A stretch of 64,000 bases of DNA from positions 5,613,501-5,677,500 of the forward strand of contig NC_081810.1 in NCBI RefSeq assembly GCF_030704535.1. The letters are read 5' to 3'. Numbering within the stretch: the stretch's first letter is position 1; every line of letters starts with the position of its first letter. The DNA is from Vitis vinifera. Its lineage: Eukaryota; Streptophyta; Magnoliopsida; Vitales; Vitaceae. Below are positions 1 through 64,000 of this stretch, piece after piece. A program made the translations under genes and the position numbers. The notes under the pieces were generated by a model. It was not told the origin of the DNA, did no database searches, and saw nothing but the letters and a program-made list of their open reading frames with translations.

Positions 1-485
1 CCTGAAGCTATAAAAGATATTAACTTTTAATTTCTTTAATTTCTTTTAATTATATTGTGTAATTAGAAGTTATACATAAATAGTCCATAGCCTGAAGCTA
101 TGTACAAATTTGAATATTTTATTGTGTTATATATGCTCTCATTGCTTTTATACAACTTATTAAGTCATCATCAATGACTAATATTTTTCCATTGATTTTA
201 ACTCTATCTCTATGATAATATTTCTTCAATTCTATAAAGGCGAGGTCTTTATGACAATGTTTAAAGACTTATTACTTTGATGAAACTATTGTCTCATTAA
301 TTGCACAACATTGATGACAAATAATGTTAATACTATATCAAGTGATGGAAACCTGATTAAAGGCTCCATAAGAGCTTATACTATGTCAATAGTGATATTT
401 GATTCCATGTGAATGACACTTTATACGATGATAGATTCAGAAGAATCTTGTAAGACCAACTTAGTCCCCCAAGGTAAAATGTTGT
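1..485. other. AT-rich stretch, probably upstream part of decayed retroelement
   Basis: No readable gene was found. The DNA leads directly into copia pol remnants on the plus strand, so it is probably an unrecognisable upstream part of the same element. Its other end lies outside the window. Confidence 0.35.
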
Positions 486-2640
486 ATGGATGTACATTAT
501 AAAACCAGAAGTTTTTATTTAATGACTAGTCTACCTATACGCTTAAAATGTAGAGTAACATGTTGTGCAGATTATCATTTTAATGAGACAATTTTCTCAT
601 CATTAGGGAAAGAAAAGCCAGTTCCAGAAGAACGACGTGAAATTATTTGGAATGCATTGTCTTTGACTTATCTTGATCCTCATACAAATCAATGTGTATT
701 AGAAGTTCAAAGGATCATTCATTTGTAAAATCTTACAAATCAATTACTTGATGCATTTATTGATACAAAGAAAGTGACAAAGTCACATATCCTGGCTACA
801 AATACTCCAACATGGATTGATATCCTTGTAAGATAGTTAACAAATGAATCTAAGATACGCCTGAAGTGTGATAGACCCGTCGGCTTAAATGATGCAACTC
901 CTAGAAAGAGGAGAACTCGAGAAAAACTTGGCACTCTAGACGAGGCCATCAAAATGACTGATCAGTTTAAAATTGATAAATCTATAGCCCTAGAAGAGGC
1001 ACATATTGAACAAGAAGCCCTTGAAAAGGAACAGGTACATGCAAATTGTGAGATCTCAATAAGTTATGTACACACGAGAGAAAAATGGGATCGAAATAAT
1101 ATTGTTATTAACAATATTTTTGCTTTCCAAGTGGCCTTTGATATCATAAGAAATGATGAAGATCCCAAACAACGAAATGTGGAAGAATGTCGACATAGAA
1201 ATGATTGGCCAAAAATGGAAAGAAACTATACAAGCAGAGTTAAACTCATTAACAAAACGAGAAGTTTTTTGACTTGTAGTCCAAACACCTGAAGATGTAA
1301 AGCCTGTTGGGTAAAAATGGGTATTTGTACGAGAATGCAATGAGAATAATGAGATCATAAGATATAAAGTGCGATTGGTAGCACAAGGTTTCTTGCAAAA
1401 ACCTAGTATTGACTATGAGGAAACATTCTCTCCCGTCATGGACGCAATCACATATAATTTCTTAATTAGTTTGGCAGTCCCAAAAGAACTAGATATGCGT
1501 ATCATGAATGTTATTACAGTATATTTATATGGATCCATGGATAATGATATATATATGAAAATCCCTGAAGGATTTAAATTTCCTGAAGCAAATTGTACAA
1601 AGTCTCGTAGCATGTACTCAACCAAGTTACAACGATCCTTGTATGGATTAAAGCATTCTGAATGCATGTGGTATAATCGCCTTAGCAAATATTTGCTAAA
1701 AGAAGAGTATGTGAATAACCCTATACGCCGAATTTGAAATTATTGCATTGTATGTTGATGACTTAAATCTTGTTGGAACTCCTAAAGAGCTCACAAGAAC
1801 AACAAATTGCTTGAAAAATGAATTTGAGATGAAAGATCTTGGAAAAACAAAATTCTGTCTCGGTTTGCAGACCGAAAATTTTCCAAATGGAGTTTTAGTA
1901 CATCAATCAACATACATTAAGAAAGTTTTGAAACGTTTTTATATGGATAAAGCGCATTATTTAAGTTCTCCAATGGTTGTCAGATCACTTGATGTGAAAA
2001 ATGACCTATTTTTTCCTTGAGAAAAATGATGAAGAATTACTTGGTCCTGAAGTACCATATTTTAGTGCTATTGGTGCACTTATATATCTTGTCAATTGTA
2101 TACGTCCAAACATTGTTTTTTTTTGTCAATTTATTAGCAAAATATAGTTTTGTTCCAACTCGAAAACATTGGAATAGTATCAAACATATATTGTGTTATC
2201 TTTGCGGAACTAATAGTATAGGTCTATTTTACTCAAGGAAAGTAACAATTGCTTATATATGCAGATGCAGAATATCTTTCAGATCCATATAAAGAAATTC
2301 TTGCAATTCATGAAGCAAGTCGTGAATGTGTACGACTAAGGTCAATGATCCAACATATTCAAGAAACATGTGGACTACCTTCCATCAGAGGCAATGCAAC
2401 CAAGTTACATGAAGATAATGTTGCTTGTATTGCACAAATTAAAGGAAGATTCATAAAAGGTGATAGAATTAAGCATATCTCCTTAAATTCTTCTATACTT
2501 ATGAGCTCCGAAAGAAATGTGACATCGATGTTTAACAGATTTGGTCATGCAATAATATAGTAAATCTATTCACAAAGGCGTTACCTTCGACTTCATTGAA
2601 AAAGAATTAAGGTATGACTTTGGAATACGAAGATTGAGAT
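486..2640 (+). pseudogene. Degenerate Ty1/copia pol polyprotein (pre-RT, reverse transcriptase, RNase H)
   Basis: This is the remnant of a copia polyprotein, read in several frames. Around 1,369-1,737 is the start of the reverse transcriptase, recognisable from RLVAQGF, DYEETFSPVMD, a YLYGSMDNDIYMKIPEGF block and SLYGLK. Around 1,748-2,020 the frame resumes with the catalytic YVDDLNLVG motif, FEMKDLGKTKFCLGLQ and the HQSTYIKKVLKRF block. Around 2,017-2,560 are weaker matches to the connection and RNase H region (PTRKHWNSIKHIL, EILAIHEASRECVRLRSMIQ, KHISLNS). Stops and frame changes separate these blocks, and part of the RNase H region is deleted. The element is dead. Its integrase, gag and 5' LTR are not visible and should lie to the left. 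The order of blocks and the LTR downstream fix the orientation. Confidence 0.9.
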
Positions 2641-2683
2641 ATCTACCATTTGAAATGTTGAAGAAATCATAATCATGTTTACA

Positions 2684-3086
2684 TGAGGGAGAGAATGATA
2701 ATATGAATATACTGCACTCTTTTTTCCTTCGTCCAGGTTTTGTCCCAATGGGTTTTATTGGCAAGGTTTTTAATGAGACAGTTATAGTAATCCAAAAGAA
2801 TATTGTACTATTTTTCCTTCACTAAGGTTTTTTCCTATGGGGTTTTTCCTAGTAAAGTTTTAATGAGACGTATTCTTATGATCATCCAATGAGGAGTGTT
2901 ATAAAATATGAGATTTTGTACTACTATGGTAACTTGTGGATGATCATTCATAAATATCTCTTGTAACTCCAAGGGAGAGACCCCTAATGAAATTTAATAT
3001 AGAGTTTTTCCGTGCATTCTATTCTCTTCGTTTGTTCTAATTTCTCTTTCTTATTTTCTTCTCATTTCACTTATAATTTTACAACA
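2684..3086 (+). repeat. Polypurine tract and 3' LTR of the copia element
   Basis: A purine-rich tract (GAGGGAGAGAA, 2,684-2,694) is followed by a sequence starting TGATAATATG at 2,696 and ending ACAACA at 3,086. This gives a TG...CA LTR of about 391 bp directly behind the pol remnant. The flanking target duplication cannot be tested because the 5' LTR lies outside the window. A short piece related to this LTR recurs near 14.5 kb. Confidence 0.75.
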
Positions 3087-3536
3087 CGACCTAATATTTA
3101 CATCAAGGTTTTATTTAAAATTAAGTAAAAAAACAAACACTACTAAATTTAAAAATCATATTTTAAAAATATTTTTTCAAAGATAAACACATATTGAGAT
3201 ACTTTTAAAATTTTTTAATTTAATGTATCCCCGTATTCTTCTCAAAAATACCCTTATCCAGAATTCTATCCCAAATACTCCTAAAAGTTGTGATTCATCT
3301 TCAAAAAGTTTTTAATGTTTCAAAATTTTTACTAAACATGGATTATGGCTTGATAAGTGAATTTTGAGAAATGATCATGATCTAACCAGATTTATTATTA
3401 TTTTTTTAAGGCTATATTGTCTTCATAAAATTTAAGATGAAAAAATATAAGAAAAAATGATTAGAAAATTTTATAAGCTTTCCTCTCCACTCTCGAAACG
3501 GGTGAAGGAGTGAGTAAATTTAAAATATTTGACGCA
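3087..3536. other. AT-rich intergenic DNA, nothing recognised
   Basis: Low-complexity AT-rich sequence. No gene, RNA or clear repeat was seen. Confidence 0.5.
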
Positions 3537-4028
3537 ATTTAGAAGGGTAAAAATGGATGATGATTGGATAGGATTTAGCCATTTAGGAAGGGCTTGGGGT
3601 TGGGGATGAGATTGAGTGGGGCCCATCAGCCTCAAAAAATCTAGAGGGTGGGGGGGGGGGGGGGGGGGAAGTGACATCAGACAGTGGCCACACACATAGA
3701 AGGGGAGAGACAAGGCGCCATGAACCCATTATCACTATTCACTACTCAGTACTCACACTGCCAGACTTTAGATTTCCCATTTTTAGAAGGGTAAAAATGG
3801 ATGATGATTGGATAGGATTTAGCCATTTAGGAAGGGCTTGGGGTTGGGGATGAGATTGAGTGGGGCCCATCAGCCTCAAAAAATCTAGAGGGTGGGGGGG
3901 GGGGGGGGGGGGGAAGTGACATCAGACAGTGGCCACACACATAGAAGGGGAGAGACAAGGCGCCATGAACCCATTATCACTATTCACTACTCAGTACTCA
4001 CACTGCCAGACTTTAGATTTCCCATTTC
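3537..4028. repeat. Tandem duplication, unit about 244/245 bp, each with a 19-20 bp poly-G run
   Basis: Two adjacent copies run from TTTAGAAGGGTAAAAATGG to CTTTAGATTTCCCAT. The first is at about 3,538-3,780 and the second at about 3,782-4,025. By eye they are identical except for the poly-G length: 19 G at 3,650-3,668 and 20 G at 3,894-3,913. Such identity means the duplication is very young, or that it is an assembly artefact at a homopolymer. Confidence 0.95.
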
Positions 4029-4900
4029 CCAAAGTCTCTATAAACAAAACACATAGCATCCGGGCCCATCTCCACTCAACCATCATCCAACAGTAGCCGC
4101 CGCCTCCCTTTCCACTTTGCAACACATCTCCACCCTCCATTTGTGGGACCAGACACTTGCCTTCTGTCACCCACTTTTGGCCAGTTGCCACTAATCACTT
4201 GCCCTTTCACCCTACCCTACAATTAAAATCTATAACACAACCACTGTTCCCTTGTTCCCACTGCTACTACAATCCAAACAGGATTCTCTGCTCCGCATTC
4301 CTCTTCTCCTGGACCAATACACCCCCACTCTTTTATTAAAATTACTCCTCCCTTGCCTTTCCGTTTCTGTTCAGAGCCAAAAAAGTTCCCCCCTCCAACT
4401 GCTCACTACAGCTAACAAATTTGGGAATTTTTCCAAAATTTAAAAGAACTCAAGTACAAGATTTTCAGCGCAGGGTCCAAGTGCTGTACAGCTGGGTTTT
4501 TCTTTTCTTTCTGTTCTTTCTTTTTCTTTTTATTGGTCTTTGGCCCTTGGGTATTGTATTAATTAAAACTCAGAAAATTCAGTTGAAAAGAAGGGTTTCT
4601 TTGCCGCTTTATGACAGGAACCGAACCGGGTCTTTCAATTGGATCTTTGCATTTGTGTGAGGGAATTTTTACTTCTTTCTTATGCGGATTCCGATTGAGA
4701 AATCTGCAAGTTATTTTGAACAAAATGTGGAATGGAGGAATTGAAACCCTGAAAGGGTACATGGGAATCCAAGGGCCATCAACCCTTTTACTCATTGCCA
4801 TCATCATCATCATCATCATCAGTTACTGCAGAAAGTAATGCAGAAAGGAAAAGGAAATGGTATTACCAAAAGAAGAAAACAGAGACTGATCTAAACCCAT
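4029..4900 (+). other. Promoter/leader-like region without a recognised gene; (CAT)7 microsatellite at 4,799-4,821
   Basis: A TATA-like CTATAAACAAAAC lies at about 4,037, followed by a C- and T-rich stretch that looks like a plant 5' leader, and by short open frames none of which I recognise. The region faces the 3' end of the FLA4-type gene and could be a convergent transcript, the distal 3' region of that gene, or a gene start without a body. A (CAT)7 microsatellite lies inside it. No function is assigned. Confidence 0.3.
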
Positions 4901-5173
4901 CTTCTACTTTCACTCATACAACAGAATGATCTTAAGCTCTTTACATCACGAGAACAACAGCAGATTCACAAAGAACCCCAAAAGAGGAAAATAAAAAATT
5001 GTGCCTTTTAGTGGAAAATTATTCCCAGATAAACAGAATTGACGAGCCCAGAAGAAAAATTGGCTGCCTTTGTAGCCAAATTCAATTCATCGTGTGAAAA
5101 AAAGAACCAAAAAACAAAAACCCCCGAAAAAGGAAAAAATAAATTGATAATTATGAGGAAAAATAATCGAATC

Positions 5174-6451
5174 TCATACCACTACATACAACCCTATACA
5201 AGACATTGCGCATGCGAGGATGAACCTCTGGGCGCGGTTAATTTGAGCTTCTGATCGGAGCTCTTCGTGGAACCCCGGTGGAGAGGACATCCCCGACGGG
5301 GGTGTATACGAACCTGGTGAATTCTCCGGCGAGAAGGATATGTCCGGAGGTTGAGCACTGCCTGTTGCTTCATTGTTGGGGCTGGGCCTGGTCGTCGAAA
5401 TTGGGTTGTTCCCGAAAATCTCTCTCGGCAAGAGTACCTTGGAAACCCCAAAAATAGCAACTGGGTTTTGATCGAATACCGTCTGGGTCACCGACGCTTG
5501 TACGATCCCTGAATCAATCGCCACCGACCCATTAACCCTAGAAATGTTGAGAGTGAAGCTCTCAGCTCCCATTTCCTCTGTAGCCAATGTGGGCTGAACA
5601 GGGTTCACGATCGACTCCAGCGAACCCAGAGTGTAGTATGAATGCAGGACGTGAAACTTCAGGACCACCGCCTTCTTGTCCGCCGGAAGAGACTGTAGCC
5701 TCTCCGTCGTCGGAAGATCGGCGAATGCGTCGTCGGTCGGGATAAACATTGTTATTCCGGCACCAGCCTCATCCGCTTCGAACTCCTCCACCACCCCCGA
5801 CGCCATCAACATCGACGCCGCGACGTTGAAATTGTGGCCGTCGATTAACGTCTTCGTGATGTTCAACCCCAACGGCGGTCGACTCTCCGATGCCATCAGA
5901 TCAAATCCGTAAGGAACGAGCAGCGAATTCACAGTGAAGATGCTGACATTGTACGGAAGCGTCTTGATCAAGGAAAGAATGGTGGCGTTGGAGGGAGAGT
6001 AAGACGCCGGAGAATGGACCGAAACAGCGCCGTTTGCTGGGTTGCGCGTAATGTTCACGGAGCCGAAGTTGCTAGTGGCACGGCCGGTGGTTTGGTAGAG
6101 AGTAGTGATTAGCTTTCCGGCGGCCGGAATCTGACGGATGTCCGGCCAAGAAAGGTACTGGAGAAGCACGTGGTAGCGAATGACGTCGGCAAGACTGGAG
6201 GCGGAGGAACGGTGGGTGAGATCGGAGGAGCGGAGGAAGGAGTTGGGGACAGCGAGGAGGGTGAGAGAAGAGCGGTGGATGAGATCGCCGTCGACGGCGG
6301 TGGCGGTGAGTAGGTTAGCGAAGTCAGAGAGATCTGGGTACGTGGACAAGAGGGAGGTGATGTTGAGGGCAACAATGGGATAAGAAGAAGACAAGAGGAG
6401 GAAATAAACGATGGCAGTAGGGGCAAAATGGGAAATGCGTAAAGCGGCCAT
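5174..6451 (-). CDS. FLA4: Fasciclin-like arabinogalactan protein, FLA4/SOS5 type
   Basis: An intronless 425-aa reading frame encodes a GPI-anchored cell-wall glycoprotein. Residues 1-28 form a signal peptide with a hydrophobic core at about 14-28. Two fasciclin (FAS1) domains follow: the first at about 30-185 with TLLAVPNSFL and YHVLLQYL, the second at about 196-345 with TMFIPTDDAFADLP and KFHVLHSYYTLGSLESI. A Pro/Ser-rich arabinogalactan-like region (about 355-395, with PPD, SPEN, TPPSG, SSPPG) precedes a hydrophobic C-terminal tail (409-425) that fits a GPI-anchor signal. Several NxS/T sites are present. The second FAS1 domain, including NPVQPTLATEEMG and VFGVSKVLLP-like stretches, is what I know from Arabidopsis FLA4 (SOS5), which is about 420 aa. 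That protein works with the FEI receptor kinases in cell expansion, seed-coat mucilage and salt tolerance. The start codon is the first Met before the signal peptide. No damage was seen. Confidence 0.93.
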   Translation of the reverse strand: MAALRISHFAPTAIVYFLLLSSSYPIVALNITSLLSTYPDLSDFANLLTATAVDGDLIHRSSLTLLAVPNSFLRSSDLTHRSSASSLADVIRYHVLLQYLSWPDIRQIPAAGKLITTLYQTTGRATSNFGSVNITRNPANGAVSVHSPASYSPSNATILSLIKTLPYNVSIFTVNSLLVPYGFDLMASESRPPLGLNITKTLIDGHNFNVAASMLMASGVVEEFEADEAGAGITMFIPTDDAFADLPTTERLQSLPADKKAVVLKFHVLHSYYTLGSLESIVNPVQPTLATEEMGAESFTLNISRVNGSVAIDSGIVQASVTQTVFDQNPVAIFGVSKVLLPREIFGNNPISTTRPSPNNEATGSAQPPDISFSPENSPGSYTPPSGMSSPPGFHEELRSEAQINRAQRFILACAMSCIGLYVVV

Positions 6452-6625
6452 TTTTCCCCTGCAAGTGTAGTCTGAGTAAGAGAGCCTAGAAGAAAGAGAG
6501 GAGAGGAGAGTGTGAGAGGGTTTGATGATGGTTCATGATGGGGCTGATGTGCATGATGGTGATGTTGATGCATTTAATCCATTAACCATTCTTTCCCCAC
6601 TCGCGTCTATTTATTTGAATGAACA
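6452..6625 (-). promoter_or_regulatory. Proximal promoter and leader of the FLA4-type gene
   Basis: On the minus strand a pyrimidine-rich leader precedes the ATG (plus-strand GA-rich stretch at about 6,478-6,515). An AAATAAATAGA TATA-like box lies at 6,606-6,616, about 155 bp upstream of the start codon. The position is plausible for a leader of about 120 bp. No experimental start is implied. Confidence 0.45.
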
Positions 6626-9499
6626 CGCTGCCCCTTGCTGACAGCTGTCCCTTTGAATGGGAACTTTGGACCGTTCGTTGGGCTCTTCCCTTTTAGTCTT
6701 AAGACTCAGCTTTGGGTTAGGCTGAGCTGCTTCCCATAACCACATTCATTTGGATCTTTCTTATTTCTAAGAGTTTTAAATTAAAAAAATAATAATTAAA
6801 GATCACTCCCCATTCATGAACTAACCATTCATTTATTCTATCTCATAAAAAACATCCCTCTCCCATTTTACACCTCTCTTTCCCAAAACACATACATCAA
6901 ATAAATACATACTTCAAATAAGTACATATTGGGCTATACACAAATAGGCATGTATTTGAATTTTGCAAGTTACTCGGCTATTTCATTGTTTGACTATTAA
7001 TTTCTTGAAAGATACCTTTAAAAAAAAAAAATTTTAAATCTTTTACATCAACACATGACATATACTTAAGTTTCAAGAAAATGTTACAGTGGTTTTTATT
7101 TTTTTAAACTAAATAAAAAATTTTTAAATATTTAAATTTTTTATATTAACATGTTGATGTCAATTAATATGATTCAAATAAATTTGTTATCAATAAGTTT
7201 AATTTAATTATATTGGTTGATATAAATAATTATTTTTAATTAAAAAATAAACCCTACCTAAATAAGAGTATATAAATTAATTTGCCTTGTCCTGTAATTA
7301 TTTTAATTATATAATACATTACACTTAGAAAGAAGGAGATGGGTACGAATTGCGCTGATGTATAAGATCGACCATTGGTAAAAAATTCTATTCATGAGGT
7401 GTAACGCTTGCCACGCCATCCCACTACATGATCCAAGAAATTCTTTGGGGAATAATTTGACTCAAAAGTCAACAAACCAGATATTTGAAATAATTAATGT
7501 GTTATTATTAGATTCATGTTCATATTTACAAATTACAACACAACAAAATAAGTATATACTATAAAACTATATATAGAATATGATTGAATTGAATTGAATT
7601 TCTTGAGGGAAAAAAAAGAGAGAGAGAGAGGAGATATGGGCTGTAACGCTTATCTCTCTTCTTTAAAAATATTTAGGACAACATATAATAATCATATAAA
7701 TGACTATTTAATCAACGTGGAAAATTTTGATTAGCAAGATCGAATTTTTCTCCCGCAAATATAGGGGAGTTTCTACTCGAGAGAGTACACGTGACGTAGG
7801 CATGACTGGCATTCTCTCGTGGGCCCTGATTCTCTGCAAACGCATTTACAGTAGTGGACGGTAGCTACGACAAAAAACACCACACAGAATGTGGGCCCCC
7901 TAATTAAGGCAATGGTGGACCGCCACGTGTGCGGTGATTCCAAATGTCCTCGTTGATCTTCTGTCGGAGTTGTTTGCATGCGAGCATGCACATCGACAGT
8001 GCATGTGAATGTGCTTTAAGTTTTGTAATCATCCAATTTTTGTCCCCATTATTATTTCAAAAAATCCAAATATATATATATATTGTCACGCCATTTATTT
8101 TTTAACATTTTTGAAGGTGGTTAAGAAAAAATTATATATTTATTAATTATTGATGTGGTTTATTTCTTAGATTCTCATGCCATTGGGTGGACTTAAACAT
8201 AATTATGAATTTCAATATATATTTGTTTTGGTTCATACATTATGTGTTTATTTTGGATTCTTGTATTAATTCAAACAAAAATTATGGAATTTAGTGGTGT
8301 TTAAGATTTTAAATAATAATTATATAAACCTATTTCAATGGATAATGTAATTATGAACAATATAACTCAATTTATTCCCAATACCTATGCTTTATTTAAA
8401 GCGTTCCACCAACCACTCACAAAAATTACAAAAATATATTTTCTTTTCTAACCATATATATATATATAATTATTATTATTATTATTTGGAATTTTAAATT
8501 CAATAAAATAATATTGAATTAGCTGGCATTTCTTACTTCTTTGCTTATGTTTTCTTAGTCAGCTTCCAATTAGGTTGAACTCAATAATTCAGCACTTTTA
8601 TTCTACCTTTCATGATTGTGACAATTTCGTGCATTTTGACTTATTTTAACTCTTTGCTAAACCAACTTGATGTAAATATCCAATAGGAGGTGAATTGGGT
8701 CTTAATGTCTTCTTTTTTAAAAAAAAATGTTCACAAATAATAATATAAATACATTAATTTCAAGTAAATAAAAGAAAAAAAATAGAAAGAGATATGCAAG
8801 AAAAATTTATAATTATTTGACACAATAGTAAATATGTTCTCTTCCTTCTTGAATATATTTCTACAAAACAAGTTAAGTAATCTTTGATATTTTTATCTTT
8901 TTGGCTCCTAAAACATAGTTTACTCGCTTTCAGAATCCAAATAGATTAAGGATGAGAGGATTTCTTTAAGGGATAAGTATTTTACTAATATGATTTTTTT
9001 TCTCACACAAAAATGACATGTAGTAAATGGACTATCCCAAAAGTTTTTTATTTTATAAAAAAAGTAGATTTTAAAATATTTTTTATTCTTTAATGACTTA
9101 TAGTCTAGCCATTTTTTATTAGGGTAATATTTTTAATCAATAAGACTAGTATCAAAATCATTTTTCTTAATTGAAAGCTTTGCAAGGAGATATGATAATT
9201 ATTCATTTTTCTTTGTCAAAAGAAATCTATCTATTTAACATCTTCAAAATTTTCTTTCAACTTGTTTTTACTTCTTTTTTATAGAGATATTTTTCAAAGT
9301 AAACTTTTCAAAATCAAGGTACAATTTTTCAAAAACATTTTGTAATTTATTATTCTTAATAGAAGAATTTATCTCATTTTCATAATATTCCAAAGTTATG
9401 AAGTGCATGCTGACATCCTTATTTGTGCACACTTCTTCTATGGAGTCTTCATTACTCTCACTTCATGTTGTCACCATTTCTTTCTTTTTCTTTTTTATC
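6626..9499. other. AT-rich intergenic DNA with simple repeats and an isolated G-box stretch
   Basis: Mostly low-complexity sequence. About 7,120-7,260 resembles the inner part of the Tourist-like element seen twice near 36-37.8 kb, but it is degenerate. A (GA)n run is at about 7,618-7,632; (TA)n runs are at about 8,072-8,086 and 8,454-8,470, the latter followed by (TTA)n. A more complex stretch at 7,770-8,000 holds two ACGTG-core boxes (ACACGTGACG near 7,788 and GCCACGTGTGCGG near 7,921) of the ABRE/G-box kind, but no recognisable gene adjoins it. Confidence 0.5.
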
Positions 9500-10080
9500 A
9501 CTAAACGACTTTTTCTTTGGATGTGAAGCCTTTTTCCTCTATATTTTCATGAACTTTAAGATATTTACCTTCATTCTCCTCTTCCTTGTTATCAATTGTT
9601 GAAGATTTGAAGGCAATGTCATTCTTTTTCTTTGCTTCAACCTCTTGATGTTTGTTTATGTTATGAGTGATTCAATGAGTTCTTCAAGAGGGAACTTTAA
9701 AAGATTTGTGACTTCTTGAATGATGACCATCTTAACTTCTCATTTATTTAGTAAAAACCGTAATATCTTATAAACTTCTTAACTCATAGTATAAGCATTT
9801 TCCAAATCTTAAAGTTTATTTACAATCTTTATGAACCTAGTAAACATTTTGTTGATAAATTATAAATCTTTCATTGAAAATAATTCATAATTTTGCACTA
9901 AGATGTTTTTCTTACATTCTTTTACTTAGTAAGTGCCTTTATGGGTAATTAGTGAGAGTCTCCATATATTTTTTATTGATTCACATTGAGAGATTGTATT
10001 CATTTTTATCAAATGAAGATAACATATAGCTTTAGCATTTAATTATGCATTTTCTCTTTTCTTGCTTATGCTATTCATTC
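9500..10080 (-). pseudogene. Degenerate copia gag (UBN2 type)
   Basis: Read on the minus strand, this shows blocks of the UBN2/Retrotran_gag_2 domain with several stops: LNAKAICYLH, ISQCESIKNIWRLSLITHKGT, VKECKKNILVQNYELFSMKDL, INKMFTRFIKIVN, ENAYTMS, IQEVTNLLKFPLEELIESL. The order matches the family from N to C terminus, running right to left. No intact frame remains. A hAT element at 10,113-10,755 sits just upstream in the reading direction, and a primer-binding-site-like sequence on the same strand lies at 12,519-12,530, so the parts probably belong to one interrupted element. Confidence 0.8.
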
Positions 10081-10112
10081 TTGGAATACAACACTTAAAA
10101 GTAAGACATGAT

Positions 10113-10755
10113 CATAGTTTTAAAAGGCTAAAGGCATACCAAGGGTGCAGAGTCCTCTTGGAGCTTAAGGTGTAAGGCACACCTAAGGCATAGGCTTTAG
10201 TGAAGTGAGGCACACTTTAACTTACATATATAATTTTATAGAATATGCTTGGAAAGTACATTGCACAAAGTTATCCTAGAGCCTAAGGTGCAAGTTTTAG
10301 TGAAGTGAGACACACCTTAGTTTACATATCTAATTTTATATAATACGCCAAAAAAATGTAAAGTACTGGTTTTTTTTTTTCACGCATGAGACAAGGAACA
10401 AGCTGGACTAGACTTAAAAATAAATAAATAAATAAATAAAATAAAATAAAAATTGTTGGGTTAAAACATTTTTTTTAAAAAAAAAAGCTCAAATTAGGGT
10501 TCCTAACTCTGTGTTTGCAACTCATTCATGGTTTGTGAAAGAAGAAGAATAACAAAAGAAGAAAAAGAATAAGAATGAAGAATGAGGAAAAAAAGTACAT
10601 TTTCAAGGCTTTGCACTTGGCCGAAAGTGAGTGTCTTGCACACCTAAGTCGTGCCTCTTTCAACGAGCATTGCCTAGAGTAAGGCGAGGCGTCGACGATT
10701 CATGTCATGTCGTCTTGGGCCTAGGTGCGCTCAAAACTTGCCTTTCACAACTATG
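10113..10755. mobile_element. Non-autonomous hAT-like element
   Basis: The ends form imperfect terminal inverted repeats: CATAGTTTTAAAAGGC on the left and, reversed, CATAGTTGTGAAAGGC on the right. The flanking 8-mers are GACATGAT (10,105-10,112) and AACAAGAT (10,756-10,763). They match at 6 of 8 positions, as expected for an old 8-bp hAT target duplication. The interior is rich in imperfect copies of AAGGCACACCTTAG-like motifs and has no transposase frame. It sits inside or next to the minus-strand gag relic. Confidence 0.7.
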
Positions 10756-10763
10756 AACAAGAT

Positions 10764-12277
10764 ATCACAAAGTTATACTTGATTTTCCACTATTCTATCC
10801 ATTATTTCCATTAATATTTATTTAATCATTTAGGTATACACCACTTGCATAGTACATGACTTATGTACTTTAGGAGTTTCATGGAAGATTTAAGTCATAG
10901 ATTCCATGAAAGATTAATGAGTTGTTCACATTTAGTTCATAGATTTAGGCAATCCATCTGAAACTATGGGGCACTATCTCTTAATTGGAAGGATAACTTA
11001 TCTTGATCATCGAGATAAGTTTCCCATGATAAGTGTGTTAGTATGTATGATTACACATTGGACAGGACCTATGATGAATCATAACATTGACTATTAGGTA
11101 GTCATGATTCACTAAGTTACTATGTTGCATAGACTCTTAACCTTAAGAAAATATTAAGCTAATGTTGAGATCTTCAATAACTTTTACCTATGGTTAAGAT
11201 CTTAAGGTGATCATGTATTCTCTATGGATTGAGTTGCTATTGATTAAGATAGGTAACAACATGTTTCTCAAAACAGAAATTATGATATCTCATAGGTTTG
11301 AGGTAGTGTGTCCCCTTAGGTAATCTTAAGGTCATGTGATTATAAAATTTGTAGTCATAATAATTCCTTAATTGAGATTTGACTTATACTATTAGAGAAC
11401 CATAATATGTTAGTTAATATCATAATAGGAGGATTTGAGACCTAAGAATTGTAGAAGTAATCTTAAGAGGTTGATAACATTCACCTCGTTAGATTATGAG
11501 CACTAGTTCATAAGAAGTTTGCATGTAGTCATTAACAAGTCAAGGACTTGAGTGTTCTAGTTCCATCTAATATTATAAGATATTGGAATGTAGTTGACCC
11601 ATTATAGTGGGATGTTAAGTCAACTTCAAAATTGGATTCCGAGGAAGCTAATACTTTCTTATAGGTCTCGATGGTTTATATTCGAGTTCATATTCTTATA
11701 TGACACATTATTTAAGGGGGTTTTGCGTTTCTTATTTATATGTGTGCATAAAGGTGTTTTGATAAATATGCAAGGTTACATAAGAGTTTGTGAATGGTCT
11801 ATTTAAAATGAAATAATTGATTAATTAAAGCTCAACATGACTAATTAATTAATTAGAATCCAAATAGGTTGAATTAAGTGATACAAGCTCAAAATAGGCT
11901 CAAATCACTTATGCCCAAAGGTAAACCTATTTAAACCTCTTTTAGGGTTTAGGGCTTAGAGCTTTTTTATTGTTCTATCATCCAAAGAAAAAAATATTAG
12001 TCTTCACCCATCTGAGAGGATTCTATCATCCTAAACTGCTTAGATCTAGGAAAAAGAGCCATCGAACGAAAGATCTTTTGGTTTTCAAAATCTACATTAC
12101 CTTTTCACTTATTAGAATTTTAGGAACATTCATATCGTAGTTAGTTTTTCTAAACACATGGATCTATAGTTTTTAATGTATATGCTTTCGTTGCATAGAT
12201 CTAGAGATTTTTAGTATAGTTTTGCATGCATCATAATGATCTAGGGCTTGTAATAGAGCAATCTAGATATTCCAACA
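10764..12277. repeat. LTR-like interspersed repeat, possibly a solo LTR (minus)
   Basis: A 1.5-kb non-coding block of moderate complexity ends at 12,277 with ATTCCAACA, which on the minus strand reads TGTTGGAAT, a typical LTR start. The left boundary and target duplication could not be resolved. It separates the gag relic from the primer-binding-site-like sequence, so it is probably a nested insertion. Confidence 0.4.
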
Positions 12278-13900
12278 CTCATGACTTGGCTTTAGAATGA
12301 ACACCCATTTTCAATTTTAGTTAAGATATTATAACCATTTCTAAAGACTTTCCATAAATCTAACCAGTAGATTTTAAAAACCAATTCATTTTTGTTTTCC
12401 AACACGTATAATCATTTTTGGAAAAAAAAAGTCTAAAAATTGAAAAACCTTTCATAAATAGCGAGTTAGGTTAATTAACTATTCCTATAAAGTGGTTCAA
12501 TCTTAATCTTGAAGTCAAGCTCTTATACCAATTATTAGCATTTATTGCTAATTAACCTAAAATAACAAGATGAAAGGTGAATTAGATGATTATCACTTTT
12601 TAGAAATTTTATAATTATGTACTATCATGAATGCAATAGGCAAGTACAATTATAATATAAAAAAATTATAATGGAAAACACGATTGCATACAAAAGTAAA
12701 TAGAGATGAATGATAGAAAAATGTAAACACAAACTTTTATAATGCTTCGACACAACCCATCATACATTCATTTTTCCTTGAGTTTCAACCTTGTTGAGGA
12801 TTCCACTAACATAACTTTCAACCTAAGGCTTCAATATTTACACTTTGATTATGGTTCCAAGGAATGCCCTTGACAACAATAAGACATTTAAAGCCAAAGT
12901 TACAAGTTATTTCCCTTGAATTATGGTTTTAATGGACATTCTCAAAAGATACCTCACTTTTAAGTTTCCCAAAGTGATCCCACATTTAGCAATTTCTGAC
13001 AAAGATTACAATTAAAGATAATAAGATCCTAATATAACTTTAGGCTCAAAAGGAATACAAGATAAAACTAGGGATTGAGGTGTACTTAGATGAAATGCAA
13101 ATTTTGAAGCAAGGTGCTCCTTAAAAACACTCTATAAAGACTCAAATAATATTCAATAATGATTTTGAACTATATCTCATACAATATAATAAGCATGAGA
13201 CCTTTAAATAGGAATTTAAGGTCAAAATTAGCTATTTGGCACAAGTTGGGGTTGGCTTATCAACCATCAATCCAATTGAACTAATTACAAGTCATTAGGT
13301 TTTTAATACACTGGCAAGTGACTGTTGGATTCAAAAAGCTTGTCTAGTTGAACGATCAGTTGAGGTTTCCACCTTAATCAATTAACAAGCTTATGCTAGC
13401 CTAAACTAGATCAATCGATGAACAGTAACCAAATTAATCGATTCGTTAAGTGAATAGTAACCAATTGAATCACTTTGGTCAAATGCACAAAAAATATAAA
13501 AAATTAATACACAAATTGCCTTTAACAACTCATATTATTCCACAAGAAAGCTTAAGATTAGAAAACCCTTTTCAATGATGGAATGCATGCCAAAACATGA
13601 GTTTTTATCTTTGAAACAATTAATCTCATTCTTTTATATATGTATGATAAAAATTATTAAAAAAATACATTAAAAAAAACTCTAGTTTTTTGAAACTTTT
13701 TCATCTTGAGCATAAAATCCTTGGGAAAATCCAGCTAGATAAACTCCTTGACATTTTGAAAGTCTTTCTAACTATGAATAACACTAATAAAAGGTGATTT
13801 TTAGTTAGAAATATTCTTTATTCATTTTTTAAAAGATTTAAGACCAATTTGTGCACTCATAATCTTATATAAAAATAACCTATAATGATCTTGATAAACC
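12278..13900 (-). repeat. Leader, primer-binding-site-like motif and probable LTR of a minus-strand retroelement
   Basis: At 12,519-12,530 the minus strand reads TGGTATAAGAGC, close to the usual plant initiator-tRNA primer binding site TGGTATCAGAGC. The sequence to its right (from about 12,533) would be the LTR. It contains a block near 13,320-13,450 of ATCGAT- and AATTGAT-rich wording that resembles a block near 30,560-30,730. The outer LTR end was not located. Confidence 0.5.
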
Positions 13901-14510
13901 TTCTTCATTCTTTTTTATTTCCCCTTCTGCTCATATATCTTCTTCTTGAGAAGTTCAAGGAAACCTTAGCCTAATAAGATTATATTAATGGAAACAAAAC
14001 CAAACATAGTTCAATAAAGTTTTTTTTTTATACACATGATGTCACATTTCAAGTCCCGGTCTATGGGCATAATAATTATGTTCACATCTTAAACCCAAAG
14101 TGAAAATAACTCAAACAATCGTCTTGTAACTCAAAAGTCACCAATTTGCAATGTATGCAAAGGATGTTAGCACATTGTTTTATTTATGGATTAATTGATT
14201 AAAATGATGAAAAATATCCCAAATTTGTAAAACTAACATCTCTTGTTTTTTAATTTAAAGAGTAACCCATTTTTGACATAAATACACTTCAACATTTTCA
14301 TTACTTACATATGTATTTTAAAAGAAAAAGTTATTTTTGCCAAAAAAAGTGAGGGTATTCTTGTCTAAAATAGTTATTTTTTGGGTAAAAAAAAAGGGAG
14401 ATTTGGTTTGCAATTTCATGTCTCGTTTGTTCATTTCATTGGATTTTTATTAACAAGGGTTTTAAGAAACAATTAGACCAAGATAATACTAAAAAATGAC
14501 AAAAATATTA

Positions 14511-14661
14511 TATTTTTTATTCTTCAATAGTTTTTTTCTTCCTATATGGTTTTTCTAGTAAGGTTTTAATGAGATACATGTTTGAGACCAATTTTTTACA
14601 TTTTCTCCATATTTCTCTTTCTACTTTTCTTTCACTTTACATTTTATTTTATTTATAACAA
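14511..14661 (+). repeat. Fragment of a copia LTR related to that at 2,696-3,086
   Basis: The stretch with TATATGGTTTTTCTAGTAAG, TTTTAATGAGA and a TTTATAACA end resembles the end of the first LTR in the window (TATGGGGTTTTTCCTAGTAA and TTTTAATGAGACG there). It looks like a truncated LTR; no ends with a target duplication were found. Confidence 0.5.
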
Positions 14662-16640
14662 ATGCTTATTTTATTATCAAAATTTCAAGTTTAGTTAATT
14701 TAGATTTCAAAAAATTAATTTAATCATAGTAATTTTCTTTTCATGGTATTGATAAAAAAAAAATGGAGTGACTCCTAGGGCCTAGGAATTTGTCTTTCAT
14801 ATCACTCAATAGAGTACTTTCTTTTATGGTTTAAAAGACCAATTTTGTGTTTAATTCTCTTAAAAATGAGGGAAAATACGAAGAAAGAATTAAAAAATAA
14901 GTTTAAAGTTAATAAAATATTTTTATAATTAAAAGAAAAAAAGTAAAAAAAATAAAAATATATTTAAAATTAATAAATAATTTTTATATACATATTCAAA
15001 CTAATTTCATTTATTTTATTATTATATATAACGTTTAAATAATTTGAAAATATATGTATTTTTAACCAATTTTTTATATATATATTAAATCAAACATATG
15101 AACATCATTTTCCTCAAATGCCCGTTTCAGACAATTTCTTATTTTTTAATTTTAACAAAAAGTTAAATCTAAAATATTTTTAAAAAGTAATATTAATATT
15201 ACAAAATTTTTGTAAAGTATATAAAAAAAATTAGTACATAAAACTAAATAAAACTTATGTACAAAGTAACATTTTCCTAACTTTTTTATTAAATATTTTT
15301 TAAGTCATAAGCTATTTTAAGAAAAAATTAACCGGACATGCGGGGAAAATGTTATTAAATTTAAACAACATTAAAACGTAACACATTAAATCAAAAGAAT
15401 TTGATGAGTTGAAACCAAATTTAAATAAAGACGAGTGGCTCCCAAGAGAGTAAAAGAACATTCTAGTAGCTTCATATTTTGACCATACCAAATACCCAAA
15501 ACCCAAATAAGTCTAAGAGAGAGAAATTCTAAGTTCTGAGTTCTAGCCATGCATGCATCTTTACAATAGGGTTGTTGAAGGTCAAATAAAGAAGTTTGAT
15601 TTCATGCTTGGACACTTGGACCTGGTTGTTGTGACTTGTGAGGAGGCTACCAGGTCAGTTTTGGGCTAACACATTTGTCCTCTATGGTCATTCCACCACC
15701 TTTCCGTAGAGAGGACTTTTGGGGTTTTCGCTTCAAACTATTTCACATTTGACTCTTTCCAATGAAGCTTGATTCAGTCAAGGCCATGCTCTAATATCAA
15801 AGCTTATAATATTGACATAGATTCAATATTCTAGGCCTGTCAATGTTCCCAGACATCATTTGATTGCTCTCCTACGTTGTAGTCAAAGAAACCCACACCC
15901 AAAATCAACATTGCCCTTCTCCTACTGCACCTTCGATGGCTATTGTTTATGAAAATTAATTCTTAATTCTTTTTGGTACAATGAAAAAATAAAAAATAAA
16001 AACTTGCATTATCATTACACATTTACTTCAAACAAAACTTTTGACTTTTAACATTTTTCTTTTTTGGGATTTTTATTATGTAGGAAAATATAAGGAAAAG
16101 ATAATAAAAAGGGAAAATATAAATAAAATAAAATAAAATGGATTTAAAATTAATAAATTATTTTTATTTGATAATTCAAATCATTTTAAAATATATCTAA
16201 ATTGAATTATTTTTCATTTCAAATTCGCCGAACACATCATAATTAAAGTCGAAGGAAAAAGAAAGAAAGTGAAAAAGGGTAGAGGTAAAACCAATTTCAA
16301 TCATAAAACCCCTTCCTTCTGTTTAAAAATGAGAATCGAAGGATCAAATGACCACAATCATCTGTGTTTAGGAACAAATGTACTTTAAGGAAAAGATCCC
16401 CATCATTTCTTCTAGTAGTCCTTGTCGAGGTGTTGCCCACTTGTAATGGTAGTTGCTATGGTTGGTCATCTAATCCAATACCTGCATCTCCACCATTGTT
16501 TGGCTGCCGAGAAAGAGAGAGAAAGACCGAGACTGGTCGTCTCTAAAAGACAAAGACCAACGACCACCTTTTTATTCTTCTTCTTCTTATCGTGTACGTT
16601 TGAAGCAACAAATATTTTCCCCATACCTTCTACTGTTATT
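14662..16640. other. AT-rich intergenic DNA upstream of the TRM gene
   Basis: Low-complexity sequence to about 15,500, then more balanced sequence. Short open frames are present, but none has a recognisable domain. No RNA gene or mobile element was identified. Confidence 0.45.
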
Positions 16641-16812
16641 ATTATGGTATAATAAAGCGTATTATTCAATATTCAATATTGTATATGCTTCTCTGTTTCT
16701 CATCTTTCTCGTTCAAAGCCCGCCACAACCCAGGCAACTCTCTCTCTCTCTCTCTCTAGTTGGACTTCGGAGCTTCCTAAGGCTCTGCTGAGTTCGATTC
16801 TCTGCTCAAAAG
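16641..16812 (+). promoter_or_regulatory. Putative core promoter and leader exon of the TRM gene
   Basis: A GGTATAATAAAG box at about 16,646 is followed by a leader with a (CT)n run (about 16,738-16,757). A good donor, AAAAG|GTATTG, lies at about 16,812. The coding start is at 17,646, so a 5'UTR intron of roughly 0.75 kb is likely. The exact acceptor before 17,646 was not fixed. Confidence 0.45.
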
Positions 16813-17645
16813 GTATTGAATTTATTCTGTTGTTCTCTTCTCTTTCTGGTTCTCTCTCTCTCTTAAGTTTTTGTCACTGTCGAGGTAACCCAGGAAAAGA
16901 AAACCAGCTCGTGAATTTTAATACGGCTTTTGGAGTTTTCTTTTTCTTTTTCTAGGAAAAAATAGCACCCTGAAGGCCAGAGATTTGAGAGTTGAAGTTT
17001 TCAATTTTTGTGGGTTTACTTCCCTTTCTCTGCAGCCAAACACAGCATGGGTTTTTTTTTTAATTGAGTTTTTATAAAAGTTCTATATCTTTTGATGGAT
17101 TAGAGGTGTTAATTCTTCGATCTATAGTTGATGCATCACTTTGATTTGCGTCTTTTGAAAAGGCGGCAATTCCTTTTATGGCTCTCTGTATTCTTCTTTT
17201 GAAACTTCATTTGTTTCTGGTCAATGTTCTCTGTGAAATTCTTAAGATGTCATTATGTATTTGTCGCAAATAAGAAACATGCCTCAATACTGGAAAAAGG
17301 GCATAAAAAACAGAAGTTAAAGTAATGAAAGGAAAATTGATGAGCTTTTTAGATATGGGTATTATTGGATATTGATCCTGCAATCCTGGTCAATTGTTAT
17401 GATTCAATTTTGTTTCAAATTCCGGGTTTTTTCCCATGATATTTGTTTCAATTATTGGGATCATGTATGGGATTTGAGAAGCTTTTAAGACAGGTTGTAG
17501 GTGATTTTGAATATTGTTGTTTCGGCTATTGGATTTTCTGTCTTTTCTCATTTCTTTTGTCGGGTTTTTGAGTAGATAGTGGCTGCAATTCAATCCATTA
17601 TCACTCCGAGTAGGTTTGGAGGACCAGCTGTGGTTGTGGAAATAA

Positions 17646-20600
17646 ATGGGAAAGCCATTGAGGCGCCAAGACAGTGATGTTGGGGTTGAGGAGAATCATC
17701 CAGGCTGCATATGGGGCATATTTCATATTCTTGACTACCACCATTGGCATACCGTCAAGAAGATCCTTCCACACAAATGGCACCGTGGCAGAAGACATGC
17801 TAGATGTAAGCATCTTAATTTTCCTCAACCCCATATTTGGTTCTGCTCCACTTTTCCCACAAATATGGACATTTCTGTGAAAGCAATGTGGAATTTTGCA
17901 TATATAGCTGTTTTGAAAACAACTTTTATGATATTTGGATTTGGTAAATGTGAAGTAGATGGGGTTTTTAAGCACTTCTCCATGGCAGTTTTCGATAGAA
18001 ACTCCAGCCTAATTCTTCTACTTAAATGCCTGTTTTTTTTCTTCCTTTTATAGGTGATAAAAATCTACGAGAACATTTGATTGACAGTGGCACTGGCACT
18101 GGCAAAGCACAAGACTGCATGGATGATGAAGCAGACCAGTCTGTTGTAAGTTCATAACATGGAACTGCATCTGCTTTAATGAATGAAAAAATGTTTGGTT
18201 TGTTCACAACAGAATGTAAAGTGACATTATGTTACCTTTGATATACATCAGGTGAAACAGAGTACTACAGAAACTAACCAAGCGAACAAAAGGTCTGGCA
18301 AAGCCCGCGGTAAAGAGACAGGGAAGAAAGGGGGTCCAATACATCGTGTTTTGCGCTTCCCTGGACAACCTCGGTTGTGGCAAACTGTTTCAATCCATCA
18401 TCTAGAACCTTCAGATCCTCGGCTTGGTGAAAGAAGCACTGCTGCTGCTGTATTGCCGGATCCACCTATTCTAAAAGCCTCCGAGGAGCTAGCTGCCGGG
18501 AATTTTGTGGACTACTTGGGGCATACCCGGGATGCTAAGAAGCATGGGATATTTCATAAGAGAAGTGAGAAAGCAAGGAAAGCTTCAGTGTATCAGAATA
18601 TCATGGATTCTGACCAGCTCAACAGAGATATTTCAGGTCATCAGCTAAAGGAATGTGTGGATGTCTTGGAGCTATTACGCATAAACAAGGAGTTATTTGT
18701 GAAGATTCTACAAGACCCAGATGTCGGCATTGCAAATCGTTTTCATAGCCTGCAGACCTCCAATTCCCAAATAAAATTAACCAAATCAGGGTCATTTCCT
18801 ACAGCTGATTTGGCCCGCCGGAGAAATTTCAAGCCTAGTAAATTCGAACACAAGCAGAATGAAATTTGGTCCTTCCCAAAGAGAGAAAAACTGCTTCCTA
18901 GTGCTCAAGCACCAAAGTTGGTAGCATCCAAGTCTTCAAAGGATGTCCGTGTGGCTGATGATTTTATAGGCAGTGCTCCAGAACAAGAAAAAAGTTTGGT
19001 GAAGAACCAAGAGGATGTAAATCATTTGGCAGATACTAAGCAGAGAACAGAAAATGCTACCGAAGAGAGCACAAAGGTGAGTAACCTCCTCGTCCATGGA
19101 AGCTTGTCCACAGATGAGAACGAGGTGGCTGAATGGAGAAGGGAGAGTACAATAGGCCAAGATGGTGTAGACAAGCCCAGGGATGACAGTGCAACTGATA
19201 TCCCTGGCTATGAACACAGCAAGGGTGGAGTCTACAGCAGAAGAACATCTTTTCCAAATGACTCATTGGACAGATATGCTCAGTTGTTTGAGCATGGTTT
19301 CAGGAGAGAGGGCAGGTGGCATCACTCTAAGAGCTTAAAAGTGACAAATGAGAATGATTTTCCATCAGGGGGGCATGGTCGGAAAACAGCCAGAAGGAAT
19401 CTGTCTCTGCCTGAGTTCAATTTTTATTGTGCACAACCAAATGAGTTGTCTTCTGATGCCCTTTGTTCAGGGAAACCAAGTAGGACTTCTTTGGATAGCA
19501 CTACAAATATCACAAGAGAGAGTCACAATGAACCAAAACCTGTAGACTTTCCTTCAAGTACAGAGGAATGTGTAGCATTAGAAGCTGTTATAGGCACTGA
19601 ATTTCAAAAAGACTTGGTAGATGAAAGTGACAGTTATAATCCAAGTATTGAGTATCCGGCTGGGTCTTCAGTAGATTTAGATTACCAGAATGGGTTTAGT
19701 GAGAATGCAGATGAGCTACATATGGAGAAGAGCTATGGACAGGAAAATATTTTACTCACAGATGCTGTTGCTGCAGAGACTGAAGATAGCAAAAAGATTG
19801 TACAAGGAAGTGATAGTGGTCCAAGTGTTGAATGCCCCGCTGGATTAATGGTAGGCATAAATGATGACGGTGGGCTTAGTGAGGACATGTTTGAGCCAAT
19901 AATGACGGAAAACAGCCTTAGCCAAGAACAGGAGGTGGATCTTGAGAAGAATTCCAACACCGAGCTTGCACAACCAAGTCCAGATTCTGTTCTTGAGTCC
20001 TGTTTCCAAGATGTCATAACTACCCCAGCAAAGTCGACATTTTCAGAAGGTAATCATCATAGACTTCTTTCCAATGTGCTGAAATTCCACTAATTTTCTA
20101 GCTTTACTATTTCATTCTTGAAAAACGTTTTTCTTGTTTGGACAACCCCTTTTTCAATATGGTTAGAAAATTGAATGTTTAAATTAAATTGTATCAGGCA
20201 CAGAGTTGAAACCAAGGCGCATTGATTTTGACGAGTCGGATACTTTGATCAACTCAGAGGGCAGGTCCAGCACAGATGAATTGTCACACGTTTATGTCAC
20301 AATAAACCATGAGAAAGTTAAAAATGGAAACAAGGGTGCCTACAATCACTTCCTGGATGATGAACCGGTTAAAAAGGATGAAGCAGAGTTCAATTATGTG
20401 AGGGACGTCCTTGAGCTATCAGGCTTCACTGGGAAGGAGTACCTAGAAGCATGGCACTTGTTAGACCAGCCATTGAGCCCCTCAGTGTTCGAGGAAATGG
20501 AGGCCTGCTTGCCCCACGAAAACCAATGCTCCAAGGAGGAGGTCGGTCCAAGCTGTGATCACCAGCTTCTGTTTGACTTGGTTAACCAGGCGTTGCTCGA

Positions 20601-20883
20601 GATCTATCAAAGATCATTCACCTACTGCCCAAGAGCATTGTCATACAGCTGCCGTGTCCATCCAATGCCTGTAGGCCATCATGTTGTTGAGGCGGTCTGG
20701 GCAAATATTCGCTGGCGCCTGAGCTCGGGACAGGAGAAGGAGCTGACACTGAACGATGTTGTGGCTGGAGATTTGGCAAAGGATGATGGTTGGATGAATC
20801 TCCAGTCGGAAACAGAGTGTTTGGCATTGGAGATGGAGGATATGATTTTCCATGAACTCTTGGATGAAATGCTTTGTTGTTGA
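17646..20883 (+). CDS. TON1-recruiting-motif (TRM) family protein with DUF4378
   Basis: Four coding exons fit in one frame: 17,646-17,805, 18,054-18,145, 18,252-20,049 and 20,198-20,883, all with GT-AG introns, giving 911 aa. The N-terminus (about residues 20-53, GCIWGIFHILDYHHWHTVKK onward) is the motif found at the start of many TRM-like proteins. The C-terminal DUF4378 region (about 747-905) contains EFNYVRDVLELSGF, LLFDLVNQALLEIY and a terminal acidic EMEDMIFHELLDEML helix. TRM proteins link TON1, PP2A and cortical microtubules and influence cell shape and division-plane placement. The middle is Ser/Glu-rich and probably disordered. It holds an imperfect internal repeat in which EYPAGSSVDL...GFSEN recurs as ECPAGLMVGI...GLSED. 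The start at 17,646 is preferred over the overlapping frame at 17,674 because it alone gives the family N-terminus and splices in frame. Which TRM subgroup it belongs to is not decided. Confidence 0.88.
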
Positions 20884-21389
20884 AGATTATTGAGACTAGA
20901 GAAAGGAGCTTCTTGGCCAGCCTTGTACATGAAATTTTGTTTCTGGTCAATTTCCATGAAGAAATATTGTCCATTGGAATTTGTAGATAGGGTTTGAGAT
21001 AGGAGGGTGTCTTTTGTTGTGGATTGTATTCCAAAAAATTTGTGTTTTACATTTAACACAATCTGACTTCTTTTTTGAATTTCTTTGGCCCATTGATCTT
21101 CTTGCAGTGCTTATGCTTGGGGTTTTGTAATGTAAATACAATATTTTATATACTTATGGTTTCTGTCTTACTATTATAATTAACATTAAAATAATAATTT
21201 TAATGCTTATTATTAAAATTGAATTTTTTTTATATATTTAAAATCGATGGTTCAAATTATAATATTGGAAATTAAAATATTAATTTTTTAAATAAAAATA
21301 ATATAAATTTGATATAAAATAATCTAATGATTTTGAGAATGAGGTGAGTCCAATTAAATAATCTCTTAATTGCAACTTGTAAGAGTACT
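20884..21389. other. TRM 3' flank and AT-rich spacer to the Obg promoter
   Basis: This is the probable 3'UTR of the TRM gene, with AATGTAAATACAATA near 21,128 as a possible polyadenylation region, followed by AT-rich spacer. No other gene was seen. Confidence 0.45.
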
Positions 21390-21577
21390 TACAGCCCAAT
21401 AGTTGAACAATTGGGCAGCCCAGGCTCAGCCCACTATCAGGATCACCTGACTGAACTCATGTCGGGCACACTGCTCTAGGGTTTGCTGACAGCAGAAGAA
21501 GGCCCGATCTTTGTATACACAAAACATTCAATCATTCCTTTTCCAAACGCTGCGTTTCGGACCTTCCGTTGATCAAG
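21390..21577 (+). promoter_or_regulatory. Promoter and first non-coding exon of the ObgM gene, site II and telo-box type
   Basis: AGCCCAATAG, TTGGGCAGCCCAGG and CAGCCCAC (site II-like TGGGC/GCCCA cores) lie at 21,391-21,435. TAGGGTTT (telo-box) is at about 21,478, with GGCCC nearby. These boxes are typical of plant genes for mitochondrial and translation functions. A strong donor, TCAAG|GTACTG, at 21,577/21,578 ends a leader exon, so a 5'UTR intron of roughly 2.3 kb precedes the ATG. The donor and its surroundings are conserved in the duplicate copy near 40.8 kb. Confidence 0.65.
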
Positions 21578-23888
21578 GTACTGTTCCAATCTCAATTCCC
21601 AGTTCAATCAGTCAACTTCTAAATTAGATACAATCGTTTGGCTGCTGAGAAAATTATGAGAAATGAAATAAAATTTTGAATCGTAAACTTTTCACCATCT
21701 AGGGTAGGAGAATACAGAAAATTGTACTTTGCTGAAGCCCCTATGATTCTTTTGCTCTGCTGGTCTGAATTATTTTGAATTTTTTTTTTTTTTGGTTTTT
21801 TTGGCAGCAAAGTAAGTGAGACGGATAGCATGGTAATCAAAATGTGGTTTTCTTTTATTTGTGTTCCTTGCTCACCCAAACTGAAGGTGTGATTTCACTG
21901 AGTGCTTTATAAAATTTTGGGTGGGGGGGTGGGTGTGGAAGTTTTGGATTCTAGTGTTTCTTTTTGAACAGCTGTGGAACTAATGCCAGTTTGGATTACA
22001 GTTCAGACTGAAATTTTTGTAAGATAAACGGTCTTTGCTATTTGGGAATGTTTTTTCTTACATGAAAAAAGTGATTAAAATTTTGAGTTGTAAACGGTGA
22101 TTCAAGAATGTAGAAAAATGCCACTTCACTTGAAATTCACACTTCTAATGGCCTTTTTCTTTTTGTCTTTTTTGGAAGCAAAAGATGAGATATAACATAG
22201 GAATGAAATATTGTTTTCTTTTATTGCTCTGTTTTCTTGGAAACCAAAGTTTCTCGTTGAATGCCTTTAACCTGTCAATGCTATTGTTGAAAATTTTGAA
22301 TTCTTGGATTGCATCATGGAATACATGGAAAGTGCCAAAGGATTATTGGGGTACCATTTTCCTCATAGTGCTAAAAACTTTTTAAATTATAGGATAACCG
22401 TGGATAATTTCTCACCTGGATGAGGAAATATTGGAACAAATTGACTAATTCTGGAAAGGAGTTTGAGAAAGAGAGGAATTGGCATAAGGTGTCATCTGTA
22501 ATGACTGATATAGTTGGTTCAGTTTGTAAGTAGGTTTCTGTTCTTAAATCACATTAATCAAAGAAGGCCACTGATTTGGGCATTCATTTCTTATGAAGTG
22601 GATGATGTTGCAAAGGCAATCTTCCTTTACAATTTCTTATGTATTTAGCTTATGAAAACAGAAAATTCTTTGGCAGTTTTTACAATTAATATTATATGAG
22701 TGTATATCATCCTCTTGTGACTTGTGAGGCCTATATTGGACTCCTTTGAAAATCCAACCAAGTTGCTCAACCTGCCCAAAGTGTTGTCAATATCAAATTT
22801 TGCAAAATGGTCATCTTGGTAATTAATTCATATTGCCTTCTTCTACCCTTCTCTATTGGTTTTCTATCTTTTAAGTTCTTTTGCGCCATTTAGGTGCTCA
22901 GAAAATTGAGCAAAAGAAAGCCAAGGAGAAAAAAAGTTATATCTCTGAGTTCTCATTGAGAAGGCAAAAGCCTTCATTTTTTGGAACATAATACAAATAT
23001 TTTGCTTAGTCATAGAAATGTGGTTTTCATTTTTTTGTAAAGAAAAGGAATTTAAGATTAGGATGCAGTATTTTTCATTTTATTTTATTTTATTTTATTT
23101 TTCTTCAGTTTTCTTAGCAACCAAACAGTTGTTGGTTTTTCATTTGTCACTGAGATATATAGTTGTGGCCCCTGTATTGATGGATTCGTTATTTAGCTGA
23201 TTTCAATGTCAAGTTTACTTATGTGGATGTATATATATGTATAAAACACCATAATTTCTGTGAAAAAATGACTGAACTGAAACCACCATGTAACTTGTAG
23301 TAATCTCAAAATAAAAGGAAACAAAATTTCTGAAACAAAATTCAAAATGTTGTTGGCAAATGTTTGAAGGGAAGACAAGGATTAAATTGGTGAGATGCAT
23401 CATTTACATCTTAGTATGCTGGTGGTTTTTCATGAAGAGTAATTGTCTAATCTGCATTCCACTAAAGAACTCTTCTTTATCATTAATGGGAATTACATTG
23501 CAGTGAATTGAAGGTTAATGAATATAATGGAAGCAGCATACTGAGGAATATGGAAGGTGCAAGGCCAGTTAAAAGTAAATAGCTTGTGTTGAGGAGTTCA
23601 AATCATCCATCCATATGGTGACATTAGATGAAATACTGAAGTGCTATTTTCTGCACTAAGCACTTCTGCATTTTGTGAGTGCCCAGTGCCATTAATTCGC
23701 ATATCTTCAAGACACCTCCAACATTAGCCTGGCATCAACAGATAATAAATTAGCATCTGGAGGAGGTATAGGAAAAGTTCCTTTTTTTTTCTTTTTCCTT
23801 TTTTGAATGTTGCAACATACATGACCTAGTTGTTGATGCTGGTGTCTAAATAAATATATAAGATCTCAAGGATTAAAAGAAGAGAAAG

Positions 23889-26167
23889 ATGTGGTTGCGC
23901 TGTGCCAAACCCCTTCAGTACTTGGAAGTCTTGAGAAAATCCTCCAGATCACCATGTCATCTTCCATTCCTTTGCCCTTATTCTGATACTCCTTACAAGA
24001 AGTCAAAGAGTGCCCCTTTACAGGTTTCTGACCTCACTTCCACACAATTTTGTATATAGAATATTCTTAATCTTTATTATATATTTACATCTTCTTGATT
24101 TTGTGTTGTGATTTTTGGGACTTTGTTTACAGGAAAGAAAAATGATTGATAGATTTAGGTTATATGCAAAAGGAGGTGAGGGCGGCAGCGGTTGTTCCAG
24201 TTTCCACCGTAGCCGACATGATCGCCATGGCAGACCTGATGGTGGGTTCTCTTTTCTAGTCGAAGTCTTTATAATCATTATTTAATCAAATTATAATATT
24301 TCTTGGCAGTTCAGGTTACTTATGATATTAGTTCATTTAATCATTAGTATGTTTTCCTCCTTTTTAATAGGCTGTTATGATCTTTCCATTTGACCGGTGA
24401 CTAATATCTGCTACTTTCTTAATCTAATGCCCTATACTTTGGTTTCCTTTATTGATTGAAACTTATTCAAACAAATCTCAAACGTTTCCATTCATGAAAT
24501 AATTGCACATTCTAGTCATTTTCTTAGTTTGGAGTGACAATTTGGAATTAATGGTTTTTATACATTGCCATGTTTTTCATCTATATGTGGAATCAAGGAA
24601 GGTGGGGATGGTGGAAGAGGGGGAGATGTGATTCTAGAATGCTCTGCCACAGTTTGGGACTTCAGCAATCTACAACATCATGTTGTATGTACCATTGCCA
24701 TCTTCTCCTTCGTTATCTTTTGGTTTTGTGTCCAAATTTTTCAGAACAATATAGATCTTGATGGCTAGCATTTAGAGAATTGAGTAATGGTGACGCTGTA
24801 CTGCAGAATGCAAAGAGGGGAGGACATGGAAGTTCGAAGAATAAGATAGGAACCCGAGGGGCAGATAAGGTTACAATAAATAAGATGTTGGATGTCACTT
24901 CTGTTAAATGATAATTTCATAGTTTATTGAGAAGCTTATTTTCTGGCAGGTAGTTCGAGTGCCTGTTGGCACTGTAGTTCATCTTGTAGAAGGTGAAATT
25001 CCTTCTCAAGTTGAAAACCGATCTTCAGCAGCATTGGATCCCTGGGAGATTCCAGGCTCACTTGATGTTGATCTATCTGAATCTCACCAGAAACCTGCCT
25101 CTGTGAACCCCAGCACAGTGGAAGTAGCAGAAACAGTATATATTGTTGATGGCTCATCAACTATTGAACAAACTGTGGAAGAATCAGTCGGAAAGAGGCA
25201 AGCTACTCAAGTTTCATCATCTGTGTCTCTTCCTCAATCTTCTCCTTCCAATAACAAATCCAGAATTCTCAATGAAGATTTTCTATCCTATAAGGGAGAA
25301 GGGGGGAGTGACCCTGAAATTGTGGAGACTGATGATGGTATGTCCGAACCAGAGTTGGAAGAACAAAGAGAGCAAAAGGAACAAATACAATACAATGTTG
25401 CTGAATTAACAGAAGAAGGCCAACGTATAATTGTTGCTTGTGGAGGGGAGGGTGGTGTAGGCAATATCTCTTCATCCAAAAATTCTAGGGACCACAAACT
25501 TACAAAACTTGGGGCTGAAGTATCCGATGATGATCAATCCTCTCTTGGCATTGGGTCTCCTGGTTCGGAGGCTATTCTTGTATTGGAACTCAAGAGTATT
25601 GCTGATGTGGGTCTTGTGGGATTCCCAAATGCTGGTAAAAGTACCCTTCTAGGGGCTATGTCAAGAGCTAAGCCAACAGTAGGCCACTATGCCTTCACAA
25701 CTTTGAGGCCAAATATTGGGAATCTAAAGTATGATGATTTATCAATCACAGTGGCTGACATTCCAGGTCTTATAAAGGGTGCCCATGAGAATCGTGGACT
25801 TGGACACGCTTTCCTGCGGCACATAGAACGCACTAAAGTTATAGCTTATGTGGTAGATTTGGCTGCTGCATTAGATGGTAGGAAAGGAATTCCACCATGG
25901 GAACAGCTGAAAGATTTGATTTTAGAGCTAGAGTACTATCGAGAGGGTTTATCAAATCGACCCTCCTTAGTAGTGGCAAACAAAATCGATGAGGCAGGGA
26001 CTGAAGAATTTTATGAAGAATTGAAAAGAAGGGTGCAAGGTGTTCCAATCTTTCCTGTATGTGCAGTGCTGGAGGAGGGAATACCAGAGCTAAAAGCTGG
26101 CCTCAGAATGCTTGTGAATGGTGCAGAATCATATGGGCTGAGTTTGGACAGAATTTTGCTTGACTAG
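23889..26167 (+). CDS. OBGM: Mitochondrial Obg-type GTPase (ObgM)
   Basis: Five coding exons splice in frame: 23,889-24,023, 24,133-24,241, 24,602-24,684, 24,807-24,869 and 24,950-26,167, all GT-AG, giving 535 aa. The N-terminus is Arg/Lys/Ser-rich and fits a mitochondrial presequence. The glycine-rich Obg fold starts near residue 56 (AKGGEGGSG, then GGDGGRGGDVILE at about 82). The GTPase domain has G1 GFPNAGKST (354-362), G2 in FTTLRPNIG (about 379-387), G3 DIPG (400-403), G4 NKID (474-477) and a probable G5 at about 501-503. Between EGEIP and NVAELTEEGQ the Obg fold carries about 130 extra Ser/Glu-rich residues (about 149-281), all within exon 5. Obg proteins support assembly of the large ribosomal subunit, here presumably in mitochondria. 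The upstream half of the gene has copies in the metallothionein array. Confidence 0.92.
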
Positions 26168-27060
26168 GTTGTTCCTGACACAAATTCTTTGCTAGTAATG
26201 AGGGTTCCCCACCCCACACATTTCATTGGAAAATATGTGCTGCAAACAACTAGGTAATCAGCTGGGACATTGAGTCCCAGATGCATTGCAGGTAGTCTTC
26301 AGAGCCAGAGAGATTTTGAGCTTAGTATATTTTTGGTAGCTGTCACTAATCTCTTAAACCGATGATGAATCAAGGCTCCTGTTTGCTGGTTTTTTTCTCA
26401 CCAGTTGACCGATTAGGCCAATATTATTGTTTTGCTGTCTGTCAACGGACTGTAGATGGAAGAAATGCTGAAAATTGTTTTTGTTTTACAAGCCTAATAA
26501 CAGGATAGCCTAAACTGCTGGTTGAACCCAGTTTTCTAAAGATACAATGTGTTCATACTCTGTTGTCTGGCTTGTTTGTGATGCTTCTTATATGCCAGTA
26601 CAATACATATAATCACCCACCTCCTGCAAAGGATTACAATTTCAGCTTCTTATCAGCTAATATATTATCAATGTCTTATTTCAAACTACAAATATAATTG
26701 TAGTTCCAGAACACTCCACTTGGCCACAACCTGGGATCTGTAAATTCTACTAGAAGTTTCTTTTGTGGTTCTTAAGCTTTCATTGTGTGATTTCTTGCAC
26801 TGTGAACTTACTCATTACAAGATGTTTAACGAGTCGAACTACCAAGAATTTTGATACATCTCCTTCAGGCATAGCTGGCAATCAAAAGATTGTTTTGTGT
26901 AAATCAGCGATGTTTGCACAATAAGTAATTCAATTAATGTATGAAACTGGATAGGAGTCACAACTGTGTTTAGCAGAAAGCTCCAAAAGTAACTTCGAAG
27001 GCTCAAAACTGGTAATCTCTGCATTCCAACTTTGCTAAACTTTAAATAATGGTTACGCAT
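26168..27060. other. ObgM 3'UTR and downstream spacer
   Basis: Unique-looking sequence consistent with a 3'UTR over the first few hundred bases, then spacer. No further coding region was recognised. Confidence 0.4.
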
Positions 27061-27660
27061 GGTAGATGTTCCAGTAGTTTAGACACTTGTGCATGTATTA
27101 TAACAGAGAGAAATCAAGGATGCCTCAAGGGAGTCGCAAGAAAATTGTGTACACCATGTATATGTTGGTTTTTGGCTCACCTAAGAGTTTGCTTTAGAGG
27201 TGACGATGGTTAGTTCGTTTACCAGAGAATGTTTTGACTTTTGGAAGTTGGAAGAAGATAAGTAACCTCTGCCAAGGTAGAGATTTGTTGGTTTTTGGTT
27301 CAATTAAAAGGTTGATGTATTTTAGGAATCCTTGTACCACAGTGATTAGTCAAAGGGGTATGAGAATCATTTTAACTAGAGTTGTTAAAATGGTTTTAGT
27401 CGATCCATGTGATTTTAGCCAATCTCAATGTCTTCGTCCAATTTGAAAATGAGTGGATTAATAGTCGTAGCGAAGGACCTAGGTAGGACGCTATTATCAC
27501 ACCTTGGAAATATTGTGCCCCCTATTTTATCTTTATTTCTCTTACCATTATTGGCTAGTTTAGTTTATATTTTACTTGGGTGCTTTTGGACGTCTTTTGG
27601 GATTAGGTCAAAGCACAACAAACTGGCATCAGAGCTTTCGCTAGCACAATAGTATATAGA
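27061..27660 (+). repeat. Degenerate LTR/TRIM-like fragment with primer-binding-site-like end
   Basis: The right end reads ACAACAAACTGGCATCAGAGC at about 27,615. This resembles an LTR end followed by an initiator-tRNA primer binding site (TGGTATCAGAGC) with one change. The preceding block (GTCTTCGTCCAATTTGAAAA, GGACGCTATTATCACACCTT) is the sort of sequence seen in small non-coding LTR elements. The left end was not resolved and no coding part follows. Confidence 0.45.
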
Positions 27661-30160
27661 CTTGCCCGTAAACCCTTTGACAACGAACAACACTTAAAAG
27701 GGTTTGTGGCATCTTATATTAGTGAAGTAAAGTTCAGACAATTTCTCCGACCACGTATCACGGGTTCGTGAACCAGCGGTTAAGAGCACTGCCAAAATGA
27801 AAAACCCTTCATTGGAGAATCATGGTACTCCTGCTGAAAAACATAATAAATCAGCTATAAGGATGACCAGCCAAAGACTTAAAAACATGAAAAAGGGGTG
27901 AAAAGATACACAGAAACAAACCACAGCCATTGTCTTCTTCAGATGAGCACAAGAACCAAATGCAGATACTGGGATATCAGAAATTCTCGAAGTTGAACAA
28001 CTGTGCCATGCATCTCCCAAATTAAGCTCTTTTTCAGCTACAAGACGTATGCAATGGCAGAAAATTCTCAAGAATTCTATGTCATAATTTGTCTAGTCTA
28101 CAAATCCTATAAAAGAAATTCCAACAATAAAATGAGTGGTGAAGACATAAGGCTGGCAAAGCCTCAGATTGGTACCATTGTAAAAGCAAAGTGGAGTCCA
28201 TATAATCCTTCGTCACTGTCTTAAAGCTACGAGCTAAAGCATTTGCTTTTTGCTTTATTTGGAGTCGCTTGGGTTCTTACTTTGTTGGTTAAGGAAGTCT
28301 TGTAAAGTTAGCATAACTTCTTTGTGGGAAGAAAGCAAAATAAGTTATTCTTGATGAGAAAGTAGAGCTCAAGTTCATTCATTATTTGACCAAAATGTAT
28401 CAAACTTACTTCATGGTTTTGTCAAGAGCTCCAGGGAGCAGGTGCTCTTCTTCATCACAATTCAGGGAACACTGTAATAAAAGCCTGGAATTCAGGGATT
28501 TTTCCACACCTAATACCGGAGAAAGTTGAACTATAAGGAATTTGAAGAGTTCCTCTTTCTTTTCCAACATTTTCTTAGGCACCAAACGGAAATTTTCAAG
28601 TCTTTAGCTTTCTGGGCCAAGCCCAATCCCTTGAAGAAAACCCAACTAACTAAGCTTGCCCCTTTAAGCCTTAGGGGAGGTAGAGGGAATGGATGAACAG
28701 TTAGAAGTTGAAGTTATAGTTTAAGTTCCTGATTTTAAAGAGAAATTATGGTATTATAAAAGTTGGTTTCCATGTAACTCAAGCTTGGGTTTTTAGAAAA
28801 AGAAATGTTACATGTTCAACTTTCTTCTAAACCATAATTACTCAAATAGATAGAAAATATTTTATTTATTTGAAACAATAAATTGTAGCTTTGAAAGTTA
28901 ATTCAAATGGGACCTCAGTAAAGTTTTTGCCCACTTCAACTAAGATCAATTTTCTCAAATTTTTTTAGTGGGATTTATATTCTGTTTCATACATATTAAG
29001 TAAAAATATTTTTCTAATGAAAAGGTTTGAAAAACATGATGTGAGACAGCTCACAGGCAAGCCCATTGATTGGTCACTTACAAAAGCACCTCTAGGCCAT
29101 CCACATTGAGGGGATAGAAGTGACCAAGGGGCCACCAAATATTGAAAGCTATATATATATATATACACACATATGTAAAAGGTCTCTTCACTTTATTGTA
29201 AAATGGGTAGGAGTAGGACCGAGAGCATTGGACAACCCCCTTGAGTCAAAGAAAGGAGATTGATTCTTGCTTCCCACTTCATAATTGAAAATGCAAAAAG
29301 AAAAAGAGAAAGTAGGCTTTGGAAATATCAAAATATGCGGTGGTTGAAGAGATGGCAGTGGAGCAGGACAAAGCAGAGAGCAATGCCACTCTTTTTGCTA
29401 GCATAAAGTGCACCAAGGAATCCCATCATACATTTTCAGACCCAAAGCATATATCTATCCTCTTGCCTCCCACCCCCTTCTTTTCTCTTTGTTTTTAGGC
29501 CTTCTTTTACTCTTGTTCTCCCATTTTTGCTTTGCCTTAGTAGGGAAATAATTAGGTCTATAATCATTGAACAAAGAAAGGTAGGGTTAGGGTGGTAGTC
29601 ATTCATAATCCACCTTTTTTAGAGAGGAGTAAATTGCTTTCTAATATTTGAAAGCAATCTTTTTTTACATAGATGAAAAAAGAAAAAATAATTATGACAA
29701 CAACCATTTTTATATTTTTCAAGGAAAAGGTCAATGGAATTGATTAATCCATGGAAGAAGTTCAGAAAAAACAGGACTCCATTGTGGACAGAAGAAAGTC
29801 CAAGCCTCACTCATGCTGTTTTGTTGTAAAATTGTGTCTAATGCAGCATGTTTCGTGCCTTTTCATTCATACCTGCTTGCTTAATTTTCTTAATATTTTA
29901 TGTTTTATTGGGCTTTGAAAAAATTTAGGGAAATTTTTAGGGGAGAAAATAGGAAGAAAAACTCAAGAGGAAAAGAGAAAGTAAAAAATTATAAAAAGAT
30001 AAATTTATTGTTTTTTTTTTTCTTTTCTTGTACATAATTTGAAAATGGATGAATCGGATAAGTTCTGTGTTTATAAAGGTTTGACAATTACTTGTACAAA
30101 TATACTCACTCCTTTTAGTTTCAATCACAAGTTTGAGAATCCTCCACTATAATTACGAGT
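27661..30160. other. Intergenic DNA, no gene recognised
   Basis: Moderately complex sequence with short frames that look random. A (TA)n run lies at about 29,149-29,164. No RNA gene, terminal repeats or domain-bearing frame was seen. Confidence 0.45.
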
Positions 30161-30318
30161 TTTTTCAATCTAAATCTTGAAAGTCTTTATGCTTGGATTT
30201 GAGGTTCCAATCTATTTTTACAATACCCTTAAGAGATTCTTTTCAATCTAAATCTTGAAAGTCTTTATGCTTGGATTTGAGGTTCCAATCTATTTTTACA
30301 ATACCCTCAAGAGATTCC
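30161..30318. repeat. 78-bp tandem duplication
   Basis: The block from TTTTTCAATCTAAATC to ACCCTTAAGAGATTC occurs twice with an offset of 78 bp, differing by about one to two bases. This is a recent local duplication in non-coding DNA. Confidence 0.9.
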
Positions 30319-31270
30319 TCTCTTTTTAACAAAAGTTTCCTCGCATAAATAAAAAAATTTTCAACAATAAACCTCCTAAATTACAATTTAAAGTTCAAAT
30401 ATACAACAAAAACTAAGATTAATATGCAATAAATATGGATTAGCAAATAAAAGAAAAAGGTGCAGCACAACACTACTGTCATAATTAAGAGTGAGAGCTT
30501 TAAATAGGTGATTTTTGAAGAAAATAATTATTAGGCACAATTTATATTAAACCAATTGATCATGTGATCAATTAAGTTACTAGCTGATGGAGGAAACAAT
30601 ATGATTGTAAATGATTATTGGTGTTAAAAAGTTCTAATCGATCAAGTAACTAATTGACTGATTACTTGATTGTTTAGAGTTGAACCTTAACCGATTAGAG
30701 ACTATGAAGGGGAATTTTAGGTCTAGCTTAATTGGTTGAGGTATGTTTCCATCGTATGAAGTTGCCCTAAAAGAAAATACTAAACCAATGGACTAGTACC
30801 CAATATCTCTTCCAATTTTTTAAAAGTTTGCTTTTTTTTTTTTTAGCTTGCAAAAACAAGAGAAAACAACCTAGTCAAACTCCTACGATTCAAGAAAGCT
30901 TCCAAAAGAAAAGACATAAATTTTACTTTGTTTTCCATGTCATCCAATATCTTGAAAAACTTTAATGTCATTTAAAAACATATTGGATGAAACTTTGAAA
31001 ACGATGGATGTTTCAAGAGATGTTTGCTTGTAATTCTAGTTAGCGTACCTCAATCTTATATAATTAATCTTAGTAAAAACATTTTCAACAACTAAGGTAT
31101 ATCTTGATCTTGTCAAACCTTCAATGGTCTGATATACTTAAAACCAAAATAAAACATTTCTTACAGAATTAGACTACCTATTTGTTTTGTATCATCAAAA
31201 TTAACATCAAGAAACCTCAAGCTTCATATTTTTTATATTAAATAAATTTTTATCACTTATTTTTCCTTGT
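30319..31270. repeat. Degenerate LTR-like interspersed sequence
   Basis: The stretch from about 30,350 (with AAGATTAATATGCAATAAATA and GGATTAGCAAATAAAAG) resembles 34,120-34,330 (AGATTAGGATTAAGATG, ATATGGATTAAGGCAAATGA). Its AATTGAT/ATCGAT-rich middle resembles 13,320-13,450. Ends were not identified. Confidence 0.4.
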
Positions 31271-33000
31271 TAGAATACTTTTTCCGAACCAAACATATTC
31301 TTTGATTTTATTTTTAAACTTGAGCATGCTACTCTTTGGATTATTTGAGGGGGAAGATTTGAAATTGAAATAAAAAGTTTATGTTAGGAAGGGATCTCAA
31401 GTTAATATATTCTTTTGGGTTTTATTTTTTAAGTATATTTTGAGTGATTTGAACAAAGCGATTGACTTTGGGGCATGGAAATCACCGTGTTCCATTGGGC
31501 CTGCGCAGCATGATGGAAAACAATTTCCCTCATATTTTACATATAAAAATGACTTTTTTGTTCGTTCCTATTTCTCCCATTAGCCAGAGAGTTGACTTCT
31601 TCTGAAGTTTCTAGATTCAAATTATTGTTACAATGACAAAAGAGAAAAAAAGACCGATTCCCTTGTTTACGAGATCTGATTACAACTTCAATGAAAGCAA
31701 CACCCCTTCATGGAAATTTAACAGATTTCACTGAGGTATACATATATTCTTAAAAATTAGATTTAATTTTTTTAAAATTTAAGACAATCATTTTTTTTAA
31801 TACTTTAGTTTTTTTATATAAATTTTAATAATTTTTTTTTAAATGTCTAAAATAAGTTTAATCCAAAAATTTCATATATTTTTTTCCATGATGTATGATT
31901 AAAGGTATTAATCATTCAATGAATACAATAATTATATTTAAGATATTTTATTAAGAAAATATTCAAAAAAATTCTTTAATTTCTTATTTAGAGTTCGTTT
32001 GAAAGCGTTTTTGGATTAAAAAAAAAATATTTTTGAAAAGAAAAAAAGTGTTGAAAAAAATTTAGAAAATATTTTTAAAAAACAAAAAAAAATTGTGTTT
32101 TCTGAATAAATATTTTATAAATAATTTTTTTAAATATACTTTTAAAGAAAACATTTCGAGCCCGTTTGACAGTATTTTTTAAAAGTATTTCCACCCTAAA
32201 AACATTTTTTAAGTGTTTTTAAGGTAAAAAAAAAAAGGTATTTGACAATACTTTGAAAAACACTTTTAAAAATTTTTAAAAACAATTGAAGTGTTTTTAG
32301 GGAAGCATTTGGGAGGTGTTTTTTTTAAAAAAAAAAATACTTTAAAATTTTCAAATATTCCTAAAATACCCAAAGTGTTTCCTACTAATCACTCTCTCCA
32401 ATTTTTTATGAAAATGTCTCACCAAAGATCAAAGAATTAATATCCAAAAAATAATTTTGAGATTTTATACCATCTCATCGAACTACAAGCTTATCATATA
32501 ATAAGCTTAATAACATTTATTTCTAATTTTCATAATCATAAAGATAATTTTTTGAGTTTTTTTAATAATACAAGTGTTTATCTATTTTTAAAAATAAATT
32601 TTTTATTTATTGCAATATTTTATTTCCATAATAAATGTTTTTTTAGTAATTTATTGATATTAAAAATATTTTTATATTTATACGGTATATTATCAAAAAT
32701 GTTATTAAAAATACATTTGATAATAATTTTAAAAAATATTTTAAATATTTCTAATGTTTGAATAATGAAAAATTTTAAGTATTAAAAATATTTTCTAAAA
32801 TCACTTTAAATAAAAACACTTAGCAAAGCCAAATGAGGTCTCCCACTAAAAACAAGCGCAGCAAAGTCTCTTTCTTTGTTTCTGTGTGATTTCTATTTTT
32901 TTCTTTAGATAAATTCACCTAAACTTGACGAAGACAAGTCACATTGAGAGGTAAAGAAGAGTTTGTCAGTGTTGCATTGGGGAAAGCTCTATGCACTTTG
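31271..33000. repeat. Upstream part of metallothionein unit A with an AT-rich insertion
   Basis: GAGCATGCTACTCTTTG and GAAATTGAAATAAAAAG (about 31,320-31,380) match the blocks ahead of genes B (about 38,015) and C (about 45,345), so the duplicated unit begins here or earlier. Between roughly 31,990 and 32,850 lies very AT-rich sequence with GTTTGACAGTATTTTT- and AAACACTTAGCAAAGCC-like ends. It probably includes one or more decayed transposons, whose boundaries are not fixed. Confidence 0.55.
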
Positions 33001-33159
33001 AGCGTATCGATATCTCCACGTGTACGGTTCATATCCTCCACTCTTCGTTATAAATGGGAGTGAAGTCCTTCCCTTAGAAATCGTCCTACAGCGTTTGTTC
33101 TCAGTGAAATACATTTCCTAGGAAAAGTCTTTCCCATCACTCCCTTTTACTCAGAAAAC
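33001..33159 (+). promoter_or_regulatory. Promoter and leader of metallothionein A
   Basis: The 17-bp block TCCACGTGTACGGTTCA at 33,015-33,031, shared by all four metallothionein genes, contains a CACGTG G-box. A TATAAAT box is at 33,049-33,055, 111 bp before the ATG. GTATCGATATC just upstream is shared with B and C. Confidence 0.7.
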
Positions 33160-33837
33160 ATGTCTTGCTGCGGTGGAAACTGTGGTTGCGGCAGCGGCTG
33201 CAAATGCGGCAGCGGCTGCAACGGGTAAATAAAGATAAACTTGCTTTAACTCACCCTCTTCTCCTGTCTTTGTCAATCCTCCGGCACTGAATTTCCTTGA
33301 AAATGTTTTCTTTTCCTAGTGAAAGGAAGTGCTTTTTCTTGTTAGTTTTCTGGCCCCACTATTCTCAGCAACCAAACGGGGTCTCATCACGACCTGGAGT
33401 TCAACTGACGCGTAAAAACTAAAAAACATCCTTTTTTGTCACCGAATCCCTTTCTTCGGCGATTTGACTTCCGTTTTGACTGGAACATTCATCTGGGTGC
33501 TTCTCAATTTGTATCACTTGCTTATTTCTTTCCCCTTTTCCTTGTATATTTGCAGCTGCGGCATGTACGCTGACTTGGGCTCCTCAGAGAAAGCCACCAC
33601 AGCTGCAACCATCATCACCGGGGTTGCACCAGCGAAGATGTACCTACAAATACAAAAATTAAACTTTTTTTGTTCTTCATATTTTCTTGGAAATTAATGA
33701 ATTAATTATTCTTTTACTAAAATTTTGGCAGGTTCTCCGAGGGATCGGAGATGAGCTTCGAAGGAGGGGCAGGCTGCAAGTGCGGAAATGGCTGCAAATG
33801 CGGAAATGGCTGCAGCTGCAATCCATGCAGCTGCTGA
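33160..33837 (+). CDS. Metallothionein A, plant type 2-like
   Basis: Three exons, 33,160-33,224, 33,556-33,639 and 33,732-33,837, encode 84 aa. The N-terminal domain begins [20 protein letters not shown] and has eight Cys in the CC, CxC, CxC, CxxC layout of plant type 2 metallothioneins. The linker ([13 protein letters not shown]...GVAPAKM) is the usual type 2 spacer. The C-terminal domain ([14 protein letters not shown], then SCNPCSC) has eight Cys rather than the usual six, through one extra CKCGNG module. Such proteins bind Cu, Zn or Cd in the cytosol and buffer metals and oxidants. Exon 2 ends at AAGAT before GTACCT and exon 3 starts with G after CAG. The same junction works in B to D, which supports the model. 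This is the copy nearest to the ancestral protein and looks functional. Confidence 0.9.
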
Positions 33838-35829
33838 GGAGAAGATGGGAACAGTGCCTCAAATAGCTATCTATATAAATAAGAGAGAGAAGAAAAAAAT
33901 ATGGAAGCGTATTCCGGGTTGAGTCACTGTTAGTTGTTGTTGTGGGTGTGAGTTCTGTGAAAATAAGGCAGCCATGGCACCTGCAAGTCCCTTCTCTTGG
34001 GGCCTGCGGAGCTTTCGTGGCTAGCTTCTTGGTTGTTTTGTTATATTATAATGTGCTTGAAAATTATCTACGTTTACTCCCTCTATTCTCAATCCTAAGC
34101 TCGAGCTTCTCCACTAATTGCAAATTACAGTACAAGTATACAAAAAAAGATTAGGATTAAGATGTATTAAATATGGATTAAGGCAAATGAAAGGAAAGTA
34201 TATAAACACTTAAACACTCTTTAAGCTAAACGAATAGAGACTACAACCTCGTAAATGAATAGTATGAACTTTAAATTAGTGATTTTTTTTTAAAAAAAAA
34301 AAACCATTTAGACACAATTTATGCAAAATTTATTGAACTTATTTATATTATCTAGAAAAGTATGATATGTTTTGTCATTTTTTTATTTCTAAAAATAACC
34401 TTATTAATAGTAATAATTAACCTATAAAATAATTGGAAATAAAATATTTTCATCTTCCTTCCATTTCTATTTCATCAATAGTTTTATTAGGGGTTTAATT
34501 TAAGGTTTTAATTACTTGATGTTGTGGAAATATGGTATATTCATAACTTGATTTTGATTTCATATTCAAATTCAATCTTGAAATTGCCTTCACAAACCTA
34601 AAAAAATAATTTTTACTTATAAAAGTTGTTCCCTGTCATTTTTACAAAACATGTTTTTAAATTAAAAAAAATAACTTAAAATTGTTTACAAAGATTTTTA
34701 AAAGTCTTGAGAAGCCAATTACATCTTAAAATTTCAATTTTTTTTTACATATTAATATTCCAATTTTTATTATATTTTCATGAAAAGTTTAAGAAAATGA
34801 AATAGTATCAAGAAGGTATTTCAAATTATTTTGTGGAAGATCTTAAATAATATAAAAAATAAAATATAATAATTTTCTTAAAATATTTACTAACCACATG
34901 AAAGTGGAATTGCATTGGAAAAATCTAATATTGGGAAAATCATTTTCAAAAAGAATAGTTTTTAAGAATAGTTGTAAATTACTTTTAAAAATAAAATTTT
35001 GTTTAGAAACTCAAATAAAGACACTCTACACCCAAAATTTTCAAAATCTTTACTCATAACACTATGCAAAAAATAATTGAAACACCTTAAATTTATTCTA
35101 AAAAATTTGTTTTCAAAACAAAATTATTTTTATCTAACCGTTTTCTAAATTTAAAAAATATATATTTTTATTCTAAAAGTAGAAGATGTTGAGTTATTAA
35201 ATAGGATTTGGATATATATATTTTTTCATGTGCACTCAATTCTTTATTTTATTTTTTGTCATTTCATAATTTAAATAAAGCAGCATTGTTTTGTTGTATA
35301 TTTTTTAATAAAAGAATCCAATTACAAGGTAACAACTAACAAGTTTAAGGTTTAATATCTTCCTTCTCAACATAAGACATATAATTTATTTTATTTTATC
35401 AATCCAATGATGATTCTTTTAAATTTTATACGGTATCTAGTGTTATTGTCAACATCGGTTTGCTAATTCAATTCATTTAAAATAATATTTGAATGTAAAA
35501 TCTGACTCACCCAAAATTTGTCAATATACCGTTAGAATTGTTGTTTGTTTATGTTTGGTTTCGAAAAGTTTGAAAGAAAGAAAATAAAGTTTATAAAATT
35601 ATTTCATGATTGATTGTGCATGAAATAGGTTAAAGAAAAAAATAAATTATTCAAAGATGTATTTTTTTTCCAATTTTTCTTCACTTTTATTTCCCTTTTG
35701 GTTCTTGAAAATTTTGAGGGAAATAAAGTAGAAAAAAATATATAGAAAAATGACAAATAAATTTAAACTTAATAAATTATTTTTGAATGTTTTTTAAGTT
35801 TATTTCACATATTTTTATTATTATATATA
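33838..35829. other. 3' flank of metallothionein A and AT-rich spacer
   Basis: The 3'UTR carries GAAGATGGGAACAGTGCCTC, common to the array. From about 34,120 the DNA is AT-rich with LTR-like debris. Around 35,230 (GTGCACTCAATTCTTTATTT) it matches 41,751 downstream of gene B, which shows that the spacer was duplicated with the gene. Confidence 0.55.
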
Positions 35830-36050
35830 GGTGGTGTTTGTTTTTTGGCTGAATAGAAAAAGTCAAATATTTTAGCTTTTTTTATTCAGCTAAAAGTAAT
35901 ATGTTGACATCATCCAACATAATTAAAGTGAACTTATTATCAATAGACTCAGTTTAGTTATGTTGGATGGTATCAATAGGTTACTTTTAGCTGAATAGAA
36001 AAAGCTAAATATTTTGACTTTTTCTATTCAGTCAAAAAACAAACACCACC
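35830..36050. mobile_element. Tourist-like MITE, copy 1
   Basis: A 221-bp element with long terminal inverted repeats: it starts GGTGGTGTTTGTTTTTTGGC and ends with GTCAAAAAACAAACACCACC. It has further internal self-complementarity (AGCTTTTT/AAAAAGCT arms) and no coding capacity. The ends and the size match the element at 37,564-37,784, where a TTA target duplication is clear. Confidence 0.85.
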
Positions 36051-37563
36051 TAAATAGCTTTGAAAATTGGTTAATTACTACATAATTTTAAATATGTTTT
36101 ATTTTTGTTTAGATTTTCTTTTTATGGTGAATTAAACATAAAAAAATAAATAAAATAAAATAATTTTTTTTAATTTATCCTGAGTAGCAAGGAAAATGAT
36201 AAAAAAATAATTTTTTCATATTTAGATTCATTATGAAAAATAAGCCAAATGAGTTTAAAGCAATATAAAAATTATGTATTAACCTTTTTTTTTTTACTTT
36301 TTTCTATTCTTCTATGTTTTTTCTTAATAGGAACAAAATAGGGAGAAAAATAGAAAGAAAAAGGGGGTGAAATTATAAAATAAATTTTTAAATATATTAT
36401 TTTCTTATTTTTTGAAACTAATTCACTTTTTTTTCATAATAAATTAAATATAAAAAAATTATTTTTCTCCTTAATACTTGACAATAACCAAATTTTGCCT
36501 TATTATATGATATCATTAACAAGAACAATTTAAATAAGAAACTTCCTATGCCTAAAGTTCAAGCCTTTGATGTATTTATGTGAATATTATGAATATTTGA
36601 AGGCTTAGCCGTTATACGACATGACAAAACAAGAGACAAAAGAAAAGACAAAAAAGTTTAAGAAAATAACTCAATTAGAAAAGAAATGGGATAAAGTATA
36701 AAGACATAGAAGATAAGTGTATATTCATTAAGGATTAATGGAAAAATAAAGGTATTTATTCATTTAAGGAAGTTATAATTTTTGTTTTTGTTACTAATTA
36801 AGGTATTTACTTTAATATACTTTTATTTTATATTTAAAATTAAAATGGGTGATTTTAAATATATTTCCACCCCTCCTCAAAGTTGTGGGGTAGGGGCAGA
36901 GTTTTTTTGTATGTGTTTAAATTCTTTATTGTTTTTTTTTAATTCTAATATATTAAAATTCAATGTAAACTACAAATAGATTAATTAATTTATATATATT
37001 TTATTTTATTTGTATGAGAAATAATCATGAAAGGGTAAACAAAAATAAATAAATAAAATTATTTTTATTTAATTTTATATATAAACGAGACGATGAGAGG
37101 CAATAACCAAACTTAAGTTAAATCTTTTAAAAAAAATTCAAATGAATTGTTGTTTTGTTTAAAGTACCCTACCAAATCCATTTTATTAGAGAAATGGTAG
37201 GGTGTGGCAGGGTAGCCACAAAAACCCTATTATCATACCTAATTAGGATTGAAATTATAATTCATATGGTGTTATAGATGTGTTGATAAGTCGAGTCGCC
37301 CAATTTGTCCCATGACCCAACATATCAAAATATTAGGTTGAATCAATCCGACCCAATTAATTGTAGTAGGTTATATTGATATGACTCACTCTTTTAGATC
37401 ATATTAGGTATAAGAGCATGATTGATTATATTATGTCATTATATTTGTCTATTGTGTCTTACTTTTAAACGTTGAGTAATGTGATGGTTGGATGGTTGCC
37501 AATCCAATTGAAAAAAGAAGTATAATTATAAGTCAAAAGTTTGTAGTTAAACCTCAAATCTTA
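36051..37563. other. AT-rich spacer duplicated with the metallothionein unit
   Basis: No gene was seen. The block 36,800-37,440 (AGATTAATTAATTTATAT, TATGAGAAATAATCA and a GTCGAGTCGCCCAA-type stretch) recurs diverged at about 44,440-45,070, and partly at 43,945-44,160. Confidence 0.55.
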
Positions 37564-37784
37564 GGTTGTGTTTGTTTTTTAGCTTAATAGAAAAAGCCAA
37601 ATATTTTAGCTTTTTCTATTCAGCTAAAAGTAACTTATTGACATCAACCAACATCATTAAACTAAACTTATTGATAATAAGTTCACTTTAATTATGTTGG
37701 TTAGTATTAATAAGGTACTTTTATCTGAATAGAAAAAGTCAAAATATTTGACTTTTTCTATTCAGCCAAAAAACAAACACCACC
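37564..37784. mobile_element. Tourist-like MITE, copy 2, with TTA target duplication
   Basis: It starts GGTTGTGTTTGTTTTTTAGC and ends CCAAAAAACAAACACCACC, flanked on both sides by TTA. The duplicated spacer ahead of gene C (about 45,150) has the uninterrupted sequence CAAATCTTAATGTCATTAAAC, where this copy has CAAATC-TTA-element-TTA-ATCTCATTAAAC. This empty site proves the insertion and the 3-bp target duplication, which points to the PIF/Harbinger (Tourist) class. Confidence 0.92.
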
Positions 37785-38929
37785 TTAATCTCATTAAACT
37801 TTTGATGGTTTGTTAGTCTTAAAGTTGAAATAAAATACTTAATGCTCAATTAGATCACCATAGTTTGTTTTGTAATCATTAAAATTAATCATGGAAAATC
37901 CTGGACTAACATTTTGTATTTTCTCTAATCAATCAAATATAAGAAAATTAATTTTCTTATTTTTTAAGTACTTTTGGGAACCAAATATCCTTAATTTAAT
38001 TTGTTAATTTGAGCATGCATGCTACTCTTTGAATCGTGGAAAGGAGATTTGAAATTGAAGTAAAAAAGATTTTTTTAAAAAGGGATCTCAAGATAATTTA
38101 TATTAACGTATCTTTCGGGGATTTTTTTTTGTTAAAAAAAAAAAAATTATATCTCAAGTGATTTGAACCATTTGGGTTTGGAATCACTTTGTGCCATCGG
38201 GCTACACGTCGTTGATGGATTAGAAAAAAATTTCCCTTTTATTTTACATATGAAAATGACTTTTTTTTTTTTTTTTTGAAAAAGAAAAAAAATCGGAGCC
38301 TTCTTTGAACTTTCTTGATTCAACTATTCGACAACTACAATGAAATAATTAAGTGACAGGTAGGCGAAAATTTAAGTAGAAATAGTGATTAAATATGAAA
38401 TTTTTAGGAATAGATTGCACCGAGGAATTGATATTGTAAATAAGTTAATTATTTTTAAAAATTTTATAATAATAATTTTTATATAAAATATAGAAATTTT
38501 CATATAGAAAATATAGGTGTATTCTTAAAAAATATTTTTTAAAATTTTAAAATTGAAGCTAATAAATTTTTTTAACACATTAATTTTTTGAATAATTTTT
38601 TTAAATAAGTATTTTATATAAAAATTATTAATTTTTTATTTTGGAAAATAAGGATAATTAAATTAGTTTAAAGATAAACTAATAAAGAAATTAATATTAA
38701 ATAAGTTAAGGAGGAGTTTAGTTGGTCAATTTGTTATTGTTTTGTATGATACATTATTAGAGGCATTTGTTTAGAATATTTTCCTAAGAAAATTGTTTTT
38801 CCTTTCTTCGTAATATTTTTATTTATTTTTATTCTTGTAGATAAAGTCACCTACCTTGAAAATTGACAAGTGACAGTGACAGGTAAAGAAGAGATTTGTT
38901 AGACGTTACATTGGGAAATCCGATACACT

Positions 38930-39073
38930 TTGGTTGTATCGATATCTCCACGCAACTGACGTCATACTCATCCACGTGTACGGTTCAAATGCTCCGCTCC
39001 TCTCCACTCCGTCGCTATAAGTAGGAGTTGAGTCCCCTCCTTTGAGAACTCATCCCCTTTTCCTTCTGAGAAC
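38930..39073 (+). promoter_or_regulatory. Promoter and short leader of metallothionein B
   Basis: TCCACGTGTACGGTTCA is at 38,971-38,987 and TATAAGTA at 39,016-39,023. A perfect palindrome TGACGTCA (as-1/CRE-like core) is at 38,957-38,964; the matching positions in C and D read TGCCATCA and TACCATTA. The leader is only about 50 bp from TATA to ATG, because about 55 bp present in A and C are missing. Confidence 0.7.
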
Positions 39074-39810
39074 ATGTCTGGCTGTGGTTGTGGCTCTAGT
39101 TGTGGCTGCGGCAGCGACTGCAAGTAAATAAACTTGCTTTATGTCAATTTCTTTTTCTGGCTTTGTCAATTTCGTAGAAAATGTTTTCTTTTCCTAGTAA
39201 CAGCAAGTCTCGTCGTTCTCGATATCTTTTTCTCTTTCTTTGAATTGCCATCCTCTGCGTTTGGTTGCTGGGAAAGTATATTATGCCGGTTGAAAACGAA
39301 AGAAAATTTCAATGGGTTTTCTTCTTAATTTTCTGGCCCCCACTATTCACAGCATTCAGCAATCAAACGGAGCCTAATCCCGAACTGGGGTTCTACAAAC
39401 ATCATTTTTCATCTCTTAATCGTTTTCTTCGGCGATTCGACTCCCCCGTTTTGTCTGGTCCTTTTCCTTTTGAATCATTTGCTTATTTCTTTCCCCTTTT
39501 CCTTGAATATATTTGCAGATGTGGCAAGATGTACCCTGACCTGGGTTCCTCGGAGAAAGCCACCACCGCTGCCACCATCATCACCGGGGTCGCACCAGTG
39601 AAGATGTACCTACAAATTAAAAAATAAAAAATAAGCTTTCTCCTTTTCGCATATTTTCCGGGAAATTAATGAATTATTTATTCTTTGACTAAAATTTTTG
39701 GCAGGCACTCTGAGGGATCGGAGATGAGCCTGGAAGGAGGGAAAGGCTGCAAGTCTGGGAATGCCTGCAAGTGCGGAAATAGCTGCAACTGCGATCCATG
39801 CAACTGCTAG
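39074..39810 (+). CDS. Metallothionein B, six-Cys N-terminal domain
   Basis: Exons 39,074-39,123, 39,519-39,605 and 39,705-39,810 encode 80 aa. The N-terminal domain (MSGCGCGSSCGCGSDCKCG) has six Cys as three CxC pairs, the layout usually called type 1, while the linker ([14 protein letters not shown]...GVAPVKM) and exon structure are those of copy A. The C-terminal domain reads GCKSGNACKCGNSC followed by NCDPCNC: seven Cys, one of the two CKC pairs having become CKS. Intron phases are identical to A, C and D. The protein presumably binds fewer metal ions than A. No disabling change was seen. Its 3' flank continues the duplicated unit and, from about 40.6 kb, carries a copy of the ObgM gene's 5' end. 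Confidence 0.88.
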
Positions 39811-40599
39811 AGGCGAATAAGCAAGAAGATGGGAACAGTGCCTCAAGTATCTATGGTCTATTTAAATAAGGGAAAGAAGAAAAAAATGGAAGTGGATTCC
39901 TGGTTGTGTGACTGTTATTAGTTGTTGTGGATGTAAGGTCTGTAAAAATAAGGCAGCCATGGGGGCTTGCAGAGCTTTCATGGCTACCGCCTAGGTGACT
40001 TCGTTATATTTTAATGTGCTTGTTAGTGTGATGCATGTATGATGTGTGGAAGGAAGGTTTGAATTATATTTTATATGAATAGCTCCTTTCAGTCACGCTC
40101 TCGTCTTTTATCAATGGCCTTTTTAACTCAATTCTTGATTAATTTGAAATGTATTGATAAAAATATTTTTGGTTTTATTATTATTAACACGTGTAAAGTA
40201 GTACCAAAATAATGATGTGATTTGTTGGAAATTAATAGTTGAAAATTAGAGCAATTCAACGTAATACAAGTACATATCATCACGGGATAAAATATAAGAA
40301 ATCAAATATTAACACAAGAATACGATATTATAATATACAAGTTGGTTAAAAAGCTCCCGATACAATGTATCTTGTTGTCCAACTGTACATCCACTTGCTT
40401 TGTTTGTCGTGCTAAATTTTTTGGAAACTAAGGTAATAAGAATAATATATGGTAAATTAATTTTTTTGGAATATTAATATAATATTATAAAAAGTATTTT
40501 ATACCCGACTCTAAAAAAGATCCTCTAATATATACTTAATTAATTCAATATAATTATGTAGATTTAAAAAAATTTAATTATTTATGAAATTCATTTTAA
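39811..40599. other. 3' flank of metallothionein B and spacer
   Basis: The shared 3'UTR block (GAAGATGGGAACAGTGCCTC and TATTTAAATAAG) is followed by AT-rich spacer. The stretch 40,440-40,600 matches 60,190-60,330 ahead of gene D (GGTAAATTA, TTGGAATATTAA, CTAATATATACTTAATTAAT). Confidence 0.5.
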
Positions 40600-40604
40600 A
40601 TCCA

Positions 40605-41410
40605 ATTAATAAACTGTCCAAGATATTTATTAAATGTATTAGAAATCAGCCCACCTACAGCCCAATGGTTCAAAAATTGGGCCGTCCCGCCCAGGCTAAG
40701 CTCATTATAATCTTTAGGGCTGCGGCTCAAGAAACCCCGAGTTCTCTTTACACCTATCATTTCTCCAATATCTCGCCGTTGGATTGCTCTGAGTAGTGAG
40801 TTCAAGCCTTCAAGGTACTGCTCCAATCTCTATTCCCAATTCTTTCTATCGACTTCTAGGTTAGATACAGTCGTGTGGATGCTGAGAAAACAATGCGAAA
40901 ATGAAAGAAAATTTTGACCATCTAGGGCTCGACAATACGGATCTTTTTGGCTTTGTTAAATCTGAGTGTTTTTTTTTCTTTTAATTTAATTTAATTTTTG
41001 TTTGTTTTGAAGTTTTGGCAGCAAAGACAGTGAGAGAAATAACATAGGAATCAAAATGTAGTTTTCTTTTATTTTTCTTCATTTTCTTGCTTACCAAACA
41101 GAGGGTCGGATTTCACTGAGTGCTTTTTATCTTGGAATTGTTGAAATTTTGAACTCTAAAATTTTCACCAGCAACGAGTTAGGGGCCTGTTTGGCTAATT
41201 TGTCCTGAAGGTTTCTTCTTCCCTTTTTCCCTTTTTGTCTTATTAAGCAAAATTCGACAGACAACATAAAAGTGAAAATGTTGCTTTCTTTTATTGCTTT
41301 ATTTTCTGGGAAACCAAACAGATAGCTAGGTTTTCTCTTTTAATGCTTTTAACTTGTTAATGTTATTGCTGAAAATTTTGAATTCTAGGATTAGAACATT
41401 ATCTTGTACA
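40605..41410 (+). repeat. Duplicate of the ObgM promoter, leader exon and 5'UTR intron start
   Basis: This stretch follows 21,375-22,320 in the same order. It has CTACAGCCCAATGGTTCAA and TTGGGC site II-like boxes, a leader ending TTCAAG|GTACTGCTCCAATCTC (donor conserved), TTAGATACAGTCGTGTGG, TTTGGCAGCAAAG, TTTCACTGAGTGCTTT and GAAAATTTTGAATTCTAGGATT. The two copies differ by point changes and small indels and are clearly old. The telo-box is degraded (TTTAGGGCTG). No ObgM coding exon was copied, so this is a promoter plus non-coding start without a gene. Confidence 0.88.
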
Positions 41411-42427
41411 ATCATATACAAAAAAAAGATCTGCAATTGAATTAATGTTCACTATTTTTTCCATTTAAACATGAAAATTCCAATAGAAGCCTCCGAAAAA
41501 AGGTAAGTAGTATTATCTTAAAAGAAGAAAAGGAATAACTTTATAGTGAAAAATAAGAAAAATGAATTTAATTTTATCATTTGTAACCAATAAATAATAA
41601 AAAAAATTTGCATTTATTATGATCTTTATGATGAATTTATTATGATTGCTACATTTAAACAATGAAGATGTGAAATATCGGGGGGAAATAAGTGATATTA
41701 TATGGGTACTTTGGGAATAATGATTTAGATTCATTTTTTTTTCTTTCACATGTGCACTCAATTCTTTATTTTGTTTTTTTTGTCATTTTATAATTTAAAT
41801 AAAGTAATATTGTTTTGTTGTATATTATTTTAATAAGAAAAATATAATTCGGAGGTTACAAGCTTAACATTCAATCCAAGAATGAAATAAATATTCAATT
41901 GAAGACCGATTCTCTTATATTTTATATTATATTCAATCCAAGAATGATTCTCTTAAATTTTATACATTATCTTGTGGTATTGTGAACATCGATTTGCTTT
42001 TTCATTAATAAAGAATTGAATTAATTTAAAATGAGATTTTAACGTAAAATTTGACTTGCTTGAAATTTGTGGATATGATGTTAGCATTGTTAATAGACTA
42101 TGTTTGGTTCGAAAAGTTTAATAGGAAAATAAAAAGAAGGAAATAAAGTAAATAAAGTTTATAAAATTGTTTCATGTTTCATTGGGCATGAAGTAGGTTA
42201 AGGGAAAAAAAATTATTCAAGGATGTATTTTTTTCAAATTTTCTTTATTTTTATTTACCTTTTATTTTTGGTTCTTGAAAATTTTGAGGAAAAGAAAATA
42301 TAGAAAAAAACAAAAAACAAATTTAAACTTAATAAATTATTATTGAATACTTTATTAATTTTTTCATCCTTAGTAAGAGGGAAGATGCTAAAAATATAAC
42401 TAGGGTTGAGATCATAGTTCATATGAT
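41411..42427. other. AT-rich spacer of the metallothionein array
   Basis: No gene was seen. 41,750-42,340 corresponds to 35,230-35,800 of the previous unit (GTGCACTCAATTCTTTATTT, AAGTTTATAAAATTGTTTCATG). The final bases CATATGAT (42,420-42,427) are the left target duplication of the next element. Confidence 0.6.
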
Positions 42428-43936
42428 CATGGATTGAAAAATCGGAAAATGTCGCCGATATTTCGTCGAAATATCGGTTATCGGGCGGCATGGAAACGAT
42501 AAACGCCACCGATTATCGATCGACGGAAAAATCGGCCAAAAATCGACAAAATCTCCGATATATCGGCGAAATATCGGTGAAGCACCGAAAAATCGGAGAA
42601 AAATCGTGATATTTCCTACCAGTCCAGCCCGCGCAGTTGTGTTTTTCAGCCTGGCTCAAAAATCGTGGATTTAGGGTTCGTGAAATTTAAATCCAATGGC
42701 ACAACAGCAAAGAGACCCCTAAAACAGATCCAGAAAACACAGGGAGCAAAAGAAAAGCAATTTTTTTGGTTTTCTTTGGGAGTTTTGAATGGATTTTCTC
42801 GGAAATCAAACGAGGATGAATTTTCCCGGAAATCGAATGGGGATGGATTTTCTTGGGAATCAAACGGGGGTTGCAAAAAAAAAAAAAATAATAACATGAT
42901 TAGATTAGTACCTGCGAGGATTGAGATTTGAGAGTAGCAGAGGAAAATAGGGCTTTTTAAGGATTCTCTCGCTGGAAGACACCTTCAGAAAAGGGTTCTT
43001 GATGCCCGAGAGAGAAGTGGGTGCCTTTTTTATTTTTTTTTATTTTTAGATTTAGGGGAGATAAAAAAATAAAAAATAAAAAATAAAAAAAACATGAGAA
43101 CAATTTTCTATAAATAATTATTAATTTTCAACTTTTATTTGGATTATTAAATAAATTTATATTAATAAAAAAAGTTGTTATCACATTTTTTAATAAATTT
43201 TAAAAATTAAATCTCAAATAAGATATTTTATATAAATTAATTTAATTTATCATTTAAAATATAATAAAATATATAAAAAAATCATGAGAACAATTTTCCA
43301 CTCTCTATATAAATAATTATTAATTATCAACCTTTATTTTTATTATTAAATAAATTAATATTAATAGAAAAAGTTATTATCACATATTTTTAATAAAATT
43401 TTAAAAATTAAATCTCAAATAAGATATTTTATATAAATTAATTTAATTTTTCATTTAAAATATAATAAAATATATTTTAATAAAAATATTTTAAAATTTT
43501 TAAAATAAATACTGTCTTCAACAAGATGAACTCCCTTCATCTAATAATATATTGAAACTACATCGATATCTTTCTTAGTATAAAGACTATTGCAATCTCA
43601 TATTTCTTAACTCAATTTTAACTTTATACACTTTCAAAATTCATATATATTATTTTTAAAATTCAAATATCGAATCTACCAATATATCTCTATTTACGAT
43701 ATTTTTCTTCTTAATTATATATATATCAATTACACTTACAAGATAACTTTAAAATGTGTATTCTTACTTATGTTATCATTTTTTGAAGTTTTTTCAAGCA
43801 TTCCTATTAATTTTAAATAATTTTCACTCCACCGATATTTATGAAAAAATATCCACCGATATTTCTCCGATATTTCCGATATATCCGTAAAATTGAAGTA
43901 TCGATATATCTGTAAAAACCGATATTTCAATCCTTG
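42428..43936. mobile_element. Non-autonomous hAT element with perfect 8-bp target duplication
   Basis: Ends CATGGATTGAAA and, reversed, CAAGGATTGAAA are flanked by identical CATATGAT (42,420-42,427 and 43,937-43,944). The 1,509-bp interior has no transposase. Both subterminal regions are packed with CCGATATTTC/ATCGG motifs, a usual place for transposase binding. The central part (about 42,660-42,960) has a moderately GC-rich block with three imperfect copies of about 27 bp (CGGAAATCAAACGAGGATGA type). About 43,093-43,475 is an AT-rich tandem pair of about 190 bp each, beginning CATGAGAACAATTTTC. Confidence 0.92.
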
Positions 43937-43944
43937 CATATGAT

Positions 43945-46320
43945 ATAATAAATGTGTAAAATGGGTCAGGCAGTTCGATTTGGTTATACCAAAAGATCAG
44001 GCTGGGTTGACCCGATCCTATTATTGTAGTGAGTCATACTGACATGACTTGGTTTTTTGGATTATACTAGGCCTAAGGGCATGGTCCATCATGGTAGGCC
44101 ATCACGCCGACCTATTGTGTCTTATTTTTAAATGTTGAGTAATGCATATTATTAATAGTTAGGGCGGTGCCAATTAAGATACGATATATAAGTGTGGTCC
44201 CACTCATACAATGTATGAAATTTGGACCATAGTGATGTTTTATCATTTTAGGTAAAGGAAAATAATTTAATATGTTAAAATTAAACGTGTATATTCATTA
44301 AGTTTCTATGAAAATAAAGGTAGTTATTCATTTAAGTTTAAGCATAAAAGTCAATTATAGAAGTTAAGATTTTAGTTTTTGCTAATAATTAAGGTATTTG
44401 CTTGAACACAGTTTTATTTTATATTTATAAATAAAATGGATGGTTTTAAATATATTTTCATCCTGTCTCAAACTTGGATTGGGTTGGGTTGGTGGTTGGG
44501 GAATTTTTGGTATGTGTTTAAATTCTTTAGTCTTTTTAAAAATTCTAATATATTAAAATAAAATGTAAGCTACAAATAGATTAATTAATTTATATTTTAT
44601 TTATATGAGAAATAGTCACATTTTTATTTAAAATATATTAAAAAGGGAAAACAAAAAATAAATAAAAAGAATTATTTTTATTTAATTTTATATATAAACG
44701 GAAGGACGAGGTAGTAACCAATATTAAGTTAGGTAGTTTTAAAAAAATATTCTCAAATGAGTTTTTGATTTGTTTAGAGTACTCTTGCAAATACCTTTTA
44801 TTATAGAAAAGGTGGGGTGGGTTAACCCTATTATCATCTCTAATTAGGGTTGCGATTATGGTTAATAGATGTGTTAAAAGGGTCAGACCAAACTAGACCT
44901 GTGACTCGACACACCAAAAGATCAGGTTGGACCGACTTAACCAAATTATTATAATGACTCACGTTGTAATGACTCACATTGATATGGCTCAATCTTTTGG
45001 GTCATACTAGGCCAAAGGACATGTTCTATCGTGCTAGGTCATCATGTTGACCTATCATGCCTTATTTTTAAACGTGGAGTAATAAATATTTGAGAGAAAT
45101 GAGAAAAGAAGGAAAATTATAATTATAGGTAAAAAGCTTGAAATTAAACCTCAAATCTTAATGTCATTAAACTTTTCATGGTTTGATATTTTTAAAGTTG
45201 AAATAAAATATTAAATGCACAATTAGGTTACCATTGTTTATTTTGTAATTATTAAAATTAAGAATGGAAAATCCTAAACTACCATTTTGTAATTATTTTT
45301 AAAGTACTTTTCGGAACCAAATATCGTTAATTTAATTTGTTAATTTGAGTATGCTACTCTTTGAATCGTCAGAAGGAGATTTGAAATTGAAGTAAAAAAA
45401 ATTATATTAGAAAGGGATCTCTAGATGATTTGAACCATTTGGGTTTTGAATCACTTTGTGCCACTGAGCTACACATCTTTGACTTGAGTTGGAAAAAATT
45501 TACCTTATATTTTACATATGAAAATGACCTTTTTTTTTCCAAAAAAGGAAAAAAGGAAAAAAAAATCAGAGTTGCCTTCTTTGAACTTTCTAGATTCAAA
45601 TTATCTTTATAAAGAAGAAAAAAGAAAGAAAAAAAGACTGAACTACTTGTTTACAGACCTATTCCACAACTACGGTGAAATACAGCTCCTCTTAATAAAG
45701 TTGCAGGTAGACGGAAATTTATTGAAACAGTGATCAAATATGAAATTTTTAGAAATAGATTGTACCGAGGAATTGATATTGTAAATAAGATAATTATTTT
45801 TAAATTTTTTATATAAAATATAGAAATTTTCATATAGAAAATTATAGATGCATTCTTAAAAAAATTAAAAAATTAAAATTAAAGAAAATAAATTTTGTTA
45901 ACGCCTTAATTTTCTGAATAATTTTTAATTTTTTAAAATAAGTCTTTTATAAATTATTTTATTTTATATAAAAATGATTAATTTTTTATTTTGGCAAATA
46001 AGGATAATTAAATTAGTTTAAAGATAAACAAATAAAAAATTTAATATTAAATAAGTTAAGGAGTTGGACAATTTCATATTGTTTTTGTATGATACAGCAT
46101 TGTTTATTCGAGGAACGCGATAACTTCGGAAATATCTATATTTAAAATATTTTACTAAGAAAATTGTTTTTCCTTTCTTCGTAATATTTTTATTCTTGTA
46201 GATAAAGTCACCTAACCCCGACAAATGACAAGTGACAGTGAGAGGTAAAGAGTGATTTGTCAGACGTTACGTGGGGGAAATCGTATACACTTCGGTTGTA
46301 TCGATATCTCCACGCAACTG
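43945..46320. repeat. Spacer and upstream part of metallothionein unit C
   Basis: It contains two diverged copies (about 43,945-44,160 and 44,850-45,070) of a block found once near 37,240-37,440. From about 45,300 the upstream region parallels that of gene B (GGAACCAAATATCGTTAATT, TATGCTACTCTTTGAATCGT, AGGATAATTAAATTAG). No gene was seen. Confidence 0.65.
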
Positions 46321-46489
46321 CCATCATAGTCATCCACGTGTACGGTTCAAATGCTCCGCTCCTCTCCTCTCCGTCGCTATAACTAGGAGTCATGTCCTTC
46401 CCTAGAGATCTCGTCCTATACCCTTTGTGTTCAGAGCATCCCATTTCCAAGGAAAATCCTTTTCGATCACACCCTTTTCCCCTGAGAAC
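46321..46489 (+). promoter_or_regulatory. Promoter and leader of metallothionein C
   Basis: TCCACGTGTACGGTTCA is at 46,333-46,349. A weak TATA box, TATAACTA, is at 46,378-46,385, 112 bp before the ATG. The long leader resembles that of gene A. Confidence 0.65.
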
Positions 46490-47256
46490 ATGTCTGGCTG
46501 TGGTTGTGGCTCTAGCTGTGGTTGTGGCAGCGACTGCAAGTAAATATACTTTCTTTATGTCAATTTCTTTTTCTGGCTTTGTCAATTTCATAGAAAATGT
46601 TTTCTTTTGCTAGTAACAGGATGTCTCGTAGTTCTTGATGTCTTTTCCTTTTTCGATTTCTTTTCTCTTTTTTTGAATTGGCATGCCCTGCGTTTGGTTG
46701 CTGGGAAAGTATATTATGCCGGTTAAAACTTAAAATCAAAAGAAAATTTCAATGGGTTTCCTTTTTAATTTTCTGGCCCCCACTATTCTCAGCAACGGAA
46801 CGCGGCCTAATCACGAATTGGGGTTCTACAGTGTAAAAACCATCATTTTTCGTCACTCAAATCATTTTCTTCGGCGATTTGATTCCCCCGTTTTGTCTGG
46901 TCCTTTTCCTTGTGAATCATTTGCTTATTTCTTTCCCTTTTTCCTTGTATATATTTGCAGATGCGGCAAGATGTACCCTGACCTGGGTTCCTCAGAGAAA
47001 GCCACCACCGCTGTCACCATCATCACCGGGGTCGCACCAGTGAAGATGTACCTACAAATTAGAAAAAAAAAAAAAATTGAACTTTCACTTTCTCGCATAT
47101 TTTCAGGGAAATTAATGAATTAATTATTCCTTGACTAAAAATTTTGGCAGGCTCTCTGAGGGATCGGAGACGAGCCTGGAAGGAGGGAAAGGCTGCAAGT
47201 CTGGAAATGCCTGCAAGTGCGGAAATAACTGCAACTGCGATCCATGCAACTGCTAA
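46490..47256 (+). CDS. Metallothionein C, near-duplicate of B
   Basis: Exons 46,490-46,539, 46,961-47,047 and 47,151-47,256 encode 80 aa. The N-terminal domain is identical to that of B (six Cys as three CxC pairs). The rest differs at only a few positions: AVTIITG for AATIITG, KMLSEGSETS for KMHSEGSEMS, and GNNC for GNSC. The CKS change in the first C-terminal pair is shared with B, so B and C descend from one altered copy. Splice sites are intact. The TATA box is weaker than in A and B, so expression may differ. Confidence 0.88.
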
Positions 47257-49582
47257 GGCATTCGTAAGAAGATGGGAACGGTGCCTCAAGTATCTATGGT
47301 CTATATGAATAAGAAAAAATGAAAAAAAAATGGAAGTGGATTCCTGGTCGAGGTACTGTTAATAGTTTGTTGTGGATGTAGGGTCTGTTAAAAATAAGGC
47401 GGCCATGGCATGTCCTGGGCCTTGTGGGTTTGCAGAGCTTTCATCGCTAGCTTCTTGGTGACTTCGTAATGTAATATTATAATGTGCTTGTGTGTTAGGT
47501 GCATGTACGCTGTATGGAAGAAAAGTTTGAATTATATTTTACTCCTTTAAGTCACGCTCTAATCTTATCCTTTGACTTTTTGGCTGCTGGTGGAACCCTT
47601 GATCTGGTTATCATTCCAAGGTGGTGGGGCACATGCATTATTGAGCGGAGGACTGGGTCTGCCTCCTTTACAAACAACTCATATTGATTGAGGAGTTTGT
47701 GTTCCAAATGCCCTTGCCGACCATTATAATAACAAAGGACCTTGACCCATGAAACAAATGTTTGAAATGTTCTTTTGTTTTTTGTCCTATGAAGCAAATT
47801 TGCTACAAAAATTTGTTATTTTCATATTGGTTTGTTAAGTTCTATGGAAGTCATATTTTTAAAATATGATTTCAAATTAATTTAGAAAATAAAAAATAAA
47901 AAATGGGTTACATCAGAACATGCTTATAATCTCTATATTTTAGTTGATCAAAGTTCATTTTTTTTTTTAATTCAATTCTTGATTAAGTAGAATCTTGAGA
48001 AGTTTGAAGCAATGATTTTTTTTGAAATATAATAATAAAAATATTTATCTTTTTATTATCAACTTTTTAAATATTAGCATGTTAAAGTACTACAAAAACA
48101 TTGATGTAATTGGTTGGAAATTATTAGTTGAAAATTAGAGTTTAAATTAGGGCAATTCAACATAATACAAGTAGAAAATTATCACAACATTAAAATATGA
48201 ATAAAATGTAGGAAATCAAAGATTTAATAGTAAATCCTAGGATATTAGGATGATAAGACCTTACCTAGTTTACAAGACTACAAAAACCAAAATATTTTGA
48301 GCGTCTTAAAAAATCTTAACGAATTAATCTAATCATTCTATACTTGAAAAATGCTCGAATATGTTAAAAGATGGTTGTCTAGGTCTATATCCAAATGTTT
48401 CATCTCTTGTGCTAAATTTTAAAAACTAACTCCTTGGTTGCTTCTTATGTGCAAACATTCACAACTACTTTAGCTTATAAAGACTCCCTAACCTCCAATT
48501 ATATGAACATTGTGTTTAATAGTTAGTTTGAACCCAAACTCAACTTTAGTTGTATTTATGAGTATATAACAACTTGTAAGTCCTATTTATTACTCATCTA
48601 CTCATTTTAAATCCTCCAAAGTGCATTGAATATAAGGTTGCGTCTTTTGATTGAGAACATTTGTGCTTGAACATCTCAATTGTAAAATCCACTTTTTGTG
48701 AGGGCAAGTCTTATTCATTACAATTTGTGCTTGAGAAGGCTATTATGTGAAGAGTTGAAGGATAATTCTTAGTAGATATAAAGGGCGTTGATCTTCATGC
48801 AACAATTCTTGGTGAAAAAATTAAAGAAAAACAAAAAAAACACACAAATTTAATGTGGTTAGATGGATTATCTACGTTCAAAATAAGAAAGAAAAATTTC
48901 ACTATAAAAACATATTTATATTAACCCTTAGGTATTGAAATTCCAAAAATACTCATGAATTGCGCCTCTCAACCTATCGTTCGCCCTTAATGATAAAAAT
49001 ACAAGATTAAATGGTAAATGTCATCACTCCATTCCGACATTTGCTCATTTTTTTTTACATATAGTATGAACCAAATACTACAACAAAGGCTCATGGGAGC
49101 TATTAGTTTTGGGTCACGGCCGAGCATTCGAACAGTTATCTCAGTGTCTCCTTCATTTGAACTTGCCAAAAAAGGTATGTTTGAATGGTTTTAGGAAGAC
49201 TTTTTTTATGCTTAAGTTAGCTTTGAGGATTTGTTAGAAGAGTTTGCTCGTACCTTTAATCCTCATTCCTATAACCCTTTATAGGATGAACCTCGTAACT
49301 TCCCTTAGGCCAGGCCATTATGACCTCTCTTTATTTCAGTATTTAATCCGTAACATATCCTGCTAGCAATAACAATTGTTAGGTTGACCCGTCGATGGTG
49401 TGTAACAATCCATTCATGGTGGTTGACTATTTGGACAACTATGATTGAGGGGATGATGTTGCTTGGGACGGATGGCTTCTTGTTGAGCACTTCATTGTTA
49501 GGGGTATCTACCTACACATTTTACTCCCAAGATACCCACAAGGACCTAAAAATTAAAGCGGGATTAAGGAAGCTTTTCGCAT
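47257..49582. other. 3' flank of metallothionein C and repeat-like spacer
   Basis: The shared 3'UTR block is followed by AT-rich sequence (48,000-48,960) and then a more complex stretch (48,980-49,580) with no recognisable coding domain. The last part looks like an older insertion into which the foldback element at 49,592 landed. Confidence 0.45.
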
Positions 49583-49687
49583 AGCGGATATGGACTTTTC
49601 TCAATAGTACAGCAATTTAAAAAAGTTATGCTTAAATTACTGTACTGGCAGAAGTTATTACAAATATAGGGTAGTTTTTGCCACATA

Positions 49688-49868
49688 GGAGAGAGGAGAG
49701 AGGAGAGAGGAGAGAGGAGAGAGGAGAGAGGGTGAGAGAAGAGAGGAAAGAGGAGAGAAGGTGACTGTAAAAAAAAAAGCAAACTCGTCTCTTGAAGAGA
49801 CGAGTTCCATGAAAGAAGAGAGGAAAGAGGAGAGAGGAGAGAGGAGAGAGGAGAAAGGAGAGAGGGTG
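49688..49868. repeat. GA-rich heptamer minisatellite, left arm (two blocks)
   Basis: Repeats of GAGAGGA occupy 49,688-49,762 and 49,811-49,868. They are separated by one copy of the 29-bp palindrome preceded by GCAA instead of GGGA. Confidence 0.9.
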
Positions 49869-50149
49869 TGTAAAAAAAAGCAAACTCGTCTCTTGAAGAG
49901 ACGAGTTCCATGAAAAAAAATATATATATAATTTTAAAAAAATTCTAAACAATTATTCAAGGGAACTCGTCTCTTGAAGAGACGAGTTCCATGTAAAAAA
50001 AATATATATTTTTTTAAAAATATATTTTTTAATTTAAAAAAACCCAAATTTAAAAAAAAAAAAAAAAAATTTCCAAAAAGGGAACTCGTCTCTTGAAGAG
50101 ACGAGTTCCATGTAAAAAAAAATATATTTTTTATTTTAAAAAATCCCAA

Positions 50150-50916
50150 ATTTTTTTTAAAGAGACGAGTTCCATGTAAAAAAAAAAATATTTTTTAAAA
50201 AATATATTTTTTATTTTAAAAAATCCCAAATTAAAAAAAAAAAAAATTCCAAAGGGAACTCGTCTCTTCAAGAGACGAGTTCCATGTAAAAAAAAAAATA
50301 TTTTTTTAAAAATATATATATTAAAAAAAAAAATCCCAAATTAAAAAAAAAAAAAAAAACACACACAATTCCAAAGGGAACTCGTCTCTTGAAGAGACGA
50401 GTTCCATGTAAAAAAAAATATATTTTTTATTTTAAAAAATCCCAAATTTAAAAAAAAAAAAAAAAACACACACAATTCCAAAGTGAAGAGACGAGTTCCA
50501 TGTAAAAAAAAATATATTTTTTATTTTAAAAAATCCCAAATTTAAAAAAAAAAAAAATAAATTCCAAAGGGAACTCGTCTCTTTATATTAAAAAAAAAAA
50601 ATCCCAAATTAAAAAAAAAAAAAAAAAAAAAAACACAATTCCAAAGGGAACTCGTCTCTTCAAGAGACGAGTTCCATGTAAAAAAAAATATATTTTTTTA
50701 AAAATATATTTTTTATTTTAAAAAATCCCAAATTAAAAAAAAAAAAAAAAAATTCCAAAGGGAACTCGTCTCTTGAAGAGACGAGTTCCATGTAAAAAAA
50801 AAATTATTTTTTTAAAAATATATATATATTAAAAAAAAAATCCCAAATTAAAAAAAAAAAAAAAAAATTTAATTCCAAAGGGAACTCATGTAAAAAAAAA
50901 TATTTTTTTAAATATA

Positions 50917-50955
<39 letters not shown>

Positions 50956-52353
50956 AATTCCTCAAAATTCCTAACAGACGAGTTCTCATCTAAAAAAAAA
51001 TATTTTTTTTTTAAATATAAAATTTCAAGAGACGAGTTCCTTTAGGAAAAAAAAAATATTTTTTAAAAATATAATTTTTATTAAAAAATCCCAAATTTAA
51101 AAAAAAAAAAAAAAATTTCCAAAGGGAACTCGTCTCTTGAAGAGACGAGTTCCATGTAAAAAAAAATATATTTTTTAAAAAATATATTTTTTATTTTAAA
51201 AAATCCCAAATTTAAAAAAAAAAAAAAAAAAATTGCAAAAGGAACTCGTCTCTTGAAGAGACGAGTTCCATGTAAAAAAAAATATATTTTTAAAAAAATA
51301 TATTTTTTATTTTAAAAAATCCCAAATTTAAAAAAAACAAAAATAAATTCCAAAGGGAACTTGTCTCTTGAAGAGACGAGTTCCATGTAAAAAAAAAATA
51401 TTTTTTTAAAAATATATATATTAAAAAAAAAAAATCCCAAATTAAAAAAAAAAAAAAAAAAAACACAATTCCAAAGGGAACTCGTCTCTTGAAGAGACGA
51501 GTTCCATGTAAAAAAAAATATATTTTTTAAAAAATATATTTTTTATTTTAAAAAATCCCAAATTAAAAAAAAAAAAAAAATCCAAAGTCAAGAGACGAGT
51601 TCCAGGTAAAAAAGAATATTTTTTTTAAAAAAATCCTAAATTAAAAAAAAAAAAAAAATCCAAAGGGAACTCGTCTCTTGAAGAGACGAGTTCCATGTAA
51701 AAAAAAAAATATTTTTTTAAAAATATATATATTAAAAAAAAAAATCCCAAATTAAAAAAAAAAAAAAAACACACACACAATTCCAAAGGGAACTCGTCTC
51801 TTGAAGAGACGAGTTCCATGTAAAAAAAAATATATTTTTTATTTTAAAAAATCCCAAATTTAAAAAAAAAAAAAAACACACACACACAATTCCAAAGTGA
51901 AGAGACGAGTTCCATGTAAAAAAAAATATATTTTTTATTTTAAAAAATCCCAAATTTAAAAAAAAAATAAATAAATTCCAAAGGGAACTCGTCTCTTTAT
52001 ATTAAAAAAAAAAAATCCCAAATTAAAAAAAAAAAAAAAAAAAAAACACAATTCCAAAGGGAACTCGTCTCTTCAAGAGACGAGTTCCATGTAAAAAAAA
52101 ATATATTTTTTTAAAAATATATTTTTTATTTTAAAAAATCCCAAATTAAAAAAAAAAAAAAAAAATTCCAAAGGGAACTCGTCTCTTGAAGAGACGAGTT
52201 CCATGTAAAAAAAAAATTATTTTTTTAAAAATATATATATATTAAAAAAAAAATCCCAAATTAAAAAAAAAAAAAAAAAATTTAATTCCAAAGGGAACTC
52301 GTCTCTTCAAGAGACGAGTTCCCATGTAAAAAAAAAATATTTTTTTAAATATA

Positions 52354-52390
<37 letters not shown>

Positions 52391-52930
52391 CAATTCCTCA
52401 AAATTCCTAACAGACGAGTTCTCATCTAAAAAAAAATATTTTTTTTTTAAATATAAAATTTCAAGAGACGAGTTCCTTTAGGAAAAAAAATATATTTTTT
52501 AAAAATATAATTTTTATTAAAAAATCCCAAATTTAAAAAAAAAAAAAAAATTTCCAAAGGGAACTCGTCTCTTGAAGAGACGAGTTCCATGTAAAAAAAA
52601 ATATATTTTTTAAAAAATATATTTTTTATTTTAAAAAATCCCAAATTTAAAAAAAAAAAAAAAAAATTGCAAAAGGAACTCGTCTCTTGAAGAGACGAGT
52701 TCCATGTAAAAAAAAATATATTTTTAAAAAAATATATTTTTTATTTTAAAAAATCCCAAATTTAAAAAAAACAAAAATAAATTCCAAAGGGAACTCGTCT
52801 CTTGAAGAGACGAGTTCCATGTAAAAAAAAAATATTTTTTTAAAAATATATATATTAAAAAAAAAAAATCCCAAATTAAAAAAAAAAAAAAAAAAAAAAA
52901 CACAATTCCAAAGGGAACTCGTCTCTTGAA
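50150..52930. repeat. About 1.42-kb internal direct duplication in the left arm
   Basis: Landmarks recur with an offset of about 1,414-1,436 bp. GGGAACTCGTCTCTTTATAT is at 50,569 and again near 51,983. CTAACAGACGAGTTCTCATC is at 50,971 and 52,407. The ACACACAATTCCAAAGTGAA block is near 50,468 and 51,883. Same-sense copies of this size were not seen in the right arm. Confidence 0.85.
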
Positions 52931-53110
52931 GAGACGAGTTCCATGTAAAAAAAAATATATTTTTTAAAAAATATATTTTTTATTTTAAAAAATCCCAAAT
53001 TAAAAAATATATTTTTTTTCCTAAAGGAACTCGTGTCTTAAAATTTTATATTTAAAAAAAATATATTTTTTTTAGATGAGAACTCGTCTGTTAGGAATTT
53101 TGAGGAATTG

Positions 53111-53142
<32 letters not shown>

Positions 53143-54116
53143 TATATTTAAAATTTTTTTTTTTTTTACATGGGAACTCGTCTCTTCAAGAGACGAGTTC
53201 CCTTTGGAATTAATTTTTTTTTTTTTAATTTGGGATTTTTTTTTAATATATATATATATTTTTAAAAAAATAATTTTTTTTTTACATGGAACTCGTCTCT
53301 TGAAGAGACGAGTTCCCTTTGGAATTTTATTTTTTTTTTAATTCGGGATTTTTTAAAATAAAAAATATATTTTTTAAAAAATATATTTTTTTTTACATGG
53401 AACTCATCTCTTCAAGAGACGAGTTCCCTTTGGAATTGTGTTTTTTTTTTTTTTTTTTTTTTTTTTCTAATTTGGGATTTTTTTTTTAATATATATATTT
53501 TAAAAAAAATATATTTTTTTTTACATGGAACTCGTCTCTTCAAGAGACGAGTTCCCTTTGGAATTTATTTTTGTTTTTTTTAAATTTGGGATTTTTTAAA
53601 ATAAAAAATATATTTTTTAAAAAATATATTTTTTTTTACATGGAACTCGTCTCTTCACTTTGGAATTGTGTGTTTTTTTTTTTTTTTTTAATTTGGGATT
53701 TTTTTTTTAATATATATATTTTTTAAAAAATATATTTTTTTTTACATGGAACTCGTCTCTTGAAGAGACGAGTTCCCTTTGGATTTTTTTTTTTTTTAAT
53801 TTGGGATTTTTTAAAATAAAAATTATATTTTTTAAAAAATATATTTTTTTTTACATGGAACTCGTCTCTTCAAGAGACGAGTTCCCTTTGGAATTTTTTT
53901 TTTTTTGGAATTTTTTTTTTTAAAATTTGGGATTTTTTAAAATAAAAATTTTTTTTTTTTTTACATGGAACTCGTCTCTTGGATTTTTTTACATGGAACT
54001 CGTCTCTTCAAGAGACGAGTTCCCTTGAATAATTGTTTAGAATTTTTTTAAAATTATATATATTTTTTTTTTCATGGAACTCGTCTCTTCAAGAGACGAG
54101 TTTGCTTTTTTTTACA

Positions 54117-54376
54117 CACCCTCTCTCCTCTCTCCTCTCTCCTGTCTCCTCTCTCTCACCCTCTCTCCTCTCTCCTCTCTCCTCTTTCCTCTCTTCTTTC
54201 ATGGAACTCGTCTCTTCAAGAGACGAGTTTGCTTTTTTTTTAGTCACCCTCTCTCCTCTCTCCTCTCTCCTATCTCCTCTCTCTCACCCTCTCTCCTCTC
54301 TCCTCTCTCCTCTTTCCTCTCTTCTCTCACCCTCTCTCCTCTCTCCTCTCTCCTCTTTCCTCTCTCCTCTCTCCTA
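54117..54376. repeat. CT-rich heptamer minisatellite, right arm
   Basis: Repeats of TCCTCTC occupy 54,117-54,199 and 54,244-54,376, the mirror of the GA blocks in the left arm. The right blocks are longer, so the two arms have diverged in copy number. Confidence 0.9.
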
Positions 54377-54498
54377 TGTGGCAAAAACTACCCTATATTT
54401 GTAATAACTTCTGCCAGTACAGTAATTTAAGCATAACTTTTTTAAATTGCTGTACTATTGAGAAAAGTCCGGACTATTGAGAAAAGTCAAGAGGATGT

Positions 54499-54787
54499 GG
54501 TTGGATTGCAGAAAGACTATAAATTACTATTTAGTATTTACAACCATACACTATCTCATTTCATTTTACTATATTTTGTATTAATATATTATTATTATTT
54601 ACTTCTTCCCCACCCCCTCCCCATTCCTAGACTTAACATAAAGTAGACTCCACGTGTCCCTTTTAGTTTAAAATAAAATAATTTAAATAAATGATTTTAA
54701 TATACGTTTTTATCAATATAGTTCAAAATTATTTAATATTTTAATTAACCCTGAGTAAATATAAATGTTTTTTTTGCCTATAGATAT
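54499..54787. other. Short AT-rich spacer between two insertions
   Basis: No gene was seen. It contains a run of TATTATTATTATTTACTTC and a C-rich stretch near 54,608-54,630. Confidence 0.5.
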
Positions 54788-54792
54788 TGTTA

Positions 54793-55024
54793 TGTGGACC
54801 CCGCATTTTCGATTGCTCGAATGCGTTTCCCACTCGATGACGAGCTCGATTTTTATTTGAAAAATTGATTTTTATTGATTATTTGAAAATGACTTGGAGT
54901 CGCCATTTTGTGGACCCCGCATTTTCGATTGCTCGAATGCGTTTCCCACTCGATGGCGAGCTCGATTTTTATTTGAAAAATTGATTTTTATTGATTATTT
55001 GAAAATGACTTGGAGTCGCCACTT
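54793..55024. repeat. 116-bp tandem duplication at the left end of the element
   Basis: TGTGGACCCCGCATTTTCGA starts at 54,793 and again at 54,909, and both copies run through ACTTGGAGTCGCCA. The two differ at about one base (CGATGACGAG against CGATGGCGAG), so the duplication is young compared with the relics inside the element. Confidence 0.93.
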
Positions 55025-56402
55025 ATTTTTGTTTTATTTTTAAAGGGTAAACAAAATAAGAAAGAAAAACCCTGAGTGCGACTCCTTATTTTTGGAAAAG
55101 GTGATCTACGAAAACCGGATCGGGTTCGGGGGTCAGGTTACTTATCGGGAAGGTACGGTAAAGACCGTAGCACCCCTCTAAGTCCCTAAAGTCAGGTCTC
55201 TACTAATAGAATAAAGCTGACGTGATAATCAATAAGAAAATCAATGAACACTCAAATCGATCATGCACAATATGAGGATCAGAATATGCATATAAAATGA
55301 TCAAAATGAGAATGAGTGCGTACCTGGACCTTTAGTCATAAATGCGCTATCATAGAACAGGGTTAGCGAATTAACACAAAATGATTACATGCATATCACA
55401 GGACAGAGTGAAATCAATCACGCATGGCAAACAAGTCAACCAATCAGTCAATCAATCAATCATGAAAACTCATATGTGGGGCCCCCACCAAAGCCCAATT
55501 TATTTTAGCATGAATTTATTCCATAAATTCCATCACTTGGAATTACGGAATTTAAATTCATGTTTATTTTAAACACATTTTAAAAGACCGAGATAGGTTT
55601 GAAAATTGCTTGTCGAATGGAAAAATGGCATCAACCTTTATTATTAAAAAAAACGAGGTTTTTAAGACCTTAAAAAAAACTAAAGATGAAAAGTTAAATA
55701 AAAAAAAATTTGAAAAATTATTTGTAAACTAGGGTTTAGGAAACTATTTTAAAACCAAAAGATGAAGGAATAAACAAAGGAATAAATAAAAAAGGACCCT
55801 CGGCTCAAAGATAGGTGATGACAACTTGAAGAGCATGCTGTGGACCTCCTGAATACCTGACCCACGAAAACTCAGCCAATCAGTGTTTGCACTTTCAAGA
55901 TAGGCTTATTCTGAATGAGATTGCTCTAAGCCTCTAAGGCACCCTCTCTCATAATTTTATTTCGGTTTTGGGCCTTCAAAATACCTGTGCTGCCCTTTTG
56001 GGCCTGACCGAGTCCTTTAGCCATGTTCAGAATTTCTCTTACCTCTGCTTGGTCCCACATACCCTTTTTGGGCCCACTAGAATTGGAAAGAGATAGTATG
56101 TGGGGCAGGTGTCTTCAATTAGAGCCTCTCTCATTACTTCAACAAGGTGGGCAAGAGCTTGATACTGAGCCTCCAAGGACCCAAACGAGCTCCCAGTTTT
56201 CATCAAGAGCCCATAGTCCCACAGATTCAAATCCAATTTTGCATCCGAGGCTTTCCTTCATATTCTTCCTTGGGGGTCAAACTATACACGAGAATGAAGA
56301 TAGGATAATACCGAAGCTGTGAAGACAAATCTCATCTTCAACGGCATCATTCCCAATGGTCAAGGAAACGTATGGTTCCCATCGAAGCCCAAAACATCCT
56401 CG

Positions 56403-56585
56403 GTATATACACACTCAATGCACCCGGATTGAATACGCAGTGTGTAAGCTCGTCGTACCCATCAGACGCCAACTTGGCAGTGCTACGGCATCGTTCTGAG
56501 TCAATGGCGAGGATGAATATGGTGAGGTGCAGAGAGAGGGTGACGGCCATGATAGAGACCAAGACTGCTATTACCGTTCCCCCCT
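56403..56585 (-). pseudogene. Fragment resembling a DUF1218 (fiber Fb34-like) membrane protein
   Basis: On the minus strand the frame reads through a hydrophobic segment (VIAVLVSIMAVTLSLHLTIF), then ILAIDSERCRSTAKLASDGYDELTHCVF. In plant DUF1218 proteins an N-terminal membrane span is followed by an AxxxERRRSTA-type stretch and YDE..YCVY. The fragment is short, has no clean start, and downstream of LSVYI the similarity stops. The family assignment is from memory of the motif and is moderate; a chance resemblance is less likely because of the order of span and motif. Confidence 0.5.
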
Positions 56586-57269
56586 TGCTTTTTCTTGCGC
56601 GAAGTGAGATAATGGATTGGATGCATGGGGCTTCGGAAATGGCACACGGTTTGAAGGTGGTTTTGGATGGTTGAGTGAGTGGGTGATATGGGCATCGGAC
56701 GGGATGAGTGGATGGCTGTAGGTTCGGGGAGTGTGTAGGGTGATGATGCCATGCGTGCAAAGGTTGAGGTGACAGATTGGGTGACGAAGGGTAGTGAGAA
56801 GGGTGCACTTAATGGCAGAATGGATGAGTGAGAGAAGGTAATGAGGGGAGTATCGGCCATGAGCAGTGGGTTTGTGGGTATTAAAAGAGTAGTGGCATGC
56901 ATGGGAAGGTTTAGAGAGGAGTGGGTATGAGGATGCAGAGAGAATGAAGGCTATGACGGGAATGGCTTTGCTTGAGTCGTGATTGATAATGGGATGGTGT
57001 TGCCTTCATAAGATGGCGAGATGATGAAATGGGTATGGTAATTGAGGATGCGAGTGGTAGACGGAGTCGCAAGATTGAACGCGTCCTCCACGTCATCCCA
57101 TGTCCATTTGACCGGTAGTGCTCACCATCTGAAGGAGTGTCATCCACCCTCAACACTCATGTGGACTGTGGACCCATGCAGAAATGATGAAGCTGTAGGG
57201 ATTTTAACAAGGCGGCATTTCATCCACCTAAAAATCAAGTGATTTTCCATAGCCTTGAGAGTGACATTA

Positions 57270-57870
57270 AACCCATCAAAAGGAATCGCTGCATAAGACA
57301 CGTCAAAGCAGCCGACCCATACTGTGCCCACCTTCAATGCGCGCATCAGGATATTGGCTGTATCTAAGCTCTGGGCAAAGACTCCAACTATTAACTCATA
57401 GTGAGCAGCGTTTGTCTTTCCGATCACCTCACCCAGGTCCTTGAATTTCAAAATGAACTGCACTGGTATAAGAATCTTTTCTGTTGCTATCAACATATTA
57501 CCACGGACATTTGAGAAGTCGGTGGATGGGATATAATAGCCTTTAGAACCGAATTTTCCACCTCTGACACCAAAAGTTGCACCAGCTTCAATACCAGATT
57601 TTGTGTAACCAAGGATCCTATGAAATTGCTGATGATTAACACGAGGTCCTTATTCCACTCTTTTCTTAAAAGGATCATTGACTATGCGTTTTAAAGCATA
57701 AAATCATCATTTTGGATGCGAATATAGGTGATCCGTTACAACAACAATGTCTCAGCACCAATTGACCCTATGAAAGCAAGCCTTTTCACATCCATATGAC
57801 CAGAAAGAGTGCCCTAGCTATATGACCAAAACCAGAAACCACCTTTAAAGCACCATGAGGGAATTTCGCT
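57270..57870 (-). pseudogene. Aldehyde dehydrogenase (ALDH2-type) fragment
   Basis: On the minus strand about 57,270-57,640 reads in one frame as QQFHRILGYTKSGIEAGATF, then GGKFGSKGYYI, NMLIATEKILIPVQFILKF, KDLGEVI, GVFAQSLDTANILMRALKVG and TVWVGCFDV...AAIPFDG. These are the C-terminal blocks of family 2 aldehyde dehydrogenases in correct order. Upstream on the same strand (57,640-57,870) are frameshifted pieces of an earlier part (GALKVVSGFG, SHMDV-like, RLAFIGS). The segment between them, which carries the catalytic Cys and the ELGGKSP block, is absent, and the end after PFDG is replaced. Several diagnostic residues are changed. This is a captured, non-functional fragment inside the LTR-like element. 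Confidence 0.88.
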
Positions 57871-59168
57871 TTATGAAAGCCCGTTTTATAGTTTCTGATC
57901 ACCTCGCATGGCTCTGTTTTAAATCATTATTTCGTCTCCTTCTAAGAATGGCTGTATAACATCATACCCTTATGTCTGAGTAGAACATCTATTAGCTGAC
58001 TTTTCTGGTAGAGACCTTCGTATTTCCATATTAGAAAATAGGCAAAGACAATGGACATCAAGATCCCTATGCTGTAAAGCAGGACTCTCCATTTTTCCTG
58101 AGCAAACCCCAAATACATCAAACTCGGTGAACAGAAAACAGTCGACATCGGGATGACTAATAATGAGACTCAGATCGAAATAACATGGCGTGGAACTTCA
58201 GCCTGGAAACACTCTTCACAAAACCATCTTCTGGTCCCAAACTTTAGAAACTGTGCCCATATAAAAACCAAAAGCTCATGCTGGCCCAAAACCCTTCTTC
58301 TTGAGGGTATGAATGGCCATTGAGAACAGAGTGTAAACAAATAGGAGAGCAAGCATAAAAAGAACAGATCATCCAGTGAACAGGTGGGAAGAATCAGATG
58401 GATATAAGATCCAAGAATATTCCTCAGACACACACAGAAAAGCTAAGAAAAGCTAGATCACTCTTAATCCAGTTTCATATGCAGAGTAAGGTGTGGATTA
58501 TTCATGGCACAGTCACAATAATACAAGGAAAACCAACCATAATGAACAGATGGTCTAGTACACGCACCTGAAAAAAAGCTTCCGACGAGACTAGCTATGT
58601 GTCCAGATATTCTACTTCATTCCCTGTCTCTGTAGCCTCCTTCTTTCAGAAAACTCTCACTCTCTGGTTCTCTCTCTCTCCCTTTTTCTCTGGCTTCCCT
58701 CTCGAGCAAACTTTTTCTAACCCTCTCCCCCCTAAAGCTCTCGGATCTTCTGGAAAAACTCTCACGGCCTGCTCCGAGAGCTCCTCTCAGTCCAGCCTCA
58801 AAGTCACCAAACAAAAACCCCTTCTCCTCTAAAGATCTCTGCCCACTTTCCTCTTTTGCCCCCCTCTAAAAATATCTCCAACGGCTCTCCTGCAGACCAC
58901 CCTCCTGCAGCCTCCTAAAAGCAACCTCCTCTCCCCACTCACTCCAGCTGCCAGACGACACCCTGCCATACAGCTTAACGGTTTTCAGCTTTTCTGCTGA
59001 ATATATCTCCACGTGTCAAGCTTCCATTGGCCATCAAAACCACTAACTTGATTCTTTACTAGCCAATCTGGAAGAGACACGTGGCTCCTTGAGGGCCTTC
59101 CACCTGCAAAGAAAAACTTACAACAAAATGTGATAAACATGAGCCCCTAAATGGGGGTCTACATGTTA

Positions 59169-60330
59169 ATAAGTTAATTATTTTAAAAAATTTTATAAGA
59201 TGTAAAACATTTTATATACAAAAGGTAAAGTCTTATTAGCTATTAGAATGATGCATTATGCAGTAAGGTCTCCGTTGCATAAAAAATAATAATAAATAAA
59301 TAAACTATATTATTTCCTTATTTCATAAGAAACTCACATTCCTTACAAAATATTATCCAATAGAAAAAATTCATACATAGGCCTAAAAAAAATTTGAAAC
59401 ACCTTTCAAGAAACTTCACTTTTGATTCCTAAATATATAAACATCTTATATACACCTTTGTACTAAATTGAAAGAATAATGTTTTATTTGTTAATTGTTT
59501 TTTAGAACAGTCTTTTATTATCCATAACAAAAAATAGGAAAACACATTTGTTAATAAAAAAATATTTTATATTTTTTGTTGTTTTTAATTGTTTTTTTAA
59601 AATTGTTTTAAAAAATAATTATATAAACATATAAAATAATTTAAAATAAAATATTAGACATAAAAATTATTTTTAAAATACATTTAAAAATATTAAAAAT
59701 AGATTAAAAACATTTAAGACTTCAAACAAACTTTTATTTTACAAAATATTAGAGAACACTTTTAGGAAATATTTTTAATTTTAAAAAAAATATTTTTTTT
59801 AAAAATATTATATATTTAATAAATTTATGAAACACATTTAAAATTTTTAAAAATCATTTATAATATTAAAAAAAATCACTTATAATATTTTCTAAAAAAA
59901 AATACTTGATATGGAATTCTCCTAAAAGCACTTTCTAAAAAAATACTTCAAATAGAGACCCTCCCAAACAAACTTATATATAGAGAGATAAAAAGCGATT
60001 ATAATATTTTAATTTTCATAAGGAAATATTAAATATGAGTATAACGACTGAGAATACATTATTATTTCATTTAAAAAAGAGAAAAGAAAAGGTAAGTATT
60101 AAAAATGAATACGTATGAGAAACAATTTTTTTAAAAAAAATATTTATTATCATATAATTATTTTTTATTAAGATGATAAGAATAATAAATGGTAAATTAG
60201 GTTTTTTGGAATATTAAAAATGTATTTTACACAGAATATAAAAAGTTCATCTAATATATACTTAATTAATTTAAATCCAATTAAATTGATTGTGCATTGA
60301 AAACGGTTGTGTTAAGATCGAGTTGCCCGT
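59169..60330. other. AT-rich spacer ahead of metallothionein D
   Basis: Very AT-rich, with AAAATATT-type runs and a GAGACCCTCCCAAACAAAC stretch near 59,956 that looks like the end of a decayed transposon. No gene was seen. Confidence 0.45.
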
Positions 60331-60334
60331 CATC

Positions 60335-60510
60335 TAGAATAAACTGTCCAAGATATTTATTAAATGTATTAGCAATCAGCCCACCTACAGCCCAATAGTT
60401 CAAAAATTGGGCCGGTCGGCCCAGACTCAGCCCATTATAATCTTTAGGGCTTCTTCACAAGAAGCCCCAGTTCTGTTTACCTCCATCATTTCTCCCATGT
60501 CTATGTATAT
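60335..60510 (+). repeat. Second, shorter copy of the ObgM promoter segment
   Basis: AACTGTCCAAGATATTTATT, CAGCCCACCTACAGCCCAA, TTGGGCCGGTCGGCCCAGAC and AGCCCATTATAATCTTTAGG match 40,613-40,720 almost base for base and, more distantly, 21,385-21,440. The similarity ends near 60,505, before the leader-exon donor. It arose with the spacer duplication rather than from ObgM directly. Confidence 0.85.
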
Positions 60511-60779
60511 AATTATTTTAATATGATTTTTATAAAAGATGATTCAAACGATTATTTTCTTCAAAATTAATATATTTGGTCTGTTGGTATCATATAATAT
60601 TTGAGTTTCTAAGTACAAATCTTTAATTTCCTACTATGCCAATGTATTTTTATACATTTCTATGAGGTAGAAAAACAATTTTAAAAATAAAATGATATAA
60701 ATTTGACAAATTAATGACCAGTGTGACCAGTGACGGTGAGGGATAGAGAAGAGATTGGTCAGGTGTTACGTGGGGAAGC

Positions 60780-60965
60780 ACTATGCAGTATGCAGTATGC
60801 ACTTTAATTGTATGGCAATCTCCACGCAACTACCATTATATGCATCCACGTGTACGGTTCATATCCTCTTCTCCTCTCCTCACCTTCACCATAAATAGCT
60901 TTGGTTTCTGTGAATTCCATTTCCCGGGAAAATCCTTTCCCATCGCATCATTTTCCTCTGAAAAC
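60780..60965 (+). promoter_or_regulatory. Promoter and leader of metallothionein D
   Basis: TCCACGTGTACGGTTCA is kept at 60,845-60,861. The TATA-like box is CATAAATA at 60,890-60,897, about 75 bp before the ATG. The GTATCGATATC block of the other copies is changed to GTATGGCAATC. Confidence 0.65.
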
Positions 60966-62504
60966 ATGTCTGGCTGCGGTGGAAACTGTGATTGTGGCTC
61001 GGGCTGCACATGCGGCAGCGGCTGCTCGTAAACAAACTTGCTCTATGTCAATTTCTTTTGCCAACTTTGTCAATTTATTACATACAATGAAGTGATCTTA
61101 GGACAGCGTTTTGAATACGGTTGTGTTTGGTAAAAAAGAGTTGTAATATTTTTTATATTTGAATGATGAAAAATTTTAAATGTTAAAAATATTAGAAATA
61201 TTTTTAAAAATTATTATTAAATGGACTTTCAAAGTATTTTTATCATTTTTAATACTTAGAATTTTTTATCTTTTAAATATTATAAATATTATAAATATTT
61301 TTTAAAATTATTGTTAAATACATTTGTAGAAATTGAGTGATTTTAGAATATATTTTTATTATTTTTAATGCTTAAAAAATAAATATTTTAAGTGTTAAAA
61401 AAAATTAAGGAAGTGTCATCATTCGTGATTTCTTCTCTTTCTTGAATTCACATCCTTTTTGCGTTTGGTCATTGGGAAAGTGTATTATACATGCAGTGTA
61501 AAATATTTACATAATCACATAAATTAATCATACACGATTAAAAGATACTATCAATAGAAAATCATTATAAAGAACATTTCTGTTTGAGCCATCACAAAAA
61601 ATAAAAAACAAGTGATTGATTGTTGCAATCAAGTCTTCCTTTCTATGATCTTGATAACAATTATGGTGGTTTTATGGGAAAACAGAAAAACCCTTTATCT
61701 AGATTAGAGAGGGGACTTAGCATAACTCAATATTGGGTTCTCATTGGGCACTCCCATAATGGGCTTCAATGAGACCCATAATTTACACTTGCCACTCAAC
61801 TGAGCTTCTACTCAAAATATGCAAAACTCAATCTAAATATAATCACTAGTTAATTGGGTTCATTATATAATAGACTATCCATTAACCCATTTTTTGAAAA
61901 TACAAATTATCCGATTAATGTTAGCCCATATAAAAAATTTTCAATATCCAGCACTTGTAAGTGGTTTTCTCGTTAAAAACTAAACGGGGCCCTATAAATG
62001 GGTTTTCTTGTTAATTTTCTGGCCCCACTATTCTCAGCAACTAGGCGAGGCCTTAACACAAACTGTGGTATGAGGTTTTTAAAACATCATTTTTCATCAC
62101 TCAATCATTTTCTTCAGCGATTTGAATCTATTGTTTTGTCTAGAACATTGATCTGAGTGCTTATCACTTTGAATCATTTGCTTATTTCTTTCTCATTTTC
62201 CTTGTATATTTGCAAATGCGGCATGTACCCTGACTTGGGGTCCTCAAAGAAAGCCATCATAGCTGCAACCATCATCATCACTGGGGTTGCACCAGCGAAG
62301 ATGTACCTACAAATACAAAAATTAAACATTCTTCTGTTTTTGCATATTTTCTTGGAAATGAACGAATTAATGGTTCTTTTACTACAATTTTTTAGCAGGT
62401 ACTCTGAGGAATCGGAGATGAGCCTAGAAGGAGGAAAAGACTGCAAGTTTGGAAATGATTGCAAGTGCGGAAATAGCTACAACTGCGATCCATGCAACTG
62501 CTAA
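60966..62504 (+). pseudogene. Metallothionein D, type 2-like, probably inactive
   Basis: The exon equivalents are 60,966-61,027, 62,216-62,302 and 62,399-62,504, equal to 84 aa if spliced as in A. The N-terminal domain (MSGCGGNCDCGSGCTCGSGC) is of the A class. However, the acceptor before exon 2 reads TTGCAA where A, B and C have TTGCAG, so the AG is lost. Intron 1 is about 1.19 kb against 0.33-0.42 kb in the others because of inserted AT-rich DNA. One ATC codon is gained in the linker, and the C-terminal domain has lost two metal ligands relative to A (CKF for CKC, and SYN for GCS). The donor after exon 1 (GTAAAC) and the exon 3 acceptor are intact. A shifted acceptor could still allow some product, but decay is the simpler reading. 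Confidence 0.82.
61085..61975. repeat. Insertion inside intron 1 of metallothionein D
   Basis: Intron 1 of A to C runs from TCAATTTC to GGGTTT-type sequence in under 0.42 kb. In D the comparable sequence is interrupted by AT-rich DNA. It contains GTGTTTGGTAAAAAAGAG and repeated AAATTTTAAATGTTAAAAAT-like stretches up to about 61,410, then unrelated sequence to about 61,975. Ends and target duplications were not resolved. Confidence 0.6.
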
Positions 62505-62624
62505 GGCTAATAAGTAAGAAGATGGGATGGTGCCTCAAGTATCTATGGTCTACATAAATAAGAGAAAGAAGAAAAAAAATGGAAGTGGATTTCTGGTTGA
62601 GTCAATGTGATTAGTTGTTGTGGA

Positions 62625-62855
62625 TGTAAGAATTAGAGAATTCATTATAATAGATTTTCTTTCTATTTTCAAATTCTTGTAATTAGTTGTAACTTCCTAT
62701 TTTTGTTGTAATTCCCTAATTCTAGGATTGTTTCCTATTTTTGTTGTAATCTCCTAATTTTATGATTGTTTCCTATTTTTGTGTATATATATTCATTCTT
62801 AATCAATGGAAAAGTTAAGTCATTGTTTCTCAATAATCCTCTCTCTACTTCAACA
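62625..62855 (+). repeat. 5' LTR of a Ty1/copia element
   Basis: The LTR starts TGTAAGAATTAGAGAATTC at 62,625, exactly where the metallothionein 3' flank (TTGTTGTGGATGTAAGG in B) diverges, and ends near ACTTCAACA at 62,855. It contains TTTCCTATTTTTGTTGTAAT repeats and TATATATATTCATTC. The primer binding site TGGTATCAAGAGC follows at 62,856. Confidence 0.88.
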
Positions 62856-63754
62856 TGGTATCAAGAGCCTAATCTTTTTAGGCGTATTTTTTTTTTCCTT
62901 CTCCTCAATGGCTTCTGGTGCATCCTTCTCTTCCACCAACGATCCTATCACCATCCAAAATTCCCAAGATCCTCAACATCCCCTCCTTATAATCAATCTC
63001 TCCAATATCACCAAATTGTCATCCACCAATTATCTCACATGGAGCCTTCAAATTCAATCTCTTATTGAAGGTTATGATTTTCATCACTTCATTGATGGCA
63101 TCCACCACCACCCATCATCATCTCACTGGTGTTGCATCCCCAAATCTTGCATACACAACCTGGAAGCGTCAGGATAGTCTCATCTTTAATGCTCTGCTTG
63201 GTGCTATCTCCATTTCACTACGACCGCTTATTGCCCGCATCACCACTTCCCTTGATGCATGGCAAACCTTAGCCAATACCTATGCCAAACCATCTCGTGG
63301 TCATATTAAACAATTGAATAAACAATTAAAGCGGTATACCAAGGGCTCAAAATTAATTAGTGAATATATGTAGGCAATAAAAATTCATGCCGATGAACTT
63401 GCCCTTTTGGGGAAGCCAATTGATGATGAGGATCTTATTGATTAGGTTCTTGAAGGACTAAGTGATGAGTACAAATCCGTCATTGATGCAATTAATGCCC
63501 GTGACACGTTAATTTCTTTTGCTAAGCTCCATGAGAAACTTCTCAACAAAGAAGCATCTCTTGAGACCGCTCAACCATCTCCTCTATCACTACTAGCAAC
63601 GACAAATCCTACAGCTTTCCGGAATCGTCCAAATTGGCGTCCACCAGCCACCACTCCACAACAACTAGGCCTTACCACTGCGTTTTCTCCTCATAATCAA
63701 CGTCAACCCAAACCTTATTTGGGTCGTTATCTAGTATGTGGTATTCAAGGACAC
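62856..63754 (+). pseudogene. Copia gag (UBN2 type), frameshifted and truncated; pol absent
   Basis: The primer binding site is at 62,856. The gag starts at ATG 62,908 (MASGASFSSTNDP), then NYLTWSLQIQSLIEGYDFHH. A frameshift near 63,110 moves the reading to ASPNLAYTTWKRQDSLIFNA, LDAWQTLANTYAKPSRGHIK, then stops TAG at 63,371 and 63,443. The part beyond still shows DELALLGKPIDDEDLID and LEGLSDEYKSVIDAINARDT. The end has the start of a zinc knuckle (CGIQGHTA). Sequence then jumps straight into LTR-like repeats, so integrase, reverse transcriptase and RNase H are deleted. The element is dead. Confidence 0.9.
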
Positions 63755-64000
63755 ACTGCCAATCTATTTTTGTTGTTATTTCCTAATTCCAGGATTGTTT
63801 TCTATTTTTGTGTTTTGGGTTAATTGTAGGATTGTTTCCTATTTTTGTTGTAATCTCCTAATTGTAGGATTGTTTCCTATTTTTGTTGTAATCTCCTAAT
63901 TGTAGGATTATTTCCTATTTTTGTATTTTGGATAGATTGTTTCCTATTTTTATGTTTTAGGTTTTGTGTATATATATTCATTCTTAATCAATGGGAAAGC
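63755..64000 (+). repeat. 3' LTR fragment with tandem about 38-bp repeats (runs off the window)
   Basis: From about 63,755 the sequence repeats AGGATTGTTTCCTATTTTTG, each followed by TTGTAATCTCCTAATTGT, several times. It ends with TATATATATTCATTCTTAAT and CAATGGGAAAGC, matching the inner half of the 5' LTR. The LTR's own beginning is missing, so the deletion that removed pol also removed the left part of this LTR. Confidence 0.85.

Follow-up and report, generated by a model that had tools for sequence, protein, structure and literature searches.

The window analysed here, a stretch of 64,000 nucleotides from Vitis vinifera, contains a young, non-autonomous foldback Mutator-like element (MULE), which we designate family A (Table 1). 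The first-pass annotation had placed this element at 49592-54489, which is right to one base when the stub that follows it is included, and its outer inverted repeats, mirror GA/CT heptamer arrays and palindrome array were all confirmed by coordinates and counts. The stub is probably the leftover of a second terminus, and no target duplication adjoins the element on that side (2 of 10 bases match). The outer inverted repeats (49593-49758 versus 54304-54469) are 99% complementary, and the longer arms (left 49593-51054, right 53012-54469) are identical in 1265 of 1299 aligned columns (97%, gaps set aside). The proposed pairing of the arms over more than 1 kb therefore holds for the 1.46-kb right arm, but the foldback is asymmetric, with about 3.4 kb on the left. 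As in other foldback elements, the 1.46-kb inverted arms are composed of subrepeats (heptamers and palindrome units), and the 96 bp that are identical at both ends provide the terminal inverted repeats of a MULE.

Table 1. Features of the family-A element, in window positions.
Feature	Position	Strand	Remarks
Whole non-autonomous foldback MULE (family A)	49592-54470		ends GGACTTTTCTC...GAGAAAAGTCC common to 15 other elements examined
Left terminal inverted repeat, non-repetitive part	49592-49687	+	same as right end over 96 bp
GA heptamer arrays (AGGAGAG)	49687-49865	+	heptamers at 49687-49758 and 49811-49865; first palindrome (49780-49808) in between
Left palindrome array	49780-52942	+	21 full palindromes (at most 6 substitutions) and half sites
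1.4-kb tandem duplication, first copy, in left array	50160-51570	+	1379 of 1387 aligned bases same as second copy
1.4-kb tandem duplication, second copy	51590-53007	+	matches first copy
Right palindrome array	53012-54231	-	units reversed; 9 full palindromes (at most 6 substitutions), 53173-54231
CT heptamer arrays	54120-54375	-	mirror left GA arrays
Right terminal inverted repeat, non-repetitive part	54375-54470	-	96 bp identical to left end
Stub GGACTATTGAGAAAAGTC, 18 bp	54471-54488		directly after element

Allowing up to 6 substitutions, we counted 30 full copies of the 29-bp palindrome GGAACTCGTCTCTTSAAGAGACGAGTTCC. Of these, 24 are perfect; all 30 lie within 49780-54231, and none falls in the terminal 96 bp of the element. 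Counting single arms with at most 3 substitutions gave 36 left and 38 right ones, or 44 sites once half sites are counted, so that the roughly 40 copies announced by the first-pass annotation resolve into 30 full copies and 14 half sites. Perfect odd palindromes with 14-base arms number 24 in the element and 0 in the remaining window; 50 dinucleotide-shuffled versions of the element likewise had none. Their spacing is mostly 109-128 bp, with places where it is longer (138-364) or shorter (81-101).

The ends of family A recur throughout the host genome (495.6 Mb), with 10-bp target duplications. The left 100 bases of the element matched 40 scored genome places, 20 of these at 100% identity, which gave 17 paired elements; we examined 16 of them, leaving out C4:4960869-4963273 and six unpaired places. 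All 16, which were picked by their ends and lie at different loci, contain the palindrome, in 3-56 perfect copies each. The 10-bp target duplication, within the 8-11 bp expected of MULEs, is exact in 6 elements, matches at 9/10 in 3, at 7-8/10 in 2 and at 5/10 or fewer in 5, among which the window copy falls. The exact palindrome occurs at 1111 genome sites, each counted on both strands, against 0 for the reversed-letter control; searches of viral contigs returned 0 stretches, and a full-text literature search for GAGACGAGTTCC returned a single unrelated paper. Since the array is highly repetitive, A/T-rich and difficult to assemble, an ordinary satellite or an assembly artefact had to be considered, and both had been named at the outset as outcomes that would overturn the element. 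We rejected them and regard this explanation as scarcely credible: transposon ends bound the arrays in every one of these end-selected elements, most with target duplications, as would not be expected of a satellite without terminal repeats, and an artefact is unlikely because the exact palindrome recurs at so many sites and in all the elements examined.

Besides the same arrays, long family-A relatives have a gene for a plant mobile domain (PMD) protein and one for a MuDR-type transposase. In the C7 element, whose ends are those of the window copy, an 860-aa frame matched PF10551 (E 2.7e-18), PF03108 (E 4.2e-11) and SWIM (E 5.8e-09), which provides the autonomous relative with the same ends and a MULE/MuDR-type DDE transposase that the first-pass annotation had proposed to look for; together with the target duplications and the shared arrays, it bears out the classification as a foldback/Mutator-like non-autonomous element. 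The PMD gene of the long copies matched PF10536 (E 3.6e-55), and its protein has a variable, RG-rich, basic tail. Matches to DUF1985 (PF09331), the domain that would link the PMD to VANC, in two family-A pieces (E 0.023 and 0.0041) were under the curated cutoff, the family-B PMD had no DUF1985 match, and no solved structure matched the first PMD exon at E up to 1. Palindrome arrays lie at both ends of the long copies and between the 3' ends of the transposase and PMD genes.

This arrangement bears on the earlier suggestion that the palindrome is a subterminal transposase-binding site, which could have been amplified because a larger number of sites aids cleavage or synapsis, an idea put forward for foldback and Galileo-type elements; Galileo has multiple transposase sites in its long terminal repeats (PMC3688188, in excerpt). 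In line with such a role, the arrays of families A and B adjoin their terminal repeats, and non-autonomous copies are made up of ends and arrays, but the palindrome is absent from the terminal 96 bp and an array is also found between the 3' ends of the two genes. We consider this reading possible, though rather unlikely.

The palindrome had also been described as conserved while the sequences between units vary, an impression that did not survive closer counting and that arose mostly from poly-A/T length changes. Across 254 family-A units anchored on a spacer word, the palindrome differs at 1.3% of bases, compared with 1.1% and 2.3% for the non-homopolymer spacer next to it and 3.2% for the rest, and gaps amount to 6.3% in the palindrome versus about 1% in the flanks. 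A first family-A count (palindrome 0.7% versus 4.5-15.5%), biased because sites had been selected by their palindrome, was rejected when spacer anchors removed most of the difference. Four family-B copies gave no difference between palindrome and flank (18/349 versus 38/696 in the widest-tested pair). When the units of one family-B array were compared with each other, palindromes were 86-91% alike, the 25 bp on each side 47-52% and random windows 30%, values biased by the choice of sites by palindrome. CpG decay, taken as a methylation footprint, gave no clear sign of special palindrome methylation. Within families, then, the palindrome is scarcely more conserved than the sequence beside it, and selection on it would be visible, if anywhere, between families.

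Comparison between families is more informative. The transposase of sister family B is 59-69% identical to that of family A, and the A-B dS, measured for one pair of loci, is 1.93 in one PMD exon and 1.28 in another. At 5/5 loci family B keeps a 15-bp core, GTCTCTT-S-AAGAGAC, in arrays whose spacers are unlike those of family A, and many of its sites break the symmetry at a single outer position (AAAG... versus ...CCTT). The more distant PMD loci C and E have their own palindrome arrays 3' of the PMD, as is found in all four families (A, B, C and E), so that, as in VANC-type systems, a short motif is amplified in non-coding tandem repeats and differs among related families. These comparisons weigh against a second reading, in which the palindromes have no function, their hairpins drive the template switching and slippage that spread and perfect them, and the arrays become homogeneous as a side effect. 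Equal divergence of palindrome and spacer within families would suit it, as would the half sites and the recent 1.4-kb duplication, which indicate active rearrangement; however, A and B share a core despite a PMD dS of 1.3-1.9 and different spacers, perfecting should erase the one-position asymmetry of the B sites, and arrays stand 3' of the PMD in four families. We judge it improbable.

Half-sites agree at 10/13 and 9/13 positions within the pairs A-B and C-E and at 4-6/13 across them, and PMD exon 2 identity is 0.64 and 0.60 within these pairs and 0.51-0.54 across. Half-site likeness thus follows PMD likeness in four families, a small sample that amounts to two related pairs with non-random extra loci and a half-site consensus read by eye. 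Palindromes were found at 10 of the 12 PMD loci inspected; none was found in the part of PMD locus D seen, nor in the seen stretch of a decayed PMD copy, C9:18399071. The latter belongs to the locus C9:18392048, which was dropped as a PMD-free control when this PMD was found about 5 kb downstream. Because PMD and transposase share one history in A and B, the A-B co-variation could equally follow the transposase; against this, the single PMD-free transposase locus lacks a palindrome at 64% transposase identity, whereas PMD-bearing B copies have it at 59-69%, a contrast that draws on one PMD-free locus.

Mu killer is a silencing trigger of the dsRNA/small-RNA kind, and the foldback might mainly be such a source, its palindromes mattering as RNA hairpins. 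This seems very improbable to us, even with arms that are 97% identical over 1299 aligned columns: stems of 14 bp are short for Dicer, and such RNA would follow from the foldback itself, leaving a family-specific, PMD-tied palindrome unexplained. One point in its favour comes from the VANDALs, in which RdDM acts on the same non-coding regions as VANC (PMC10398659, in excerpt).

In Arabidopsis, VANC of VANDAL21 exerts sequence-specific anti-silencing and binds short motifs that have been amplified into non-coding tandem repeats (PMC5735166). By analogy, we lean towards the explanation that the palindrome is a family-specific PMD-binding site, amplified with its PMD gene, with a VANC-like anti-silencing role. 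Long family-A elements would make two proteins, a PMD protein and a MuDR-type transposase, the latter expected to work at the ends. The non-autonomous window copy, which would be served by these proteins, retains little besides cis-sequences: terminal repeats, a subterminal stretch rich in GA and numerous 29-bp odd palindromes. The palindrome, whose two half-sites are inverted about a single central base, would most likely be bound by a PMD dimer or a PMD-holding complex. Set in A/T tracts at either end as well as between the genes, the site arrays would concentrate the PMD protein on the element, and the gathered protein may keep it accessible for transcription and transposition in the face of host silencing. 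The proposed effect is opposite to that of some host PMD proteins, which promote silencing. Binding and anti-silencing were demonstrated for VANC, whereas their grape PMD equivalents are predicted from sequence; in addition, the VANC motif is a 9-bp non-palindromic word and the grape motif a 25-29-bp palindrome, and the accessory protein of VANC-type systems has DUF1985, while that of family A is a PMD, not clearly DUF1985. A literature search for PMD together with DUF1985 returned no paper.

Other described elements share parts of this organisation. Plant MULEs with PMD frames (groups MUDRAVI2, MUDR and others) likewise combine a MuDR-type transposase, a PMD, a SWIM finger and long terminal repeats, but Table 1 and the excerpts of PMC6446971 mention no palindrome arrays for them, unlike family A; in the same article the PMD is often antisense and MUDR-group target duplications are 9-10 bp. 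The grape MULEs Mutavine-1 to -18, several of which are Repbase entries, also have terminal repeats and many deleted copies (PMC2528002), and family A could belong to this set, although, compared by description, their target duplications are always 9 nt and those of family A 10 bp. According to excerpts of their reports, the foldback MULEs Muta1 (Aedes aegypti, PMC5225508), MuTAnT (Medicago, PMC4486113) and FARE (Arabidopsis, named in PMC4486113) likewise have long subrepeat-built inverted repeats, a MULE transposase and many non-autonomous copies. Muta1 ends in a 10-bp palindrome and carries direct repeats of 12 bp subterminally, and the excerpt mentions no PMD, whereas in family A each unit of about 110 bp has its own palindrome and a PMD gene accompanies the arrays. 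The host PMD proteins MAIN and MAIL1 are likewise linked to a promoter DNA motif, DOWN, but they are encoded by host genes rather than borne by a transposon, and the motif printed for MORC1 (CATGCAGTTT) differs from the family-A palindrome (PMC7156037, PMC9899485).

Because PMD and palindrome change together, each MULE family would have its own protein-site pair. If correct, the VANC-like reading would explain why non-autonomous copies can consist of little except arrays, and VANC-type transposon self-protection would reach a further protein domain and a further plant order. More broadly, and with a likelihood that we place somewhat short of even, the PMDs of plant MULEs may be anti-silencing factors that bind DNA sequence-specifically, every PMD having a 25-29-bp palindrome array to match; proteins and sites that diverge in step would then be a general feature of plant MULEs rather than one confined to Brassicaceae. 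If so, the host proteins MAIN and MAIL1 would be part of a lineage of DNA-reading transposon proteins. The family-specific palindromes 3' of transposon PMD genes provide defined DNA targets with which binding could first be tested.

The feature is a transposon, which the first-pass annotation had recognised and bounded correctly to a base, an 18-bp stub included. GA/CT heptamer arrays and left and right arrays of 29-bp-palindrome units make up this foldback Mutator-like element (MULE). The annotation's palindrome array was confirmed; its estimate of about 40 copies corresponds to 30 full palindromes with up to six substitutions, 24 of them perfect, plus 14 half sites. There were no full palindromes in the remainder of the window, and no perfect palindrome arose in 50 dinucleotide shuffles of the element; the only background palindromes (arms of at least 10 bases with 3 G/C) in the other 59 kb were two, mutually unlike. 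The foldback is asymmetric, its longer left half containing a 1.4-kb tandem duplication (1379/1387 aligned bases identical). The stub resembles the start of one terminus fused to the end of the other and is perhaps what remains of a second copy that was either lost or inserted at this same end. The window copy is not flanked by a target duplication (2/10 bases match); past the stub, 7/10 bases agree by eye with its left flank. Elsewhere in the window, words similar to the metallothionein-like gene were seen by eye near 39720, 46470, 47170 and 62410, suggesting a cluster of such genes, and four near-perfect tandem duplications are signs of recent local duplication.

Features of the window, with strand where assigned
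Feature	Position	Strand	Remarks
Whole element	49592-54470		identical 96-bp ends, beginning GGACTTTTCTCAATAGTACAG
Stub GGACTATTGAGAAAAGTC	54471-54488		18 bp, directly right of element
Metallothionein-like gene, exons	33160-33225 and 33748-33834		first PF01439, E 4.4e-05; second PF05522, E 0.019, below cutoff
Fasciclin-domain frame	5174-6529	-	domain match
Obg-type GTPase frame	24923-26164	+	domain match
DUF4378 frame	20188-20880	+	domain match
Aldehyde dehydrogenase fragment	57140-57646	-	domain match; about 2.7 kb right of element
Near-perfect tandem duplication	3538-4027		unit 245 bp
Near-perfect tandem duplication	43109-43475		unit 201 bp
Near-perfect tandem duplication	54793-55021		unit 116 bp
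Near-perfect tandem duplication	30162-30317		unit 78 bp

We searched the genome (495.6 Mb, 21 contigs) for the palindrome and the ends. Counted on both strands at each site, and in or out of elements alike, the exact palindrome has 1111 sites; its reversed-letter control has none. For the left 100 bases the search yielded 322 candidates, of which 40 were scored, 20 at 100% identity; these 40 resolve into 17 pairs, 13 spanning 2.4-6.1 kb and four 13.6-22 kb, and 6 singles. Sixteen of these 17 pairs were examined as elements, including the one in the window, and every one of them contains palindromes, with 3 to 56 perfect copies each. Target duplications of 10 bp are exact in 6 of the 16 elements, 9/10 in three, 7-8/10 in two and at most 5/10 in five; flank positions 1-10 agree in 11-13 of the 16, positions 11-15 in 1-5. 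One 22-kb element (C13:7406100-7429100, contig 13, stretches L041-L043) holds 56 perfect palindromes, most of them in a left array that is greatly extended.

Among the long pairs of this family (family A), that on C10 (stretches L035/L036, C10:8374700-8390100) is long because it is interrupted by a nested Ty3/gypsy-type retrotransposon, whose open frame has 1493 residues. The other three, on C7, C3 and C13, carry two converging genes, one with a plant mobile domain (PMD; PF10536, E 3.6e-55 in the C7 copy) and one for a MuDR-type transposase, and so supply the autonomous-type relative that had been sought; their palindromes lie at either end and also in the stretch separating the two genes. The transposase frame (860 residues in full) lacks stops at C7 and C9:1847649 and has at least one in the other family-A copies listed. 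Over about 4.7 kb of transposase region, three copies depart from their majority at 10, 15 and 35 bases (about 97% identity by BLAST, gaps included), so by sequence family A looks young.

The palindrome had been thought conserved over its spacers, a view that did not hold within families. Across 254 family-A units anchored by a spacer word, 89/6902 palindrome bases differ (1.3%), hardly better than the adjoining spacer (11/1008, 1.1%, and 53/2263, 2.3%) and remaining unit (370/11521, 3.2%), while the palindrome has more gaps (6.3% vs 0.8-1.4% elsewhere). An earlier family-A count favouring the palindrome was discarded as biased. Among four copies of the sister family B, palindrome and spacer divergence were alike (Fisher p 0.36-1). 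Inserted copies decay evenly, which argues neither for nor against palindrome function.

Between families, B transposases are 59-69% identical to those of A, and the two PMD exons (C7 vs C3:10483088) give dS of 1.93 and 1.28 and dN of 0.22 and 0.30, a distance at which neutral DNA is near saturation. Even so, B arrays repeat AARGTGTCTCTTSAAGAGACACYTT, with spacers and unit lengths unlike those of A, and the palindromes of both share the 15-bp core GTCTCTTSAAGAGAC. Sites lie 3' of the PMD in 5/5 B loci looked at; four contain 16, 16, 16 and 12 core sites with up to two substitutions, and an older copy 16 with up to three. Comparing units within a single B array gave likenesses of 86-91% for palindromes and 47-52% for flanks, values biased by site choice. 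In C3:10483088 and C18:31050998 the B sites reach the terminal region. A transposase relative (C10:9705146, 64%) had no palindrome, nor a PMD within 6 kb either side.

The first PMD exon, used as a genome-wide query (133 of 465 candidates scored), provided four extra loci, chosen non-randomly because their frames were fairly open or because of where they lie. Locus C (C10:1746323) has, 3' of its PMD, 13 sites of TAAAACCACAGTTWGTAACTGTGGTTTTA with up to five substitutions, including six exact ones (two perfect 14+1+14 palindromes, four with one mismatched pair beside the centre), and locus E (C13:5991851) has 3.7 copies of a 38-bp repeat of AAAGCCGCATTTGSCAAATGCGGCTTT-like sites. Beside the latter, also 3' of the PMD, lies a 360-bp tandem repeat (L065 899-1893, on C13; 2.7 copies, 97% alike). 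No palindrome was found in the 2.2 kb seen at locus D (C1:24790102) or in 4.0 kb at a decayed PMD copy (C9:18399071). At D the PMD is followed by non-palindromic 85/153-bp tandem repeats (L066 1739-2201, on C1) that extend beyond the stretch seen and occupy the position of the other families' arrays. Palindromes thus accompany 10/12 PMD loci (A 3/3, B 5/5, C 1/1, E 1/1, D 0/1, C9 0/1). Two equal-score PMD copies on C19 (7931049-7931687, +, and 7937910-7938548, -) face each other 6.2 kb apart, perhaps as one large inverted element.

Consensus half-sites, taken by eye as the 13 bases beside the centre, match at 10/13 for A-B and 9/13 for C-E (shuffled-letter p 0.00025 and 0.00125) and at 4-6/13 across pairs (p 0.08-0.39). 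PMD exon 2 identity is 0.64 for A-B, 0.60 for C-E and 0.51-0.54 across; the decayed B copy has identities to C and E of 0.41-0.43, and comparing the C9 copy that lacks palindromes with A, B, C and E gave 0.40-0.55. With four families in two pairs, the co-variation of PMD and palindrome is no more than suggestive. In A, B, C and D the PMD frames share the end K-x-PSCGTH, preceded in A, B and D by an RG-rich or basic stretch, and a [CT]GTGGC word lies by eye on the terminal side of the array in A, B, C and E.

VANCs (Arabidopsis VANDAL anti-silencing proteins) have DUF1985 plus variable regions, often with peptide repeats inside, and related VANCs differ in the motifs they act on (PMC5735166). 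The family-A PMD matches DUF1985 weakly, below cutoff, and B PMD pieces gave no match. Host PMD proteins influence the silencing of transposons and also genes that carry a promoter motif, their chromatin contact is not established, and transposon PMDs are already suggested as counter-silencers (PMC8616336, PMC7156037, PMC9899485). On this precedent and literature, we read the palindrome as a candidate site that a PMD protein probably binds as a dimer, in what would be a VANC-like system; the main rival reading is that the transposase binds it instead. PMD frames in plant MULEs are themselves known (PMC6446971, Table 1); a link with palindrome arrays was not found in open-licence PubMed Central papers.
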